DNA from: a bacterium | Lineage (GTDB): Bacteria; SZUA-79; Acidulodesulfobacterales; Acidulodesulfobacteraceae | Assembly: GCA_021798875.1 (NCBI GenBank) | Contig: JAJZBN010000004.1 | Coordinates: 1-64,000 of the forward strand | DNA: 64,000 nt | Direction of reading: 5' to 3' | Shown here: positions 1 to 64,000 of the stretch, piece by piece | Position numbering within the stretch: position 1 is the stretch's first letter | Layout: each line of letters starts with the position of its first letter | Translations under genes and position numbers: made by a program | Notes under the pieces: generated by a model | Database searches by the model: none | Told to the model about the DNA's origin: nothing | What the model saw: only the letters and a program-made list of their open reading frames with translations

Positions 1-104
<104 letters not shown>

Positions 105-159
105 TTAGTTCTCCTCCTATGAAAAATATTCGTTTTAAATATTCTTAATTAATTTATAT

Positions 160-234
160 TGGAGCCCATGATCGGGATTGAACCGATGGCCTCTTCCTTA
201 CCAAGGAAGTGCTCCACCACTGAGCTACATGGGC
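160..234 (-). tRNA. tRNA-Thr (GGT)
   Basis: A full cloverleaf can be drawn on the minus strand. The acceptor GCCCATG pairs with CATGGGC, the anticodon loop is TTGGTAA (anticodon GGT), and the T-arm contains GGTTCAATCCC. The 3' CCA is encoded at 160-162. This is the last tRNA before tuf. Confidence 0.96.
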
Positions 235-261
235 ATTCGTCCGTAAACGTATCTTAAAAAA

Positions 262-337
<76 letters not shown>

Positions 338-434
338 ATTAAAAAATATTTTATATTTTAAACTTTGTACTTCACATTGCAATAATTAATATTTATATTT
401 ATCGAATATGAAATACTTTAAATAAAGATTTAAA

Positions 435-520
435 TGGTGGAGAGGGAAGGATTCGAACCTTCGTAGACTCGCGCCGACAGATTTACAGTCTGTTCCCTTT
501 AGCCGCTCGGGCACCTCTCC
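435..520 (-). tRNA. tRNA-Tyr (GTA)
   Basis: An 86-nt class II tRNA with a long variable arm. The acceptor is GGAGAGG/CCTCTCC, the anticodon loop CTGTAAA (anticodon GTA), the T-arm GGTTCGAATCC, and CCA is encoded at 435-437. Confidence 0.97.
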
Positions 521-576
521 TTAACGCCTAACCAGATTTAAATCTTAACATCCTAAAAATTATATCTAAACTTATA

Positions 577-651
577 TGGAGCTGGCGATGGGAATCGAAC
601 CCGCAACCTGCTGATTACAAATCAGCTGCTCTACCATTGAGCTACGCCAGC
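577..651 (-). tRNA. tRNA-Thr (TGT)
   Basis: Minus-strand cloverleaf with acceptor GCTGGCG/CGCCAGC, anticodon stem GCTGA/TCAGC and loop TTTGTAA (anticodon TGT). CCA is encoded at 577-579. First gene of the Thr-Tyr-Gly-Thr-tuf cluster. Confidence 0.96.
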
Positions 652-724
652 AAGCCAAAAAATTCCCAAAAACCCCGCAATATTATTTAGAAACTTTAAT
701 AATAACAAAATCTTTAATAATTTG

Positions 725-1654
725 TCAACATTTTTTTTCCTTAAACCATTCATACGTCATTTTAATGCCTTCTTCGAAATTTACTTTAGGCTTAAAACCA
801 AGGTCTTTTTCTATCTTTCCAAAATCTAAACAGCTTGTTTTCTGCTCTCCCAACTTAGCCGGACCGTGAACTTGCTTAAAACTTTTATTAAAATTTTTAT
901 TAATTTCTTCAAATAAATCGTTAACGCTGATTTCTATCGAGGTTCCGACATTATATATGCCGACTTTATCGATATATTTAAGGGCTAAAATATTCGCCTC
1001 GGCAACGTCTTTAACATATACGTAATCTCTTGTCTGCTCTCCGTCTCCGTTTATTACGGGCTGCTCTTTTTTTAGCATTTTATTTAAAAAAATAGCGACG
1101 ACCCCCGCTTCGCCGTGGGGATTTTGTCTTGGACCGTAAACATTGCCGTAACGAAGAGAAATATATTTTAATCCAAAAACTTCATGATAAAAATTTAAAA
1201 ATTTATCCGTAGTAAGTTTTGCTATCCCGTATGGGGAAAGAGGCCATTCTGCATGAGTTTCTTTTGTAGGCCTGTCGTCCGTATCTCCGTATATAGCTCC
1301 TCCGGTTGAAGAAAAAATGAACTTTTTAACCTTAAAATCGTTGGAAATTTTAATTAAATTAAGTGTCGCCATAATATTCGTCCGTGCATCGAAAATAGGG
1401 TCGGCAACCGACTTCCTAACGTCTATCTGAGCCGCTAAATGATAAACTATATCGGGTTTTTCTTCCGAAAATATTTTTTCGATGCCGTTAAAATCGTTAA
1501 TATCCGACCTTATTAATTTTGCGGCTTTATTGACGTTATATTCAAAGCCGCTTGAAAGATTATCTACTATCGCAACCTCATGATTATTATCAACAAGCAT
1601 ATCGACTATGTGGCTGCCTATAAATCCGGCTCCTCCAGTTACCAATACTTTCAT
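725..1654 (-). CDS. NAD-dependent sugar epimerase (GalE-like)
   Basis: A 309-aa extended short-chain dehydrogenase/reductase. It has an N-terminal Rossmann motif (TGGAGFIGSH, residues 7-16), the SSTGG segment holding the catalytic Ser/Thr, the YxxxK pair (YGIAK) and the substrate-loop motif RYGNVYGPRQ. The family epimerises UDP-sugars, most often UDP-glucose/UDP-galactose, for envelope polysaccharide. The exact sugar cannot be read from sequence. The length fits short bacterial GalE-like enzymes. It stands alone between the tRNAs and hemB on the same strand. Confidence 0.88.
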   Translation of the reverse strand: MKVLVTGGAGFIGSHIVDMLVDNNHEVAIVDNLSSGFEYNVNKAAKLIRSDINDFNGIEKIFSEEKPDIVYHLAAQIDVRKSVADPIFDARTNIMATLNLIKISNDFKVKKFIFSSTGGAIYGDTDDRPTKETHAEWPLSPYGIAKLTTDKFLNFYHEVFGLKYISLRYGNVYGPRQNPHGEAGVVAIFLNKMLKKEQPVINGDGEQTRDYVYVKDVAEANILALKYIDKVGIYNVGTSIEISVNDLFEEINKNFNKSFKQVHGPAKLGEQKTSCLDFGKIEKDLGFKPKVNFEEGIKMTYEWFKEKKC

Positions 1655-1804
1655 CGGTTAGTTGTCTCCTTAAAAATTATAATTTAATTTTTTTATAGCT
1701 CTATAAATAGAAATAGAACGATTATGTGTATGTGTATACGGCATAAAAATATATGTCGTATATATTGTATCAATATTTCTTAAAATATTTGATATTTTAG
1801 AAAT

Positions 1805-2785
1805 TTATCCTATCAATTTTGCGGCATAAAGCGAAAAATAGGTTATAATAATATCGGCGCCCGCCCTTTTCATAGAAGTAAGCGTTTCTAAAACCGCAAG
1901 TTCTTCGTCGATATAACCCAGCTTAGCGGCGGCTTTTATCATGGAATATTCTCCGGATACGTTATAAGCGGCAAGAGGTCTTTTAAAAGTCTGTTTTATT
2001 TTATAAATTATATCCAGATAGCTTAATGCAGGTTTTACCATAATTATGTCCGCGCCTTCTTCTAAATCGAGCTCTGTTTCCAAAACGGCTTCGTCGGAAT
2101 TAGCAGGATCCATTTGATATGATTTTCTGTTGCCGAATTTAGGAAAGCAGTCCGCGGCATCTCTAAAAGGCGAGTAAAATGCGGAAGCATATTTTGATGA
2201 ATAAGACATTATAGGTATATTTACAAATCCTTCTTCGTCCAAAGACTCCCTTATTTTTCTTATCCTTCCGTCCATCATGTCCGAAGGGGCTATGATATCC
2301 GAACCGGCTTTTGCGTAAGAAACGCTAATTTTAGCAAGATATTCCAAAGTTTCGTCGTTTTTAACGTAGCCTTTTTCGTCAACTATACCGCAATGACCGT
2401 GCGAAGTATAATCGCACATGCATACGTCGTTAATAATTAATATGTCGGGGTATTCGTCTTTTATCGCTTTCACCGTCTGCTGCATTATTCCGTTATCCGA
2501 ATAAGCCTCGGACGCAAATTCGTCTTTGTGTTCCGGAATACCGAAAAGAAGTATGCCGCCTATTTTTAAATCTTCGACTTTTTTAAGTTCCTTTAAAAGT
2601 TCGTCTATAGAATAGCGAAACTGATCCGGCATAGTGCCTATAGGCTCTTTAATTCCTTTCCCGTGAGAAACGAAATAAGGCATAATAAATTTTGACGGGT
2701 CTAATTTAGTCTCTTGGACTAATGCTAATAATTGAGGAGAATTGCGCAGTCTCCTCGGCCTTACGAAAGGATAGTTTAAATTCAT
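1805..2785 (-). CDS. hemB: Porphobilinogen synthase (delta-aminolevulinate dehydratase)
   Basis: A 326-aa HemB that condenses two 5-aminolevulinate molecules to porphobilinogen in heme, siroheme and cobalamin synthesis. Visible signatures are RPRRLR near the N-terminus, the Cys-rich zinc site DVCMCDYTSHGHCG (about residues 120-133), APSDMMDGRI with its lysine region, and MVKPALSYLDII with the second Schiff-base lysine. The three metal cysteines mark the zinc-dependent subtype. Length is normal. It is likely monocistronic: a 150-bp AT-rich gap follows and a divergent promoter lies upstream. Confidence 0.97.
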   Translation of the reverse strand: MNLNYPFVRPRRLRNSPQLLALVQETKLDPSKFIMPYFVSHGKGIKEPIGTMPDQFRYSIDELLKELKKVEDLKIGGILLFGIPEHKDEFASEAYSDNGIMQQTVKAIKDEYPDILIINDVCMCDYTSHGHCGIVDEKGYVKNDETLEYLAKISVSYAKAGSDIIAPSDMMDGRIRKIRESLDEEGFVNIPIMSYSSKYASAFYSPFRDAADCFPKFGNRKSYQMDPANSDEAVLETELDLEEGADIIMVKPALSYLDIIYKIKQTFKRPLAAYNVSGEYSMIKAAAKLGYIDEELAVLETLTSMKRAGADIIITYFSLYAAKLIG

Positions 2786-2916
2786 AATTTTAACCTTGTA
2801 ATATGATTATTTTTTTATTTATTATACACTTATTTTTGCGATAATAAAATAAATTTGAAACAAACGTTTTGGTAAAAACCGTCAACGCCTTATTATTTAA
2901 ATATTTTAAAGAATTT

Positions 2917-2989
2917 TGTAACATAAATTTAACAAAAATTTAACATAATTGTAACAAAAATTTCATAATTTTTTAACTCAATTTATGAT
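2917..2989 (+). promoter_or_regulatory. Six-unit Pho-box-like array (array A)
   Basis: Seven-base motifs TGTAACA, TTTAACA, TTTAACA, TGTAACA, TTTCATA and TTTAACT start at 2917, 2928, 2939, 2950, 2961 and 2972, exactly 11 bp apart. PhoB binds 7-bp repeats with 4-bp AT spacers in this geometry. A -10-like TATGAT lies at 2984-2989, placing the array where a -35 would be. It points to the small gene at 3053. Confidence 0.75.
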
Positions 2990-3052
2990 ATAAATGAAAA
3001 ACGCGCCTAAATTTATAATATTAATTAAAAAAATAAAAAGGGGGTAATTATT

Positions 3053-3382
3053 ATGGACAAACGAAAACTTCACAAAAAGAAAAAGACTGTACTTAAGAAG
3101 AAAAAAATGAGCTATCAGGAATTCATCGATAAAATAAATTTAATTCATAAAGAAAGACGCGAAATGGAAAATTTTTTGAGAAGAGTATGGGTGTTTAACG
3201 CCGAAGACGTTCTCGAATATATGGAAATAAAGAAAAAAAACGAAAAGATTCTTGAAGAACACATAAGGCAAAAAGCATTGAGGGCATCGGGCGGAAATCC
3301 TGATAATCCTGAATTAAATACAAGTTTAAATGCTGAATCCGAATTAACGTCTTTGCAGAATATCGATAAAATGACCGAATGA
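3053..3382 (+). CDS. Small basic/coiled-coil protein, Pho-box controlled, unknown function
   Basis: 109 aa. The first 20 residues are very rich in lysine. A predicted helical middle (roughly 20-80, with charged heptad-like spacing) follows, then an acidic Asn/Ser/Glu tail. There is no signal peptide and no family I recognise. The start is supported by the run AAAGGGGGTAATTATT before the ATG. The gene sits alone behind the longest 11-bp repeat array of the window, which suggests induction under phosphate limitation. Function unknown. Confidence 0.7.
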   Translation: MDKRKLHKKKKTVLKKKKMSYQEFIDKINLIHKERREMENFLRRVWVFNAEDVLEYMEIKKKNEKILEEHIRQKALRASGGNPDNPELNTSLNAESELTSLQNIDKMTE

Positions 3383-3504
3383 TATTCGTATTTGATATAC
3401 AAAAAAATAAAAAGGTGCGGCTGTACGAACCAAGAAAAATGTATCTGATTAATTTTCCGGAAATATTTTTTTATTAATAAAATCCGACACATTTTACTTT
3501 ATTA

Positions 3505-6120
3505 TTATTTCGCAAAATTTTCCGCTGGTTTTCCCGTATAATAACCCTGGGCGTAATCGACTTTAAGCTCCTTAAGTTCGTTCAGAACCTCCTCTGATTC
3601 GATAAATTCTGCTATAGTCTTTATGCCCATTTCTTTTGCGATAGAAATAGAACTGACGACGACCGCCCTGTCCATCTTGTCTTCAAAGATGCCCATTATA
3701 AATTCGCCGTCTATCTTGAGAAAATCTATGGGGAATCTTTTAAGATACATAAAAGAACTGAAACCGGAACCGAAATCGTCCACGGCAAACCTAAATCCTT
3801 CGTATTTAAGATTTGCGACGAACTTTTCGAGAAGCGAAATATTTTTGACGGTTTCTCTTTCCGTAAGCTCGAAAACTATTTTGGAAGTATCTATGCGGTA
3901 CTTTAAAGACAACTGTTTCACGGTCTTAACGTAATCCGCCACTATCAAAGATTTAGGAGAAAGATTGATGAACATATCCAAAGAATAATTTTCGTCTTTA
4001 ATTTTCTTAAAGGCTTTCTCGAGAAGTATCAAATCCAACTTATGCGCTATCCCTATGCTTTCGGCTATCTCTATAAATTCTCCCGCGGATATTATTTTTG
4101 AAGTTTCAGGCTCGTTGCCGTCCGCAGATATCGATTCTAATTTTATCCTCATAAGCAGTTCGTGGGCGGCGGGTTTTCCGGTTTTAATATCTACTATAGG
4201 CTGAAAATAGGGCAATATTATATCTTTTTCCAAAGCGTCCATAACCATTTTGCTTTTTTCGGAAACTTCTTTAAAGGCGGCTACCGCGTCTTCCTCTTTG
4301 GCAATATATACGGTATCTTTTCCGGCTTTTTTTGCCTTATACATCATATTATCCGCCAATAAAAAGAGGTCTTTGTCGTCGCAAGCGGAATTGGGATAAA
4401 TCGATATTCCTATGGAAACGGTAGCGCCGACGGACTTTCCCGTCATAGGGTCTTTAAGCGTAAAAGTTTTTATATTTTCCCTTATTTTATTTGCTATCAT
4501 ATAAGACTGTTCTTCTCCCGCGCCTGGAAGAATCATTACGAATTCGTCTCCGCCGTACCTTGCGGCTATATCTTCGTTTCTTTTATCTTTTTCCAATATA
4601 TCGGCAATGCCCTTAAGGAATTTATCCCCGAAGTTGTGTCCGTACATATCGTTTATAAGTTTAAAATTGTCGAAGTCGATAAATATTACGCCGAAGGTGG
4701 AATTATGCCTTTTTGCCCTTTCTACTTCGTAGTGCAAAAACTCCATAAATACGCGCTGGTTATAAAGATTGGTCAACCCGTCCCTCGTTGCGTAATATTC
4801 CAGGTCTTTAGTATATTTATATATTGCTTTGATAGAGCCTATTACGTTTAAAAGGGTCGTAAGAACGCTGTTTATGACGAGGCCCTTAACTCCTTCGACT
4901 TCGTCTTCCGACTGCACGCCTATTCCAACTATACCGCCTATATGGGGAGCTTCGAGAATTATCTTTTTAGTCTGGACCATCAGATCTTCTTTTTTAAGTT
5001 CAGGCAGTTTAACGTTTTTATCGGATACGTTGTGGAATATTTCGTGCTTCCCCATTCCCTGAACTATAAAAGCGCTTAGTCCGTTGTGATATATGTTTTG
5101 GTAAATAAGTTCGTCGAATATTTTCTTTGTTTTATCGGTTGGTTCTCCTTTCCAGAACACTTCTATTTCAACGGAACTTTCATCCTCCATGAATATGGAA
5201 AAAACGTTATAAACCTTAATAATCTTATTCATTTCGTTAAGCATGTTGAAAACATGCTCTTTCCAGTCTTTAACGACTTCGGAGGTAATAATAAAACGCT
5301 CTAATAATTTAATTTCAAATTCCAAGACGTCTTTATCTACGGCTATATCCCTTAATCTTTCCGAAAGTCCGCTTACGCCTTGATATATCCGGTTAAACTC
5401 TTCGAATTTTAAATCGACCAACTTGGTATCCAAGGTCTTAAGGTCTTTTACGCTCTTAATATTTTCTACGGCGACGTTTATGCTTTTCATTCCGTTTTTT
5501 ATGGAACGCCTTAAGATTAGCGTGACGAAGATGCCTCCCGCTATGGGAAGTATAAAGATAAGAAATATAATAAGTATAAAATAACCTTCAAGTTTGTTTC
5601 TCAAAAACGACGGGTTGAAAGATACCTCTACGACTCCGTTTACGTCGCCTGGTTTTGCCATGGTATGACATTTTAAGCACAGGCTTTTGTCTTTTAAAGG
5701 ATAGGCATATACGATATTCCCGTTTACGGTAGCGTGAAACGGGCGTTTAGTTTCGAATACTTTTTTTACTATAAAATTTTCTTTGCCCTGAGGAATTTTT
5801 CCAAACTGTTTGTCGACTATGGCTCCTCTAAATATCGAAGTCTTTACCGTATTTTCATTTTTAGAGGATTTCTTTAGCGCTTTCATAAAAGTCATAACCT
5901 GCTTTTCGTTCCACCCTTTTTTCATAATCTGAAACATAGTATTGAAAGTTTGTCTGGAAATATATTCGGCCGTCGTGTCGCTTTCGTATTTAATTATTTT
6001 GTTTCCAAAATTAGACAAAAGATAGGCTGATATTCCGGCTACTATTATGCTTACAGAAACGGCTATGCACAGTATGAATTTATCTAATCTTCTAAAAAAC
6101 TTCGGTAATTTGATTTGCAT
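3505..6120 (-). CDS. Membrane GGDEF-EAL protein with periplasmic heme-c sensor domain
   Basis: 871 aa. TM1 is about residues 14-36 and TM2 about 178-204. The periplasmic segment between them carries a c-type heme motif CLKCH at 148-152, as in DUF3365/Tll0287-like sensors. A GAF-like cytoplasmic linker follows, then GGDEF (RYGGDEF, about 521-527) and EAL (about 650-865). The EAL signature is ELL (HELLMR). The other phosphodiesterase residues appear present: NLSPKS, ELTERE, DDFGSG, LKIDGEF, AEFIE, QGYYTG. It probably makes and/or degrades c-di-GMP in response to redox state or a heme ligand. The protein at 38898-41186 is a paralog without the heme domain. Confidence 0.92.
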   Translation of the reverse strand: MQIKLPKFFRRLDKFILCIAVSVSIIVAGISAYLLSNFGNKIIKYESDTTAEYISRQTFNTMFQIMKKGWNEKQVMTFMKALKKSSKNENTVKTSIFRGAIVDKQFGKIPQGKENFIVKKVFETKRPFHATVNGNIVYAYPLKDKSLCLKCHTMAKPGDVNGVVEVSFNPSFLRNKLEGYFILIIFLIFILPIAGGIFVTLILRRSIKNGMKSINVAVENIKSVKDLKTLDTKLVDLKFEEFNRIYQGVSGLSERLRDIAVDKDVLEFEIKLLERFIITSEVVKDWKEHVFNMLNEMNKIIKVYNVFSIFMEDESSVEIEVFWKGEPTDKTKKIFDELIYQNIYHNGLSAFIVQGMGKHEIFHNVSDKNVKLPELKKEDLMVQTKKIILEAPHIGGIVGIGVQSEDEVEGVKGLVINSVLTTLLNVIGSIKAIYKYTKDLEYYATRDGLTNLYNQRVFMEFLHYEVERAKRHNSTFGVIFIDFDNFKLINDMYGHNFGDKFLKGIADILEKDKRNEDIAARYGGDEFVMILPGAGEEQSYMIANKIRENIKTFTLKDPMTGKSVGATVSIGISIYPNSACDDKDLFLLADNMMYKAKKAGKDTVYIAKEEDAVAAFKEVSEKSKMVMDALEKDIILPYFQPIVDIKTGKPAAHELLMRIKLESISADGNEPETSKIISAGEFIEIAESIGIAHKLDLILLEKAFKKIKDENYSLDMFINLSPKSLIVADYVKTVKQLSLKYRIDTSKIVFELTERETVKNISLLEKFVANLKYEGFRFAVDDFGSGFSSFMYLKRFPIDFLKIDGEFIMGIFEDKMDRAVVVSSISIAKEMGIKTIAEFIESEEVLNELKELKVDYAQGYYTGKPAENFAK

Positions 6121-6152
6121 AAAAAATATTATTTTAAGATGTTAATTATATT

Positions 6153-6180
6153 AATTATTATCATAATAATGATAATAATT
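6153..6180. repeat. Perfect 12-bp inverted repeat upstream of the heme-c GGDEF-EAL gene
   Basis: The arms AATTATTATCAT and ATGATAATAATT are separated by 4 bp. They lie 33 bp before the start at 6120 and just after the exonuclease gene stop. GATAAT/ATTATC hexamers are those of Fur boxes, but here they diverge, whereas the classical box has them converging. The repeat could be an operator or a weak AT-rich terminator. Confidence 0.4.
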
Positions 6181-6203
6181 ATATAAACTATAAACGGCTG
6201 TTA

Positions 6204-6881
6204 TTAAGTCTCCAAAGCTTTCAATAAATATTCGTCTATATCCGGCTGCCCCTTTAACCATTCCTTATAATCCTTAGGCACGTCTTTAATAGGCATCCCT
6301 TTATGCTTGCCGAACGGCATAGTTTTAGGAATGCGTGCTTCTTCGGAAAATTTCCAAATTGAACCCCATGAAGTTAATTCCGGTTTTTCTTTTAATATTA
6401 AACGCAAAATATTTAAACAAAGTTTTGCATCCGTCAGAGCATTATGTCTGTCGATAAGAATTTTTCTTACTTCAGGTCTTAGCTGCGGTTCCGTCAATGC
6501 ATACGTTAATGCCGACAAATTATAAGAATCAAAACCGCTCCATATGTTTTTTGCCATTGAAAGCGTGTCTATTCTTTTAACTTGGGGTTTTCCTATTACC
6601 TGCCAGTCGTAGTCTATGTTATGTCCTATTATATAGGCAGTATTATCAGGAAGCTTAAATTCCGATGCGGGAGGACAATCTTTTAATTCGCAGTCCAATA
6701 TATTATGAATAGCCATAGCGCCGAAAGAAATAGGCTTGCCCGGATTATAGCGTTTGACGAAAGTGTCGTCCTGTTCGTTTAAAGGATTGCCGTTAATAAT
6801 AATACCTGCAGCTTCTATTAAAACAGGCTGGATAAAACCGGTTGTTTCGGTATCGAATATTACGGCGGTTTTATTTTCCAT
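6204..6881 (-). CDS. ExoX-like 3'-5' exonuclease (DEDDh) with DUF3820 tail
   Basis: 225 aa. The DnaQ-superfamily exonuclease fold is shown by Exo I FDTETTGF (residues 9-16), Exo II HNIDYDWQ, and Exo III HNALTDAKL with the DEDDh histidine. The C-terminal piece MPFGKHKGMPIKDVPKDY matches the DUF3820 module found at the end of E. coli ExoX, whose length (220 aa) is also similar. ExoX-type enzymes degrade DNA 3'-5' in mismatch repair and UV repair. The start overlaps the upstream small gene, and dut lies just beyond: a nucleotide/DNA-maintenance operon. Confidence 0.85.
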   Translation of the reverse strand: MENKTAVIFDTETTGFIQPVLIEAAGIIINGNPLNEQDDTFVKRYNPGKPISFGAMAIHNILDCELKDCPPASEFKLPDNTAYIIGHNIDYDWQVIGKPQVKRIDTLSMAKNIWSGFDSYNLSALTYALTEPQLRPEVRKILIDRHNALTDAKLCLNILRLILKEKPELTSWGSIWKFSEEARIPKTMPFGKHKGMPIKDVPKDYKEWLKGQPDIDEYLLKALET

Positions 6882-7095
6882 CGCTTTCGGAATCTTGGGA
6901 ATTTATGAAATTTTCTTCTTCGATATATTTCCTCATTTCTTTTTTATCAATCTTTTCAATAACTTTTTCTTTTTCGTCGGGCTTTATTCTTTCAAAAAGG
7001 TTGCGGTAAGTCGTTCTGTTTTTTTCAAAACCTTCTGTTTTTTTGCCGTCTCCCCGTTTTTCTTTACAAGTAAAAGAATAATTAACTTTTTGCAT
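6871..7095 (-). CDS. Small charged protein between dut and exoX
   Basis: 74 aa, very rich in Lys/Glu, with a long predicted helix (about 25-62) and no recognised domain. The last 11 bp overlap the start of the downstream exonuclease, which suggests translational coupling. Upstream, dut ends 21 bp away. The operon context makes it a plausible real gene. Function unknown. Confidence 0.5.
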   Translation of the reverse strand: MQKVNYSFTCKEKRGDGKKTEGFEKNRTTYRNLFERIKPDEKEKVIEKIDKKEMRKYIEEENFINSQDSESDGK

Positions 7096-7116
7096 TTTAA
7101 TTTTAATTAATCGTAT

Positions 7117-7551
7117 TTATAGCCCCGTCGAACCGAATCCGCCGTCTTTTCTATCGGTGTCTTCATCAACCTTAGGTACCAGGTTAGGCTCTCCCGTCCA
7201 TACAGGGACTATTAACATCTGGGCTATTTTTTGACCTGGCAGTAATGTAATAATATCCTTAGTCATATTTTTCGTTAAAACGATTATTTCCCCTCTGTAT
7301 TCATGATCTATAACTCCAGCTTTAATTTCTATTTCTTTTAGCGCCAAACCAGATTTTTCTTTTATAATCGCCGCATAACCGGCAGGAAATTCAATTTTAA
7401 TTCCGGTATGAGCGGAAATTAAAACATTAGGCTTTAATATGGTCTTTTCGCACACGAACAAATCTAATCCCGCATCGCCTTGAATAGCCCTTTTAGGCAT
7501 TACTGCTTCGGGATGAAACAATTCGATATTTAAATAGAAATCTGAAAACAT
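7117..7551 (-). CDS. dut: dUTP diphosphatase
   Basis: A 144-aa trimeric-type dUTPase that hydrolyses dUTP to dUMP and PPi, keeping uracil out of DNA. All five motifs are recognisable: GDAGLDL (1), EKSGLA (2), GVIDHEYRGE (3), GQKIAQ (4) and DRKDGGFGSTGL (5). It is first in a dut-small ORF-exonuclease operon. Confidence 0.95.
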   Translation of the reverse strand: MFSDFYLNIELFHPEAVMPKRAIQGDAGLDLFVCEKTILKPNVLISAHTGIKIEFPAGYAAIIKEKSGLALKEIEIKAGVIDHEYRGEIIVLTKNMTKDIITLLPGQKIAQMLIVPVWTGEPNLVPKVDEDTDRKDGGFGSTGL

Positions 7552-7639
7552 TATTAAGCTATTTGCATAAAGTTTATTAAAATCAAAGCAAAACTAACAA
7601 TTAATAATTATTACCATTATCGCCGCAATCTTCCCCGTA

Positions 7640-8197
7640 TTACAAACAATATTTGTTAAGACAGGCGTATTCGCCGAAAGATTTGCGCTGAGGACGTTTA
7701 ATTTCATCGTTTCTCTGTTTTTCGCTCAAAATCGGATCGATATCTTCTTTGTGCTTGCCGAATATAATAAGAGTTACGACTTCCATATCGTCAGGAGATT
7801 TTATAACTCCTTTAACTATTTCAGGATTATAACCTGCGATAGGATGTGCGACGTAACCGAGTTCGGTAGCTTTAAGAATAAGAAACGCCGAAGCCATTCC
7901 CGTGTCGAAAAGATAATATTTTCTATAATCGAGGACGCAGTCGTCGGCTGCTTTAGATAAAACTGCTATTATCATAGAAGCGTTTTGCGCCCAAGCGTTG
8001 CCTTTTGCAAGAGCGGTTTTTAATTCTTTAAGTGCTTCATCTTCATAAACAAACACAAACTTCCACGGCTGATGATTATAACAGGATGCCGACAGCGAAG
8101 CCGATCCTGCAAGCGTTTTTATAAGGTCTTCGCTTATTTCGGTTTTTTCCAACGACCTGTAAGCTCTTCTAAGTTCCATTATAGCGGATAAGTCCAT
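7640..8197 (-). CDS. Nitroreductase family protein
   Basis: 185 aa, FMN-dependent nitroreductase fold. RRAYRSLE near residue 9 is the FMN-phosphate Arg region. SASCYNHQPWKFVFV is the typical SxxNxQPW flavin motif, and the C-terminal FGKHKEDID corresponds to the usual GxP-containing tail. Substrate unknown. Length is typical of the short homodimeric type. Monocistronic. Confidence 0.88.
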   Translation of the reverse strand: MDLSAIMELRRAYRSLEKTEISEDLIKTLAGSASLSASCYNHQPWKFVFVYEDEALKELKTALAKGNAWAQNASMIIAVLSKAADDCVLDYRKYYLFDTGMASAFLILKATELGYVAHPIAGYNPEIVKGVIKSPDDMEVVTLIIFGKHKEDIDPILSEKQRNDEIKRPQRKSFGEYACLNKYCL

Positions 8198-8349
8198 TTT
8201 TATTCCTCGGTATATTTGATTATTATGAAATATAACTTTAATAATATAGATCTATATTAAAGATATATTTAGACAAAACTTATATCTTCTAAATTAATTA
8301 TACCATTATGTTTTAGAAAAATCCTTACCGGAACTTTACAGCAAAAAAA

Positions 8350-8589
8350 TTATTTCGATAATGCTTTATAAAATTCCTTTTTCGATACTCCTGCTTGTCT
8401 TGCCATATAAGAAATTAAATCCTGAGTAAAAGGAGATTTAGGACAATCGACCGTTACTTTATAAAATTTATCGGCTTCCTTTACCCACTGCTCGTGGGAA
8501 GTTCCTTTTTTATTCCTGAGAATAAACCCAAGATTTTTTAATATTTGCGTTACCTCTTTATAGGTTAGCGGCAGGTATTCCTTGCTCAT
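8350..8589 (-). CDS. hicA: HicA-type mRNA interferase toxin
   Basis: 79 aa. The dsRBD-like HicA fold is indicated by the order LTYKEVTQILKNLGF, then KGTSHEQW with the catalytic histidine, then a C-terminal helix (FYKALSK). HicA toxins cleave mRNA and are neutralised by HicB. It follows hicB by 6 bp. Unlike the common hicA-hicB order, the antitoxin gene comes first here. Confidence 0.85.
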   Translation of the reverse strand: MSKEYLPLTYKEVTQILKNLGFILRNKKGTSHEQWVKEADKFYKVTVDCPKSPFTQDLISYMARQAGVSKKEFYKALSK

Positions 8590-8595
8590 CTATTA

Positions 8596-8907
8596 TTAAC
8601 AAGGCGATATTGCGGGGTTGCATAATTTGATTAGGTTGTAATGTCCGCGTGCTTTTTTAAATCTGCTTAAAAAGGCGATATAGTAATATTTTATATATTC
8701 GGATAAACCGGCTTTTCTATTCAAGAGCTGTTCTTTATGTTTAGAATCCACCGTTAAGGCTTCATTAACATAATCTGTAATAACGGCATTTAATTTATTT
8801 ACGACCTCGTCGTAGCTATCGCCCTGAACGGCAAGGGTGAGATCCACGCAAAAGCCCGAATATAAATCACCTTCTTTTTTAATATATCCTCTAAATTTAT
8901 TTTTCAT
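8596..8907 (-). CDS. hicB: HicB-type antitoxin
   Basis: 103 aa. The N-terminal 55 residues (FRGYIKKEGDLYSGFCVDL, then GDSYDEVVNKL) are the partial RNase H-like HicB fold. The C-terminal half is unusual (YIKYYYIAFLSRFKKARGHYN) and may replace the normal DNA-binding domain. Upstream of hicA in the same transcript. Confidence 0.8.
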   Translation of the reverse strand: MKNKFRGYIKKEGDLYSGFCVDLTLAVQGDSYDEVVNKLNAVITDYVNEALTVDSKHKEQLLNRKAGLSEYIKYYYIAFLSRFKKARGHYNLIKLCNPAISPC

Positions 8908-9107
8908 TTTATTTCCTGAATATTTTTATTTCTTAATCTAATTTATACAACAAATTATTATGATAGTCAAATATTTTTTACTATTTTTTACTATCCATCA
9001 GGCGGACACCTCAAACACCGGTACAATATTTTCCTTTACAAATTCATTTATTTTTCTAATATTTTGCCGGCTATTTAAAGATTTATGCGCCATTGTAATA
9101 CAACGCC

Positions 9108-9166
9108 TTATGCCTTACCCGGCTTCTTAATCCCGAACTTTTTTGCCAAGAAGCTGATAAACTGTT
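9108..9166 (-). repeat. 59-bp direct repeat, left copy of a decayed C-terminus
   Basis: Matches 9881-9939 with three mismatches by eye. On the minus strand both read QFISFLAKKFGIKKP[GS]KA followed by TAA, so this is a duplicated end of one decayed gene. The adjoining 8998-9093 (-) can be read as a 31-codon ORF (MAHKSLNSRQ...) without a clear RBS, which I do not call. The two copies flank the gene pair 9187-9752. Confidence 0.65.
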
Positions 9167-9186
9167 GAAATAAATCTGACTTTAAA

Positions 9187-9498
9187 TCATATTGTTTTGC
9201 GCTTCGGCTTTTTAAATATGCATTCGTTGATTTCGCCCATATTGTAAATCCTTAATTTATGGCTGCGCGGAAATTCCCGTTTTAAAAGTTTTTTGAAAAT
9301 AGAGTCCAAACCTTTAAAATCAGAAACGAATTCTTCGTCGAAAAAACCCCTTTCCAATATACAATACTCGTCTTCTTGCGATTTTATAATATAAAATCCC
9401 CTGTCTCTTTTATAACTTCTTACGTCATAATAATGGCCGACGGGAATAATTTTTAATTTTTTGAGCAGAATGTCGATAAAAGTTTCTTTGGCAATCAT
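9187..9498 (-). CDS. Unknown small protein, possible toxin partner of the 9516-9752 gene
   Basis: 103 aa, no family named with certainty. It is rich in aromatic and charged residues (GHYYDVRSYKRDRGFYII), with a basic tail (EFPRSHKLRIY, then KKPKRK). It starts 17 bp after the stop of a 78-aa DUF2281-like protein, the classical two-gene antitoxin/toxin arrangement. The pair is flanked by two copies of a 59-bp repeat, consistent with a mobile cassette. A toxin role is inference from context. Confidence 0.5.
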   Translation of the reverse strand: MIAKETFIDILLKKLKIIPVGHYYDVRSYKRDRGFYIIKSQEDEYCILERGFFDEEFVSDFKGLDSIFKKLLKREFPRSHKLRIYNMGEINECIFKKPKRKTI

Positions 9499-9515
9499 TT
9501 AAATTTAATTATTGG

Positions 9516-9752
9516 TCACACCATGAACCTGCAACAACCATTCATGTCAACCTGTTCGCATCCTTCCATTATAGCGCTTTCAATAAGTTTTAAATCACCG
9601 GAAGAAATTGACCCTCTGAATTTGGACAGACTATCACCTTTAACGCCTTTGGGAGATAACGAATTTGCAAAGTCCAGAACGCGAAGCTGCATATCGTATG
9701 GCAGTTTATCCACCTGGTTTAATATATTTTCCTTGATATGAGCATTTGCCAT
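9516..9752 (-). CDS. DUF2281-like putative antitoxin
   Basis: 78 aa. The N-terminal helix region (ILNQVDKLPYDMQLRVLDFANSL) and FRGSISSGDLKLIESAIMEGCEQVD resemble DUF2281-type proteins usually encoded just upstream of a toxin. The last residues (NGCCRFMV) differ from the usual short acidic end. No PIN protein follows; a 103-aa unknown does. An RBS-like AAGGTG precedes the ATG. Confidence 0.6.
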   Translation of the reverse strand: MANAHIKENILNQVDKLPYDMQLRVLDFANSLSPKGVKGDSLSKFRGSISSGDLKLIESAIMEGCEQVDMNGCCRFMV

Positions 9753-9880
9753 ATTAAATCACCTTTTATATCTTGCATTAAAAAATATGTGCAAAATTAT
9801 ATGCATTACATAATTATTTTATCAGCTTTTTAAATAAATTCCAAACTATAGAAAATTTTTTAAAGGATATACTCAATGCC

Positions 9881-10129
9881 TTATGCCTTGCTCGGCTTCT
9901 TAATCCCGAACTTTTTTGCTAAGAAGCTGATAAACTGTTTCGTATTTCCGATAGTCTTAGCCGCTTTAGTCATATTATAATCGTTTTCCTTAATAATTTC
10001 TTCTACGCGTTCTTTAGTCCATTCGGTCTTTTTGCCCGGTTTTGAAGCCTTGTAGATATCGTTCCAGTTTTTAATGAATAGGTAGGGTTCTTTTTGGCAA
10101 AAGAAATATCGGAATTCATATAGATGAAA
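9881..10129 (-). pseudogene. Remnant C-terminus of a helix-turn-helix protein
   Basis: An open minus-strand frame of about 82 codons without a start. It reads YLFIKNWNDIYKASKPGKK, then TEWTKERVEEIIKENDYNMT, then KAAKTIGNTKQFISFLAKKF and GIKKPSKA. The KENDYNMTKAAKTIGNTKQ stretch looks like a Fis-type HTH. A TAA at 10130-10132 closes the frame upstream. The last 59 bp are repeated at 9108-9166. I see no other gene in 9753-10216. Confidence 0.55.
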
Positions 10130-10216
10130 TTATTTAAATTTAGCTCGATTTTTTAATAAAAAAGATATAAAATTTATCGATAAATCATATAATATAATGG
10201 CTACGCAAATATCAAA

Positions 10217-11449
10217 TCAAAAACCCCTTTGAATTTTTAGAACATTATACGAAAATATAAAAGCAAGAAAAAAACAGACCGCCGTTACGCCAAAAGCAAA
10301 AGAGAAATTACCCGTATAGCCGATAATAGCTCCTAAAACCACAGGTATGGATAATGCCCCGATAAAACTGAAAGTATTCATAATACCGTTGACGGTACCC
10401 GCCAGTTCTAACGGAAATAATTGCAAAACGATTACGTAAGGGAGGGACATTCCGCCGAAAACTAAACCCATTGCTAAAGATACGATTATTGTCCATGTAA
10501 TAGAAATTTTAAATATTAATAGGCTAAAAACGGCGATTAATAGAAAACTAAGAAACTGGCTGTATCGAAAAATTGCAAAATGACAATTTAAACGGTCTGC
10601 CATGAAACCTGACAGCGGCCATGAAATAATGGTGCCAGCCGTAGCAAGGCTTGTTATTAAACCCGCCTGGTAATTAGAAGTGTTAAAACGTTCTACTAAA
10701 AATGACGGCAGCCATGTCAAAAAACTGAAATATGCTCCGAAAAAAAACAATACGGAAAAACTCAGCAGCCATAATGCAGGATTTCTAATAACATCGGAAT
10801 AAAGTAATTTAGGTTTTTTTATCGTTTTATCGCCGCTTTTATCGGTAACCGCCGCCGGCATAATAAATAAAGTAACAAGAAGCAAAGCGAGAACTATCGG
10901 GATAATAGTAATTGCATATGAAAACCTCCAGCCCCAAATTCCAATTAAAAATGAAATAAGAATTAAACCGGCGGTTCCTCCAAATGCCCCTCCTGCTGTA
11001 ATAGTTCCTACGGCTAATCCGTGATTACGGGGATGTATCTCTTTTCTTATAATAGATACTCCCGGCACCAGAAGGGCTCCGCCAAGTCCCATAAGAATTC
11101 TTGAAACGAGAAATTCTATCATGTTATGGCTTAAAACAAAAGCTATAACTCCGGTAGTAAGAATAGTAACGCATACCTTGACTACACGGTTTGCCCCGTA
11201 TTTATCCGAAAATATTCCCACTGGAATCTGGACTGCGGCATGGCTCCAAAAAAAAGCGCTCATAATTATACCGCTCTCGAAGTATGTAAAATGGAAGTTC
11301 TTTGTAAAGGTCGGAATCAATATGGCAAAAGCAACGCGATGCAAATGCACTTGGGCGAAAGCAAAGACTAATATAGCCAATACAAACCACGGGGAATGGC
11401 GCAAATGTTTTAAATAACTCTTTTTATCCTTTAATTGGAATATATTCAT
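10217..11449 (-). CDS. MFS transporter (anion:cation symporter-like)
   Basis: 410 aa with about 12 hydrophobic segments and an N-terminal basic cytosolic tail. The motif A region reads GIFSDKYGANRVVK between TM2 and TM3; SRILMGLGGALLVPG and GTITAGGAFGGTAG (TM4-TM5) are typical of ACS-like carriers (sugar acids, organic acids). The second half repeats the pattern (GFMADRLN). Substrate unknown. Monocistronic. Confidence 0.85.
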   Translation of the reverse strand: MNIFQLKDKKSYLKHLRHSPWFVLAILVFAFAQVHLHRVAFAILIPTFTKNFHFTYFESGIIMSAFFWSHAAVQIPVGIFSDKYGANRVVKVCVTILTTGVIAFVLSHNMIEFLVSRILMGLGGALLVPGVSIIRKEIHPRNHGLAVGTITAGGAFGGTAGLILISFLIGIWGWRFSYAITIIPIVLALLLVTLFIMPAAVTDKSGDKTIKKPKLLYSDVIRNPALWLLSFSVLFFFGAYFSFLTWLPSFLVERFNTSNYQAGLITSLATAGTIISWPLSGFMADRLNCHFAIFRYSQFLSFLLIAVFSLLIFKISITWTIIVSLAMGLVFGGMSLPYVIVLQLFPLELAGTVNGIMNTFSFIGALSIPVVLGAIIGYTGNFSFAFGVTAVCFFLAFIFSYNVLKIQRGF

Positions 11450-11520
11450 AAATTAATATAAATTTATAATAATGAATGGTGTGAATTTATTTATATCCGA
11501 AATAATTAAAGATTATAGAA

Positions 11521-11808
11521 TTAGTATTGTGACTGTTTGTTGAAATTTAAAGGTAAATATTTAGAATGCTGTCCGCGTCCTTTCTTTAAGGTCGCAATTT
11601 GCGACCTTAAAGAGTCGGCTTCTTCTTTTGCAAGGACGAACATAAAATCTTCGGGAAAGCGTTCTATATTCCTTCTGACCTGCTCGTTCAACCTTTTAGT
11701 AGAAACACCGTATAATTCCGCAAGGTCGTTATCGAGCATAACTTTCTTATTGCGAATAAAATAAATTTTGTTTTCGATAAATTCAACCTGGATATTGTAA
11801 TTTGGCAT
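11521..11808 (-). pseudogene. Truncated ORF6N-domain protein
   Basis: 95 aa. The ORF6N domain (phage-related DNA-binding family) is clear: FIRNKKVMLDNDLAELYGVS, then VRRNIERFPEDFMFVL, then LRSQIATLKKGRGQHSKYLP. Family members continue with a segment of the type YAFTEQGVAML and a C-terminal coiled coil. Here the frame turns into LNFNKQSQY and stops, so the end is lost. It may still express a DNA-binding fragment. Confidence 0.7.
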
Positions 11809-12029
11809 ATTTAAAATAGAATAAAATGTTTTTATAATTTACAGCTTTTTATTTCTGCCAATTAACTTTACCTGAAAAAGGCGTGCTTTTTTAATGATGA
11901 TGAAGATATTATATCACCTATGTGAAAATCTCGCCATAAAAAAGACAAAAATGGGTAAAAATGGTCTTATTTGATTAAATATGATAAATGCTTAAAGCGG
12001 GAAAACCTTATGAAGTATGCGGTTTTAAG

Positions 12030-12106
12030 TGGGGTGGATGACAGGTTTTGAACCTGCGACCACCGGAGTCACAATCCGGGGCTCTACCAGCTGAGCTACA
12101 TCCACC
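12030..12106 (-). tRNA. tRNA-His (GTG)
   Basis: Minus-strand cloverleaf with acceptor GTGGATG/CATCCAC, an encoded G at -1 (12106) opposite C73, anticodon stem CCGGA/TCCGG, loop TTGTGAC (anticodon GTG), and CCA encoded at 12030-12032. The G-1:C73 pair is the hallmark of tRNA-His. The rest of 11809-12191 holds nothing else I can identify. Confidence 0.97.
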
Positions 12107-12191
12107 GTGAATAAGAATAGAAGATATTGTATTATTTTATCAAATTTTAGATTAAATTGAAATATATTTTTTGATTTGATTTATTTTATGC

Positions 12192-12623
12192 TTAAAACAA
12201 AGCGTCGATACCGAGCGTTTTTCCAGAATCGGTAAATATAATAACTAATTCGCATACGATAAACGTAAGATTTATGCCTAATTCCGAAGGACTAATCCAG
12301 TACATTGCAAGCAGATAATTTAAATTAAGAAATATTGCTATAAGAGCGGCAAATCTCGTAAGAAATCCGGCGGTTAAAAAAATGCCTGCGAATAATTCTC
12401 CCATAACAATTAAAATAGCGAATAAAAATGCATTTGGAACGGCGATCCTGCTTAAAAATATGCCGTAAAACCATAAGGGGTCGTGATTTGCAAAATATGC
12501 GAGTTTAACGTGAAAATTTGAAAAAAATTCCGGATTTACCTTAAAATGCACCGCATAAAGAAAAAAAAGGCCTATGTATATTCTTAAAAAAGCATTCCAG
12601 ATATTTGAATTTTTAGCCGCCAT
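12192..12623 (-). CDS. DoxX family membrane protein
   Basis: 143 aa, four hydrophobic segments. RIYIGLFFLYAVHFKVNP at the N-terminus and GELFAGIFLTAGFLTRFAAL are typical of DoxX/DoxD-like proteins. Family members include the quinone-reacting subunit of thiosulfate:quinone oxidoreductase and respiratory-chain accessory proteins. No DoxA partner is adjacent, so the function stays open. Confidence 0.75.
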   Translation of the reverse strand: MAAKNSNIWNAFLRIYIGLFFLYAVHFKVNPEFFSNFHVKLAYFANHDPLWFYGIFLSRIAVPNAFLFAILIVMGELFAGIFLTAGFLTRFAALIAIFLNLNYLLAMYWISPSELGINLTFIVCELVIIFTDSGKTLGIDALF

Positions 12624-12808
12624 TTTATTTTTTTATATATTAAAATATATTTTAATTGTTAATTTGTACCATTATAATATAAAATAATTAAAAATAAAAT
12701 CGTAAAATTTTTGCAAATATTTTCTAATTTGCATATTTCCGGTATATTATAGCGACTGTTTTATGATATAATTTAATCGTAACTATTTACTCAAATATTT
12801 TAATAAAT

Positions 12809-13174
12809 ATGATATTCGTAGTTCATGAACATCATGCAAGTCATCTTCACTGGGATTTAAGGATAGAAGAAAACGGCATGCTTACTTCTTTTGCTTTACC
12901 TAAAGAACCGCCGTTGGAATCCGGCAAAAAAAATCTATCGATAAAAGTCGAAGACCATCCTCTTGCTTATGCAAACTTTGAAGGCACTATACCGGAAGGT
13001 CATTACGGGGCCGGCGAGGTAAAAATTTGGGATAAAGGTGATTATACTCTTATTAAGAAAGATAAAAAGAAATATGTTCTGGATTTTCACGGTCATAAAC
13101 TCAAAGGGGAATATACTCTTTTAAAATTTGAGAAAGCCGGTGAAAACGACTGGTTGTTTTTTAAAAATCACTAA
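12809..13174 (+). CDS. Stand-alone LigD-type 3'-phosphoesterase
   Basis: 121 aa covering only the phosphoesterase domain of bacterial DNA ligase D. The signatures are HEHHASHLHWDLRIE (metal-binding His and Asp), FALPKEPP, DHPLAYANFEGTIPEGHYGAG and GEYTLLKF. The domain resects 3'-ribonucleotides/3'-phosphates before end joining. Here it is free of polymerase and ligase domains, and no Ku or ligase lies nearby. The start ATG is the first codon of the recognisable domain. Confidence 0.88.
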   Translation: MIFVVHEHHASHLHWDLRIEENGMLTSFALPKEPPLESGKKNLSIKVEDHPLAYANFEGTIPEGHYGAGEVKIWDKGDYTLIKKDKKKYVLDFHGHKLKGEYTLLKFEKAGENDWLFFKNH

Positions 13175-13228
13175 AATTAAATATTATTAATTTAATTTTA
13201 TATAAAACGTTAATATGGAGGAAGCACA

Positions 13229-14386
13229 ATGAACGTTGATTTCGTAGTTTCTAAAAACGGTAATTTTAAAAAAATGCTTTCATACGGGCAAAGCCCATGG
13301 CTGGATAATATTTCAAGATGCATGATAGATTCCGGCGACCTCGAAAAATTAGTCAAAAACGAAATAATCACGGGTATAACCTCAAATCCCTCCATATTTG
13401 AAAAATCCATTAATTCCGGAAAATGCGGCTATCCGGAAAAAATTAAAAAACTTGCGGCGGAAAAATTAACGCCGTTTGAAATTTACGATACCATAACACG
13501 GGAAGATATAAAATCTGCGGCTCAAATACTTAAACCGGTTTACGAAAAATACGGCGGCAAAGACGGGTTCGTAAGCATTGAAGTTTCCCCAGACATAGCA
13601 ACCGACGCTAAGACTTCGACGGAAGAAGCTCTAAGAATTTTTTCGCTAATTAACGAAAAAAACATACTTATTAAAATACCGGCTACGAAAGAAGGTCTGG
13701 AAATAATACCCGCCCTTATAGCTAAGGGAATTAACATTAATGTTACTTTAATGTTTTCTTTAAACCATTATATAGACGTAGCAAATGCATATATAAAAGG
13801 ATTAAAAACGGCTTATGCCAACGGCTATAATTTATCCGGCATACATTCTGTCGCAAGCATTTTTATCAGCAGGGTGGATACTATGGTCGATAAAACGATT
13901 AACGATTTAATTAGCGGCGCAGCAGCGAACGATACCGCAAAAAAAGAGAAACTTGCCGGTTTAATCGGAAAAGCCGGAGTTGCAAATTCAAAAATAATTT
14001 TTAATAAATTTAACGAAATATTTAACGGCGGCGATTTTTCGGCATTACAATCTAAAGGCGCAAATCCGCAAAGACTCTTATTTGCAAGCACGAGCACAAA
14101 AAACCCGTCATATTACGATTTGAAATACGTAGAACCGTTTATTGGCAAAAATACGGTAAACACACTGCCGGACGAGACAATTGAGCATATTGCCGACCAC
14201 GGCAATATAATGCCGGATACTGCTTCTTTAGAATTCGACGAATCGCTGAAGACTGTTAACACGCTTATGGAACTTGGTATAGATTTAAATAAAGTCGGAG
14301 AGAAACTTCAAAACGACGGAGTAAAGTCTTTTGAAGATGCTTACGAAAAACTGCTTCAATCGATAAAAAACACGGCGGGTATCTGA
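13229..14386 (+). CDS. tal: Transaldolase
   Basis: 385 aa, long (Tal/type 2-like) transaldolase, class I aldolase barrel. It moves dihydroxyacetone units between sedoheptulose-7-P and glyceraldehyde-3-P. Visible: GITSNPSIFEKSI (residues about 50-62), FVSIEVSPDIATDA, ILIKIPATKEGL with the Schiff-base lysine, INVTLMFSLNHY, and SVASIFISRVD. AGGAGG-like RBS (TATGGAGGAAGC) precedes the ATG. It is 71 bp upstream of transketolase on the same strand: a non-oxidative pentose phosphate operon. Confidence 0.95.
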   Translation: MNVDFVVSKNGNFKKMLSYGQSPWLDNISRCMIDSGDLEKLVKNEIITGITSNPSIFEKSINSGKCGYPEKIKKLAAEKLTPFEIYDTITREDIKSAAQILKPVYEKYGGKDGFVSIEVSPDIATDAKTSTEEALRIFSLINEKNILIKIPATKEGLEIIPALIAKGININVTLMFSLNHYIDVANAYIKGLKTAYANGYNLSGIHSVASIFISRVDTMVDKTINDLISGAAANDTAKKEKLAGLIGKAGVANSKIIFNKFNEIFNGGDFSALQSKGANPQRLLFASTSTKNPSYYDLKYVEPFIGKNTVNTLPDETIEHIADHGNIMPDTASLEFDESLKTVNTLMELGIDLNKVGEKLQNDGVKSFEDAYEKLLQSIKNTAGI

Positions 14387-14457
14387 ATATATAACGATTA
14401 TCATTTTTCGAAATAATTTAAAATTTTTAATGTTAATATCTAAAAGAGGTAAATGTA

Positions 14458-16398
14458 ATGGAATTAAAAAGAAATTTTGAAGCGGATAAACTCGGCGAAA
14501 ACGAATTAAAATTTTTAAAAGATTTTACTAAAAAATGCCGCGGCGATATTTTAAAAATGACTACTGTGGCATCTTCGGGACATCCCGGCGGTTCCATGTC
14601 TTCTATTGATATTTATGCCGTATTATACGGTTTTTGTAACATAGATCCCAAAAATCCTTTTAAGCCTGAAAGAGACCGTATAGTCGTCAGCCATGGCCAT
14701 ACTTCGCCCGGAGTTTATTCCGCTCTCGGAAATTATGGATTTTTCGACATAAACGATGCAATTATATCTTTTAGAACCGCCGGCTACCCGTTTGAAGGAC
14801 ATATAGAAAAAACGGTGCCAGGCGTCGAATGGGATACCGGCAACCTGGGACAGGGTCTTTCGGCGGCATGCGCATTTGCTTTAAGTTCTAAATTGCATGA
14901 TTATAATAATCATGTTTATTGCATAATGGGGGACGGCGAGCAGGCAAAAGGCCAAATTGGCGAAGCAAGAAGATTTGCGGTCAAATATAAATTGAATAAC
15001 CTTACCGTAATCGTCGATAAAAATGGCCTTCAAATAGGCGGCAGAACAGTTGACGTTATGCCGGATAATATAGAAGAAAATTTTAAAGCCGACGGATTTC
15101 ACGTTATATCGATAAACGGCCATGATTTTAACGAAATTTACGAAGCTATAAAACAGTCTCATGCAATTTCGTCTCCTGTGGCTATAATAGCGCATACCGT
15201 TATGGGAAAGGGCGTTTCCTTTATGGAAAATCAGGCTAAATTTCACGGCGCGACGCTAAATATAGAAGACTGCAAGAAAGCCCTTGCGGAGTTAGGCGAA
15301 AAAGACGATTTGGACGAAATTATTGCCAAAAAGAAAGCTGGATTTAGCATAAAACCTCTTGCTAAAAGAAATAATAATTTTTTTATCTTAAACGACGATG
15401 GAAAGAAAATAGTTTACACACGCGAAAAAAACACGGATAACCGTTCGGCTTTCGGCAATGCTCTTGCAGATATAGCAAATACTTATAAAGAAAAAAATGG
15501 AGGGCAAAAAAATTTACCCTTCGCGGTATTCGACTGCGATCTTGAAGGGTCGGTAAAAACCGGATCGTTTAGAAAAGCTTTTCCCGATAATTTTTTTGAA
15601 TCCGGAATAGAAGAACATAATACGGCGGTAATTTCGGGAGCGCTTTCTACCGATAATATTCTTACTTTTTTTGCGGATTTCGGCGTTTTCGGCGTGGACG
15701 AAACATACAACCAGCAAAGATTGAACGATATTAACCATACAAATCTTAAAGTGGTTTGCACGCATTGCGGAATAGACGTCGGCGAAGACGGAAAAACCCA
15801 CCAGTGCATCGATTATTTCGGCCTTCTTAACTCTACTTTCGGATTTAAAGTTATATTGCCGGCAGACCCAAACCAGACCGACAGGGCAACGCGTTATATA
15901 GCGCGCAATGAAGGAAATTTCGGGGTAATAATGGGCAGGTCTATAATTCCGGTAATACTCGACGAAAACGACAAACCTTTTTTCGACGAAAATTATGAAT
16001 TTAAATACGGCAAAATGGACGTAATCAGGGATGGTAAAGACGCTGCGATAATATCTACCGGCAACATGCTGACTCATGCCTTAAAAGGCTGGGAAATGCT
16101 TAAAAAAGACGGCATAAGCGCAATGCTTTTAAACGTATCGTGTCCGAGCGACATCGATGTCCAAGACCTTAAACTTGCAGCGAAAACAGGTCTCATTGTA
16201 ACGATAGAAGATCACAACGTCAAAACCGGAGTAGGAACTGCAATTGGCTCAATGCTTGCAGAAAATGCCATATCGGTAAAATTCAGAAAAATGGGAGCGA
16301 GATTTTACAGTTCATCCGGCAAACCTGAAGATTTATATAAACTAGCCGGTTTATCTCCTGAAGACCTATATAACTTTGTTAAATCAGAGCTATCTTAA
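14458..16398 (+). CDS. tkt: Transketolase
   Basis: 646-aa thiamine-diphosphate enzyme transferring two-carbon ketol units in the pentose phosphate pathway. The N-terminal domain has SSGHPGGSMSSIDI, VSHGHTSPGVYSALG and the ThDP motif GDGEQAKGQIGEA through N. The middle domain has ESGIEEHNTAVISGAL with the catalytic glutamate. The C-terminal domain ends near KSELS. RBS AAAGAGG. Second gene of the tal-tkt operon. Confidence 0.96.
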   Translation: MELKRNFEADKLGENELKFLKDFTKKCRGDILKMTTVASSGHPGGSMSSIDIYAVLYGFCNIDPKNPFKPERDRIVVSHGHTSPGVYSALGNYGFFDINDAIISFRTAGYPFEGHIEKTVPGVEWDTGNLGQGLSAACAFALSSKLHDYNNHVYCIMGDGEQAKGQIGEARRFAVKYKLNNLTVIVDKNGLQIGGRTVDVMPDNIEENFKADGFHVISINGHDFNEIYEAIKQSHAISSPVAIIAHTVMGKGVSFMENQAKFHGATLNIEDCKKALAELGEKDDLDEIIAKKKAGFSIKPLAKRNNNFFILNDDGKKIVYTREKNTDNRSAFGNALADIANTYKEKNGGQKNLPFAVFDCDLEGSVKTGSFRKAFPDNFFESGIEEHNTAVISGALSTDNILTFFADFGVFGVDETYNQQRLNDINHTNLKVVCTHCGIDVGEDGKTHQCIDYFGLLNSTFGFKVILPADPNQTDRATRYIARNEGNFGVIMGRSIIPVILDENDKPFFDENYEFKYGKMDVIRDGKDAAIISTGNMLTHALKGWEMLKKDGISAMLLNVSCPSDIDVQDLKLAAKTGLIVTIEDHNVKTGVGTAIGSMLAENAISVKFRKMGARFYSSSGKPEDLYKLAGLSPEDLYNFVKSELS

Positions 16399-16423
16399 AA
16401 CTATATTAACTATACAACGTATA

Positions 16424-16462
16424 TTGCCACAGTGCTGCAATTTAATTACAACACTGTGGCAA
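16424..16462. terminator. Convergent hairpin between tkt and zwf
   Basis: A perfect 11-bp stem TTGCCACAGTG/CACTGTGGCAA with a 17-nt loop, located between the ends of two converging operons. There is no strong T-run on either side, so it may work as a bidirectional barrier. Confidence 0.55.
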
Positions 16463-16549
16463 ATTAACAAAATTCACCTTCTTATCGCAACTAAGAAAGA
16501 AACTGCGGTACCTAAAAATTAAATTTAGCCGCATTTACAAATACAAATA

Positions 16550-18052
16550 TTATACTGCGTTATTCCATTCCCTGCCGTCAGCGCCTATAAGTTCGTCTGC
16601 CTCTTTCGGCCCCCATGAACCTGCATCGTAATTTGGAAAAACCGGCGGCTCCATTTTAGACCAGCCGTTCATTACGGACGTAATCAACTGCCATGCTATA
16701 AGCATATCGTCATATCTTGCGAAAAGTGTCTGGTCTCCGAGTATAACGTCGTATATTAAACGCTCATAGGCATCGGGCGGCGAGAGTCTGAAAGAAGATT
16801 TATAGTTAAAAACCATACAGACCGGTTCTATATCCATAACGAAACCAGGTTTTTTTGCGCCTATATTTATTGAAATACCTTCATTAGGTTGAATCGTTAT
16901 AATTATAGAGTTCTGCTTTATGTTTTCTATGCCAGCTTTGGCAAATAAACTGTAAGGAAGTTTTTTAAAATAAACCGCTATTTCCGTTTTATGCGTCTTT
17001 AGTCTTTTTCCAGCCCTTAAATAAAAAGGAACTCCCGCCCATCTATAATTATCAACGTACAGTTTCATAGCCGCATAAGTATCGGTAATAGAATTTGCGT
17101 CTATCCCTTCTTCTTCCTTATAGCTTACAACCTGCTTTCCGTCGATTACACCCCTGTCGTACTGTCCTCTTACCGTATATTTCTTAACGTCGTTAAGGCT
17201 TAGGGGCCTTACGCTTTTTAATAACTTTACCTTTTCGTTCCTTATATCGTCGGCATCAAACAAAGCCGGCGGCTCTATCGCTACTAACGAAAGCAGCTGT
17301 ATCATGTGATTTTGCATCATATCTCTTATGGTCCCTGATTCATCGAAATATCCGGCTCTTAGTCCAACGCCGATAGATTCTAAAGCGGATATCTGCACAT
17401 GGTCTATATATTTATTGTTCCAAATTGGCTCGAATATTGCGTTTGAAAACCTGAACGCAAGAATATTTTGAACCGTTTCTTTGCCGAGATAATGATCTAT
17501 CCTGTATATGTCTTCCTCTTTAAAAACGGACAGCAGATGTTCATTTAGTTCCTTTGCGCTTTTATAATCGTATCCAAAAGGTTTTTCGATAACTATCTTA
17601 GAAAAACCTTCCCCCTTAAAGTCTTCAGAAACCAAATCGGCATTTTTTATGCCTTCTATTGCGTCGTTGTAAACGCTCGGAGGAGTAGAAAGATAATATA
17701 CAATGTTTTTTGTTATTTTATATTCGTTAGCTTTAGAAGTTATAAATTTTCCTAATTCGGTATAACTTTCAACTTTGTCGTATAAAGAAGGCAAATAATA
17801 AATATGTTTTGAAAACTTTAAAAAATCTTCCTCTTGAATAGGCCTTTTTCTGCAATGGCTGTTTAACGAAGAGAATATAGATTTTCTAAATTCTTCGTCG
17901 TTCATTTTTGTCCTTGCAAAACCTACTAACGCGAACGATTCGGGAAAAAAACCTTCTTCCCATAAACTGTAAAGAGCGGGAAAGATTTTTATATGCGCAA
18001 GATCTCCGCTTGCGCCGAAAATTACCATTATTGACGGTTTTAAATCTGCCAT
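16550..18052 (-). CDS. zwf: Glucose-6-phosphate 1-dehydrogenase
   Basis: 500 aa. It oxidises glucose-6-phosphate to 6-phosphogluconolactone with NAD(P)+. N-terminal cofactor motif IFGASGDLAHIK (GASGDLA), substrate/catalytic segment RIDHYLGKETVQN with the active-site His/Lys, EKPFGYD, and a C-terminal YERLIYDVILGDQTLF. Last gene of a gnd-cyclase-zwf operon transcribed leftwards. No pgl (lactonase) gene is in the cluster. Confidence 0.97.
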   Translation of the reverse strand: MADLKPSIMVIFGASGDLAHIKIFPALYSLWEEGFFPESFALVGFARTKMNDEEFRKSIFSSLNSHCRKRPIQEEDFLKFSKHIYYLPSLYDKVESYTELGKFITSKANEYKITKNIVYYLSTPPSVYNDAIEGIKNADLVSEDFKGEGFSKIVIEKPFGYDYKSAKELNEHLLSVFKEEDIYRIDHYLGKETVQNILAFRFSNAIFEPIWNNKYIDHVQISALESIGVGLRAGYFDESGTIRDMMQNHMIQLLSLVAIEPPALFDADDIRNEKVKLLKSVRPLSLNDVKKYTVRGQYDRGVIDGKQVVSYKEEEGIDANSITDTYAAMKLYVDNYRWAGVPFYLRAGKRLKTHKTEIAVYFKKLPYSLFAKAGIENIKQNSIIITIQPNEGISINIGAKKPGFVMDIEPVCMVFNYKSSFRLSPPDAYERLIYDVILGDQTLFARYDDMLIAWQLITSVMNGWSKMEPPVFPNYDAGSWGPKEADELIGADGREWNNAV

Positions 18053-18176
18053 TTTTTTCTCCGTAATATAATATATACAAATATATGTAATATAGTTTTG
18101 CTTGTAATATGCTTTATTTTATAAGTTCGCTATATATTCCGCAGCGCTAAGTTTATTATTTTTTATTTGAGATTTT

Positions 18177-18803
18177 TTATTTCTGCAAAATAACTCTCGC
18201 GGGAGCTCCGTTTGAATCTTTAATTTTTACCGGAAGAGCCGTCAAATTATATTCTCCGGGTTCTACGTTAAAAAGATTAAGTCCTTCTATAATTACTACT
18301 CCGGCACCAAGCAAAGTTTTATGGGTATCGTGACCTATATGGTAACCTTCTACGGAAAGATAATCGACCCCTACAAGCACTACTCCTTTTTCAACCATAT
18401 ATTTTGACGCTTCTGGATTTACGCAGACGTAATCGGTATGGAAATTTTTATCTCCGCCGTTTATCCACTCCGAATTTCTTGTTTTAAAAAGAAGTCTGTC
18501 GCCTTTTTTTATATTTAAAGGTTCTAAAAACTCCTTGGTAATAGGAGAAACGTTATTAGGTACTCCAATTACCCTGCACCGTCCTATTAAATTATTTAAG
18601 TCAAGTTTATCTATTCCAATTCCATCATCGACAAAATGCTTTGGCGCATCTATATGCGTCCCCGTATGAACACCACAGGTAATTTTACTATTGTTTGCGG
18701 CAGCCCCTTTTTTTATCTGGGAATAATTGTCTATCTCTATCGCGGGGTCGCTTGGCCAGTGTAGCATGCCGTCAGTTATTTCCATACTTACGTCGATAAA
18801 CAT
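18177..18803 (-). CDS. Cyclase-family metal-dependent hydrolase (kynurenine formamidase fold)
   Basis: 208 aa of the PF04199 cyclase family. The metal-binding motif HTGTHIDAPKHFVDDG (His, His, Asp, His) is intact, with a distal HDTHKTLLGAGV. Family members hydrolyse N-formylkynurenine or related amides and lactone-like substrates. It lies between gnd and zwf (58 bp after gnd, 124 bp before zwf), where a 6-phosphogluconolactonase would be expected. That role is inference; no kynurenine genes are nearby. Confidence 0.82.
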   Translation of the reverse strand: MFIDVSMEITDGMLHWPSDPAIEIDNYSQIKKGAAANNSKITCGVHTGTHIDAPKHFVDDGIGIDKLDLNNLIGRCRVIGVPNNVSPITKEFLEPLNIKKGDRLLFKTRNSEWINGGDKNFHTDYVCVNPEASKYMVEKGVVLVGVDYLSVEGYHIGHDTHKTLLGAGVVIIEGLNLFNVEPGEYNLTALPVKIKDSNGAPARVILQK

Positions 18804-18861
18804 AATAATAAGTCCTCTTTAATTTTATCCGAAATTAAACAGTTGCAAAGCATCATTGTTT

Positions 18862-19755
18862 TTATTGATGTATAGGATGTCCGCCGAACTGGTGTCTTAA
18901 TGCGGCAAGCATTCTTGCAGCAAATGAATTTTCCTGTCTCGACCTGAAACGCATAAAAACGGAATCGGCAAGAACTGGTGCAGGAACAGCCCTGTCTATA
19001 GCTTCCTGGACCGTCCATCTTCCTTCGCCTGAATCGTCCACTATAGGTTTAAGTCCATTGAGTTCGGGATCTTCCTTAAGCGCATTATGAGCAAGTTCTA
19101 ATAACCATGAGCGGACTACGGAAGCGTGATTCCATAAATCGGAAACTTTGGTAAGGTCTATATCGAAATCGCTGGCCTTCATAATTTCAAAACCTTCGGC
19201 ATACGCTTCCATCATACCGTATTCTATGGCGTTATGAACCATCTTAACAAAATGTCCCGCGCCGTGCGGTCCGGTATGCATGTAACCGTTTTCGGGAGCA
19301 AGCGTTTTAAAGATAGGCTCGCAGTGTTTAAATGTTTCTTCGTCTCCGCCTATCATAGAGCAGTAGCCGTTTTTTAATCCCCATATGCCGCCGCTCGTAC
19401 CGCAATCCATAAACTTAATATTTTTATCTGCGCATACTTTCGCTCTTCTTATAGAATCTTTATAGTAAGAATTACCGCCGTCTATAACTATGTCTCCATT
19501 TTGCGTGTATTGTAAAACTTCGTTAAGCATATCGTCCGTAGGCTGGCCTGCCGGAACCATAAGCCAAATTACTCTCGGAGCAGTTAATTTAGAAACAAAC
19601 TCCTTTATGGAATTTGAACCTATAGCGCCTTTGTTTATTGCGATTTCCTCTTTAGATAAGGTTCTGTTGAAAACTACTACTTTATGTCCGCCTTCAAGCA
19701 GCCTGAAAACCATATTCATCCCCATCTTTCCGAGTCCTATCATTCCTAATTCCAT
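18862..19755 (-). CDS. gnd: 6-phosphogluconate dehydrogenase, decarboxylating (short YqeC/GntZ-like type)
   Basis: 297 aa, the short NAD-type enzyme (classical Gnd is about 470 aa). N-terminal Rossmann motif GLGKMGMNMVFRLLEGGH, then VFNRT, VIDGGNSYYKDS (substrate loop), MDCGTSGGIWGL, the catalytic lysine region GAGHFVKMVHNAIEYGMM, and GEGRWTVQEAID. Converts 6-phosphogluconate to ribulose-5-phosphate and CO2. First gene of gnd-cyclase-zwf. RBS AAAGGAGG precedes the start. Confidence 0.95.
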   Translation of the reverse strand: MELGMIGLGKMGMNMVFRLLEGGHKVVVFNRTLSKEEIAINKGAIGSNSIKEFVSKLTAPRVIWLMVPAGQPTDDMLNEVLQYTQNGDIVIDGGNSYYKDSIRRAKVCADKNIKFMDCGTSGGIWGLKNGYCSMIGGDEETFKHCEPIFKTLAPENGYMHTGPHGAGHFVKMVHNAIEYGMMEAYAEGFEIMKASDFDIDLTKVSDLWNHASVVRSWLLELAHNALKEDPELNGLKPIVDDSGEGRWTVQEAIDRAVPAPVLADSVFMRFRSRQENSFAARMLAALRHQFGGHPIHQ

Positions 19756-19848
19756 AATTAATACCTCCTTTTAATTTTAGGTTGTTAAGTAATTCACTTG
19801 TCATTTAATTTAATATGTTATACTAAGTGCTGCATTTATTTATGCAAA

Positions 19849-20622
19849 TCATTGTTTTTGAGCATTTCCACTTAAACTTTTACCTACTTCCCTTATAATG
19901 TCTAACGGTATAGGCATTATCATGGTAGTATTATTGGTAGATGAAATTTCGTTCAAAGTCTGCAAATACCTTAACTGAAGCGCCATTGGATTTTCAGCTA
20001 TAATTTTAGCGGCGTCGCTTAATCTTTGGGCCGCCTGAAATTCTCCGTCGGCGTTAATTATCTTTGCCCTTCTGTCTCTTTCGGCTTCAGCCTGCCTTGC
20101 CATAGCTCTCTGCATATCTTGAGGCATATCTATCTGCTTAAGTTCCACAACCGTTACTTTAACCCCCCACGTACCCGTGTGTTTATCGAGTATGTCTTGA
20201 ATCTCCATATTTATTTTTTCTCTTTCGGATAAAAGTTTATCGAGTTCTCCCTCCCCGCATACACTTCTTAAAGTGGTCTGCGCAAGCTGAGATACGGCAT
20301 AGTTGTAATCGTAAACCTGCACTATTGCATTCAGAGGATCTACTACCTTGTAATAAACGACTGCGCTTATTTTTAAAGTTACGTTATCTTTCGTAATAAC
20401 ATCCTGCGGCGGTATATCGAGAGTAATTATCCTTAGAGTCACTCTCACCATTCTGTCGATTACCGGCCAAAGAAGAATTAAACCGGGTCCTTTAACTTTT
20501 ATAGCCCTGCCGAGCCTGAATATTACCGCCCTGTCATATTCGGCAATTATTCTTACCGCATTTAAAATAACGATAATTGCGACTATTATAACGACCGCAA
20601 AAAAAATTGCGCTGTCTCCCAT
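19849..20622 (-). CDS. SPFH/stomatin-like (slipin) membrane protein
   Basis: 257 aa. One N-terminal membrane segment (about 5-25), then the SPFH domain ([32 protein letters not shown]) and a C-terminal coiled coil rich in Ala/Arg ([20 protein letters not shown]). Slipins form oligomeric scaffolds in membrane microdomains. The NfeD-like gene immediately upstream is the usual partner. Confidence 0.9.
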
Positions 20623-20731
20623 TTTATTCTCCTTTTAAATTATGGTTATATAATATTAAATAACGGCTAAGATTGCCTAATTCTTATTCTATTGATTATT
20701 GAGTTGACTATTGTTGAGTTAAAGATTTATT

Positions 20732-21181
20732 TTAGGCTTCTTCGGGTTTAACTTTAAGCCTCAGCTTTCCGTCAACTTTTACGACGGTAACTTTATTTCC
20801 TTTCAATATAGTATAATCCGAATAAGCAGTCCACAATTCGCCGTTAATTAAAATTTTCCCGTCTTTATTAGGATTTATGTCCGAAACTACTTCGCCTGTT
20901 TGATTTAACAAAAGAGACTCTCCGGTTTTCACTTTTGATTTATAGGCTTTATATCCGAGATATGCAAAAATTAAGACGAAAACCGTAAGGGTAACGTAAG
21001 TAGGAAGAACGATTCTTATGAAAAATATCGGTACGTTATGCACTATATAGAATAGAATTATGGTGCCGATAACGAAAAGTATTGCTCCGGCGCTTGTAAA
21101 AACGCCGTAACTCATAGCAAAAAAATCCGTTATAACAAGTATAAATGCTATGAAAATTAGAAAATCCGCAAAATAAACCAT
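20732..21181 (-). CDS. NfeD-like membrane protein
   Basis: 149 aa, short NfeD form without the protease domain. Three to four hydrophobic segments (about 4-80), then an OB-fold C-terminus: QTGEVVSDINPNKDGKILIN, then GELWTAYSDYTILKGNKVTV. Works with slipins, encoded directly downstream (109 bp). The pair is likely one operon with the glycosylase gene upstream. Confidence 0.85.
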   Translation of the reverse strand: MVYFADFLIFIAFILVITDFFAMSYGVFTSAGAILFVIGTIILFYIVHNVPIFFIRIVLPTYVTLTVFVLIFAYLGYKAYKSKVKTGESLLLNQTGEVVSDINPNKDGKILINGELWTAYSDYTILKGNKVTVVKVDGKLRLKVKPEEA

Positions 21182-21229
21182 TAGACCTTTTATTATTAAT
21201 TTTTATTATATATTTATATTATATCACAC

Positions 21230-21964
21230 TTATTTAAAATATAATTCCCTTATTTTTTTCATATCTTCCCATGTTTCTTTTTTTGCCGAAGGGTTTCTAA
21301 GTAAATATGAAGGGTGATAAGTAGGTATTACCGTTATTCCGTCATAATTATAAGTTTTTCCTCTGACCGAAGATATAGAACCTTTGCCTTCTCCTATAAT
21401 AAATTCGGTTGAAAATTTTCCAAGAGTGCAGATTATCTCTGGTCTTATAACGGCTATCTGTTCTTTAAGAAAGGGCGCGCATGATGCTATTTCCTCTTCC
21501 ATAGGATTTCTATTTTCGGGAGGTCTGCATTTTATAATATTAGCGATATAAACTTCTTCTCTTTTTAGATTTATTGATTCTATTATTTTTGTAAGAAGCT
21601 GTCCAGCCCTGCCTACAAAAGGCCTTCCTGTATTATCTTCTTCGGCGCCCGGAGCCTCACCTATGAACATAAGCCTGCTTTCGGGATCTCCTTCGCCGAA
21701 AACTATATTTTTTCTTGTTTTGCTCAATGCGCATTTTATGCATTTATCGACTTTTACTTCACGTAAAAATTCTAATGCTTCTCGCTTATCGGGATATACT
21801 GTCTCGTTATGTAAATGTAAACTCATAATATTATCCTGCGTTACAGAGGGAATTTTATTAAAAAAATCGGTTGAGGAGGAAATAAATACAAAACTTTCTT
21901 TATTACCTGAAACAAAATAATTTATATCTTCAATCAGCTTGCTTAATTCTTCTTTTTCTTTCAT
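21230..21964 (-). CDS. Uracil-DNA glycosylase, family 4 (Fe-S)
   Basis: 244 aa. The core starts near residue 75 with CIKCALSKTRKNIVFGEG (two of the cluster cysteines), then FIGEAPGAEEDNTGRPFVGR, NIIKCRPPENRNP with a third cysteine, ICTLGKFS and the catalytic-loop motif TYHPSYLLRNP. Family 4 enzymes excise uracil from DNA and carry a 4Fe-4S cluster. An N-terminal extension of about 70 aa is common in this family. Confidence 0.93.
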   Translation of the reverse strand: MKEKEELSKLIEDINYFVSGNKESFVFISSSTDFFNKIPSVTQDNIMSLHLHNETVYPDKREALEFLREVKVDKCIKCALSKTRKNIVFGEGDPESRLMFIGEAPGAEEDNTGRPFVGRAGQLLTKIIESINLKREEVYIANIIKCRPPENRNPMEEEIASCAPFLKEQIAVIRPEIICTLGKFSTEFIIGEGKGSISSVRGKTYNYDGITVIPTYHPSYLLRNPSAKKETWEDMKKIRELYFK

Positions 21965-22011
21965 TTATAATTACAGTCATAGATAAATAAATATAGCGAT
22001 TTTTATATGAC

Positions 22012-22629
22012 TTAAAGATTTAATCCTAAGGCAAAGGCTTTTAAATTATTTTCGGCTCCTTTACCTTCGGCAAGAACGCTTTCCACGGCAGATCTTTCTA
22101 TTGGAATATCTGCTTTTGCGAACAGTATGCCTAAAGCGATTATATTTTTTTGCGTTAAAGAATTAAATTTTTCTAACGAAATGGCGTCGATATCATAATA
22201 ATATATATGTTTTGTAACTTTTTGCAGTTCCGAAACTATAAATGATATCTCAGGATATTTGGTCTTGCCCATTCTTACGCTAATGGGAATATACGGCGTT
22301 TTGTTAAAAATAACTATCGAATTTTTGTTTAAGTATTTTATGCCTCTCAAAGTTTCTAACGGCTCTAAAGATATTAAAGCATTTGCGCCTCCGGATTCTA
22401 TCATAGGCGAGTGCATATTTTTCCGCGGACTATTCATCTCGGCTGCATTTTCGTAAAAAATATATTTTACGAAAGTTTCTACGTAGCCTTCTCTTTGCGC
22501 TCCGCCCCTCCTTTCGGAACCGGAAACGTCCTGCAAATCCGAATTCAGCGCAGCATTTTTCATCACCGTTCCCATAGTGATGATACCCTGACCGCCCAAA
22601 CCGATTATTGCAATATTAAATTTTTTCAT
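22012..22629 (-). CDS. iorB: Indolepyruvate ferredoxin oxidoreductase, beta subunit
   Basis: 205 aa, the gamma-type domain of 2-oxoacid:ferredoxin oxidoreductases. GLGGQGIITMGTVMKNAAL at the N-terminus and SGSERRGGAQREGYV are characteristic of IorB. With IorA it oxidises aryl pyruvates to aryl acetyl-CoA using ferredoxin, or runs in reverse for amino-acid synthesis. Last gene of the operon, 23 bp after iorA. Confidence 0.93.
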   Translation of the reverse strand: MKKFNIAIIGLGGQGIITMGTVMKNAALNSDLQDVSGSERRGGAQREGYVETFVKYIFYENAAEMNSPRKNMHSPMIESGGANALISLEPLETLRGIKYLNKNSIVIFNKTPYIPISVRMGKTKYPEISFIVSELQKVTKHIYYYDIDAISLEKFNSLTQKNIIALGILFAKADIPIERSAVESVLAEGKGAENNLKAFALGLNL

Positions 22630-22652
22630 ATTTTATTATTTTATAAAGAAAT

Positions 22653-24656
22653 CTATACCGTGACTTCCGACAATCCTTTTTTTAATTTAAACTCCGATTT
22701 TAAATCAAATTCTACTTTACGTATTGCGCTGTTAGGACATATTTCATAGCAGACTCCGCATTTTACGCAAGATGCCGGATCTATATAGTAATAATCGCCG
22801 CCGGTATCTTCGTCTTTTTTTAGAATAATCGCCGGACAGGCAAGTTCTACGAAACATTCGTTGCATTTTACGCATCTGGATTTTTGAATCTCATATAAAG
22901 ATTCACCCGTTTCCGCAACTTTTGCTTCGTTTTTAAGCATGCTTTTATTTCTTCTGATCTCCTGCAAAACACATTCTCTTTTAGCTATTAAAACTTTTAC
23001 GCCCGGTTCTTTAAGCGCGCTTTTAATCTGTGCGGAAAATCTTTTAACGCTGTTCGGGTCCAAGCTCTTAACGTAAGAAACTCCGAGAGATTTTATTAAA
23101 TCTTTCAAATTTAAAACATTTGCCGACGGTTTGCCGTCTATATCTTTTTGCGTGGACGGGGTCTTCTGATGTCCGGTCATAGCCGTCCAGCTATTGTCGA
23201 GGATGATATAAAGAATATTCGCTCCGTTTTGAACCGCATTTAGCAGAACAGGAATTCCCGAATGATAAAAAGTGGAATCGCCGACTAAAGCTATTACTTT
23301 TTTGCTTTTATCAAAATTGCTTATAGCCTGGCCTATACTAAGTCCTGCATTCATGCAGGTTAAAAAATCCATTGCATTATACGGCGGTAAAAGACCGAGA
23401 GTATAGCATCCTATATCGCCGGCTATAACGACGTCTCTTTCTTTTTCTTCGGTATTTGAAAATCCTACTGCTTTAAGAATAGAATAAAAAGTTGCGCGGT
23501 GCGGACATCCTATACAGAACGTTCCCGATCTCTGAGGCAATTTATTGGACAGTTCCTTATCTTTTTCAACGGCAAAATCGAAAGATGCGGGCAGAGGTTT
23601 TTCAAGAAACCTGCTTACGCCTGAAATAACGTCGTCCAATGTAAGCTCGCCCGTCCTGCTAAAAAATTCTTTGCCGTATATACTGCCTTTAAAGCCCGTT
23701 TCGTAAGCTATCTTTTTAATCTGAAATTCCAAAAAACCCTCAGCTTCTTCGACAATTACTACTTTTTCTATGCCTTCAAAAAATCTTTTTATCAGCTCGT
23801 TAGATATAGGAAAAGAAAACCCTAATTTTAATATCTTATGGTCATATACTCCCAAGATATCAAAAGCTTCCATTAAATGCGCGTAAATAACTCCGGAAGA
23901 TATAAAGCCTATCTTAGAGGATCCGTCATTAATAGTTTTATTAAATTTTGACTCAATAAGATATTTTTTTAATAATTCGTTTCTTTCAAGATATTTTGCA
24001 TGATTTTTAACGGCAAGACTAAAAAGGTTTAAATAATTTTCGGGATCTTTTTTAAAATCCCCTTTAATATTTTTTCTATCCCTTATATTGCCGAACCGTA
24101 GAGCGCCTGCATTATGGCACAAGCGGGACGGCGCCATTAAAACTATTCCGAAAGAAAATTCTTCGGACACGTCGAAAGCGTCTTTCGTAAAATCTTTTGC
24201 TTCCTGTATATTTGAAGGCTCCATAATCGGCATATAATTATGGAGGCTGTACCATCTATCGTCCTGCTCGTTAGAACTGCTCGGCGCGCCGGGGTCTGAT
24301 CCTATAGCAAGCACTAAGCCTGCTTTTACTCCGGTATAAGCCAAAAACTGCGCCGGCTCGCTTGCAACGTTTAACCCTACGTTTTTCATGGCGCAAAGCG
24401 ACCTTATGCCCGACCATGAAGCGCCTATCGCTCCGTGTAAGGATATATGCTCGTTTAGACTGAATTCGGTATATAAATTTTCGACGTGTTTTTTATTTTT
24501 ATCTAAAACTGCTATTATTTCGGAGGCGGGAGTGCCAGGATACATAGAAGCATATCCTATACCAGCTTCCAATGCGCCGCGCGCAATAGCTTCGTTTCCT
24601 AATACTATAGCTTTATCGCCTTCTGAACCGTTTATGAATAGATTGCTTTTAGACAT
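22653..24656 (-). CDS. iorA: Indolepyruvate ferredoxin oxidoreductase, alpha subunit
   Basis: 667 aa. N-terminal pyrimidine domain (GNEAIARGALEAGIGYASMY, PGTPASEI), a ThDP-binding domain (GDIGCYTLG, then VGDSTFYHSGIPVLLNAVQN) and a C-terminal two-cluster ferredoxin domain (CVKCNECFVELACP and CVKCGVCYEICP). Normal length for IorA. It follows a MetF-like gene by 17 bp and precedes iorB. Confidence 0.95.
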   Translation of the reverse strand: MSKSNLFINGSEGDKAIVLGNEAIARGALEAGIGYASMYPGTPASEIIAVLDKNKKHVENLYTEFSLNEHISLHGAIGASWSGIRSLCAMKNVGLNVASEPAQFLAYTGVKAGLVLAIGSDPGAPSSSNEQDDRWYSLHNYMPIMEPSNIQEAKDFTKDAFDVSEEFSFGIVLMAPSRLCHNAGALRFGNIRDRKNIKGDFKKDPENYLNLFSLAVKNHAKYLERNELLKKYLIESKFNKTINDGSSKIGFISSGVIYAHLMEAFDILGVYDHKILKLGFSFPISNELIKRFFEGIEKVVIVEEAEGFLEFQIKKIAYETGFKGSIYGKEFFSRTGELTLDDVISGVSRFLEKPLPASFDFAVEKDKELSNKLPQRSGTFCIGCPHRATFYSILKAVGFSNTEEKERDVVIAGDIGCYTLGLLPPYNAMDFLTCMNAGLSIGQAISNFDKSKKVIALVGDSTFYHSGIPVLLNAVQNGANILYIILDNSWTAMTGHQKTPSTQKDIDGKPSANVLNLKDLIKSLGVSYVKSLDPNSVKRFSAQIKSALKEPGVKVLIAKRECVLQEIRRNKSMLKNEAKVAETGESLYEIQKSRCVKCNECFVELACPAIILKKDEDTGGDYYYIDPASCVKCGVCYEICPNSAIRKVEFDLKSEFKLKKGLSEVTV

Positions 24657-24673
24657 TTTTTTTAATTCTTTCT

Positions 24674-25393
24674 TTATTTTCGGGTAAAAACATTTGAACT
24701 CTCGTCCGTAATTTTAATTACAATGCCGTCTAAGCCTAAATTATCTATTGTTTTAATAAAATCGCTTAAAGAACCTTTTATGCTTAATTCTTTTACGATT
24801 AAAAACAACTTTTTATTGTTTGATTTTATATACTTTATCATGCTTTCGTCCGGATTGACTCCCGCGTAATTAATAAAAAAACTATCCGTTCCTATTTCTA
24901 TAAGTTTTTTTGCTTTTAAAAAATCGACCGCGGCGGATGCTCCGATTACCGCTCCAAAATTAAATAAATCCGACGCAATATCGTTCATAAGTCCTCTTTT
25001 CAGCATTAAACCGAGTCCCAAAATATCGATATCGTAAACGGGTTTTGCAGATTTAAATTCGGTTTTTAGCGGATGAACTCCTTCAAAAACTATTATGTCT
25101 TTTAACCCTATCTGTTTAAGCGTAATTAAATCGGATAGAAGGGATATCCTGTTTTTATCCCTCATGTTAAAAGCATATGCCGTTTTGATTTTATGCTTTT
25201 CTTTTAAATCCCTGCATAATAATAAAGCGTTAAAACCGAAATTTTGCTCTATAATTATCTGCGGTAAAGAATTATCAGTCCCCGCGGCGTTTTGCGGATA
25301 GCTTTCAACAGAGTTTAATAATTTAATTAAATCTTCTTCAAAAACGGAGTAGTTTTTACTTACGGGAGTTTCGATTTGCGGTATAATCTGCAT
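24674..25393 (-). CDS. MetF-like methylenetetrahydrofolate reductase domain protein
   Basis: 239 aa, resembling the TIM-barrel core of MetF but short (usual length about 290). The recognisable flow is LLCRDLKEKHKIKTAYAFNM, then RISLLSDLITLKQIGLKDII and GAVIGASAAVDFLKAKKLIE. The N-terminal glutamate region is not clear. Genes of this type often sit beside metV, as here (25 bp). It may bind FAD and act on methylene-H4 folate with MetV and a ferredoxin-linked donor. Assignment moderate. Confidence 0.6.
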   Translation of the reverse strand: MQIIPQIETPVSKNYSVFEEDLIKLLNSVESYPQNAAGTDNSLPQIIIEQNFGFNALLLCRDLKEKHKIKTAYAFNMRDKNRISLLSDLITLKQIGLKDIIVFEGVHPLKTEFKSAKPVYDIDILGLGLMLKRGLMNDIASDLFNFGAVIGASAAVDFLKAKKLIEIGTDSFFINYAGVNPDESMIKYIKSNNKKLFLIVKELSIKGSLSDFIKTIDNLGLDGIVIKITDESSNVFTRK

Positions 25394-25418
25394 ATGTATC
25401 GGTTATATTTCAGATAAA

Positions 25419-26054
25419 TTATATTTTTGTTCTTGTAGTAGAATGACCGTAATCTCTTGGCTCAAAAATTTTATTAAGATTGTCTTCTTCCGAATATTTT
25501 TTCAACAGCTCGTAAGATTTTACGAATACACATTCTTTATCTTCGAATACTTCGCAATTATTGCCGTTATGTCCTTCGCAAGGACCGTTTAAAAGGCCTT
25601 TAGGACATAAAGTGATAGTGCATACTCCTCCGGTAAAATTTAATCTGCATGCATCGCAACCACCGCATAGAGCATAATATTCTCCTATGTGTTCAGTCTG
25701 CGCTATATACTTGCTGTCCGTTCCGGAAACTACCTTCTTTTGTATGAAATCTCCTATAGTCTGCACGCCCGTTCCGCAGGACAAAACGACAACGGCCTCT
25801 GTTTCTTTAATCTCGTCTTCTACAAAGCGGATATCTTCCTTTAATACTCTTTTATCGCATGGTTCGTCGATTGATATAGTAAACGTAACCTCTTTTCCAG
25901 ACGCTTCCAAGTGCTTTTTCATTTCTTTCACTTCCCTGCTGCCGCCGGTAAGACAGACGGAAGCGCAGGAAGCACAGCCTACGACGCCGATTTTTTTATA
26001 TTTTTTTAAAGCTTCGTCTATTTCTTTTATATCTTTTTTTTCAGTCAAAAACAT
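25419..26054 (-). CDS. MetV-like protein (methylene-THF reductase C-terminal domain, Fe-S/Zn)
   Basis: 211 aa, PF12225-like. It has a Cys-rich start (VGCASCASVCLTGG), CGTGVQT in the middle, and a second group (CGGCDACRLNFTGGVCTITLCPKG, with LNGPCEG). MetV partners with MetF in acetogens and other anaerobes to make a ferredoxin- or hub-linked methylene-H4 folate reductase. Here it directly precedes the MetF-like gene and iorAB. Confidence 0.78.
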   Translation of the reverse strand: MFLTEKKDIKEIDEALKKYKKIGVVGCASCASVCLTGGSREVKEMKKHLEASGKEVTFTISIDEPCDKRVLKEDIRFVEDEIKETEAVVVLSCGTGVQTIGDFIQKKVVSGTDSKYIAQTEHIGEYYALCGGCDACRLNFTGGVCTITLCPKGLLNGPCEGHNGNNCEVFEDKECVFVKSYELLKKYSEEDNLNKIFEPRDYGHSTTRTKI

Positions 26055-26082
26055 TAAACCAAACCTCTATTTTATTTATATA

Positions 26083-27192
26083 TCAGGATAATCCGGACGG
26101 AACGCTCGCTAACCTGACTTTAACAAATTTAACGATTTTCCCCCTGTGAATTTTAAGCGTAATAATCTGACCAGGTAAAAATGAACTTATAAGTTTTTCA
26201 AGCCTTGAGAAAGAATAGACTTTTTTGCCGTTTAATCTTGTTATTATATCTCCGCCTATTATGTAATTAATATTTTTCATGGCTATAATTTTATTGCCTG
26301 CAACCAAACCGGCTGCAGAAGCGGGACTGTTGGGAAATACTTTTTCTATAAGCAGTCCTTTATCGACATGTTTTATGCCGAGCAGAACGGCAACACTTTT
26401 AGTTAATTTTATAGCTTCTACTCCAAGCCAAGGGCGGATAACCCTGCCATACTTTATTAATTCCGGTATATCTCTTTTAGCAAGGTCAATAGGAATTGCA
26501 AAGCCTATATTTTGGGCGTTGTTAGCAAGTTTCGCCGTGTTTATGCCGATAACGCGGCCGTTATAATCGACTAGCGGGCCTCCCGAATTTCCGGGATTAA
26601 TAGCTGCGTCGGTCTGAATTATATTTCCGTAAAATCTTGCCGAAGGAAAGAATAAAGACCGTTTTAAGCCGCTGATGATTCCGGTCGTAACGGTCTGGTA
26701 AAGATTATAAGGATTACCTACGGCAATTACTCTTTCGCCGACTCTAAGGTCGTTTGAATCGCCTAAAGTTAAAGGCTTTATAATTTTACCCGCCGGATTT
26801 ATATGTATAACGGCGATATCCGACATAGGGTCGGTCCCTACGACGCTTGCTCTTATATTTTTATATTTAAGAAAACTGATAAATATCTTGCCGGCGTTTC
26901 CTATAACGTGAAAATTAGTAAGTATATAACCGTTTTTGTTTATAAAAAACCCCGTGCCTATATCTTCTTCCGGCATAATAGCGCCGTTCTTAAGCCGTGC
27001 ATAGCCTAAGACTTCTATATGAACGACTCCGGATTTAATACTGTCGAAAATGCGTTCGACGGAAGAACTGCCTGAATTATATGCAAATGAATATTTGACG
27101 AAAAAACCGCCGCTTATAAATAAATTTAAAATTAAGGATAACAGAAAAATAATTAAAAAACTATTTGACTTACGCTGCTTCCTGAAATTCAT
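26083..27192 (-). CDS. S1C (HtrA/DegP-type) serine protease with PDZ domain
   Basis: 369 aa. An N-terminal signal anchor (about 12-36) places it in the periplasm or on the membrane. Catalytic triad: His in ILTNFHVIG, Asp in DPMSDIAVIHI, Ser in NPGNSGGPLVD. A C-terminal PDZ (LLIEKVFPNSPASAAGLVAG, then IITRLNGKKV) follows. Quality-control protease for exported proteins. The start overlaps the upstream gene by 23 bp, and metV follows 28 bp later. Confidence 0.93.
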   Translation of the reverse strand: MNFRKQRKSNSFLIIFLLSLILNLFISGGFFVKYSFAYNSGSSSVERIFDSIKSGVVHIEVLGYARLKNGAIMPEEDIGTGFFINKNGYILTNFHVIGNAGKIFISFLKYKNIRASVVGTDPMSDIAVIHINPAGKIIKPLTLGDSNDLRVGERVIAVGNPYNLYQTVTTGIISGLKRSLFFPSARFYGNIIQTDAAINPGNSGGPLVDYNGRVIGINTAKLANNAQNIGFAIPIDLAKRDIPELIKYGRVIRPWLGVEAIKLTKSVAVLLGIKHVDKGLLIEKVFPNSPASAAGLVAGNKIIAMKNINYIIGGDIITRLNGKKVYSFSRLEKLISSFLPGQIITLKIHRGKIVKFVKVRLASVPSGLS

Positions 27193-28399
27193 TTCTTACC
27201 CCCTTCCACTGTCTTGCCTGATGCATAAAAGCTTCAAGCCTGAGCATTAAATTAGTACTCTCCTGCCCGTCGAACCATAAATTTATCCATGGAAAATTAT
27301 TAAGATCTTCCCTGAATTTTTTTGATACTATCTGCACTATGGAACCCGGCATACAGTGAAAAGGATGGATGCTTATTACGCCCGAATACCCTTTTTTTGC
27401 AAAATCGACTGATTCGCCCACCGTAAGAATAGCTTCGCCTCCAAGCGACAAGTCAAGATATTTTTTTGAATAAGAAAGTATATCTTTTATGCTTGTTTCT
27501 TTATGGTTTCTAAACAGTTTTTTGAACGGCTTAAACATGCCCGTTTCGTCTTTTCTCTGGTAATAATTAACCAAAAAACTTAAAAAAATATCTTTTACTT
27601 TTCTGCTCCTTAAAGCGTTTACCGCATATTCATGGGTAGTAAAAGTTATCCATTTATACGTTGGAACCACCGAAACTTCGCCTCCTAGAGCTTCTACTTT
27701 TTCGATAGTAAAATTGTTGGTAAACTTGTTAAGCCTTAAAAATATTTCGCCTACTATGCCTATGAGGGGCCTGTCTTCGTCTTTTCTGGGAATTCTTTCG
27801 AATTTTTTAGCGCATATTGCCATGGTATCGTAAATATCTTTGCCCTTCTCGGTTGCCTCTACTACGATATTTATGCATTCTTTATAAACGGAAACCGTAT
27901 CGCCTTTGGTAATTTCATAAGGCCTAACCCTGTATAAAGCTTTTTCGAGAGTATCTACGGCTACGCAGCCCTGCCAGGCAACCCTTCTAAAAAGCGTAGC
28001 TTTATCTCCTATAAAATCCGTATAAGATTTTTTAGCGCTGGGAACTACAAATTCGACGTCCGTATAGCCCAGATTGTCGAGAACCATTTCGTGCAGTCTG
28101 TTATATTGACCGAATTTACATGGTCCAGGCGAAGTCGGCATAAAAAAAGCCGATTTTTTTGCGTCGAAATCCGGTTTTTCTATAACCTTGATAATATCTC
28201 CCGTAGTAACGAAACAGGGCATACATTCGTTTCCGTTGGTAAACTTAAGTCCAAAATCAAGCGTAGACTCGTCAGGCTCGTCCATAACGGCGGAATCGAC
28301 TCCGCATCTTCTAAATGCGGCGCTTAATGCGTATGCCGCATCTGACATATAAGGTATATACACTTTTTTATCAAAAATATTAGTATTTGTATGGTGCAT
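27170..28399 (-). CDS. 2-hydroxyacyl-CoA dehydratase activase-related protein (DUF2229-like)
   Basis: 409 aa. It matches the second half of large CoA-enzyme activase proteins: GNECMPCFVTTGDIIKVIE and FMPTSPGPCKFGQYNRLH with conserved cysteines, WQGCVAVDTLEKAL, GIVGEIFLRLNKFTNNF and SIHPFHCMPGSIV. Such proteins usually pair with an ASKHA ATPase activase, which I do not find here. A CoA-ester dehydration or other Fe-S radical role is only suggested. First gene of the activase-HtrA-metV-metF-iorAB operon. Confidence 0.75.
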   Translation of the reverse strand: MHHTNTNIFDKKVYIPYMSDAAYALSAAFRRCGVDSAVMDEPDESTLDFGLKFTNGNECMPCFVTTGDIIKVIEKPDFDAKKSAFFMPTSPGPCKFGQYNRLHEMVLDNLGYTDVEFVVPSAKKSYTDFIGDKATLFRRVAWQGCVAVDTLEKALYRVRPYEITKGDTVSVYKECINIVVEATEKGKDIYDTMAICAKKFERIPRKDEDRPLIGIVGEIFLRLNKFTNNFTIEKVEALGGEVSVVPTYKWITFTTHEYAVNALRSRKVKDIFLSFLVNYYQRKDETGMFKPFKKLFRNHKETSIKDILSYSKKYLDLSLGGEAILTVGESVDFAKKGYSGVISIHPFHCMPGSIVQIVSKKFREDLNNFPWINLWFDGQESTNLMLRLEAFMHQARQWKGVRNEFQEAA

Positions 28400-28517
28400 A
28401 TAAACTCCGAATTAAATATATTTAACCGTTATATTTAGTTGTATTTTTATTACTTTTTCTCAATTACATTATAATAGAGCATTACGATAAAGTCAAATTT
28501 ATTGACGGGGACAATCT

Positions 28518-28554
28518 ATTGACGGGGACAGAATTGAATTCTGTCCCCGTCAAT
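28518..28554. repeat. REP-like perfect palindrome (GGGGACAG/CTGTCCCC)
   Basis: Two perfect 18-bp arms (28518-28535 and 28537-28554) around one central base. A partial direct copy (ATTGACGGGGACA) lies at 28501-28513. The GGGGACAG-AATT core resembles REP-like sequences linked to RAYT transposases. It may form a strong hairpin between the divergent genes at 28399 and 28622. No transposase is present. Confidence 0.7.
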
Positions 28555-28621
28555 ATTTTATTGCCGCTGCTTATTTAAAAATCGTTGCAAATAATCGATA
28601 CATTTAATAAAATTAAGCAAT

Positions 28622-29560
28622 ATGAATTTCAAAAAAGTATTAATTATTTATAATCCTAAATCTGGTCGTTTTTCGGAAAAAAAACTATCTTATATATTAA
28701 GTTTTTTTAAACTTAAAAATATTTCGGCAGATATTCTAAATATACTGGAAACCTCAATAGAAAAAGAAAATATAGAAAACTCTTTCGACGCGGTTTTGGT
28801 AGCCGGCGGAGACGGAAGTTTAAACCACGTTATTAACAGACTTGCATATTCGTATATGCCTATCGCGCATTTACCTATGGGCACGGTTAATCTTTTCGCA
28901 ATGGAAAATAAAACTCCGCATTATTTAAAAAAGGCTCTCCATGAAATCCTAAATACATATAAACCCATAAAAATAGGTTTAGGGCAGGCAAACGAAAGAT
29001 TCTTTTTTGCCATGACCGGCATAGGGCTTGATGCTTTCATAGTTAAAAACATGGAAGAAAAAATCAGAAACAATAAAAGAAGAATTTATAATAATTCGAC
29101 GAAATATATAAGTTATATCTTAAACATAATAAAAATGACGAAAAAATATAAATTTTACGATTTATGCATGGAAAAAAATACCGAAAAAATTACCTGCGCA
29201 AAAGAAATTATCGTTTCAAACATACGCTATTACGGAGGACCATTTAAAATATTCCCTAAAAATTCGCCTTTAGACGATAGATTTCATATAAGAATGGTAA
29301 AAAATGCCTCCGGAACTGCCGACGTAATTTTTTCTATATTAAAATCATTAATATTCTATGAAAAATATTCAAACGATTCGGATTTTTATAAAAAAGACGA
29401 TGAAGTAATTATAACTTCGACGGACGTTTCGACGGATAAATTAATATATTATCAGTGCGACGGAGAACTTGCGGGCACGCTTCCCGTAAAGATAAAAAAG
29501 GTAAGAAATGCGGTAACTATGCTGATAAATCCGCGCTATTTTCCGTTACCGCAGCAATAA
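28622..29560 (+). CDS. YegS/diacylglycerol-kinase-like lipid kinase
   Basis: 312 aa. N-terminal IIYNPKSGR, the nucleotide-binding VAGGDGSLNHVIN (GGDGS where GGDGT is usual), LPMGTVNLFAME (usually LGTGNDFAR) and a C-terminal YQCDGELAG. Phosphorylates a lipid such as diacylglycerol or phosphatidylglycerol. Convergent with the Fe-S protein gene 8 bp away. Confidence 0.88.
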   Translation: MNFKKVLIIYNPKSGRFSEKKLSYILSFFKLKNISADILNILETSIEKENIENSFDAVLVAGGDGSLNHVINRLAYSYMPIAHLPMGTVNLFAMENKTPHYLKKALHEILNTYKPIKIGLGQANERFFFAMTGIGLDAFIVKNMEEKIRNNKRRIYNNSTKYISYILNIIKMTKKYKFYDLCMEKNTEKITCAKEIIVSNIRYYGGPFKIFPKNSPLDDRFHIRMVKNASGTADVIFSILKSLIFYEKYSNDSDFYKKDDEVIITSTDVSTDKLIYYQCDGELAGTLPVKIKKVRNAVTMLINPRYFPLPQQ

Positions 29561-29568
29561 AATCATTT

Positions 29569-30915
29569 TTAGCTGCGTAAACTGCGTGCATAAATACCGA
29601 TTAAATGATTTACCGGAATACTTTGGCTATGCTTTAAAATTCCGCTCTGGTCTTTTAACGAAAATATGCATCCCGAACACGACGTTAATATTTCCTGCGG
29701 AGCTGCTTCTTTAATCTCTTCAAATTTTCGTTTCGTAATTTTTTTGGATAAATCGTAATGCCTGACGTTAAACATGCCGCCGTTGCCGCAGCAATAGTTA
29801 TATTTTAACGGCTTTAGTTTTAATCCTTCGATTTTATCCGCAATTAAACCTGGCTCTCCTATTAATTTTTCATAAGCCGAAGCCGGCTTGAAATCCGGCA
29901 TATTTGAAAGATGGCACGGAATATGAAATACCGCTTCGGTTTCATTATTTAATTTTCCTTTTTTTATCTCGAATCCGTGTTTTTTAAGTTCATTAAAAAA
30001 AGACCAAATACTTATTAATTTTTTAGAAAAATCCAAAATTTCGGTATAATTTTCGTCATTTTCGTTAAAATACTTGGGATAAAGCTTATTTATAGAATAT
30101 GAACATGAAGCGCATGACGTTACTATATAATCTAATTTTTTGCCTTTAAAAGCCAAAGCGTTATTAACGGCAAGCTCTTTAAAAGACTTTAAGTCGCCGC
30201 TCGATATAAAAGGCAGTCCGCAGCACCCCTGCATTTTGGGAACGAAGACTTCGACTCCGTTTTTAGTCAAAGAAGTTACGGTATCGACAGATATCTGAGG
30301 ATATATGCCGTTAAAAACGCATCCGCTGAAATATCCGACTTTAAAAATATTTTTACTGTCCTCGACGGCTGATTTCCTCATAGCTTTCCCATTCTTAAGA
30401 GCCTGAAACTGAGACGGCTGTTTTTCCAACGAAGTATCTGCATTAAATATAAGGTCTCTGCTTCCGATAAAAGATTTGCCTTCGGGCATCGGTGAATTTC
30501 TGCCGGACAATTTTTTTACTAATGGAATATTGGCAATTTTTAAGGCGGTTTTTAATAAAATTTCTCTTTTATTTTTAAGAATATTTAATGCTAATTTACC
30601 GGAAGAAAAACTTTTGTTTGAAAATTCTTCCAGTTTTATTTTTTCGTTTATAACAAGTTCTACTATATTAACGTCGTTAGGACATACTTTTTCGCATCTT
30701 CCGCACAGAAGACAGGCGGACATCGACTCCCGCACCTTGCCGGCTCTCAAGGGAATGCTGTCGGTATAATCGGTTAAAACTATGCGCACTCTGCCCCTTG
30801 GACTTAAAAACTCGTTAAAACCGATATTGTAAGAAGGGCAGACAGGCAGACATTTTCCACAGTGAACGCAATTAAGATAGGTTTTATTTTCGGATAACAA
30901 AGAAAAAAACTCCAT
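29569..30915 (-). CDS. Fe-S oxidoreductase subunit, GlcF-like
   Basis: 448 aa from the ATG at 30915. A TTG 51 bp upstream is possible, but a promoter-like element runs through it. Two 4Fe-4S motifs (CVHCGKCLPVCP and CLLCGRCEKVCP) are followed by two CCG domains (CCGLPFISSGD with SCASCSYS, and CCGNGGMFNVRH with SCSGCIFSL). With the flavoprotein encoded upstream it forms a glycolate/lactate-type dehydrogenase passing electrons to quinone. Confidence 0.9.
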   Translation of the reverse strand: MEFFSLLSENKTYLNCVHCGKCLPVCPSYNIGFNEFLSPRGRVRIVLTDYTDSIPLRAGKVRESMSACLLCGRCEKVCPNDVNIVELVINEKIKLEEFSNKSFSSGKLALNILKNKREILLKTALKIANIPLVKKLSGRNSPMPEGKSFIGSRDLIFNADTSLEKQPSQFQALKNGKAMRKSAVEDSKNIFKVGYFSGCVFNGIYPQISVDTVTSLTKNGVEVFVPKMQGCCGLPFISSGDLKSFKELAVNNALAFKGKKLDYIVTSCASCSYSINKLYPKYFNENDENYTEILDFSKKLISIWSFFNELKKHGFEIKKGKLNNETEAVFHIPCHLSNMPDFKPASAYEKLIGEPGLIADKIEGLKLKPLKYNYCCGNGGMFNVRHYDLSKKITKRKFEEIKEAAPQEILTSCSGCIFSLKDQSGILKHSQSIPVNHLIGIYARSLRS

Positions 30916-30965
30916 TTTTATTTTTTTACAAAAAATCGTGCATTTCCAATAATGAAACTCAATCA

Positions 30966-30997
30966 AATATATGGGAAAAACATGACAATATTGTCAA
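30966..30997 (-). promoter_or_regulatory. Promoter with a palindromic operator before the GlcF-like gene
   Basis: A minus-strand TTGACA (30992-30997) and CATATA/TATATT (30966-30973) are spaced about 18-20 bp. A perfect 14-bp palindrome, TGACAATATTGTCA (30983-30996), overlaps the -35. It supports translation from the ATG at 30915 and suggests repressor control. Confidence 0.5.
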
Positions 30998-31014
30998 TAT
31001 TTAATTCAATTAAT

Positions 31015-32391
31015 TTAAAATATTTTCCCCGGATTAATTATATTTTGCGGGTCGAAAACTTTCTTAATGTTTTTTAAAAGATTCATATAATAATCGTCGT
31101 ATTTCAGTTTCATAAACTCTTTCTTTTCAAGCCCGATTCCGTGTTCGCCGGACAAACTGCCGCCAAGTTCGATGGTCTTTTTTAATACGTCGTATTTAGC
31201 TTTTCCGCCTTTTTCGACCATTTCGGCATTGCTTTTATCAAGCATAATATTTACGTGAATGTTTCCGTCCCCGAAATGCCCGAAATTTATAACGGGAATT
31301 CCATACTTTTTTGAAGTTTCTTCTAGAAAAGCAAGCATATCCGGAATTTTATTAATCGGAACGGCAATATCGTTATTTATTTTAAGGTCGCCGTATTTTC
31401 TTAAAGAAGGCGATATGGCTTTCCTTGCATCCATTATAACTTTTTTGTCTTCGCTTTTTTCCGACGCAAAAAGGAAAACCGGAGAAAACCTTTCCAATAT
31501 ATTTTTATACTCGCCGATCGATTTATCGACTTCTTCCTTAGAGCCGTCGGCTTCTATAATAAACAGGAATTTGCCCGTTATTTTTATTATATCGCTTTTA
31601 AAAATGCTTTTAACGGATTCAATGGAAAATTTATCCATAAATTCAAGCATAGAAGGTCTGTTTCTCAGCTTCAAAAGAGAAATTGCAGCGTTAAACCCTT
31701 TATCGATATCGTCGTAAGATACTAAAATCAACGATTTTTCTTCAGGTTTAGATAAAATTTTAAGCGTAATTTTGGAAAAAAGGCCGAGAGTGCCTTCGGA
31801 ACCGGTAAAAAGATGAGCAAGATTATATCCCGAAACGTTTTTGACCGTTTTTGAACCGGTATGGATAATTTCGCCTTCTCCGGTTATAACTTCGAGCGCT
31901 GCGACGTAATCTTTTGTAACTCCGTATTTTACGGCGGAAGGTCCGCCGGAACATTCGGCTACGTTGCCGCCTACCGTCGAAAACTCGTAACTTGCGGGGT
32001 CAGGCGGATAAAAATACCCTTTTTCGGCAAGATAAGTCTTAAGGTCGGCGTTTATTATGCCGGGTTCGACAGTAACGAACATATTTTCTTCATCTAATTC
32101 TGTAATATGGTTCATTTTCGTAAACGAAACCACGACGCCGCCTTTTAACGGCAGACTTCCGCCCGAAAATCCGCTTCCAGAACCCCTTCCGACGATAGGA
32201 GTATTATTATATTTCAAGCACAATTTTACGATTTTGGATATTTCTTCCGCATTAAGCGGGAATACGACAACTTCCGGCATAAAATCCTTCGACGTTGCGT
32301 CATAGGAATAACATAGAAGTTCCTCTGTTTCAGATAAAACTCTGCTTTTGCCAAGCAGTTCTTCAAATTCGCCTATAAGTTTTTTATCCAT
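31015..32391 (-). CDS. FAD-linked 2-hydroxyacid dehydrogenase, GlcD-like
   Basis: 458 aa, vanillyl-alcohol-oxidase-type flavoprotein. PIVGRGSGSGFSGGSLPLKG is the PP-loop FAD motif, VGGNVAECSGGPSAVKYGVT follows, and HFGDGNIHVNIML plus LSGEHGIGLEKKEFM are the C-terminal FAD and substrate motifs. Oxidises glycolate, D-lactate or a related 2-hydroxyacid. Ends about 100 bp before the GlcF-like ATG. Confidence 0.92.
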   Translation of the reverse strand: MDKKLIGEFEELLGKSRVLSETEELLCYSYDATSKDFMPEVVVFPLNAEEISKIVKLCLKYNNTPIVGRGSGSGFSGGSLPLKGGVVVSFTKMNHITELDEENMFVTVEPGIINADLKTYLAEKGYFYPPDPASYEFSTVGGNVAECSGGPSAVKYGVTKDYVAALEVITGEGEIIHTGSKTVKNVSGYNLAHLFTGSEGTLGLFSKITLKILSKPEEKSLILVSYDDIDKGFNAAISLLKLRNRPSMLEFMDKFSIESVKSIFKSDIIKITGKFLFIIEADGSKEEVDKSIGEYKNILERFSPVFLFASEKSEDKKVIMDARKAISPSLRKYGDLKINNDIAVPINKIPDMLAFLEETSKKYGIPVINFGHFGDGNIHVNIMLDKSNAEMVEKGGKAKYDVLKKTIELGGSLSGEHGIGLEKKEFMKLKYDDYYMNLLKNIKKVFDPQNIINPGKIF

Positions 32392-32601
32392 AATTTATTT
32401 AATTTTTAATTCGATAAATATTATTGCCGTTATTCATGCTTAAATTGGCGAGCTTCGCCTATTGGACTTCATCCGCTTCGCCCGCACTGAACGTTAATGT
32501 TATCGGTAATAGGGAGTGGGTCATAAACTATGATTCAATCCATTCTCTTCATCGCTTAAAATTTGCTACGACAACAGAATTAAATTATGTCATCGTGTTT
32601 A

Positions 32602-33252
32602 TTAAAATTGCGAACTTTTCTTTTTTATCGCCTCCGCAACTTTTCCAAAAGCAGCCGCCCTGTGCGATATTGCGTTTTTTTCCTTCGCATCTATCTGCGC
32701 CGCCGTTTTATTAAACTGCGACACGATAAAAACGGGGTCGTACCCGAAACCCTTGGTCCCGCTTATTTCTCCCGCAATCAAACCTTTTAATTCCCCGTAA
32801 AAATAATCGAAACTATTTTTTTTAAAATCGTAAATACATGCATGGCAGACAAATCTAGCGCTCCTGTTTTCTGTGCATTCTTTTTTTAAAGTCATATTTC
32901 TTAGCAGTTTTTCTATATTTTCCTCATCCGAAGCATTTTCTCCCGCATATCTTGCCGTAAAAAGACCAGGCTCGCCTTCAAGACACTCTACTTCGAGTCC
33001 TGAATCCTCGCTGATTATAAAATCGATATTTAATTCCGCCCTTAACTCTGGATTTTCCTCCAAAAATTTCAAATATCCTTCTATCTTAACTTTTGCGTTT
33101 TCTTTATAAGTTTCGCGGTCTTCAACTATTTTAACATTATAACTTTTATCCAAATAAATCAAATTTAAACTCAAATCGGCAAATTTTCCCATTATAGCTT
33201 CAATTTCTTGAAACTTGTGAGCATTGCCCGTAGCAATAAGAATATTGACCAT
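32602..33252 (-). CDS. rdgB: Non-canonical purine NTP pyrophosphatase (RdgB/HAM1)
   Basis: 216 aa. IATGNAHKFQEI at the N-terminus, DSGLEVECLEGEPGLFTARYAG in the middle, and TKGFGYDPVF near the end, followed by KNAISHRAAAF. Hydrolyses dITP/XTP to the monophosphate. Slightly longer than usual because of an insert around residues 75-95. The 210 bp downstream, up to the GlcD start, contain nothing I recognise. Confidence 0.93.
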   Translation of the reverse strand: MVNILIATGNAHKFQEIEAIMGKFADLSLNLIYLDKSYNVKIVEDRETYKENAKVKIEGYLKFLEENPELRAELNIDFIISEDSGLEVECLEGEPGLFTARYAGENASDEENIEKLLRNMTLKKECTENRSARFVCHACIYDFKKNSFDYFYGELKGLIAGEISGTKGFGYDPVFIVSQFNKTAAQIDAKEKNAISHRAAAFGKVAEAIKKKSSQF

Positions 33253-33405
33253 AAAAACTTTATTATCCTAAATATTTAAACCGTTTTTAAACAGCATATT
33301 AGCTTAGTTTTACTTTATCAAATATTTAAAATTTATTCAATTTTTTAAAAATTTATCTTCCTGCTATGCTATAATTAAATAAAGATTTTTACGAGGATAT
33401 TTATT

Positions 33406-33798
33406 ATGGGTGTATTATCTAATAGCGTTGAAAAAACTGATAAAAGTATAACGCGAGAAATACTGATAAAAAATTCTAAAATATTAGATAAAGATGAACT
33501 ACGCCTAAATATTAAAGATTTACCGCCTGAGATTAACCGAGACAATTTCTGGTCTTACAACAAGAATGATTCAATTTTGCCTGACAGAATAATAATAGAA
33601 CATGTTTTAATTTATGGAGATTTGGACGAGATAGCGGCACTCTTTAAAATTATTCCTGCAGATAGAATTATAAAAGTATACAAATTATTTATAAAACCTC
33701 AAAATAAATATAATGATATAAAACTTTTTCGGTTACTGGATTTTATTTTACCTATATTTAAAAAAAAATGTGGCCTAAAAATACTGAAAAAATACTGA
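33406..33798 (+). CDS. DUF6922-like small protein
   Basis: 130 aa. The middle segment NRDNFWSYN, then RIIIEHVLIYGDLDEIAALFKIIP and RIIKVYKLF, resembles DUF6922-type helical proteins that often precede nucleotidyltransferase-like toxin genes. Here the neighbours are a convergent HEPN/MNT pair. A regulatory or antitoxin role is possible but unproven. RBS-like ACGAGGAT lies before the ATG. Confidence 0.55.
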   Translation: MGVLSNSVEKTDKSITREILIKNSKILDKDELRLNIKDLPPEINRDNFWSYNKNDSILPDRIIIEHVLIYGDLDEIAALFKIIPADRIIKVYKLFIKPQNKYNDIKLFRLLDFILPIFKKKCGLKILKKY

Positions 33799-33811
33799 AA
33801 ATTTTTTGTAT

Positions 33812-34213
33812 TTAGGCATGATAATTCTCATCAATATAATTATTGATTCGCCTAAGAAACAGTTCTGCATTTTTCAATTGCTTTTCGGCTTCGACCTTTG
33901 AAGCTATATAAAAATCGTTATAATCGCTTTTCTGCCTGATTATATACGCATCTCTTAAAATCCCGGAATATTTATTTTCTATTTTTCCAGTTTTTATATA
34001 ATTCTGGTCAAAAAGCAATTTAACGCCGTTATGAGTTTTTGAGTCAATCTTCTGAAAGGCAAAAAGGCTTCTGACGGCATGAAACATTGCATAATAAGAC
34101 CGGTTTAAAGAAGATGAATAAAGTTTATCGTTAAACAGCATAGTAGCGGCGGCGAGTTCTTCTTCAGCTTTTTTGTATCGATACGCGGAAAGGTCAAAAA
34201 TTGCCTTATCCAT
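33812..34213 (-). CDS. HEPN-domain toxin
   Basis: 133 aa, all-helical HEPN protein. The motif R-x6-H is present as RSYYAMFH (about residue 39-46), which forms the RNase site in HEPN toxins. It overlaps the upstream MNT gene by 8 bp. In such pairs the MNT protein adenylylates HEPN to block it. Confidence 0.85.
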   Translation of the reverse strand: MDKAIFDLSAYRYKKAEEELAAATMLFNDKLYSSSLNRSYYAMFHAVRSLFAFQKIDSKTHNGVKLLFDQNYIKTGKIENKYSGILRDAYIIRQKSDYNDFYIASKVEAEKQLKNAELFLRRINNYIDENYHA

Positions 34214-34577
34214 AAATTATCTTGCCCTCTTTATGCACGTTTTCGTAAAAAGGCACGTAGTTGATATACTTGTTAAAATCTTTTATATTAGAATCTATAA
34301 TCGAAACAAAAACCCCGTATTTTATATCTAGGTTGTTTGTTGCCAAAACCGCTTTTTTAAACAAGCTTTTAAGTTCGGATTTACTGCCGGAAGCAAGAAT
34401 CATAACATCGACATCCGATTCAGGGTTAAAATCAAGCCTCGAATACGAGCCGTAAAGGATTATTCCTTTTAGAGATTTCCCGTAAATACCGGTAATAATC
34501 CGCTTAAGTTCCGACAAAAGACTATTAAGCCTTTTTCTTGATAAACCTTTTAAGGATACCCGTTCTTTCTTAGACAT
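34206..34577 (-). CDS. MNT-type nucleotidyltransferase antitoxin
   Basis: 123 aa. GSYSRLDFNPESDVDVMIL is the GSx(10)DxD signature of minimal nucleotidyltransferases. Acts as AMP/nucleotide-transferring antitoxin of HEPN. First gene of the pair, with a basic N-terminus (KKERVSLKGLSRKRL). Confidence 0.88.
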   Translation of the reverse strand: MSKKERVSLKGLSRKRLNSLLSELKRIITGIYGKSLKGIILYGSYSRLDFNPESDVDVMILASGSKSELKSLFKKAVLATNNLDIKYGVFVSIIDSNIKDFNKYINYVPFYENVHKEGKIIYG

Positions 34578-34782
34578 AATAAATAATTCCTTCTAATCGC
34601 TATAGCTATTAATATATTAATATTATAACACAAAAAATTCACGGGAAAAAACTTATCCTTTTATCAAGGATGAAATAACGTATTTTAATTCTTAATAAAA
34701 GGATTAAATTCTTAATTTTTTTATTTTAGAATTAGTTTAAAAAGCAAAAAATCAAAAAATAAGTGGAATATTTTTGTTAATT

Positions 34783-35499
34783 TTATGCGGCGTCGTTTCC
34801 GTCTGCTTTATTTCCAAAGAAATAAAAATAAAAAGATTTTGCGGACTGGAAGGTGTTTATTTTAAACTCTTGGAAGGAATAACGGTTGAAATGGGCGGTG
34901 GTTTTCTTCTCCTTTATCTGCGACCGTAAATCTAAGGCTGTTTTTCCGTAAAAACCGGTATAGCCTTTGCCTATAAAATCGCTTCTGTGGGCGTCGCTTA
35001 CACCGAGCTGAGGAAGTCCTATGGACACATTTGCCAAAGAAGCCGCCGCATTGGAAAAAATGGAAAAAGTGCTGGAATTATTGATAACTTCTATTGCATC
35101 GAAATCTAACTCGTTTAAAAGTTTTCTTACCGGCTGATATCCTTTTTCCGCGTAGGAAACGAAATAATAAGGATGGGGAGCAATTGCCAGCCCCCCTTGC
35201 GAATGTATTTCGTCTATCGTCTCCTGAGCCGTCTTACCTGGTATTATCTTGTTTTCTAAAAAAAGACCTACTATATGACCGTTTTTAGTAGATATCTCTT
35301 CGCCGATAATAACGTCTACTTCTAGAAAACTATTTTTTAACGCATATTCTTTTGCCTTAAATGCGCCCTTAATCCTGTTGTGGTCGGTTACTGCGATTAC
35401 GTTAAGTTTCCCAGCCGCCGCTTCAACTATATCTTCAGGCGAATTATTTCCGTCGCTGTAGCTTGTATGGATATGCGTATCGGCTTTTGAATATTTCAT
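34783..35499 (-). CDS. PHP-domain metal-dependent phosphoesterase
   Basis: 238 aa. N-terminal DTHIHTSYSDGNNSPEDIVE and VTDHNRIKG are PHP motifs I and II; IAPHPYY and GVSDAHRS supply further metal ligands. Related to 3',5'-nucleoside bisphosphate phosphatase and histidinol-phosphatase-like proteins. Substrate unknown. It is upstream of no gene on its own strand for 200 bp, so likely monocistronic. Confidence 0.88.
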   Translation of the reverse strand: MKYSKADTHIHTSYSDGNNSPEDIVEAAAGKLNVIAVTDHNRIKGAFKAKEYALKNSFLEVDVIIGEEISTKNGHIVGLFLENKIIPGKTAQETIDEIHSQGGLAIAPHPYYFVSYAEKGYQPVRKLLNELDFDAIEVINNSSTFSIFSNAAASLANVSIGLPQLGVSDAHRSDFIGKGYTGFYGKTALDLRSQIKEKKTTAHFNRYSFQEFKINTFQSAKSFYFYFFGNKADGNDAA

Positions 35500-35625
35500 T
35501 TTATCCGCCCATTACATTAGCCTTAACTTAACTAGAATTTAATAATTGAATAATTTATTTTATTTAATAGTTTTATTATGATTAATTCTAGTATTTATAT
35601 TATATATTAATTATATCATATAAAA

Positions 35626-37077
35626 TTAAGCTTTATGAGGCTCAGCTGAAGTCGGCACTGATAATTTGTCTTCTTCAATATATTTATCTTCTTGTCCAAC
35701 TTCCCTTAAAGACATCTCTTTAGGTTCAGGTAAAGCAACGACAGTGAGTATAGCTCCTAAAATCGCAATTACCGCAAGTATTAAGAATGTTCCTTGAACT
35801 TTTAAAGCCGCCATTAAGAACGGAAACAGCAGCGTGCCGAGGAATGCGCCTATTTTTCCGCTTCCTGCCGAAATACCGTCGCCCAATCCCCTTATAGGCG
35901 TTGGAAACACTTCAGCCGGATAAACGAAAGTCGTTACGTTTGGTCCAAATTCCGTGAATATGTAACTCATACCGAATACCAACATAAACACGGCTGGAAT
36001 AAGTTCATATCCGCCGAAACTCGTAAAAGAAATGATAAGATAAGCTACCGCCATACCTATAAACCCGACGGTTTGTATAAATTTCCTTCCTAATTTATCC
36101 ATGCTGAATGCCGCTATCCAGTAAAACGGTGCTGCAAAAACTACAAAAACTATGGTCGATAAAGCAAGACCTTGAATAAAACTTCCGTGAGGCATAATAG
36201 ATTTCATGACGAGCGGCCAGCTTATAGAATTTCCGTAAAAAGCCCAGTCTAACAAGAACCATGAACCCGCCGTTCCGAGAAGCCTTAAATTATTCGGATA
36301 GGTAAATATATCCGTCCATTTTGTTTTTAATTTGACGCCGTTTCCGTTTTCGGATTTTTTTGGTTCGGCGGCTGTTATTTTAGAACCGGTTATATCGTTA
36401 ATAGCGGCAACCGTTCCCGAAACATCTCCTTTTGCGTCAAGACTGAAGTATGGAGTCTCTTTAATCTTTCTTCTTAAGTATATTACGCTTGCGGCAGGTA
36501 TAGCGCCTAAGCCGAGCAATATTCTCCACGCCATATCGTGTGGAACTCCAAGCATTATAATAAGTATAGCCACCATAGGACCGACTACCAATCCTATTCC
36601 TTGAAGCGAAAACACCATGGAGACCAATTTTCCTCTGTCCTTTCTGTTTGAATATTCGCTCATTATTATTGCGCTTATCGGATAGTCTCCGCCGATTCCG
36701 ATACCCAAAACTATTCTCCATATTATAAGCTGGGTGATATCCTGCGAAAAAGCCGAACCTATTGCGCCTATCGTTAAAATTAAAACTTCCAAACCGTAAA
36801 TTGCTTTTCTGCCGAAAATATCCGATACTCTTCCAAAAATATATGCTCCAAGCGCCGCCGCAATTAAAGACGAACTGCCCAAAAGCGCAATTTCCGGCGT
36901 AGTTAAGTGCCATATCGGCGTTAGCAGGGCAATAACGACGCCAATAATGAAAAGGTCGTAAGCATCCGTAAAAAAACCCATCCCTGCCGTAAACATCGTC
37001 CTGAAGTGATGCCTTACAAGGTCGATGTCGTCAACCTTATCGAGCAGGTTGTTTCTTAAATCTTTCGCAGAATCCAT
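35626..37077 (-). CDS. MFS transporter of the phosphate:H+ symporter (PHS) type
   Basis: 483 aa, 12 TM segments. FTAGMGFFTDAYDLFIIGVV (TM1), GRVSDIFGRKAIYG (motif A), GIGIGGDYPISAIIMSEYSN (TM4) and PTPIRGLGDGISAGSGKIGA are hallmarks of the Pho84/PHS branch of sugar-porter-like MFS. Two Pho-box-like arrays lie in its upstream region and a secreted phospholipase/phosphatase gene precedes it, so inorganic phosphate uptake fits well. The exact substrate remains inferred. Confidence 0.85.
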   Translation of the reverse strand: MDSAKDLRNNLLDKVDDIDLVRHHFRTMFTAGMGFFTDAYDLFIIGVVIALLTPIWHLTTPEIALLGSSSLIAAALGAYIFGRVSDIFGRKAIYGLEVLILTIGAIGSAFSQDITQLIIWRIVLGIGIGGDYPISAIIMSEYSNRKDRGKLVSMVFSLQGIGLVVGPMVAILIIMLGVPHDMAWRILLGLGAIPAASVIYLRRKIKETPYFSLDAKGDVSGTVAAINDITGSKITAAEPKKSENGNGVKLKTKWTDIFTYPNNLRLLGTAGSWFLLDWAFYGNSISWPLVMKSIMPHGSFIQGLALSTIVFVVFAAPFYWIAAFSMDKLGRKFIQTVGFIGMAVAYLIISFTSFGGYELIPAVFMLVFGMSYIFTEFGPNVTTFVYPAEVFPTPIRGLGDGISAGSGKIGAFLGTLLFPFLMAALKVQGTFLILAVIAILGAILTVVALPEPKEMSLREVGQEDKYIEEDKLSVPTSAEPHKA

Positions 37078-37119
37078 TAATAATTCCTCCTCTTGAATTA
37101 AATTAAATAATTAATCTAT

Positions 37120-37188
37120 TTTATATTTAGTAAATTTTATCAAACTAATGTTACAACTTTGTGACGTTTATGTTAAATTTTTGTAACA
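37120..37188 (-). promoter_or_regulatory. Pho-box-like array B before the PHS transporter
   Basis: On the minus strand TGTTACA, TTTAACA, CGTCACA, TGTAACA and TTTGATA lie exactly 11 bp apart (37182, 37171, 37160, 37149, 37138 on the plus scale). A -10 TATAAA (37120-37125) follows 12 bp later, and the gene starts at 37077. Confidence 0.75.
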
Positions 37189-37230
37189 TTTCGATTTTAT
37201 ATAGCTCATTCGGCCTTTGATGATTTAAAT

Positions 37231-37270
37231 AAACTTCCGGAACCGACTTTAAAGTTAATCCCGGAAGTTT
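37231..37270 (-). terminator. 10-bp stem hairpin between two Pho arrays
   Basis: AAACTTCCGG (37231-37240) and CCGGAAGTTT (37261-37270) form a perfect stem with a 20-nt loop, followed on the minus strand by a weak T-rich stretch. It could terminate a short RNA started at array C, or shape the leader of the transporter mRNA. Confidence 0.45.
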
Positions 37271-37307
37271 GTTGGGGGAGATAAGATGTTAAACTCAGCT
37301 TACAGTA

Positions 37308-37382
37308 TTATAAAAATGTTAACATATTAATGAATTTTAATGCGTTAAGATTGCGTTAAATTTACGTTACGATTTTGTAACA
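37308..37382 (-). promoter_or_regulatory. Pho-box-like array C
   Basis: Minus-strand units TGTTACA, CGTAACG, TTTAACG and CTTAACG at 37376, 37365, 37354 and 37343 (11-bp steps), with a TATAAT at 37308-37313. It starts 3 bp after the phospholipase stop, 230 bp upstream of the transporter start, and is separate from array B. Confidence 0.65.
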
Positions 37383-37384
37383 AT

Positions 37385-38566
37385 TTAAATAATAAACACA
37401 TCGTCGAAAGCGTTCGCATACCTGTCCCTGTCGGTTAAAGGTTCGATTCCCCAAAGATTTTCGACGTATCTAAGAACGGAGGCGTGTTCGTGCCTTATAT
37501 TGGAAACGTAACCTTTTTTGGCGAACGGCGAAATAATAATGCATCCTACCCTCATTCCAAGACCGTAATAATCGACCACCGGCGGCACGACATGATCGTA
37601 AAAACCCCCGCATTCGTCCCAGTTTAAAAAAATAACGGATTTTGAAAATAAAGGGCTTTTCCTCAAAGCTTCTATCCTTTTTACCGTATATAACATTCCG
37701 GTTTTAACGTTTGCCGGCGGATGTTCCGAATGCGCAAAGTCCGGTACGAGCCAGCTGAACTGCGGCAGAGTTCCCTTTTTTACATCTTCAAAATATTCTT
37801 CGGCGGGTCTTATTTTATTCCATAAGTTTTTATCTCTTTTGAAACTTTCAAACCATATCACTGGCACCCAGTGATGAACGTATTTATGCGGGTTAGGCCA
37901 GCCTTGAACGTATATTTTCCAAGAGATTTTAGCTTTTTCGAGCCTATTAAAAATCGTAGGAAATTCATAAGGTTTTCTCGGCGGTGCATCGGTTATATGC
38001 CCGTTCGACTGACCGGCAATCTGATATAGCCTGTTAGGCTGGGTAGGAGCCATTATAGAATGAAAATAGTTCTGGCAGAGCGTATAATTTGACGCATAGT
38101 AATAATAAGGCGAAAGCGCTTTTTTCGTGTCGTAGTAGCCCATAATAACCCTGTAATCGTTGACCGGCTGATTAATGCCGTTTAAGAAATAACCGTCCAT
38201 TTTGCCGTTATTATATATAGTATGGAGCGCTTCCCATGAATGATTAGGATCGACATGATTCGGCGTTACGTAACTAAAACCCAAATCGTAAGGTTTAACG
38301 CTTCCGCCCATTCCGTCTGTTATCCCAAGTTCTTTTATCCTTTTAGGCTGTCCGTTAACGGTTTCGTCCATCATTCCAAAATAGTGGTCGAAACTTCTAT
38401 TTTCCTGCATTATTAAGACTACGTGCTCCGGTTTTTTATATTTGTTTAAGGCGGCGCTTGAAGCATTATCAGCGGCGGCGGCCGCACTTTTCAAGTTAAT
38501 GCCGTTTACAAATAATCCGGATAAAAGGGTTAATCCAGTCATTTTTACAAAATCTCTTCTGTTCAT
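37385..38566 (-). CDS. Tat-exported phospholipase C/acid phosphatase family protein
   Basis: 393 aa, PF04185 phosphoesterase family. A Tat signal ([19 protein letters not shown]) is followed by the catalytic start [29 protein letters not shown], a central [15 protein letters not shown], and [17 protein letters not shown] with metal ligands. It would release phosphate from phospholipids or other phosphoesters outside the inner membrane. It stands between Pho-box arrays and the phosphate transporter, a textbook phosphate-scavenging context. Confidence 0.9.
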
Positions 38567-38806
38567 TAATCAGCCTCCTTAAAAATTAATGTCAAATTAA
38601 AGTTTATTTGCATCCTTATATTCGATTGGGAAAATTTGGAGATGAAGACTTTAATTAAAATTTTAGATATAAATCAAATAAAGCTTACCCCATTTTTTAA
38701 AACGATTAACGCATAAAATTTGAAAAAGTTTTTAATGCTTAATTTAAATTTCATAATAGTCTCCTATTTTTAATATTAATTATAATTTTTACAAAAATTA
38801 TTTATT

Positions 38807-38865
38807 ATTATATAAAGCAAATGTTGTAGTGTAGTTTTATGACTTTACGTTAAATTTATGTCATA
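38807..38865 (-). promoter_or_regulatory. Pho-box-like array D before the phospholipase gene
   Basis: Minus-strand units TATGACA (38859-38865), TTTAACG (38848-38854) and AGTCATA (38838-38844), spaced 11 and 10 bp, with a TATAAT at 38807-38812. It is shorter and less regular than the other arrays. The rest of 38567-38897 holds no gene I can see, which leaves a long untranslated leader (about 235 nt). Confidence 0.55.
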
Positions 38866-38897
38866 AATCAAAAAATAAAATAAATAAAACTATTTTC

Positions 38898-41186
38898 TTA
38901 TTGACATTGCAATAAAGTGCCGGAGGGTCGGCCGGTGTAAAATCCCTGAGCAAAATCTACTCCTAACTCTTTTATTGCATTCATAATTTCTTCCGTTTCG
39001 ACATATTCGGCTATAGTCTTAATATTTAGCTCTTTTGCTATCGTAACGAGGCTCATAACGACTGCTCTGTCCATTTTTCCGCCCTTCACCAAACCTCTGG
39101 AGAATTCACCGTCTATTTTAATAAAATCTACCGGTAAATATTTTAAATACATAAACGAATTATAACCGGAACCAAAATCGTCTATAGCAAATTTGAATCC
39201 TTCGAACCTTAGATTTAAAACAAATTTTTCGAGAAGAGATATATTTTTAACGGTATCCCTTTCGGTTATTTCAAAGACGACATTTTGCGGGTTGATACCG
39301 TATTTTAATGCGTAACTTTTAATTAAATTTACATAATCGGAAATTATTACCGATTTTGGCGATATGTTTATAAAAATAGTTCCGCCGTACTTTTCATCAC
39401 TCATTTTTTTGAAAGCTTTTTCTATAAGCATTAAGTCCATATTGTAAGCGACTCCTATATTTTCGGCAATTTCTATAAATTCTCCTGCCGTAATTATTTT
39501 TCCGTCTATACTTATTCTCATAAGAAGTTCGTTAAAACATATACCGTCTTGCGCTAATTTTTCATTTAATGGTACAATAGGTTGAAAGTATGGTATTATA
39601 AGGTTGTTTTGATTAGCATTAATAACTATATTCTTTTTTTCGTTAATTTTTTGCAAAATTTGTTTAAAATCGTTTTCTTGAAAAATATGGACGGCATTCT
39701 TACCGGACATTTTTGCCTGATACATCATGTTATCCCCAAGTACAAACAGATCGTCTTCATTGGAAGCTGCGTTAGGGAAACCTGCTATCCCTATTGAAGC
39801 GGTAATATGCACTTTATCTCCGGCAGCAGAATCCGATAAAGTAAATGAATTTATTTTTTGCCTGATCCTTTCCATGATTTTATAAGTTTCTTCTTCATTT
39901 GCATCCTGAATAATCATAACATATTCATCGCCGCCGTATCTTGCAAGAATATCTTCTCCTCTTTTATTTTGCGATAAAATTTCAGCAACGCCTTGTAAAA
40001 TCTTATCCCCCATTTTATGCCCGTAATTGTCGTTAATAGATTTAAAATTGTCTAAATCTATAAGAACAAATGTAAAAATGCCGTTATTTCTTTTTGCCTT
40101 ATGTACGGCGTTGCTTAAAAATTCCCTGAAAACTCTTTGATTATATAATTTTGTAAGTCCGTCCCGCGTTGCGTAAAATTCAAGATCTTTAGTATATTTA
40201 TATATAGCTTTTGCGGAACCTATGATGTTTATCAGCGACGTCAGTACGGCGTTAATAACTAACTTCTTTGCAGAATCCCTGCCGCCAGACTGGATGCCTA
40301 TACCTACTATTCCGTTAACCTCCGGAGCATTAAGCATAATTTTCTTGGTCTGAAGCGATAAGCCGCCGCGCCCATCCCCGCCGTCGTTAAGGTTATAAGA
40401 CAGACCAAAATCTCCGGTATCTATGATTTTTACAGAACCTCCTTCTGAAGCGGTAATACCCCATTCGCAGACTGAAGCCTCGTGCGTAATAACTATTTGC
40501 TCGAGATTCTGCGCATATTCTTTAAATTCTGCATCATTTTCGATTATCCTTTTTTTTATTAGCATATTGAACGTTTCTTTTGCCTCTTCGGACGGCGGGT
40601 CGTTCCAGAAAACATTAATTTCAAGAACGGATTCATTAACGAAAACCGTAAATATGTTATATACGTTTATCGCTTTATTGAACTCCCTCAAAATGTAAAA
40701 AACACTGCTTTTCCAGTTTAAAACAAGGTCAGACGTGATAATAAATTTTTCAAGCAGATTTATTTCAAATTCGAAAATATTTTTATCGACCGTCATTTCC
40801 TGTATTTTAGACAATAATTTTTCTACGCCGTAATGCAGGTCGCTTACTTCCTGATTATAATATTTTTTGGAGATTATGTTGTTTTTAATTTCTTTTATAT
40901 TATTTATTGAGGTTATTTCGTCTATTATCGAAAAAACATCTTCTATATCGTCTTTAATAGAACGGGAAATTAGGATCGATAATAATAAACCTGTAAAAAA
41001 TGGAATAATTAAAATGAACAGCGCATAAATATAATTATTAACTTTTATCCCTCTGCTGTTCATATAAAACAAGATTGCGCTAAAAATTCCGGAAAAAATT
41101 AAACCGTAAGTAACCGCCCTAAAAATTAAATACTTGCAAGACGGTAATTTATCTAATAATTTTAGTTTGCTCTTAATTAATTGCAT
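38898..41186 (-). CDS. Membrane GGDEF-EAL protein (paralog without heme domain)
   Basis: 762 aa. Two adjacent N-terminal TM segments (about 20-70) have almost no periplasmic loop, unlike the paralog at 3505-6120. A GAF-like linker (about 130-340) is followed by GGDEF (RYGGDEY, about 416-422) and EAL with an ELL signature (NELLMR, about 552), NISPKS, EITERD, DDFGSG, IKIDGEF, AEYVE and QGFYTG. Both domains appear catalytically competent apart from the Y and L substitutions. Last gene of an operon behind Pho array E: leader ORF, 68-aa Cys protein, then this gene (20 bp). Confidence 0.9.
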   Translation of the reverse strand: MQLIKSKLKLLDKLPSCKYLIFRAVTYGLIFSGIFSAILFYMNSRGIKVNNYIYALFILIIPFFTGLLLSILISRSIKDDIEDVFSIIDEITSINNIKEIKNNIISKKYYNQEVSDLHYGVEKLLSKIQEMTVDKNIFEFEINLLEKFIITSDLVLNWKSSVFYILREFNKAINVYNIFTVFVNESVLEINVFWNDPPSEEAKETFNMLIKKRIIENDAEFKEYAQNLEQIVITHEASVCEWGITASEGGSVKIIDTGDFGLSYNLNDGGDGRGGLSLQTKKIMLNAPEVNGIVGIGIQSGGRDSAKKLVINAVLTSLINIIGSAKAIYKYTKDLEFYATRDGLTKLYNQRVFREFLSNAVHKAKRNNGIFTFVLIDLDNFKSINDNYGHKMGDKILQGVAEILSQNKRGEDILARYGGDEYVMIIQDANEEETYKIMERIRQKINSFTLSDSAAGDKVHITASIGIAGFPNAASNEDDLFVLGDNMMYQAKMSGKNAVHIFQENDFKQILQKINEKKNIVINANQNNLIIPYFQPIVPLNEKLAQDGICFNELLMRISIDGKIITAGEFIEIAENIGVAYNMDLMLIEKAFKKMSDEKYGGTIFINISPKSVIISDYVNLIKSYALKYGINPQNVVFEITERDTVKNISLLEKFVLNLRFEGFKFAIDDFGSGYNSFMYLKYLPVDFIKIDGEFSRGLVKGGKMDRAVVMSLVTIAKELNIKTIAEYVETEEIMNAIKELGVDFAQGFYTGRPSGTLLQCQ

Positions 41187-41206
41187 ATATAAAAATTGAA
41201 GAGAGC

Positions 41207-41413
41207 TTAAACAAAATTAAAATTAATTTTGATGATTTCTCCGCATACAGGACATTTTTTGGCAAATCTGTCGTAAACTCTACCTATGTCTTCCTCAGTA
41301 ACGAGAACATCGAAATTATTTTCGTTGCATCCGCATTTTACATTCATCACGCAGCGTTTTGAAGGAGAGGATTTTATCTGTTTTTTAATAATATTTAAAA
41401 ATCTTGACCTCAT
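41207..41413 (-). CDS. Small Cys-rich (zinc-ribbon-like) protein
   Basis: 68 aa with a basic N-terminus and two cysteine groups (KCGCNENN and KKCPVCGEI), plus an isolated Cys in KRCVMN. They could bind zinc. The start ATG overlaps the TAA of an upstream 19-codon ORF (TAATG), so translation is probably coupled. It ends 20 bp before the GGDEF-EAL gene. No known family assigned. Confidence 0.6.
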   Translation of the reverse strand: MRSRFLNIIKKQIKSSPSKRCVMNVKCGCNENNFDVLVTEEDIGRVYDRFAKKCPVCGEIIKINFNFV

Positions 41414-41472
41414 TAAAACGGCGTTTTGGCTTGCGGTTTTAAAATGTTATTAAAAAACTCTTCGTTTTCCAT
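41413..41472 (-). CDS. 19-codon leader ORF coupled to the 68-aa gene
   Basis: Reads MENEEFFNNILKPQAKTPF then TAA. A strong Shine-Dalgarno (GGAGGAATAA) sits 5 bp before the ATG, better than that of the following gene, and its stop overlaps that gene's start. It lies in the Pho array E transcript. It may be a coupling leader or a small acidic protein. Confidence 0.5.
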   Translation of the reverse strand: MENEEFFNNILKPQAKTPF

Positions 41473-41548
41473 TTATTCCTCCATTATTTTTATTATTTTA
41501 TTATTTGATTATGGATTGAATATTTTGGATATCGCAAGGAATTAAACC

Positions 41549-41612
41549 AATATAAACATTTTATCAAACTAATATTACGTTTTTATTACGTTTAAGTTAA
41601 ATTTTTGTAATA
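41549..41612 (-). promoter_or_regulatory. Pho-box-like array E before the c-di-GMP operon
   Basis: Minus-strand units TATTACA, TTTAACT, CGTAATA, CGTAATA and TTTGATA at 41606, 41595, 41584, 41573 and 41562, all 11 bp apart, followed by TATATT at 41549-41554. The array ends like array B. I see no gene in the remaining 41615-41831. Confidence 0.72.
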
Positions 41613-41831
41613 TTTAAAAAATAAATTTCTAAAATTATTTTTTATAAAAGTAAAATTAATTAGGTTAATTATGGACGGATGCCTTGCATCAAACCTGCTT
41701 CGCGATTCAAGGAAGAATATTTTTTTCTTGATATGATAAGAGGTAAGTCTAAAACAAACCTTTTGTTTTCTGTATTGTAATATTATAAAAAGTTATATTG
41801 CTGAGGATATAAGGTTATGGAATTATATTGG

Positions 41832-42245
41832 TTAAATATTTACTATATTCAACCAGTCAATCCTTGAGAAATGTTTTTTATCGAGGGTTAATATATCGGT
41901 TAAACTATATTCTTTCATAAAGAACGCATTGTAAGCATCCACGAAATCGATATTTTTGTATAGATAAAAATTAAGCGCGTCTAAAATTAGACCTGAATCT
42001 TTCACTTCAAGCCCTTTAGTATTCATAATCTTTAAAATAGCTTCTTCTATTTCTTTTTTTGATTTATCGTAGTATGACTCTAAAACAAATATAATTTCTA
42101 CAATTACTAACGAATTTGTAACCAATAAAATCTTTCCTGAAGAGGCCTTTTTAAATATTTCTTCGATTTTATCGGAGATAGATTTATTGTCGTTTATGAG
42201 ATATCTTAGAAAAATATTGGTATCGACAAAAATCTTTTTATTCAT
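41832..42245 (-). CDS. PIN-domain (VapC-like) toxin
   Basis: 137 aa. The PIN RNase acidic residues are visible in IFVDTNIFLRYL (Asp), the central IVEIIFVLES (Glu), FVDAYNAFF (Asp) and LTLDKKHFSRID. Partner of the AbrB-type antitoxin, whose end it overlaps by 8 bp. A 28-bp piece of this gene (42111-42138) recurs at 56158-56185. Confidence 0.88.
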   Translation of the reverse strand: MNKKIFVDTNIFLRYLINDNKSISDKIEEIFKKASSGKILLVTNSLVIVEIIFVLESYYDKSKKEIEEAILKIMNTKGLEVKDSGLILDALNFYLYKNIDFVDAYNAFFMKEYSLTDILTLDKKHFSRIDWLNIVNI

Positions 42246-42501
42246 TATTTAACGACTCATCGATAATTTTTTTTGCGGCTGATTTTCTTGCAATATTTCT
42301 AATCTTTTCGAAATCTTCGGTTTCTTTTCTCTGTTTTAAGCTGCCCCTGAGATCAAAAATATCTCCACTTATATGTTTTACGATTATATCGCCGTCTTTT
42401 TTAATGAACATTACCTTATCATGCTCTTTAATTCCTAAAATATTTCTTATCTCTTTAGGTATAGTAACCTGACCTTTCTTCGTTAAAGTGCTTATCGACA
42501 T
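42238..42501 (-). CDS. AbrB/SpoVT-family antitoxin
   Basis: 87 aa. The swapped-hairpin DNA-binding domain is obvious: STLTKKGQVTIPKEIRNILG, then DKVMFIKKDGDIIV. The C-terminal tail would wrap the PIN toxin. First gene of the TA pair. Confidence 0.88.
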   Translation of the reverse strand: MSISTLTKKGQVTIPKEIRNILGIKEHDKVMFIKKDGDIIVKHISGDIFDLRGSLKQRKETEDFEKIRNIARKSAAKKIIDESLNNE

Positions 42502-42701
42502 CCAACGCCTCCAAATATTAAAATTCCTACTTTTTTATTTTAGCATTACTTTTATTAAAAAGCAATAAAAAGTCTTAATCCGCATTAGAAATTTTATTTT
42601 CTGGATTACCGCTTAGTAGAGATTTTGGTATTGACAGTATGATTTTAAACGCATATAATGATTGCATATATAGTTGCTGATAAAAGGGAGATATAAATAA
42701 T

Positions 42702-42935
42702 ATGCGTACCACGTTAAATATACCCGATGATTTAATTATCGAAGTTCAAAAAGCTTCCGGAGAAAAATCTAAAACCAAAGCTATCGTTAAAACTATGAAA
42801 GAATATATAAAACAAAAAAAAATAATGGAACTTCTCGCTTTAAAAGGTAAGGTCGATATCGATTACGACTGGGAGAAAGAAGAAAAATTAGAAATAAATT
42901 CCCAATGCGATAGGGGAAAATTTATTGAAAAATAA
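42702..42935 (+). CDS. vapB: VapB-type antitoxin (copy 1)
   Basis: 77 aa. The N-terminal RTTLNIPDDLIIEVQK is a ribbon-helix-helix VapB start, followed by KTKAIVKTMKEYI and an acidic tail that binds the toxin. RBS AAGGGAGAT. Overlaps the toxin gene by 11 bp. A perfect copy lies at 53608 and a nonsense-mutated third copy at 58560. Confidence 0.9.
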   Translation: MRTTLNIPDDLIIEVQKASGEKSKTKAIVKTMKEYIKQKKIMELLALKGKVDIDYDWEKEEKLEINSQCDRGKFIEK

Positions 42936-43326
42936 ACATAAGCGCGTTTTGGCCGACACAAGCGTTTGGATTGAATTTTTTAGAGGGAATTCTTTAATAG
43001 GCAATAATCTTGAAATGCTTATTATTACAGATTCCGTTGAAATTTGCGGCGTTGTTTTATTCGAGCTGTTGCAGGGGATTAAATCCGATTCCGAAAAATT
43101 AAAGATTAACGATATTTTATCGAATTTACCGTACGTAGAAGTAAATAAAATTATATGGCAAAGATCTGCCGAAATTGCTTTTAATATAAAAAAGAAAGGC
43201 TTTGCCGTCCCATTTTCCGATATTTTGATAGCAGTTTTAGCAATAGAAAACAACCTTTCCGTTTTTACCTTAGATAAACATTTTGAATTAATTTCCGAAT
43301 TGGAACTTTATAAAATTCAAAAATAA
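42925..43326 (+). CDS. vapC: VapC-type PIN toxin (copy 1)
   Basis: 133 aa, TTG start inside the antitoxin end. PIN acidic residues in LADTSVWIEFF (Asp), LFELLQG (Glu), VPFSDILIA (Asp) and FTLDKHF (Asp) look intact, so an active RNase is expected. Identical copy at 53831. Confidence 0.9.
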   Translation: MKNKHKRVLADTSVWIEFFRGNSLIGNNLEMLIITDSVEICGVVLFELLQGIKSDSEKLKINDILSNLPYVEVNKIIWQRSAEIAFNIKKKGFAVPFSDILIAVLAIENNLSVFTLDKHFELISELELYKIQK

Positions 43327-43338
43327 AAAAATTTATTC

Positions 43339-43410
43339 GTTTACGTAATATTTATTTTAAATTAACATTAATGAAATATAATTATTTCATGAATAATTTA
43401 GGAATTATTC
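43339..43410 (+). promoter_or_regulatory. Conserved palindromic promoter block (copy 1)
   Basis: GTTTACGTAATATTTATT is followed by AT-rich sequence and the palindrome ATGAAATA-TAAT-TATTTCAT (43371-43390), then a second inverted repeat GAATAATT-TAGG-AATTATTC (43391-43410). The block recurs at 54245, 55285 and 58710. It precedes a Spy-like gene here and two-component genes elsewhere, so it may be their common operator. Confidence 0.6.
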
Positions 43411-43458
43411 ATTTAATTTAATTTTATTTAACTTTTGATTTAAAAGGAGAGATTTAAA

Positions 43459-44007
43459 ATGAAAAAGTCAAAGTTTTTTTTCCTATTTATGTTTTTGTTG
43501 GCATTTGTTTTTACGGGAACGTATTTTGCGGGAAAAGCTTTTGCATTTCAAGGCATGCAAAAAAACAAATTTATGGGGCATAAATTTATGCGCCGCGGTA
43601 AAATGAATATGTGGATGAAAATCGGAATGTTTAATGTTTTTATGCTCAAAAAGAAATTGCATTTAAATAAAAATCAGTTTCATCAAATTATGCTGTTTAA
43701 GCGCCAGGAATTTAAAGCTTTTAAGTCTAATATGGGAAACTTTAGAAATCCGCTGCTTGCGGCAATGAAATCCGGTACGTTTAACAAAAGCGTTTTCGTA
43801 TCGAGTATCACGAATAAAGTTAAAAATATGGCAGAAATTAAAGCAAACTTTTTTCAAAAATTCTTTAACGTTTTAACGCCGAAACAGAGAAACGAATTTG
43901 TAAAAATTATGAAGAATAGAATTGCCGGTAAAATTAAACGCCTTGAGTTTATGAAAAAAATGTTGAACAAAAAAATTAAAGCAATGAAAGAAAATATGTC
44001 CGAATAA
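43459..44007 (+). CDS. Spy/CpxP-like (LTxxQ) periplasmic protein (copy 1)
   Basis: 182 aa. Signal peptide FFFLFMFLLAFVFTGTYFAG with cleavage near KAFAF. A Met/Lys-rich mature protein is mostly helical, with LHLNKNQFHQIM and LTPKQRNEFVKIM as the paired LTxxQ-type motifs of Spy/CpxP chaperones. RBS AAAGGAGAG. Such proteins are usually under envelope-stress two-component control. Identical copy at 54365. Confidence 0.8.
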   Translation: MKKSKFFFLFMFLLAFVFTGTYFAGKAFAFQGMQKNKFMGHKFMRRGKMNMWMKIGMFNVFMLKKKLHLNKNQFHQIMLFKRQEFKAFKSNMGNFRNPLLAAMKSGTFNKSVFVSSITNKVKNMAEIKANFFQKFFNVLTPKQRNEFVKIMKNRIAGKIKRLEFMKKMLNKKIKAMKENMSE

Positions 44008-44232
44008 TATATCTTTATCTAATATCGATTAGTATTATCGGTATTAATCGTATGAGGAATGGCTAATTTTAAATTTTGTTTAGCGGCTGCGTTATTTGTG
44101 TTATCATATTAATTTAATGCGGCCGCTTCCAGTCATTGCGGTCAAATCTTAGAATGCGCTAATATAAATCACTAAATATAAACCAACGGCTTTTATGCTT
44201 TCGAAGATGCGGAGCAATAATAGATATATGCA

Positions 44233-45480
44233 TTACAGCATCCACCACGGAACGGCGATAACTTTTGAGTGCAGCCATTTAACGTCTTTTCCTGAATGAA
44301 CGACGACGCCCCTTATTGTATAGGGAAAGTTTTCTATAAATTGTATTATATTTCTTGCATCTTCAAACACGGGATTATCCGTCGTTTTAATTTCAAACGC
44401 TACAATTTCTCTCCCATGCTCAATTATAAAATCTACTTCTTTGCCTGCCGTAGTTTTGTAGTAAAATATCTGACTCTTTGGTATCATTAATTCCGAATAG
44501 ACTTTAAGATGAAGATATACCATGGTTTCAAAAAAACTGCCGAGCTCTCTTGATTCTCTTAAATGTCCTATATCGTAATATCCGGCTAGATATAAGCTTA
44601 AAGCTGGATCTACGAAAAATATCTTGGGCATTTTCATAATCCTTTTAATTTTATTAGAATAAAATGCCGGTATCTGTTTTATTATGTTTGAAATTTCAAG
44701 AAGTTTAATATATCTGTGGACGGATGATTGGCTTATACCGGTCTCTCTTGCTATTTCCGATTGATTTAATAAATTCCCCGTTCTTAACGCAAGGGATACC
44801 ATTACTTTTCTGAAATCTATAAGCGATTCTATCTGCGATAATTCCCTTAAATCTCTTTCAAGATATGTCCTGGCGTAACTTTCCCACCAGAGTACGATTT
44901 CTTTTTCGCCTTTTAAATTTAGCAATGGCGGCATAAAGCCTTTAAAGAGGATGGGAAGATAATCGACTTGAGCGTCTTTAAGGTTATCCGCCGCATTTAA
45001 ATTAAAATCTCTTTTCCATAAATGCGTAAATAGCCCTTCGCCTCTTCCTTGCATTTCCGCATATGTCATTGGCTGCATTTCAAAATATGCCGCTCTTCCG
45101 GCAAGCGTTTCGGATACGTTTTTCATCAATAAAAGATTGGAAGAGCCCGATAGAATAAAGCGGATATTTTTATTTGAACTATCGACGGTAAGCTTTACGG
45201 AGTTAAGGACTTCAGGGACTTTTTGAACTTCGTCTATAATAATGCGGTTATAGTTTTTCCAAAGAGACGACGGGTCTTTTTTAGCCTGCTCCTGAATGGA
45301 ATAATCGTCAAAATTTATATATTTAAAATCTTTAAACTCGTTTTTTAAAAAAGTGCTTTTGCCGACCTGCCTTGCGCCGGTAATTACTATAACCGGAAAG
45401 TTTTTTAAGGCAGGCATAACATTCTTAATAATAAGCCTTTTTTTGTAAATTGATTCATTGCTTGAATAGTTATTATTCAT
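44233..45480 (-). CDS. AAA+ ATPase with DUF4143
   Basis: 415 aa. Walker A GARQVGKST, Walker B RIIIDEVQKVP, sensor ILSGSSNLLLMKN, a winged-helix region (LLNQSEIARETGISQSSVHR) and a C-terminal nuclease-like DUF4143 segment (KTTAGKEVDFIIEHGREIVA, then FEIKTTDN). The role of this family is poorly known; some members are linked to TA-like or mobile elements. A 5' fragment of a second copy lies at 55121-55253. Confidence 0.88.
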   Translation of the reverse strand: MNNNYSSNESIYKKRLIIKNVMPALKNFPVIVITGARQVGKSTFLKNEFKDFKYINFDDYSIQEQAKKDPSSLWKNYNRIIIDEVQKVPEVLNSVKLTVDSSNKNIRFILSGSSNLLLMKNVSETLAGRAAYFEMQPMTYAEMQGRGEGLFTHLWKRDFNLNAADNLKDAQVDYLPILFKGFMPPLLNLKGEKEIVLWWESYARTYLERDLRELSQIESLIDFRKVMVSLALRTGNLLNQSEIARETGISQSSVHRYIKLLEISNIIKQIPAFYSNKIKRIMKMPKIFFVDPALSLYLAGYYDIGHLRESRELGSFFETMVYLHLKVYSELMIPKSQIFYYKTTAGKEVDFIIEHGREIVAFEIKTTDNPVFEDARNIIQFIENFPYTIRGVVVHSGKDVKWLHSKVIAVPWWML

Positions 45481-45959
45481 ATATAGAATAATAATTCATT
45501 AAATTAAGATTGTCAACTTTTTAAAAAATTTTACGCAGCATATCCTAAATTATGGTTCAAAAAATATAAAAAATTACCTGCATCATTTCCCTATAGATGA
45601 TGTTAAAACCGCACACTATTAATACCATTTTTTTTTTAATTTTTTTATCGCTTTATTTGTTTTCGGCGTATGGCTTTTCAAGGCAGACATATGTGAACTA
45701 CCACGCAAGCTATCTGTCATTTTTATGGTTTTTATCCTTTAATTACGGCAAAACTAAAATTATTATATATTATTAGAGCAAATTTAGATTGAGGAATAAA
45801 AGGAATGTAAGACTTGCTTAAGTCAACTTTATTTAAAATGTTTTCATCTTTTATTAAAAACCATCCGCATAATTGCAGTCATCCTAAAATTTAATTATAA
45901 AATTGAAAGTATTTAAAATTCAGCAGGTTATTTATCCATATAACTGCAGTTAGTTATTA
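45481..45959. other. AT-rich intergenic stretch without a clear gene
   Basis: No convincing CDS. A 33-codon minus-strand frame at 45619-45720 (MTDSLRGSSH...) lacks an RBS and has a low-complexity Lys-rich end. TTATCCATAT and ATATGGATAA (45932-45978) form a 10-bp stem at the end of the lipoprotein gene, a weak terminator candidate. Confidence 0.4.
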
Positions 45960-46349
45960 TCAATAAAAATATGGATAAGGTGCAAAAGGCGTCCATTGCC
46001 AGTTCTGCCATACCCAGCAGGGCTGCATGTGCCGTCCTCTTTTAAACGCCTTATGCTGTTTTTTGCGGATGCCGGTTCTAAGCATATAATTTAGCACGCC
46101 TGAAGTAATGCCTTCTTTATGAAGTTTTATTATCTGCCTCGCCGTTAAGTAAAATATTTCATGCGAAGCCCTTAGTCTTTTAATAACCGTAAGATTAGAA
46201 ACATGTCTTTTGCATAAATTTGCTATCTCCGCAATAGTCAAAGGCGGGGGTACTGGTTTAACGTAATAGGAACAGCCGCTTAGAGCAATGCTTAATATAA
46301 AGGCTAAAAAGGTTATCGATATAATATATTTATATAAATTGAATTTCAT
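45960..46349 (-). CDS. Small lipoprotein, unknown function
   Basis: 129 aa. Signal peptide with lipobox LSGC at about residue 26. The mature part begins SYYVKPVPPPLTIAEIANLC and has a helical repeat-like region (IIKLHKEGITSGVLNYMLRT), then a Trp/Pro/Tyr-rich end (PCWVWQNWQWTPFAPYPYFY). Probably outer-membrane anchored. It follows the Phd/PIN-like pair by 71 bp. Confidence 0.75.
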   Translation of the reverse strand: MKFNLYKYIISITFLAFILSIALSGCSYYVKPVPPPLTIAEIANLCKRHVSNLTVIKRLRASHEIFYLTARQIIKLHKEGITSGVLNYMLRTGIRKKQHKAFKRGRHMQPCWVWQNWQWTPFAPYPYFY

Positions 46350-46420
46350 TTTTCTTTTGTTAAAAGTTTACCATTATCTTACTTAAAATATCCTAACATT
46401 CGCAGCATATAACGCAATAT

Positions 46421-46888
46421 TCATAAAAAATTTTCAAAAACTTCTTCGGGCGATATAACCGAAGTGAATAAATGAATATTTTCATATTTAACGGCATCCG
46501 TTTTAAGAATAACGATTGCATTTGCTTCAGACGATTTAGCGACTTCTATAAATTTTAAAAAATTACTATCTCCTAAATGAATTCCGTGCGTCTGTATTTT
46601 TTTTGCCGTAACGAATTTACCGTATTCTTTTAAAAAAGCGAACAGATAATCGATATTCTTTTTTTCAATTTTTTTATTATGAATTTCGGTAAAATATTCT
46701 AAATAAATTCTATCGTCCAGAGCGATATAGTATCTTTCGTCTATTAAATAATCGATAAGCCTGCCCGAATAACTTTCGGCGCAAATAATTCCTTCAATAA
46801 ATACTTTCGTGCTCAACACGAAAGTATATTTATCTATTTCTTTTTGAAGTTTTTTATAAAATCTCGCTAAATTATTCCTTTGAGCCAT
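46421..46888 (-). CDS. PIN-family protein with degenerate active site
   Basis: 155 aa, aligned by eye to COG1569-type PIN proteins, but the usual VLDTNVLVSG reads VLSTKVFIEG (Asp to Ser, Asn to Lys) and the terminal TGDKDL acid is missing (ILKTDAV). The central GDSNFLKFIEVA is kept. The toxin is probably inactive as an RNase. It overlaps the Phd antitoxin gene by 17 bp and shares its Pho-box promoter. Confidence 0.65.
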   Translation of the reverse strand: MAQRNNLARFYKKLQKEIDKYTFVLSTKVFIEGIICAESYSGRLIDYLIDERYYIALDDRIYLEYFTEIHNKKIEKKNIDYLFAFLKEYGKFVTAKKIQTHGIHLGDSNFLKFIEVAKSSEANAIVILKTDAVKYENIHLFTSVISPEEVFENFL

Positions 46889-47117
46889 TGTTTATCGTAG
46901 TTTCCTTAATAGCCGATTCTCTTAAATCCCTTACCGCTTTTTTAATTTTTATAGATTGCCATGAATTGAGCGTTTCGTTTAAATTTTTCGGGTCGATCGG
47001 TATCATTAAAGCAACGGGCATTCCATTCTGCATAACTATAATCTCTTGTTCTTCTTTAAGATCGTCTATTACTTTATTCGTATATAGTCTTAAATCGCGA
47101 GAAGGCACAAATTTCAT
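46872..47117 (-). CDS. Phd/YefM-type antitoxin
   Basis: 81 aa. VPSRDLRLYTNKVIDDLKE and IIVMQNGMPVALMIPID are the Phd/YefM N-terminal fold. The C-terminal half is a charged helix. First gene behind Pho-box array F, with about 50 nt of leader. Confidence 0.83.
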   Translation of the reverse strand: MKFVPSRDLRLYTNKVIDDLKEEQEIIVMQNGMPVALMIPIDPKNLNETLNSWQSIKIKKAVRDLRESAIKETTINNGSKE

Positions 47118-47174
47118 AATTTAACCTCTACTCGTACATTATAAATTTTCTTTATATTACGCAAAATTTTAATT

Positions 47175-47238
47175 ACTATAATAATGTTAGCATACAAATG
47201 TTACAACTTTATGACATTTACGTTAAATTTTTGAAATA
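47175..47238 (-). promoter_or_regulatory. Pho-box-like array F before the Phd/PIN genes
   Basis: Minus-strand units TATTTCA, TTTAACG, TGTCATA, TGTAACA and weaker TATGCTA at 47232, 47221, 47210, 47199 and 47188 (11-bp steps). TGTCATA is the E. coli Pho-box core. A -10 TATAGT is at 47175-47180. It lies just past the end of ppk. Confidence 0.72.
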
Positions 47239-47253
47239 TTTAAAAATAAAGTT

Positions 47254-49290
47254 CTATTTTCCCCCGCCAAACTTATTGCAAATTCGCTCCTGACAGTTGA
47301 ATTTCGAATCTTCTCGCGCAGCAAAGATATATCTATCTTCTTTAAGACGCCAAGATTTTAGCTCGTCGTTAATGTTGCATTCGATAATATTCATAAGCTT
47401 TTTTTTAGACTCATGGTCTTTAATTTCAAAAAACAGCTCTATTCTTTTATCGAGATTTCTTGTCATTAAATCGGCGGTCGATATGAAAACTTTTTCCTTT
47501 CCGCCGTTATAAAAATAGTATATTCTAGCGTGCTCCAAAAACCTTCCTATTATGCTTTTAACCTCTATATTTTCGCTTAAACCCTTTATACCCGGCTTTA
47601 TCGAACATATGCCTCTTATTATCATTTTTACTAAAACGCCGGACGAACTTGCCGAATAAATTTTATCGGTGATTTCGGCATCGAAAACCGAATTTGCCTT
47701 AATTATTATTTCAGCGAGCCTGCCTGCTTTAGCCTCGTTTATTTCAAAATCTATAAGTTTAGAAAGCGTCTCCCTAAGATTAACCGGAGCCAATTTTATC
47801 CTGTTCCATTTAAATACGTCAGAATAGCCGGTCATAAGATTAAACATGTTAGATATTTCTGAACATGCCTCTTCTTCCGAGGTAATATAATCTATGTCCG
47901 TATAAATATTTGCCGTGTATTCGTTGTAGTTTCCGGTGGAAATATGGGAATACCTGATGATTTTGCCTTCTTCCCTTCTTGTAACGAGACATATTTTTGC
48001 ATGAATTTTTTTGTCGGGAAAACCGTATGTAACTATACAGCCTGCTTCTTCAAGTTTCTTTGCCCATTTTACGTTTTTTTCTTCGTCGAATCTTGCTTTA
48101 AGCTCTACTACTACGCATACGTGTTTTCCTTTTAACGCCGCATTTGCCAACGATTCGACTATTTTGGAGTTTTTATCCGTCCTGTATAGCGTCATTTTTA
48201 TAGATAACACGTTTTTGTCTTTTCCTGCTTCTTCAATCCACTTGGATATAATTTTAAAATCGTTGCAAGGCCTGAAAAGCAAAATATCTTTCTTTTTTGC
48301 GATATAGAAAATGCTTTTATTTTTCAGATAATCGGGTATAGACGATTTAAAAGGCTTGTAATACAAACTTTTGTTTTCTTCGTTAATATTAAACAGAAAC
48401 GAAAGATTAAGGGGGCGGTTTGTCGTATATACGTCTTTATCTGCGTAATCTCCGTTTGCGTTTATATTTAGATAATGTTTTATTTTGCTCATTAAAGCAT
48501 CGGTAATTTCCCTGTCTATTTCGACCCTTACGATATTGCTCCACTTTCTTGCAGAAATGTTTTCTTCTATCGACGACAGAAGGTCTTCTATATCTTCGTG
48601 TTGTATAGGCAGATCCGCATTTCTTGTTACCCTGAATAAAAAATAGTTTTTCACGGAATAATCAGGAAATATTTTATCTATATACCTTTCTAAAATATTT
48701 TCCGGCGTAAAATAGTACGATTTTTTAGATTTTTTAATTTTATAAACTTTTTTTATATTTTCGGGAAGAATAATCAAAGCGTCGAATACTTTATTTTCAT
48801 TTTCTAATTCAACGAAAAAACAAAGTTTTAAATTAAAAATAAACGGTATTTTTTCTATTTCCGAAATTATAAGGGGCGTAATTACGGGAGATATTTCGTT
48901 ATAAAATATTTCGTCCAATATCTCCATGTCTAAAGGTTCCGTCGGTAATATCTCTATATTAAGCTTGGAAAGTTTCAGTACTAACGATTTAAAAATTTCT
49001 GCATTTTTTTTAACCTGACTTTTAACTCTGCCGGAAATTTCCTCTAATATTTCAGGCGGCGTAAAACCATATATATCTTTTTCTTTGTAACCCGCCGATA
49101 CAAGATCCTTTAATCCGGCCACCCTTATCATAAAAAATTCGTCGAGATTCGCGCAATGTATAGATAAGAATTTTAGCCTTTCGCATATGGGAACGGTTTC
49201 GTCGGCAGCCTGCATAAGCACTCTTTCGTTAAAACCTAACCAACTTAATTCCCTGTTGTTATAATTATTATATTTGCCGGCGCTATTCAT
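47254..49290 (-). CDS. ppk1: Polyphosphate kinase 1
   Basis: 678 aa. Makes polyphosphate from ATP, reversibly. N-terminal NRELSWLGFNERVL, then IRVAGLKDLVSAGY, the C1 domain SIKMTLYRTDKNSKIVESLA and LKARFDEEKNVKWAKKLE, the autophosphorylated histidine region KKIHAKICLVTRR, and HISTGNYNEYTANIYTDID. Full length. It overlaps the upstream Ppx-like gene by 8 bp and is the last gene of the CHAD-ppx-ppx-ppk operon. Confidence 0.97.
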   Translation of the reverse strand: MNSAGKYNNYNNRELSWLGFNERVLMQAADETVPICERLKFLSIHCANLDEFFMIRVAGLKDLVSAGYKEKDIYGFTPPEILEEISGRVKSQVKKNAEIFKSLVLKLSKLNIEILPTEPLDMEILDEIFYNEISPVITPLIISEIEKIPFIFNLKLCFFVELENENKVFDALIILPENIKKVYKIKKSKKSYYFTPENILERYIDKIFPDYSVKNYFLFRVTRNADLPIQHEDIEDLLSSIEENISARKWSNIVRVEIDREITDALMSKIKHYLNINANGDYADKDVYTTNRPLNLSFLFNINEENKSLYYKPFKSSIPDYLKNKSIFYIAKKKDILLFRPCNDFKIISKWIEEAGKDKNVLSIKMTLYRTDKNSKIVESLANAALKGKHVCVVVELKARFDEEKNVKWAKKLEEAGCIVTYGFPDKKIHAKICLVTRREEGKIIRYSHISTGNYNEYTANIYTDIDYITSEEEACSEISNMFNLMTGYSDVFKWNRIKLAPVNLRETLSKLIDFEINEAKAGRLAEIIIKANSVFDAEITDKIYSASSSGVLVKMIIRGICSIKPGIKGLSENIEVKSIIGRFLEHARIYYFYNGGKEKVFISTADLMTRNLDKRIELFFEIKDHESKKKLMNIIECNINDELKSWRLKEDRYIFAAREDSKFNCQERICNKFGGGK

Positions 49291-50815
49291 AATCGAGCCT
49301 TACGCAAAGTTCTATGGGGATGCCGAACGTTTCTAAAAAATCTTTAGATTTTAATTTAAAATGCTTTACCTCAAGAAAAGGCGTGACTGACGAAACTGCG
49401 GTAACCTTTACTAATTTATCGAGCGCTTCTAACGTTATATCTTTTATTAACTGCATATGGCTCGCATCGAGAGCATCGGCTATTTTCAAAATAGATATTA
49501 TTTTTTTTATAGTCAGCTCTCTTTCGGGACTCAACTTGTAATACGCAGCATCCAAAGAGCGGCGCTCTCCGCTTCCGTGAAAAAGCGAGCAAAATCCTAT
49601 ATTTTCAAGTATTTCTCTGTCCAAACCGGGTATGTTTAAAGAATGGATAATTTTATTGGAATACTCGTGATGATCGTTAATATTCGTATAATAACCTACG
49701 TCGTGAAGAATTGCCGCACCGATAAGAGCGGTGCGCTCGTCGGGTTTAACATTCAGTATATTTTTCAGGGAACGCCGTATTGTTTCCGAAAATATAAGGA
49801 CCTGCTTAGCATGTTTTTCGTCTATGTTATATCTTTTTCCATAATAAAAAAAATATTCTATTAATTTTTTATTAAATTTTTTTTCTTTTGTTTTTGCGAG
49901 ATAAAACCTCGTAAGCTGATCGGAAAAGTTTTGGTCGGAAAAGTAAAGTTTTTTTGCTCCGACAGATTTCATAATAGATATATAAACATATAGAACGGGC
50001 TTTATAATTTTAGCTTCGTACTCGTTAACAGATAATTCGCCCGATATTTGTGAAGCGGATACGGTTTTTATCCGAAAATAAAGATTTGCTAAATCTATAA
50101 TATCGAAAAAATTTTCTTCCGGTTTAAATATTTCAAGCAGTAATCCGGTAGATGTATCGGAACCTATTACGGAATTGATTTTATCGTATTCGAAGCAGCT
50201 CTTTTTAAGCAGCAAAACAAGCTTATTTATATACTGCTCGTATGCCCTGTATTTAATCTTTTCTTCTATATCGCTGAATAACTGCGCAATTCTTAACGCG
50301 CCGTAAGGAAGGGTGGAAGAAAAAAGGCTTATTTTATTTTTTCTTATGTTAATGCCGACGTTTCCGCTCGACAGATTTACAAGAACTACCCCTTTGCTTT
50401 CCAGTTTTTTAAAACCTTTAAGCGTTTCGCTCACTCCTAAATATTTTATATAAAGCTCTTCTTCCGCATCTATTATTTCAAGTTCTATGCCGGTTTTCAC
50501 CCTTATGTGGTTTATAAAAAAATGCTTATTATCCGCATCCCTGACTGCGCTGGTACATACGGCTTTATAATTGCCGTTTATATCGTATTCTTTAAATTTC
50601 AGCTTAATTTTTTTAAAAATTTCCGCCGCTTTATAAACGGTATCTAAAGTAATATATTTTTTAAGAAAAGTATCCTCTCCGATACTTAACGGGAATACTA
50701 TATACTCGAGGATTCTTATCGTGCGCTCCGCATAGGAATTTTTATAAATTTCGGAAATCTGACATCTTATACTGCCCGCCCCTATATCGACGACTCCAAA
50801 AATATTAGTCTTCAT
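49283..50815 (-). CDS. Ppx/GppA-like protein with degenerate nucleotide/phosphate site, plus HD domain
   Basis: 510 aa. It has the same layout as its neighbour: ASKHA N-domain, then an HD-type C-domain (LHDVGYYTNINDHHEY, and KIADALDASHMQL). The first phosphate loop is altered (VDIGAGSIRCQI). The second, DIGGGST in active enzymes, reads NLSSGNVGI, losing its Asp and Gly run. Probably a pseudo-enzyme or regulator. Overlaps the active ppx by 4 bp and ppk by 8 bp. Confidence 0.85.
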   Translation of the reverse strand: MKTNIFGVVDIGAGSIRCQISEIYKNSYAERTIRILEYIVFPLSIGEDTFLKKYITLDTVYKAAEIFKKIKLKFKEYDINGNYKAVCTSAVRDADNKHFFINHIRVKTGIELEIIDAEEELYIKYLGVSETLKGFKKLESKGVVLVNLSSGNVGINIRKNKISLFSSTLPYGALRIAQLFSDIEEKIKYRAYEQYINKLVLLLKKSCFEYDKINSVIGSDTSTGLLLEIFKPEENFFDIIDLANLYFRIKTVSASQISGELSVNEYEAKIIKPVLYVYISIMKSVGAKKLYFSDQNFSDQLTRFYLAKTKEKKFNKKLIEYFFYYGKRYNIDEKHAKQVLIFSETIRRSLKNILNVKPDERTALIGAAILHDVGYYTNINDHHEYSNKIIHSLNIPGLDREILENIGFCSLFHGSGERRSLDAAYYKLSPERELTIKKIISILKIADALDASHMQLIKDITLEALDKLVKVTAVSSVTPFLEVKHFKLKSKDFLETFGIPIELCVRLDYE

Positions 50816-52350
50816 TGTGCATTAAGAAAAACGTACTTACCGGTTAATTTTTCCATTAAGTCTTTTTTCGTTTCCAAAGATTCGGATTCTAAAAGTATAT
50901 CTCCGTTACAAACCGGATTAATCGTAATTATTTTATCCGTGACGGACGGTTTTATATCTTCGACGTTTCCTTTGTGCTCCCTGTCGAGAGCATCTGCAAC
51001 CCTAAGTATAGACGACAGTTTAATCACGGCATCTATATCCCCTTCTCTAATATCTTTGTATAAATCATGGTGTTTTTTAGGGGTACTCTTTCTGTGGTAT
51101 CTTGCTATATTGGCGATTATCGCCTTTTCATAGTCGCTGAAGCCGGAGAAATCGATATTTTTTATCAAATAAAGCGAATGTTTATGATGCTTTGACATCG
51201 ACACGAAATTTCCTATATCATGAAGCATAGCGGCGGCGATTAAATATCTGAGATATTCTTTAGGTAATTTGTAAGATTCTTCAAACGCAAAAAAAAGTTT
51301 TTCTGAAAGATAGGCAACCTGCCTAGCATGTTTTTCGTCAAAGTTGAATCTTTTTCCGATTTCTACGAACATTTCAAACGGAAAATCAGTTTCGTATTTT
51401 TTCTCCTGTTTTTTTACAGCAGTCATAAAAACTCCTTTTTTATTTAATTCATCTATTAAAAGACCGTTCCTTAATCCCCCTGAAAGCGAATAAAATCCTT
51501 CAATACGGTAATAAACCAGTATTTCGTAAAGTATTGCGGCGGCCGGAATAATAATATCGGCTCTGCCTGCATCTACGGCTTCTATTTTTTTTATTTCGTC
51601 AAAAGAACTGTTTTTATTTTTTTCGATAAATTCTTTGAGGAACGACCTGGGAACATAATTTTTAACGGAGTCTGCTTTTTTATCGTTAAGGGCGCAATAA
51701 ACCGCAGCAATATTGTTTACCGTACCTCCGGTACAAATAGCTTTTTCAATAAATCTATAGGGCAAACCTTGCAAGGCGTCTTTAATACACTCGCCCATAG
51801 CGGTTACTTTTAAATTATATGGCGGCGTTTTCTTAGAAAAATCGTTTTTAAGCCTTAAACAGCCGAGCGGCGTACTAAAAGACCGTAATATACTGCCTTT
51901 TTCCGACAGGGTAATTTCGGTGCTCCCGCCTCCTATATCTGCTATCAGCGAATTTAATTCCGATAATTTAAAGTTGTTAGCCGCTGCTAAAAAAGACAGC
52001 CTTGCTTCTTCTTCGCCGCTTATTATATCTAAATCTATTCCGCAGTTTTTTTTAATTTCCGAGGCTATCTCTTCTTTATTTTTTGCATACCTGAAAACTG
52101 CCGTTCCAACCGCTTTAACCGTATCCGTCCGGTTTAAATCTATAATCTTTTTTATATAATTAAATGCTTTAAAAAGATTTTTTTTAGATTCTCCGTCTAT
52201 ATATCCGGTTCTAAAGCAGCCGTAGCCTATTTTTGCGGAAACTTTGTATTCGTCTATTAAGGTGCTGTTCCCGCCTTTAGTTTCTATTATCTGCATTTTT
52301 ATAGAATTGCTTCCCGCATCGATAATACCTAATCTGAACGATTTTTTCAT
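50812..52350 (-). CDS. ppx: Exopolyphosphatase/guanosine pentaphosphate phosphohydrolase, HD-containing
   Basis: 512 aa. GIIDAGSNSIKMQI (loop 1), SGEEEARLSFLAA with the catalytic Glu, IADIGGGSTEITL (loop 2), ATGGTVNNIAAV, SGGLRNGLL, then the HD domain (LHDIGNFVSMSKHHKHSLYL, RVADALDREH). All signature residues kept. It cleaves terminal phosphate from polyphosphate and may also hydrolyse pppGpp. Second gene of the polyP operon. Confidence 0.93.
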   Translation of the reverse strand: MKKSFRLGIIDAGSNSIKMQIIETKGGNSTLIDEYKVSAKIGYGCFRTGYIDGESKKNLFKAFNYIKKIIDLNRTDTVKAVGTAVFRYAKNKEEIASEIKKNCGIDLDIISGEEEARLSFLAAANNFKLSELNSLIADIGGGSTEITLSEKGSILRSFSTPLGCLRLKNDFSKKTPPYNLKVTAMGECIKDALQGLPYRFIEKAICTGGTVNNIAAVYCALNDKKADSVKNYVPRSFLKEFIEKNKNSSFDEIKKIEAVDAGRADIIIPAAAILYEILVYYRIEGFYSLSGGLRNGLLIDELNKKGVFMTAVKKQEKKYETDFPFEMFVEIGKRFNFDEKHARQVAYLSEKLFFAFEESYKLPKEYLRYLIAAAMLHDIGNFVSMSKHHKHSLYLIKNIDFSGFSDYEKAIIANIARYHRKSTPKKHHDLYKDIREGDIDAVIKLSSILRVADALDREHKGNVEDIKPSVTDKIITINPVCNGDILLESESLETKKDLMEKLTGKYVFLNAQ

Positions 52351-52388
52351 TGCCTTTTATTTTTTAAATTGATAGATTGGCGTGGCAT

Positions 52389-53270
52389 CTATGCGTTAAG
52401 CACGCGGATAAACGATTTTATATCTTTATCTTCTTCAAAATTTTCAATAATTTCCATAACTTTTTTCCTGTCGGCGTTTAACGCTTTTTTTATTGCATTT
52501 CTTATAGGCTTGCTTTTATCTATTAATTTTTTATAAATATTTATTTGAACTATTTTATCTTGAGCGTCGCCGAGGGTTTTCTGAATTTTTTCTAAGCGGC
52601 TTATTGTTTGAACTATGATATCTTCTTTAATCAAATCGGAGGAAAATTCCATAATATACCTTAATTCTTTAAAAATAAGCCTTAATATATGAAGTTCTTC
52701 ATTGTCTAACGAAGTGGTTTTTATTATAATCGTTAATTTTTTGTAAGTCTTTTTTATAGTTAAAATTAAATGTTCGAGAGGTTCCACGTCGTTCAGCTTA
52801 CCGTCGAATAATTCGCCGTTCTTAAGCGCATTTTCAAAATCGGCAAGAAAACCGCTAAATTCTTGCGATCCTATAACGGATAAAATTTTGCCTTGTTCTA
52901 CTCTTATTTCTTTTTCTATTTTCAGCCTTATTTCGTCTTTTAACAGCGACGGAACTTCATCTTTAACGTATAAATCCATAGACTTAAGAAGAACGTCTAA
53001 ATCTCTTTTTCTCTGAGTTTCTTTCATTATTTTAGTTAATTTCTTTTTAAAATATATCCCTCGCGGGCTGAGCTGCTGTCTGAATATTTTTAAAAGCGTT
53101 TTAATGCGCCTTATCGCAACCCTGAAATTATGCAGGTTCTCGTCGTTTTTTCCATCTATGACGGCTGCCGTTTCTTTTTTAACGTTAACTATCAAAGAAT
53201 CCAATATTTTTTCAGCAATCTCCTTGGACGTCATATCTTTATTAAGTCCGTAAAATGATTTTATAGTCAA
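52389..53270 (-). CDS. CHAD-domain protein
   Basis: 293 aa, conserved histidine alpha-helical domain. LHNFRVAIRRIKTLLKIFR carries the signature His and Arg; a second helix bundle includes LEHLILTIKKTYKKL, then LHILRLIFKELRYIMEF with a second HxxR motif. CHAD domains bind polyphosphate granules. First gene of the polyphosphate operon behind array G, 38 bp before ppx. Confidence 0.93.
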   Translation of the reverse strand: MTIKSFYGLNKDMTSKEIAEKILDSLIVNVKKETAAVIDGKNDENLHNFRVAIRRIKTLLKIFRQQLSPRGIYFKKKLTKIMKETQRKRDLDVLLKSMDLYVKDEVPSLLKDEIRLKIEKEIRVEQGKILSVIGSQEFSGFLADFENALKNGELFDGKLNDVEPLEHLILTIKKTYKKLTIIIKTTSLDNEELHILRLIFKELRYIMEFSSDLIKEDIIVQTISRLEKIQKTLGDAQDKIVQINIYKKLIDKSKPIRNAIKKALNADRKKVMEIIENFEEDKDIKSFIRVLNA

Positions 53271-53378
53271 AAACGTTCCTCCATTTTTATAGTTAAGTTA
53301 TTAATAAAATGAATAAATTTCTTAATAACTATTAACGGCGCTATATAATTAAGCCGTATCTTTATTAATCTTTATACA

Positions 53379-53433
53379 ATTATACATTTTAATTATTACG
53401 GTTTTATTACATTTATGTTAAATTTTTGTAACA
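53379..53433 (-). promoter_or_regulatory. Pho-box-like array G before the CHAD-ppx-ppx-ppk operon
   Basis: Minus-strand units TGTTACA, TTTAACA, TGTAATA and CGTAATA at 53427, 53416, 53405 and 53394, all 11 bp apart. TGTATAAT, with the -10 hexamer at 53379-53384, follows about 9 bp later. This places polyphosphate metabolism under the same predicted control as array B. Confidence 0.75.
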
Positions 53434-53607
53434 TAATATATTATTTTAGTTATTATCTAACTTATAAATTTTCCGCTTGATTAAAAAATATTACGGCAAA
53501 ATTTTGACTTAGGTCAAAAAAGTAGAGATTTTGGTATTGACAGTATGATTTTAAACGCATATAATGATTGCATATATAGTTGCTGATAAAAGGGAGATAT
53601 AAATAAT

Positions 53608-53841
53608 ATGCGTACCACGTTAAATATACCCGATGATTTAATTATCGAAGTTCAAAAAGCTTCCGGAGAAAAATCTAAAACCAAAGCTATCGTTAAAACT
53701 ATGAAAGAATATATAAAACAAAAAAAAATAATGGAACTTCTCGCTTTAAAAGGTAAGGTCGATATCGATTACGACTGGGAGAAAGAAGAAAAATTAGAAA
53801 TAAATTCCCAATGCGATAGGGGAAAATTTATTGAAAAATAA
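53608..53841 (+). CDS. vapB: VapB-type antitoxin (copy 2)
   Basis: 77 aa, identical to the product of 42702-42935. The overlap with the toxin and the RBS are the same. Cross-neutralisation between the two loci is expected because the proteins are identical. Confidence 0.9.
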   Translation: MRTTLNIPDDLIIEVQKASGEKSKTKAIVKTMKEYIKQKKIMELLALKGKVDIDYDWEKEEKLEINSQCDRGKFIEK

Positions 53842-54232
53842 ACATAAGCGCGTTTTGGCCGACACAAGCGTTTGGATTGAATTTTTTAGAGGGAATTCTT
53901 TAATAGGCAATAATCTTGAAATGCTTATTATTACAGATTCCGTTGAAATTTGCGGCGTTGTTTTATTCGAGCTGTTGCAGGGGATTAAATCCGATTCCGA
54001 AAAATTAAAGATTAACGATATTTTATCGAATTTACCGTACGTAGAAGTAAATAAAATTATATGGCAAAGATCTGCCGAAATTGCTTTTAATATAAAAAAG
54101 AAAGGCTTTGCCGTCCCATTTTCCGATATTTTGATAGCAGTTTTAGCAATAGAAAACAACCTTTCCGTTTTTACCTTAGATAAACATTTTGAATTAATTT
54201 CCGAATTGGAACTTTATAAAATTCAAAAATAA
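53831..54232 (+). CDS. vapC: VapC-type PIN toxin (copy 2)
   Basis: 133 aa, identical to the product of 42925-43326, TTG start. PIN residues intact. Confidence 0.9.
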   Translation: MKNKHKRVLADTSVWIEFFRGNSLIGNNLEMLIITDSVEICGVVLFELLQGIKSDSEKLKINDILSNLPYVEVNKIIWQRSAEIAFNIKKKGFAVPFSDILIAVLAIENNLSVFTLDKHFELISELELYKIQK

Positions 54233-54244
54233 AAAAATTTATTC

Positions 54245-54316
54245 GTTTACGTAATATTTATTTTAAATTAACATTAATGAAATATAATTATTTCATGAAT
54301 AATTTAGGAATTATTC
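54245..54316 (+). promoter_or_regulatory. Conserved palindromic promoter block (copy 2)
   Basis: Same block as 43339-43410, inside the exact duplication. The palindromes lie at 54277-54296 and 54297-54316. Precedes the second Spy-like gene. Confidence 0.6.
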
Positions 54317-54364
54317 ATTTAATTTAATTTTATTTAACTTTTGATTTAAAAGGAGAGATTTAAA

Positions 54365-54913
54365 ATGAAAAAGTCAAAGTTTTTTTTCCTATTTATGTTT
54401 TTGTTGGCATTTGTTTTTACGGGAACGTATTTTGCGGGAAAAGCTTTTGCATTTCAAGGCATGCAAAAAAACAAATTTATGGGGCATAAATTTATGCGCC
54501 GCGGTAAAATGAATATGTGGATGAAAATCGGAATGTTTAATGTTTTTATGCTCAAAAAGAAATTGCATTTAAATAAAAATCAGTTTCATCAAATTATGCT
54601 GTTTAAGCGCCAGGAATTTAAAGCTTTTAAGTCTAATATGGGAAACTTTAGAAATCCGCTGCTTGCGGCAATGAAATCCGGTACGTTTAACAAAAGCGTT
54701 TTCGTATCGAGTATCACGAATAAAGTTAAAAATATGGCAGAAATTAAAGCAAACTTTTTTCAAAAATTCTTTAACGTTTTAACGCCGAAACAGAGAAACG
54801 AATTTGTAAAAATTATGAAGAATAGAATTGCCGGTAAAATTAAACGCCTTGAGTTTATGAAAAAAATGTTGAACAAAAAAATTAAAGCAATGAAAGAAAA
54901 TATGTCCGAATAA
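54365..54913 (+). CDS. Spy/CpxP-like periplasmic protein (copy 2)
   Basis: 182 aa, identical to 43459-44007. It lies about 0.5 kb upstream of an OmpR-family regulator, matching the usual link of Spy/CpxP proteins with an envelope-stress system. Confidence 0.8.
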   Translation: MKKSKFFFLFMFLLAFVFTGTYFAGKAFAFQGMQKNKFMGHKFMRRGKMNMWMKIGMFNVFMLKKKLHLNKNQFHQIMLFKRQEFKAFKSNMGNFRNPLLAAMKSGTFNKSVFVSSITNKVKNMAEIKANFFQKFFNVLTPKQRNEFVKIMKNRIAGKIKRLEFMKKMLNKKIKAMKENMSE

Positions 54914-55120
54914 TATATCTTTATCTAATATCGATTAGTATTATCGGTATTAATCGTATGAGGAATGGCTAATTTTAAATTTTGTTAAGCGGCTGCGTTA
55001 TTTGCTATATGTTATCATATTAATGCGGCCGCTTCCGGTCATTGCGGGCAAATCTTAGAATACGCTAATATAAATCACTAATATAAACCAAGGGCTTTTA
55101 TGCTTTCGAAGATGCGAGCT

Positions 55121-55253
55121 AAAAAGTGCTTTTCCCGACCTGCCTTGTGCCTGTAATTACGATAACCGGAAAGTTTTTTAAGTACGGCATAACATTCTTA
55201 ATAATAAGCCTTTTTTTGTAAATTGATTAACTGCTTGAATAACTATTATTCAT
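55121..55253 (-). pseudogene. 5' fragment of an AAA+/DUF4143 ATPase gene
   Basis: Aligns with the start of the gene at 44233-45480 (about 45350-45480), including the P-loop region. The frame begins MNNSYSSS and meets TAA at codon 9, and everything after the Walker A segment is missing. The rest of 54914-55439 holds the diverged duplication tail and a promoter block. Confidence 0.8.
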
Positions 55254-55284
55254 ATATAGAATAATAATTTATTCAATTAAGTTT

Positions 55285-55346
55285 GTTTACGTATTATTTA
55301 TTTCAAATTAACATTTATGAGATATAATTATTTCATGAATAATTTT
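55285..55346 (+). promoter_or_regulatory. Conserved palindromic promoter block (copy 3)
   Basis: Aligns with copies 1 and 2. The palindrome ATGAGATATAATTATTTCAT is at 55317-55336, one base off perfect. Lies 94 bp before the response-regulator gene, so the regulator may control its own synthesis. Confidence 0.55.
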
Positions 55347-55439
55347 AGCCCGTTTTAAATATTATTCGCAGAAATTATTTATTATTATATGCGATTTTTT
55401 TAACAATTTTTTTAATTTTAAAAACTATTATTAAATATT

Positions 55440-56138
55440 ATGACAAAAGTTATAATGATTGAAGACGACAAAGAAATTGCCGAACTCTTAAAAGAATATC
55501 TTTATAAATTTAATATAGAGCTGGTAAATTTTGAAACGGCGGAAGGCGGACTTAACGCTTTAAAGGGGAACACAGACGGTTTCGATCTTTTAATTTTAGA
55601 CCTGACATTGCCGGACTCCGACGGATTAGAAATATGCAAATCAGTTTCACGGCTTTACAGCATTCCAATAATTATTTCTTCGGCAAGGGGCGATTATTCC
55701 GACATAGTGACGGGGCTTGAAATAGGTGCAGACGATTACGTTGCAAAACCTTACAATCCAAGAGAGCTTGTAGCGCGCATAAGGGCGGTAACCAGAAGAA
55801 AAACACCTAATAATTTTACCGGTAATAATGAGGTTAATATCGATAGCGGCTTTGAAATAGACGAAAATAAAATGCTTATTAAAAAAGATGGGGGAACCGT
55901 TGAATTAACTTCTGCGGAATACGAACTTTTTTTGCTTTTATATAAAAATAAAGGAAACGTTATTACAAGGGACTATATTTTGGAAAACATTAAAACTATG
56001 AGCTATGAAAGTATAGACAGGACGGTCGACGTTTTGATAGGAAGAATTAGAAAAAAAATAGGAGACGATCCTAGAAATCCAAAATACATTAAGTCTATAA
56101 GGGGTTACGGATATAAATTTTACTGCGATGAAAATTAA
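55440..56138 (+). CDS. OmpR/PhoB-family response regulator
   Basis: 232 aa. Receiver domain with the acidic pair EDD (8-10), phosphoacceptor Asp54 in LILDLTLPD, SSARGD switch and Lys in AKPYNPRE. The C-terminal winged helix reads LTSAEYELFLLLYKNKGNVI and RTVDVLIGRIRKKIGDDPRN. The end overlaps a remnant kinase start, the usual RR-HK coupling. Sequence style recalls acid/envelope responders (ArsR/CpxR) more than PhoB; that is a judgement by eye. Confidence 0.92.
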   Translation: MTKVIMIEDDKEIAELLKEYLYKFNIELVNFETAEGGLNALKGNTDGFDLLILDLTLPDSDGLEICKSVSRLYSIPIIISSARGDYSDIVTGLEIGADDYVAKPYNPRELVARIRAVTRRKTPNNFTGNNEVNIDSGFEIDENKMLIKKDGGTVELTSAEYELFLLLYKNKGNVITRDYILENIKTMSYESIDRTVDVLIGRIRKKIGDDPRNPKYIKSIRGYGYKFYCDEN

Positions 56139-56147
56139 CAGGCACTT
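56128..56147 (+). pseudogene. Remnant start of a histidine kinase gene
   Basis: ATGAAAATTAACAGGCACT matches the start of the kinase gene at 58806 base for base and overlaps the regulator stop. After it the match ends. Confidence 0.7.
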
Positions 56148-56157
56148 AAATTACAAG

Positions 56158-56185
56158 CGAATTTGTAACCAATAAAATCTTTCCT
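56158..56185 (+). repeat. 28-bp piece shared with the PIN gene at 41832-42245
   Basis: Exact match to 42111-42138 (begins CGAATTTGTAACC). It lies right after the kinase-start remnant and is probably a patch inserted during rearrangement. Confidence 0.6.
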
Positions 56186-56220
56186 AAGGTATATAACCGA
56201 AGATATACGAAAAAAACAAA

Positions 56221-56859
56221 TTAATAGTTAAATTTACGTCTATTGCGTCTAAAACGTCGGATAATCTTTCTCTGATGCATAATCCGCCTATGTTGATTAA
56301 TTATTCTCCGGCGCTGAAATCTGTTTATCATTCTTTGACGAAATATTCTCCTCATTTTTTCTCTATAAAAGGGGTGTACCGCATAAAACCGTGGAGCATA
56401 AGCGCGCCATGCTCTATAATGCCTGAGATACATATGGTGCCTTGCCCACCAGCCTGGATGATATTCACGGTACCATGGAGCAACATGGAGCCTCCACCAA
56501 AAAAAATATGGCCTATACATAACTACGGGGGGCGGAGGACCGTAAACTAAAGGAGCGGGCAGAACCATTGCTGGAGTTAACGGAAACCACGGTCCCGAAA
56601 AAACGCTTGCGTAAACCCATCCTCCGTTATACCACCTGTAATAAAGTCCGTTATAGCCGTAAATATAAGTCTGGAAAGAAGGAGCGTAATAAGCGTTAAG
56701 CCCCTGTCCGAAAGAAAAAGCAAAGTTAGGCGTCGAGATGCCGATAAATACACCCGCATTAGCCGGCTTTGCGTTTGTAAAAACATATGCGCCGGACGCA
56801 GTCGCAAAAAATACCGCAAATAATATGTAAAAGATATAACGTTTCATGATATGCCTCAT
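56221..56859 (-). CDS. Exported Tyr/Trp-rich protein with Arg-rich tail (YXWGXW-like)
   Basis: 212 aa. Signal peptide (about 5-30). Aromatic segments (AYYAPSFQTYIYGYNGLYYR, then WYNGGWVYASVFSGPWFPL) resemble WXXGXW/YXWGXW repeat proteins. A Trp/His-rich middle follows, and an Arg-rich end of about 45 residues. Pro-rich PAPLVYGPPPPVV in between. Likely periplasmic or surface; function unknown. Inserted between the two halves of the rearranged two-component locus, on the opposite strand. Confidence 0.7.
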   Translation of the reverse strand: MRHIMKRYIFYILFAVFFATASGAYVFTNAKPANAGVFIGISTPNFAFSFGQGLNAYYAPSFQTYIYGYNGLYYRWYNGGWVYASVFSGPWFPLTPAMVLPAPLVYGPPPPVVMYRPYFFWWRLHVAPWYREYHPGWWARHHMYLRHYRAWRAYAPRFYAVHPFYREKMRRIFRQRMINRFQRRRIINQHRRIMHQRKIIRRFRRNRRKFNY

Positions 56860-57101
56860 TTTTAAATTATACTATAAATATAGCATTTTAACTCCATAAT
56901 TTCTATATTATATTTCTTAAAATATAAAAATTCAAGCTCAAGAAAAACAGCTCAAGAAAAACAAAAAATTGCAGATAAATTTATTTTATTTTAATTTTAC
57001 AAAATGAATGTAAATCAAAAATAAATGTTTTATAAACGACAATACATTTTTTTATTCAATTAAGCTATAAAGAAATAAAAATTTAATAGTTTGCGTAATA
57101 T

Positions 57102-57227
57102 AAAGACGGTTTCGGACTCGGCCTGTATATAATTAAACAAATAATTGAAAGATACGGGTTAAAAATTATACATGAATATTCAAGCGGCAAAAATATTTTT
57201 AAAATCGATTTAAATAAAATTCTTTGA
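57102..57227 (+). pseudogene. 3' remnant of a histidine kinase gene
   Basis: An open frame of 41 codons reads KDGFGLGLYIIKQIIERYGL, then KIIHEYSSGKNIFKIDLNKI and L, ending in TGA. It is about 80% identical by eye to the end of the kinase at 58806-60077. This is the G box of the HATPase domain; the rest of the gene is gone. The remainder of 56860-57274 shows nothing else. Confidence 0.85.
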
Positions 57228-57274
57228 AGTTCTTCTATTGACATTTCCTAAAATATACAGTAAAATTTAAGATT

Positions 57275-58540
57275 ATGAGCGAAAATTTACAGTATTTTAG
57301 GGCTATATACAATTTTCTACCCTCCGAAAAAGAAAGAAAAATAGTCTTAATAACCGGCGCCCGTCAGACAGGAAAAACCACTCTTGCAAAAAATAAATAT
57401 AATGCGTTGCGTTATATCAATCTGGATTCTCCTGAAATACGGGACGGCATTTCGCAGATTACAGCCTCAAACTGGCATAAAGACATAGGTAAAGCCATAC
57501 TTGACGAGGCGCAGAAAGAACCTTCGCTGTTCGAAAAGGTTAAATATGCCTATGACGGAGGAAATCTCGATTTTGAAGTAATTCTCGGTTCAAGCCAAAT
57601 TCTTTTATTGAAAAAGATAAGGGAATCTCTTGCCGGAAGAATATCGCTCTATGAACTTTGGCCTTTAATGATGTCCGAAATATATGCCGGACCAGGAGCT
57701 AAAATTATTAAACCGCCTCTTATAGACCGCATCTTAGATGAAAAAGATTTTCAAAAGCTTATGAAAAGTCTTCCATCTGTTTTAATAGGCGAAGACGATG
57801 CAAAATTAAAAGAAGCTCAGGAACACTTATTAAGATGGGGCGGTATGCCGTTTCTCTTAAGTATTAATGATGGATATGAAAGGCAAAAATGGCTCAGAGA
57901 TTATACTTATACATATTTGGAAAGAGATCTTGCCGATTTATCAAGGATAGAAGATTTGGAACCTTTTAAAAAATTTCAAACAATATCAGCTTTAAGAAAT
58001 GCAAAACTCCTCAATTATTCCGAACTGGCTCGAGATGTCGGTATAAGCGTAGATACATCAAAGAGATACTTAGAATATCTGAAAATATCTTATCAAACTA
58101 TACTACTTCAACCTTACGGAACTAATATAACGAGTTCGGCTGTAAAAACCCCGAAGATTTACTGGCTTGACATTGGTTTATTAAGGCAGATGACCGGCTT
58201 TTGGGGCAACGTGATTTCCGGCGATATATTTGAAACATTTGTAATTTCTGAAATCTACAAATGGATAAAAACAATGCAGAAACCTGCCTCGATGTATTTT
58301 TATAGAACCCGCTCAGGATTGGAACTTGATATTCTTTTGAAAATAAATGAAAGAATAATAGGTGTTGAAATTAAAAATCGCAGTACGGTAACCTCTTCGG
58401 ATCTAAGACCTATGAAAGCCGTAGCAGACGGTCTCGGCAAATTATGGAGCGGCGGCATTTTAGTTTATAACGGCGACAGGATAGGCAAGATTGCAGAACC
58501 GGATATCTGGATGATACCATCAAGGCGGCTATTCCAATAA
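57275..58540 (+). CDS. AAA+ ATPase with DUF4143 (second, divergent)
   Basis: 421 aa. Walker A GARQTGKTT, Walker B AILDEAQKEP, GSSQILLLKK sensor, the winged-helix LLNYSELARDVGISVDTSKR, and the C-terminal RTRSGLELDILLKINERIIG followed by VEIKN. Same family as 44233-45480 but only distantly similar. Sits between the kinase remnant and a vapB remnant, so it arrived or survived through the local rearrangement. Confidence 0.87.
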   Translation: MSENLQYFRAIYNFLPSEKERKIVLITGARQTGKTTLAKNKYNALRYINLDSPEIRDGISQITASNWHKDIGKAILDEAQKEPSLFEKVKYAYDGGNLDFEVILGSSQILLLKKIRESLAGRISLYELWPLMMSEIYAGPGAKIIKPPLIDRILDEKDFQKLMKSLPSVLIGEDDAKLKEAQEHLLRWGGMPFLLSINDGYERQKWLRDYTYTYLERDLADLSRIEDLEPFKKFQTISALRNAKLLNYSELARDVGISVDTSKRYLEYLKISYQTILLQPYGTNITSSAVKTPKIYWLDIGLLRQMTGFWGNVISGDIFETFVISEIYKWIKTMQKPASMYFYRTRSGLELDILLKINERIIGVEIKNRSTVTSSDLRPMKAVADGLGKLWSGGILVYNGDRIGKIAEPDIWMIPSRRLFQ

Positions 58541-58559
58541 AAGAAGAGATATAAATAAT

Positions 58560-58691
58560 ATGCGCGCCACATTAAGCATACCTGACGATTTAATTATCGA
58601 AGTTCAAAAATCTTCCTGAGAAAAATATAAAACTAAAGCTATCGTTAAAACTATGAAAGAACATATAAACTATAAAAAAATAAAAATTTAA
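58560..58691 (+). pseudogene. Nonsense-mutated vapB (third copy)
   Basis: Aligns with the vapB at 42702 from the RBS on. TGA at codon 20 (58617-58619) interrupts MRATLSIPDDLIIEVQKSS. The frame continues EKYKTKAIVKTMKEHI and ends at 58691. No vapC follows. Confidence 0.85.
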
Positions 58692-58709
58692 TAGTTTGCG
58701 TAATATTGT

Positions 58710-58771
58710 GTTTACGTAATATTTATTTTAAATTAACATTTATGAGATATAATTATTTCATGAATAATTAT
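58710..58771 (+). promoter_or_regulatory. Conserved palindromic promoter block (copy 4)
   Basis: Same as copy 3, with palindrome at 58742-58761. Now precedes the kinase directly, without a regulator gene, as expected if the regulator of this duplicate was lost. Confidence 0.55.
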
Positions 58772-58805
58772 ACCCCTTATTTAAATATTATTCTATGCGC
58801 AGACG

Positions 58806-60077
58806 ATGATGAAAATTAACAGGCACTCCGTATTGTTTAAAATAAATATAGTTTTTATTCTTTCTTTTGCGGTATTGCTGTTTTTCTATTTATTTGCACA
58901 TAAAATAATAAACCGCGTCGAAACTTTCAAATTTCTTAGAAAAGCCGTATTTCTCGTTAAAAAAAATAAATTGAAAGACGCAGAAATGTTCGGCATTAAT
59001 TTAATAAAAAATCAAAAAAATATCGATAAGATTTTAAAAAACGGCAAAATTATACTAAAAAGAAATCCTCCCCGTCTTGATTATACGCTTAATTTATTAA
59101 GCCTCTACGGAAATAAGTATTTATATTTCAGGTCTAAAACGGGGAAAAATAATCTTTTATTAAAAAGAATTTCAGGTATAAACGAAAGGCAGAACATTTT
59201 ATTAGCCGCATGGATAGGTTTAAACGCTATACTTATTCTTTTATATATCAGCATATTCCGCTCTATAAGGCCTCTTAAAAAATTAAGGGATACTATTGAA
59301 GAATTTAAAAACGGAAATATAAACTTCGATTTAAGCGGCTATGCTTCAAGAAAGGATGAGATAGGTTTTTTGGCGAAAGAATTTAAAGAAGCAATAGACA
59401 ATCTTAAAAAAACCATGAATACGAGAATTTGGTTTATAAGAAACATAGCTCACGAGTTAAAAACGCCTATTACTAAAGGCAAAATTGCACTAGAGTTATT
59501 AAAAGACGAAGACGAAAACAAAAAAAGAATTTTTTCGGACATATTTAACAGGCTTGAAATGCTTATAAACGAACTGTTTGCCGCGGAAAAAATAGCGGCT
59601 GGAAGCGAAATTTTAAATATAACCGCCTGCAGTTTAAAAGACGTAATTGACAGGGCAAAAGAACTGCTTTTCATAAAAAACGACGGCGTTATAAGCGTTA
59701 TTTCCGATAATCCGAATTATACGGTTAAAGCGGATTGCGAACTGTTTAGCATAGCCGTAAAAAATTTATTGGATAATGCGGTTAAATTTAAAACCAACGA
59801 GAAATCAGCCGTCACTGTAAGCATAGAAAAAGGCGTTTTGAGCGTAATAAACGAAGGCGCAAAACCGACAATTTCCGAAGACGCCATGTTTGAGCCTTTT
59901 TCAAAAGATATTAACGCAAAAAACAAAGACGGTTTCGGACTCGGTTTGTATATAACAAAACAAATAATAGAGAAACACGGATTAAAAATTATATATGAAT
60001 ATGCAGGCGGTAAAAATATTTTCTCGATAGATTTCAACAAAATTTGTTTTAACGCGATGAATTTGATTAATTCATAA
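58806..60077 (+). CDS. Sensor histidine kinase
   Basis: 423 aa. TM1 about 14-32, periplasmic part of about 100 aa, TM2 about 134-152, HAMP (SIRPLKKLRDTIEEFKNG), HisKA with His216 in NIAHELKTPITKG, then the HATPase N box KNLLDNAVKFK and G box GFGLGLYITKQ. The HisKA motif resembles ArsS/CpxA-type acid and envelope sensors. Most likely the partner of the regulator at 55440, which lies 2.7 kb upstream. The start may be the second ATG (58809). Confidence 0.92.
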   Translation: MMKINRHSVLFKINIVFILSFAVLLFFYLFAHKIINRVETFKFLRKAVFLVKKNKLKDAEMFGINLIKNQKNIDKILKNGKIILKRNPPRLDYTLNLLSLYGNKYLYFRSKTGKNNLLLKRISGINERQNILLAAWIGLNAILILLYISIFRSIRPLKKLRDTIEEFKNGNINFDLSGYASRKDEIGFLAKEFKEAIDNLKKTMNTRIWFIRNIAHELKTPITKGKIALELLKDEDENKKRIFSDIFNRLEMLINELFAAEKIAAGSEILNITACSLKDVIDRAKELLFIKNDGVISVISDNPNYTVKADCELFSIAVKNLLDNAVKFKTNEKSAVTVSIEKGVLSVINEGAKPTISEDAMFEPFSKDINAKNKDGFGLGLYITKQIIEKHGLKIIYEYAGGKNIFSIDFNKICFNAMNLINS

Positions 60078-60153
60078 AATCGTTTTATAATTAAACAAAT
60101 GGAGTTATTAAGCAAAATAATCTTTTAAATATTTAAACATATAGGAAGGTTGT

Positions 60154-60630
60154 ATGATAAAAATTAATATACCAGGGCGGGAAAATGCCGAAATAAGAAT
60201 AAAAAATGCGGTTTTAGATATGAACGGAACACTTTCGGAAGACGGAATAATTAAAGACGACGTAAAAATACTTTTGAACGAATTATCGAAACACGTAGAT
60301 ATATACGTAGTAACATCGGACACGTTTGGAACAGCCGAAGTAATGGTTAAAAATATACATGTAAAACTATTTATAATCGATGGAGAAAACTCCGCCGTTA
60401 AAAAAATGGAAATACTTCAAAAATTAGGATGCTCCGAAACCATAGCCGTGGGCAACGGTTTTAACGATACCGAAATACTCAAAAATGCCGCTATAGGTAT
60501 CGGTATTATGGGCGTCGAAGGACTCGCTGTTAAAGCCGCATTGAATTGCGACATTATAGTTGGAAAAATAGAAGATGCATTAAATCTTCTCTTGAATACG
60601 AAAAGATTAACCGCAACATTGAGAAATTAG
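60154..60630 (+). CDS. HAD-family protein (soluble P-type ATPase-like)
   Basis: 158 aa. HAD motif I is VLDMNGTLSEDG, where the second Asp is Asn; motif II is VVTSDT, motif III includes KKMEIL, and motif IV is GNGFNDTEIL. Resembles COG4087 proteins, similar to the P-domain of copper/potassium P-type ATPases without membrane parts. Substrate unknown. RBS GGAAGG precedes the ATG. 76 bp after the kinase. Confidence 0.82.
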   Translation: MIKINIPGRENAEIRIKNAVLDMNGTLSEDGIIKDDVKILLNELSKHVDIYVVTSDTFGTAEVMVKNIHVKLFIIDGENSAVKKMEILQKLGCSETIAVGNGFNDTEILKNAAIGIGIMGVEGLAVKAALNCDIIVGKIEDALNLLLNTKRLTATLRN

Positions 60631-60673
60631 CCGCTATATTTAGTTATAACGGCTAAATATAAATACCCTATTT

Positions 60674-61390
60674 TTACTGATTTTTCAAGCTTTTAAGATA
60701 ATTCGTAACGGCAACGGCGTCTTCTTGTAAAGAAACCGGCACAAGCGATTTTGATATTATTGTAAGCCCTATGCCTAAAGACCCTATTCCTCCGAGAATA
60801 TAACCTAACGCGAGCTCGCCCACGCTTTTTGCAATTACTTTACCAGCAAATAATCCCGTAACGGAAGATACGGCTAAAAATACAACATATGAAGCGACAC
60901 CCAATACATTATCTTTTGAGGCTATTGCAATAGTAATTATGGGAAAGCCAAAGCTATACGCACTGAAACCGTATAGGGAAGTTGCAATCAAGACTTTATA
61001 ATAAATGTTTTTATTTAAATGTTCTATGGATGATTCTGAAACAGCGTTCTCCTTATCAGAAACTTCTTGCATTTCTAATGATGCGACTTCAAAAACATTT
61101 ATAGAAAGCCCCGAAAGGGATAAAAGAGGAACAAATAAATTGCTTAAAACGGCGGTTTTTTTATATCCGAATCTGTCCCCCGCTTTCCCGCCTACGTAGC
61201 CAAAAAATGAACCGCCACCAAAGCTAATTGCCGTTATAACGGCATATTCAATAACGGATAAGCGAAGATATAAAACCAAAAAAATAGGAAAAATCGCAAG
61301 AATTGCCTGATGTCATAGATCCGTAAAAAAGGCGTTTAGCGAAATGAACAAAACATTTTTATTCAGCCATTTATTTTTTGATGCAGTCAT
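60674..61390 (-). pseudogene. MFS transporter gene with in-frame TGA and internal deletion
   Basis: Reading from the ATG at 61390, MTASKNKWLNKNVLF is followed by ISLNAFFTDL, a TGA (61313-61315) at codon 26, then HQAILAIFPIFLVLYLRLSV in the same frame. Family members have Gly at the stop position (FTDLG). The rest (FFGYVGGKAGDRFGYKK motif A, then SLSGLSI) jumps to a late hydrophilic loop and TM segments, so about half of the usual 12 TM are missing. Confidence 0.8.
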
Positions 61391-61459
61391 AATTTCATAA
61401 TGTTAAGTTAAACGGAAATAATGTTTGCTTGCATATTTAAATTAAACCGGTGGTTTTTA

Positions 61460-61663
61460 TTATGGCACTGTAATTTGCAAGGATTCGCCGATTTCTTTTA
61501 AAACTTTAATTTTTTCGCTCAGTCGCTTTTCAATATCTTCCGCTTCAAAGGCGGCATTTTGCTTCGAAGCGATACCGGCTTCCAGAGCTTTAATAACATC
61601 GGTTTGTATAGCGCCAATCATTTTGGTCATATCGATACTATAATTATGCACAAGTTTTTCCAT
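61460..61663 (-). CDS. Small helical protein, unknown
   Basis: 67 aa, helix-rich (MTKMIGAIQTDVIKALEAGI, then EAEDIEKRLSEKIKVLKEIG). No membrane segment, no recognised family. The start is a normal ATG, with no clear Shine-Dalgarno seen. Between the broken MFS gene and the hydrogenase subunit. Confidence 0.45.
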   Translation of the reverse strand: MEKLVHNYSIDMTKMIGAIQTDVIKALEAGIASKQNAAFEAEDIEKRLSEKIKVLKEIGESLQITVP

Positions 61664-61719
61664 TTTTTAAATATGCGTCAAACATTATTTTTCCATAAAT
61701 CTTTTAAATCTTTAGATTC

Positions 61720-61743
61720 GGGGACAAATTTAAATCTGTCCCT
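61720..61743. repeat. REP-like imperfect palindrome
   Basis: GGGGACAAATTTAAATCTGTC continues CCT: the arms GGGGACA and TGTCCC(T) surround a palindromic AAATTTAAAT. Same family as 28518-28554. At 63762-63783 a half-copy falls inside coding sequence. Confidence 0.55.
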
Positions 61744-61758
61744 GCTGCATTATAAATT

Positions 61759-63861
61759 TTACAAGGGTATCATAACGATTATAAAAAAAGCCGCGATAAA
61801 GACGAAGAATATATAAAATATGTACAAATTTAAAGAGCCGTTCTGCATAAGTCCGGTCGTTATGGAACTGATTTTTTCGAACAGTTTTATCAGGGGCAGA
61901 TATAGATAATATTCGATAAGCGGAAATATATAAGAGCCGTAACCGCTCGAATTATGATAATAAGACGAGTAAGGGAAAGGGTTTTTAAGTTCGTAAGGAT
62001 GTTTTGATGTTTCGCTTTGAACATGTACCCTGCTTCTTTTTTTATAAACAAGATTAAACATAATTCTTAAAGCATTGGAAAAACCCAGCGCCGATACCTG
62101 CGCATGCGGATTTATTAAATTTTTGCTTTCGCCGCCTGTCCATGAATAATCCACGATACGTTGCTTGGGTTTTACTATAGTTTTATATAAAATATAAAGG
62201 ATTAATATAAACGAGATCGATACGAAAAACAGATAAACCGGACTTGAAGCAGAAAACGAGCTGTAATAAGGTATAAATATATAATTTTTTAATATTTTAC
62301 CGCTAATATTAATGTGATATATAGACTGGGATACTTTAGATAAAACCGGAGTATATAAAAACATAAAGCCCGCCAACGATATGCTAATAAGTGTCGGTAT
62401 TAAAAGGGCTATATTCATAGAAAACGGAACTTCTTTGGCTTTTTTAGCTTCCTTTGACTTCGGCAAACCGAGGAACGTAAGTCCGTATAATTTTACGTAA
62501 GTCGAAACCGCAACGGCCATACTTAAAGCCATTATGGCTCCTACCGTAAAAATAAGTATCCTTGGAAGAACGGAACTTATATGAAAACCTAAAAAAACAA
62601 CCTCGAGATTGAGCCATTCGGAAACGAACCCGTTAAGCGGCGGAATTCCGGCGGCGGATAAAATCCCTATAAATATAAGCCCTCCGGTCAAAGGCATGCC
62701 TTTTAAAATTCCTCCGAATTTATCGATATCGTGGCTTCCCGTTTCATATTCTATATTTCCCGAACCCATAAATAAAAGGCTTTTAAAAAACGCATGATTT
62801 ATAAGAGCGTACAGCGAGGCGACTAGAGCAAGTGCGGAGAGACCGGTTAAACCGAAATAATTATAATAAAGCGATGCGCCTATTCCGGTTAATATCAAAC
62901 CCATATTATCGACGGTCGAATAAGACAACAGCACTTTAATATCATGCGTCTGGGACATATATAAAACGCCGAAAAACATCGTCGATGCCGCAATAATCAA
63001 TACGATTGAACCAAGCATTAACGCAGTGTTTAGCGGGTGAAGAATATAAAGTCCGAATCTCATGACCCCGTAAACCCCGCAGGACGTCAACACGCCGCTT
63101 AAAACTCCGGACACGCCTGAAGGCGACGCGGGATGAGCCTCAGGCAGCCATATATGAAGTGGAACTATGCCCATTTTTGCCCCGAAACCGAATAAAAACA
63201 ACAAAAAAACTATTTCTTTTACATAAGCCGGTATCGTTAAACTTTTAAGCGTTTCGAAATTAAAACTATTTGCATGCAAATATAAAATTATTAAACCGAT
63301 TATTATAAGCATTGCGCCTATTTCCATTATAACCGCCATTAAAAAAGCGGCTTTCTTAGTTCCCTTAATATAATGTTTGGTCATTACAAGAAAATAGGAA
63401 GATACCGCCATAATTTCCCAGAAAATCATAAACATAAAGCCGTTAAAGGAAATAATGACATAGTAAACGCTGATAAGCATTATGCCGAACAGGAACGAAA
63501 AAAGCGGCGTATTTATCTCGCTCCCTATCTTTTCGATATATTTTATCTGGTAGAGGGCTATATAAAAAAATACCGAAAAAATAAACAGTATAAAAAAATC
63601 GCTTAACGGGTCGAATTTTAATATTATTCCGCCTGCAGGAAAAAATCTTCCAATCTGAAACGACAGGTTTAAAAGATTTCCCCCTTCCATAAACGAAATT
63701 ACCGAATATAAAACAGCCGTAAAAGAAGCCGCCATATATAGAACGTTGGAAAAAACGAAAGGTATGGATTTAAATCTGTCCCCTGAAATCAAACCTATAA
63801 TCGAAACAATAACGCCTGATAACGAAAAAAGTAAAAATAGATAATAATAACTATACGTCAT
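61759..63861 (-). CDS. hyfB: Hydrogenase-4/formate hydrogenlyase membrane subunit B-like (ND5 family)
   Basis: 700 aa, about 16 TM segments. The ND4/ND5-type core has FSGFMFMIFWEIMAVSSYFL-like TM, the proton-path segment GFGAKMGIVPLHIWLPEAHP and ASPSGVSGVLSGVLTSCG, then INHAFFKSLLFMGSGNIEY, as in HyfB/HycC and Mrp-type antiporter subunits. It anchors a group 4 [NiFe] hydrogenase or a related ferredoxin-linked complex and may pump ions. Its ATG overlaps the preceding gene stop by 3 bp. Confidence 0.88.
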   Translation of the reverse strand: MTYSYYYLFLLFSLSGVIVSIIGLISGDRFKSIPFVFSNVLYMAASFTAVLYSVISFMEGGNLLNLSFQIGRFFPAGGIILKFDPLSDFFILFIFSVFFYIALYQIKYIEKIGSEINTPLFSFLFGIMLISVYYVIISFNGFMFMIFWEIMAVSSYFLVMTKHYIKGTKKAAFLMAVIMEIGAMLIIIGLIILYLHANSFNFETLKSLTIPAYVKEIVFLLFLFGFGAKMGIVPLHIWLPEAHPASPSGVSGVLSGVLTSCGVYGVMRFGLYILHPLNTALMLGSIVLIIAASTMFFGVLYMSQTHDIKVLLSYSTVDNMGLILTGIGASLYYNYFGLTGLSALALVASLYALINHAFFKSLLFMGSGNIEYETGSHDIDKFGGILKGMPLTGGLIFIGILSAAGIPPLNGFVSEWLNLEVVFLGFHISSVLPRILIFTVGAIMALSMAVAVSTYVKLYGLTFLGLPKSKEAKKAKEVPFSMNIALLIPTLISISLAGFMFLYTPVLSKVSQSIYHINISGKILKNYIFIPYYSSFSASSPVYLFFVSISFILILYILYKTIVKPKQRIVDYSWTGGESKNLINPHAQVSALGFSNALRIMFNLVYKKRSRVHVQSETSKHPYELKNPFPYSSYYHNSSGYGSYIFPLIEYYLYLPLIKLFEKISSITTGLMQNGSLNLYIFYIFFVFIAAFFIIVMIPL

Positions 63862-64000
63862 TTTAAGCCACCGTTTTTTATTAACAGCAAAACGTTTAAT
63901 ATTTCAAAAGGATTTGGCGGGCAGTGGGGCAGCGCAATTACATTTTCGTTATCGAGTAAAGCAAACAGCTTTAAATCCTTCGCCCCCTTTGCCGTTTCGT
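63858..64000 (-). CDS. Probable hydrogenase/NuoB-like small subunit, C-terminal end (runs off window)
   Basis: About 47 codons, ending LDNENVIALPHCPPNPFEIL, then NVLLLIKNGGLK. The CPPNP stretch is the C-terminal cluster motif of NuoB/[NiFe] hydrogenase small subunits (GCPPxP). Overlaps hyfB (ATGA), so one operon. The family assignment rests on this short motif. Confidence 0.5.
   Translation of the reverse strand, partial: ETAKGAKDLKLFALLDNENVIALPHCPPNPFEILNVLLLIKNGGLK

Follow-up and report, generated by a model that had tools for sequence, protein, structure and literature searches.

Does phosphate scarcity govern a c-di-GMP enzyme in this bacterium, and if so, by what route? The question is raised by a locus in a 64,000-nt stretch of DNA (contig JAJZBN010000004.1, positions 1-64,000; hereafter the window) from an uncultured member of the Acidulodesulfobacterales (GTDB SZUA-79) that inhabits acid mines. 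The original prediction placed a phosphate-type promoter, through which phosphate stress may set the c-di-GMP level, in front of three reading frames: a 19-codon leader that could be a coupling or attenuation device, a 68-aa Cys-rich protein that might sense a metal or redox state for the enzyme, and a GGDEF-EAL membrane protein. A second MAG, TL1-5.bin112 (G001), carries a near-identical version of the locus on contig JAJZYC010000037.1 (L087): in 7,639 bp of alignment with the window there are 4 substitutions and 1 indel. The coverage of this contig is low (1.68).

The promoter region and the related arrays in the window are as follows.

41571-41612, minus strand: Pho-box array of 11-bp direct repeats, TATTACAAAAATTTAACTTAAACGTAATAAAAACGTAATATT (PWM score, own-genome pattern search, 35 sibling arrays).
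41558-41563, minus strand: -10-like hexamer TAAAAT, at a spacing common to the sibling arrays, consensus ..ttt.aTA.aAT (sequence, sibling arrays).
37147-37188, minus strand: sibling Pho array upstream of a phosphate:H+ symporter-like MFS gene at 35626-37077 (matrix, neighbours).
53392-53433, minus strand: sibling Pho array upstream of the CHAD-Ppx-Ppx-PPK genes at 53270-47254 (matrix, neighbours).
47197-47238, minus strand: Pho array directly 3' of ppk, leading in the window to a PIN toxin pair (matrix, neighbours).

The matrix used to score the focal array was derived without it, from six further arrays in this genome. The focal array reaches 43.8 bits, and the maximum obtained by chance in 60 simulated 64-kb windows, read on both strands, is 19.8 bits. 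A genome-wide census by pattern search, in which up to 3 mismatches were allowed, returned 15 matches, compared with 1 for the reversed control pattern. The 35 arrays of the family show an autocorrelation peak at lag 11 and carry a TA.aAT hexamer downstream at a near-constant distance. PHO boxes are defined by 11-nt direct repeats (PMC4415409). The focal array comprises two or more direct repeats of 11 nt that share a conserved core, and its siblings lie before genes of phosphate uptake or metabolism. We take the array at 41612-41571 to be a putative Pho box because its siblings precede pstS (L008 of the same genome; TIGR00975, 268 bits), the phosphate:H+ symporter-like gene and the CHAD-Ppx-Ppx-PPK genes. 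The E. coli-type pho box pattern, CTGTCATN4CTGTCAT, gave matches no better than the control and was set aside; generic promoter and terminator scans stayed at chance level, and an Rfam search of 38500-42600 returned no RNA family.

Further arrays were observed. A strong Pho array (40 bits) at 2917-2969 on the plus strand precedes a lysine-rich 109-aa ORF to which no function was assigned (3053-3382, plus strand), flanked by a hemB-like gene and the haem-type GGDEF-EAL gene. A second array type, TTTAACGCAATCTTAACGCA ... ATACTGTAAGC followed by a hairpin, is present at 37285-37382 on the minus strand of the window, at L092 1565 and at L116 12250. It recurs upstream of phosphate genes and is found directly before the GGDEF-EAL gene in G006 and G009.

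Two GGDEF-EAL genes of the window bear on the question.

38898-41186, minus strand: GGDEF-EAL membrane protein of 762 aa, with GGDEF at residues 339-497 (RxxD I-site, GGDEY) and EAL at 524-754 (full catalytic set) (Pfam, RbdA alignment, orthologs).
3505-6120, minus strand: haem-type (CxxCH) GGDEF-EAL paralog lacking a Pho array (alignment, array scan).

The first of these, referred to here as the enzyme, begins 20 nt after the 68-aa ORF with no visible Shine-Dalgarno, and consists of two membrane stretches (identified by eye) followed by the GGDEF and EAL domains. The EAL domain matches Pfam with 171 bits; aligned with RbdA (5xgb), the closest solved relative (E 1.5e-70), it retains the full set of metal-binding and catalytic residues (E, N, E, DD, K, E, Q), which are also kept in the orthologs. 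The GGDEF motif reads GGDEY in the window and G001 and GGDEF in the other orthologs, and the I-site is RGED. Judged by dN/dS between intact copies (0.15-0.18 overall, 0.08-0.09 for GGDEF and 0.12-0.16 for EAL), the enzyme is under purifying selection. In its N-terminal half no Pfam sensor domain was recognised, and a structural model of that region (mean pLDDT 45) was set aside.

The N-terminal half matches two groups of proteins, the pho-type orthologs (G001, G006, G009, G013 and G015) and a haem-type group with CxxCH. The window holds both types, the haem-type paralog being 49% identical to the pho-type enzyme, which has no haem domain. The haem-type group also occurs outside the genus and the pho-type is genus-specific; from this narrower distribution we infer that, of the two copies, the pho-type is derived. 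Several relatives have the enzyme gene in truncated or fragmentary form, namely G013 (internal deletion), G009, G004 and G011, the G004 piece being seen only up to the region edge. These broken or reduced copies argue that the gene is not indispensable, so that some relatives can do without it, unless their copies are in part assembly faults. With 23 GGDEF matches in the genome, the enzyme is one among many. At L088 6300-7083, the G013 gene has lost its central part, and its end is fused with that of the phosphoesterase gene. Upstream of the haem-type gene of the window, at 6121-6203, we also observe a palindrome, TATTATCATTATTATGATAATA, resembling a Fur-type operator.

Between the array and the enzyme lie the two short reading frames.

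41478-41482, minus strand: Shine-Dalgarno GGAGG of an 88-aa gene, five bases 5' of the ATG (sequence).
41413-41472, minus strand: the "19-codon leader", N-terminal part of the split 88-aa gene, which we call Cys4 (L087 comparison, relatives, codon-position bias).
41437-41440, minus strand: run of four As, five in the G001 contig; site of a one-base deletion (L087 alignment).
41207-41413, minus strand: 68-aa ORF, C-terminal part of the Cys4 protein, with CxC...CxxC invariant in the aligned family (family alignment).

As read, the 19-codon ORF is present with GGAGG upstream, and its TAATG overlap with the 68-aa ORF (41415-41411) is as originally described. It is not a gene of its own. The extra A of L087 fuses the 19-codon and 68-codon ORFs into one 88-codon gene, MENEEFFNNILKTASQNAVLMRSRF..., and the fused frame runs uninterrupted through all intact relatives. 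The run at 41440-41437 is the sole indel in the 7,639 bp shared by the window and L087. In codons 12-20 of the fused frame, base changes among the seven genomes compared number 6, 17 and 56 at codon positions 1, 2 and 3, and this third-position excess indicates that the fused frame is the coding frame, not that of the leader. The TAATG overlap exists because one A is missing. An independent, conserved short ORF upstream of regulated genes, as expected of a leader peptide or attenuator, is not what we find. These comparisons indicate that the 88-codon gene is ancestral and that it appears as 19 and 68 codons in the window assembly through one missing A. The G001 version with five As is the ancestral one despite the low coverage of its contig; in the window, the A may have been lost through an assembly error or through mutation in the strain. 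What was proposed as a coupling or attenuation device is the start of a single protein whose gene is broken by the loss of one base, which cautions that one base missing from a metagenome assembly can mimic a regulatory leader. The false leader peptide is removed, and a real, phosphate-linked and unnamed family of small proteins takes its place.

The Cys4 family, whose invariant alignment columns include C47, C49, C74 and C77, occurs in 19 of 30 genomes searched within the phylum, and 31 genomes from outside it gave marginal matches only. When paralogs are included, Cys4 genes nearly always have a Pho array upstream; those without one are fragments and the G007 copy, which lies directly 3' of a phosphoesterase gene. 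The neighbours vary, the usual ones being a phosphate symporter-like gene and a PHP gene. No significant match was found in Pfam (searched per member, all below threshold), in NCBIfam or in PDB sequences (searched by profile). The predicted structure is moderate (mean pLDDT 72), and a fold search with it yielded nothing better than E 0.25. The similarity to PCYCGC (PF13798) is weak, confined to the surroundings of the CxC and below the cut-off (E about 0.05); at 14 bits against a gathering threshold of 25, Cys4 does not belong to that family and has no named one. Less likely than not, and put forward tentatively, is the idea that these microproteins of about 88 residues (CxC...CxxC) are phylum-specific, Pho-controlled and a novel adaptor of the phosphate-starvation response, tuning the phosphate transporter, the polyphosphate enzymes or the neighbouring c-di-GMP enzyme. 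It is this family that most deserves a second look.

To assess how closely array and enzyme are linked, we compared the pho-type and haem-type loci across relatives. A Pho array precedes every one of the 6 pho-type genes and not one of the 13 haem-type paralogs. Orthologous GGDEF-EAL genes without the array, named in the original prediction as the outcome that would count against it, were not encountered. A Pho box upstream of the transcription unit, the feature that marks a RapA-like case, is present in each of the six. What lies between array and enzyme takes three forms. The order array-Cys4-enzyme, whose conservation had been named as a check, is not conserved: it is confined to the window, G001 and G013, the last of which has a broken enzyme gene. 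G015 has ppk, array and enzyme with an apparent scrap of the Cys4 gene, and G006 and G009 have an array, a Cys4 paralog, a second array and then the enzyme. The slot after ppk, at 47197-47238 in the window, has an array leading to Cys4-GGDEF-EAL in G013 and to GGDEF-EAL in G015. The three arrangements indicate that the association with the promoter is kept and the small gene in between is not. The claim of a phosphate-type promoter before a c-di-GMP enzyme thus appears sound, as the set of arrays marks phosphate genes and an array is kept in all six loci.

We also note a 1.6-kb stretch, coding for a PIN toxin pair together with a secreted protein of 182 aa, that occurs twice in the window, at 42615-44215 and 53521-55119. 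The two copies are 99% identical, and around this stretch the phosphate island seems to have undergone rearrangement at its flanks. At 38754-38674 on the minus strand, upstream of the phosphoesterase gene, is a 26-codon ORF (MKFKLSIKNFFKFYALIVLKNGVSFI) that has an AGGAG site; among the relatives it is conserved in no more than two, G001 and G013.

The same comparisons allow other readings of the locus to be weighed. That the 19-codon ORF is a real leader coupling or attenuating the downstream genes, or that programmed -1 frameshifting joins it to the 68-aa ORF, is scarcely credible: the strong GGAGG, the TAATG overlap and an in-frame heptamer, T TTA AAA, exactly at the break would suit such a device, but the split hangs on the one missing A, relatives have an unbroken frame, it is that fused frame which is conserved, and the leader region has no Rfam match. 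The heptamer was rejected as a programmed frameshift site, being absent from G013 and G015. It is also conceivable that the array serves the Cys4 gene alone and that the GGDEF-EAL gene, transcribed from a separate promoter, lies next to it by chance. Cys4 does have its own array in nearly all genomes, mostly in those without a pho-type GGDEF-EAL gene, and the missing Shine-Dalgarno of the enzyme gene fits as well. This reading is nevertheless quite improbable, as the gap between Cys4 and the enzyme is short and has no terminator-like site, the array in G015 stands directly before the enzyme with at most the Cys4 scrap between them, a further array directly precedes the enzyme in G006 and G009, and the haem-type paralogs have none.

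The small protein itself might be a metal or redox sensor dedicated to the enzyme, as originally proposed. Its four invariant cysteines and its position, adjoining the enzyme gene in the window, G001 and G013 and represented by a paralog beside it in G006 and G009, speak for such a role. We consider it very unlikely, however, since in most genomes of the phylum Cys4 has its own Pho boxes, usually beside a phosphate transporter and with the pho-type enzyme absent, and since it exists as paralogs and has no recognisable fold. There is more to be said for the enzyme being a net diguanylate cyclase under Pho control, which would raise c-di-GMP and favour attachment under phosphate starvation: its GGDEF domain appears intact, with the RxxD I-site, and has the lowest dN/dS of the three regions. 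We nonetheless regard this as unlikely, because the EAL catalytic residues are intact as well, the closest solved relative is a dispersal phosphodiesterase, the window and G001 have GGDEY instead of GGDEF, and RapA, the best-studied Pho-controlled c-di-GMP enzyme, breaks the signal down (PMC3032545).

Our preferred reading, which we consider likely from the sequence comparisons, is that the locus belongs to an island of phosphate-starvation genes, in which a PhoB-type regulator on the array drives a joint transcript of Cys4 and the GGDEF-EAL gene, with c-di-GMP breakdown as the likeliest outcome. When phosphate is scarce, the regulator would bind the array at 41612-41571, and the small Cys4 gene and the GGDEF-EAL gene 20 nt further on would be co-transcribed. 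The phosphate input would come through transcription and not through a protein sensor, because the enzyme lacks the haem domain and has, in its place, a Pho array before its gene. The complete EAL active site and the RbdA-type closest solved relative make breakdown of c-di-GMP, and with it release from biofilm under phosphate starvation, the likeliest net effect, although this direction is a guess. Acid-mine water, sediment and biofilm are the habitats recorded for this order (PMC6776010), which makes starvation-driven release plausible.

A PhoB-like regulator is encoded on another contig (C121, positions 192776-193477), with a match of 246.8 bits that lies below the curated PhoB cut-off of 296.2. 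The window's own regulator and kinase (55440 and 58806) were rejected as PhoBR, the kinase being of ArsS type and the regulator a weaker PhoB match than that of C121. At L079 1483-3419 (minus strand), the PhoB-like regulator gene lies 32 bp downstream of a gene whose product, by eye, resembles a globin-type sensor bearing an HD-GYP domain, another possible link between phosphate control and c-di-GMP.

The pairing of array and enzyme is real, though in principle nothing out of the ordinary. Through it a distant uncultured phylum joins the few bacteria with apparent transcriptional phosphate control of a c-di-GMP enzyme, and within the paralog pair it is the copy without a haem sensor domain that stands under the phosphate promoter. 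The enzyme resembles RbdA of Pseudomonas aeruginosa (PA0861, PDB 5xgb) in its GGDEF-EAL pair and intact EAL catalytic residues, but it has no recognised Pfam N-terminal sensor domain, and the likeness makes no claim of PhoB control for RbdA. In Vibrio cholerae, PhoB has been reported as a possible regulator of the c-di-GMP enzyme genes acgAB (PMC12351708), a different gene pair in a different setting. The closest parallel is Pseudomonas fluorescens Pf0-1, where Pi starvation acts through PhoB on the RapA phosphodiesterase, lowering c-di-GMP and causing biofilm loss (PMC3032545). By analogy, phosphate starvation would induce the present enzyme and probably lower c-di-GMP. Both systems have a Pho box upstream of a c-di-GMP enzyme gene, through which low phosphate would act on transcription; the likeness is one of working principle only. 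Here, in contrast, the controlled protein is a GGDEF-EAL membrane protein, encoded behind a Cys4 gene in a phosphate and polyphosphate island of a distant acidophile.
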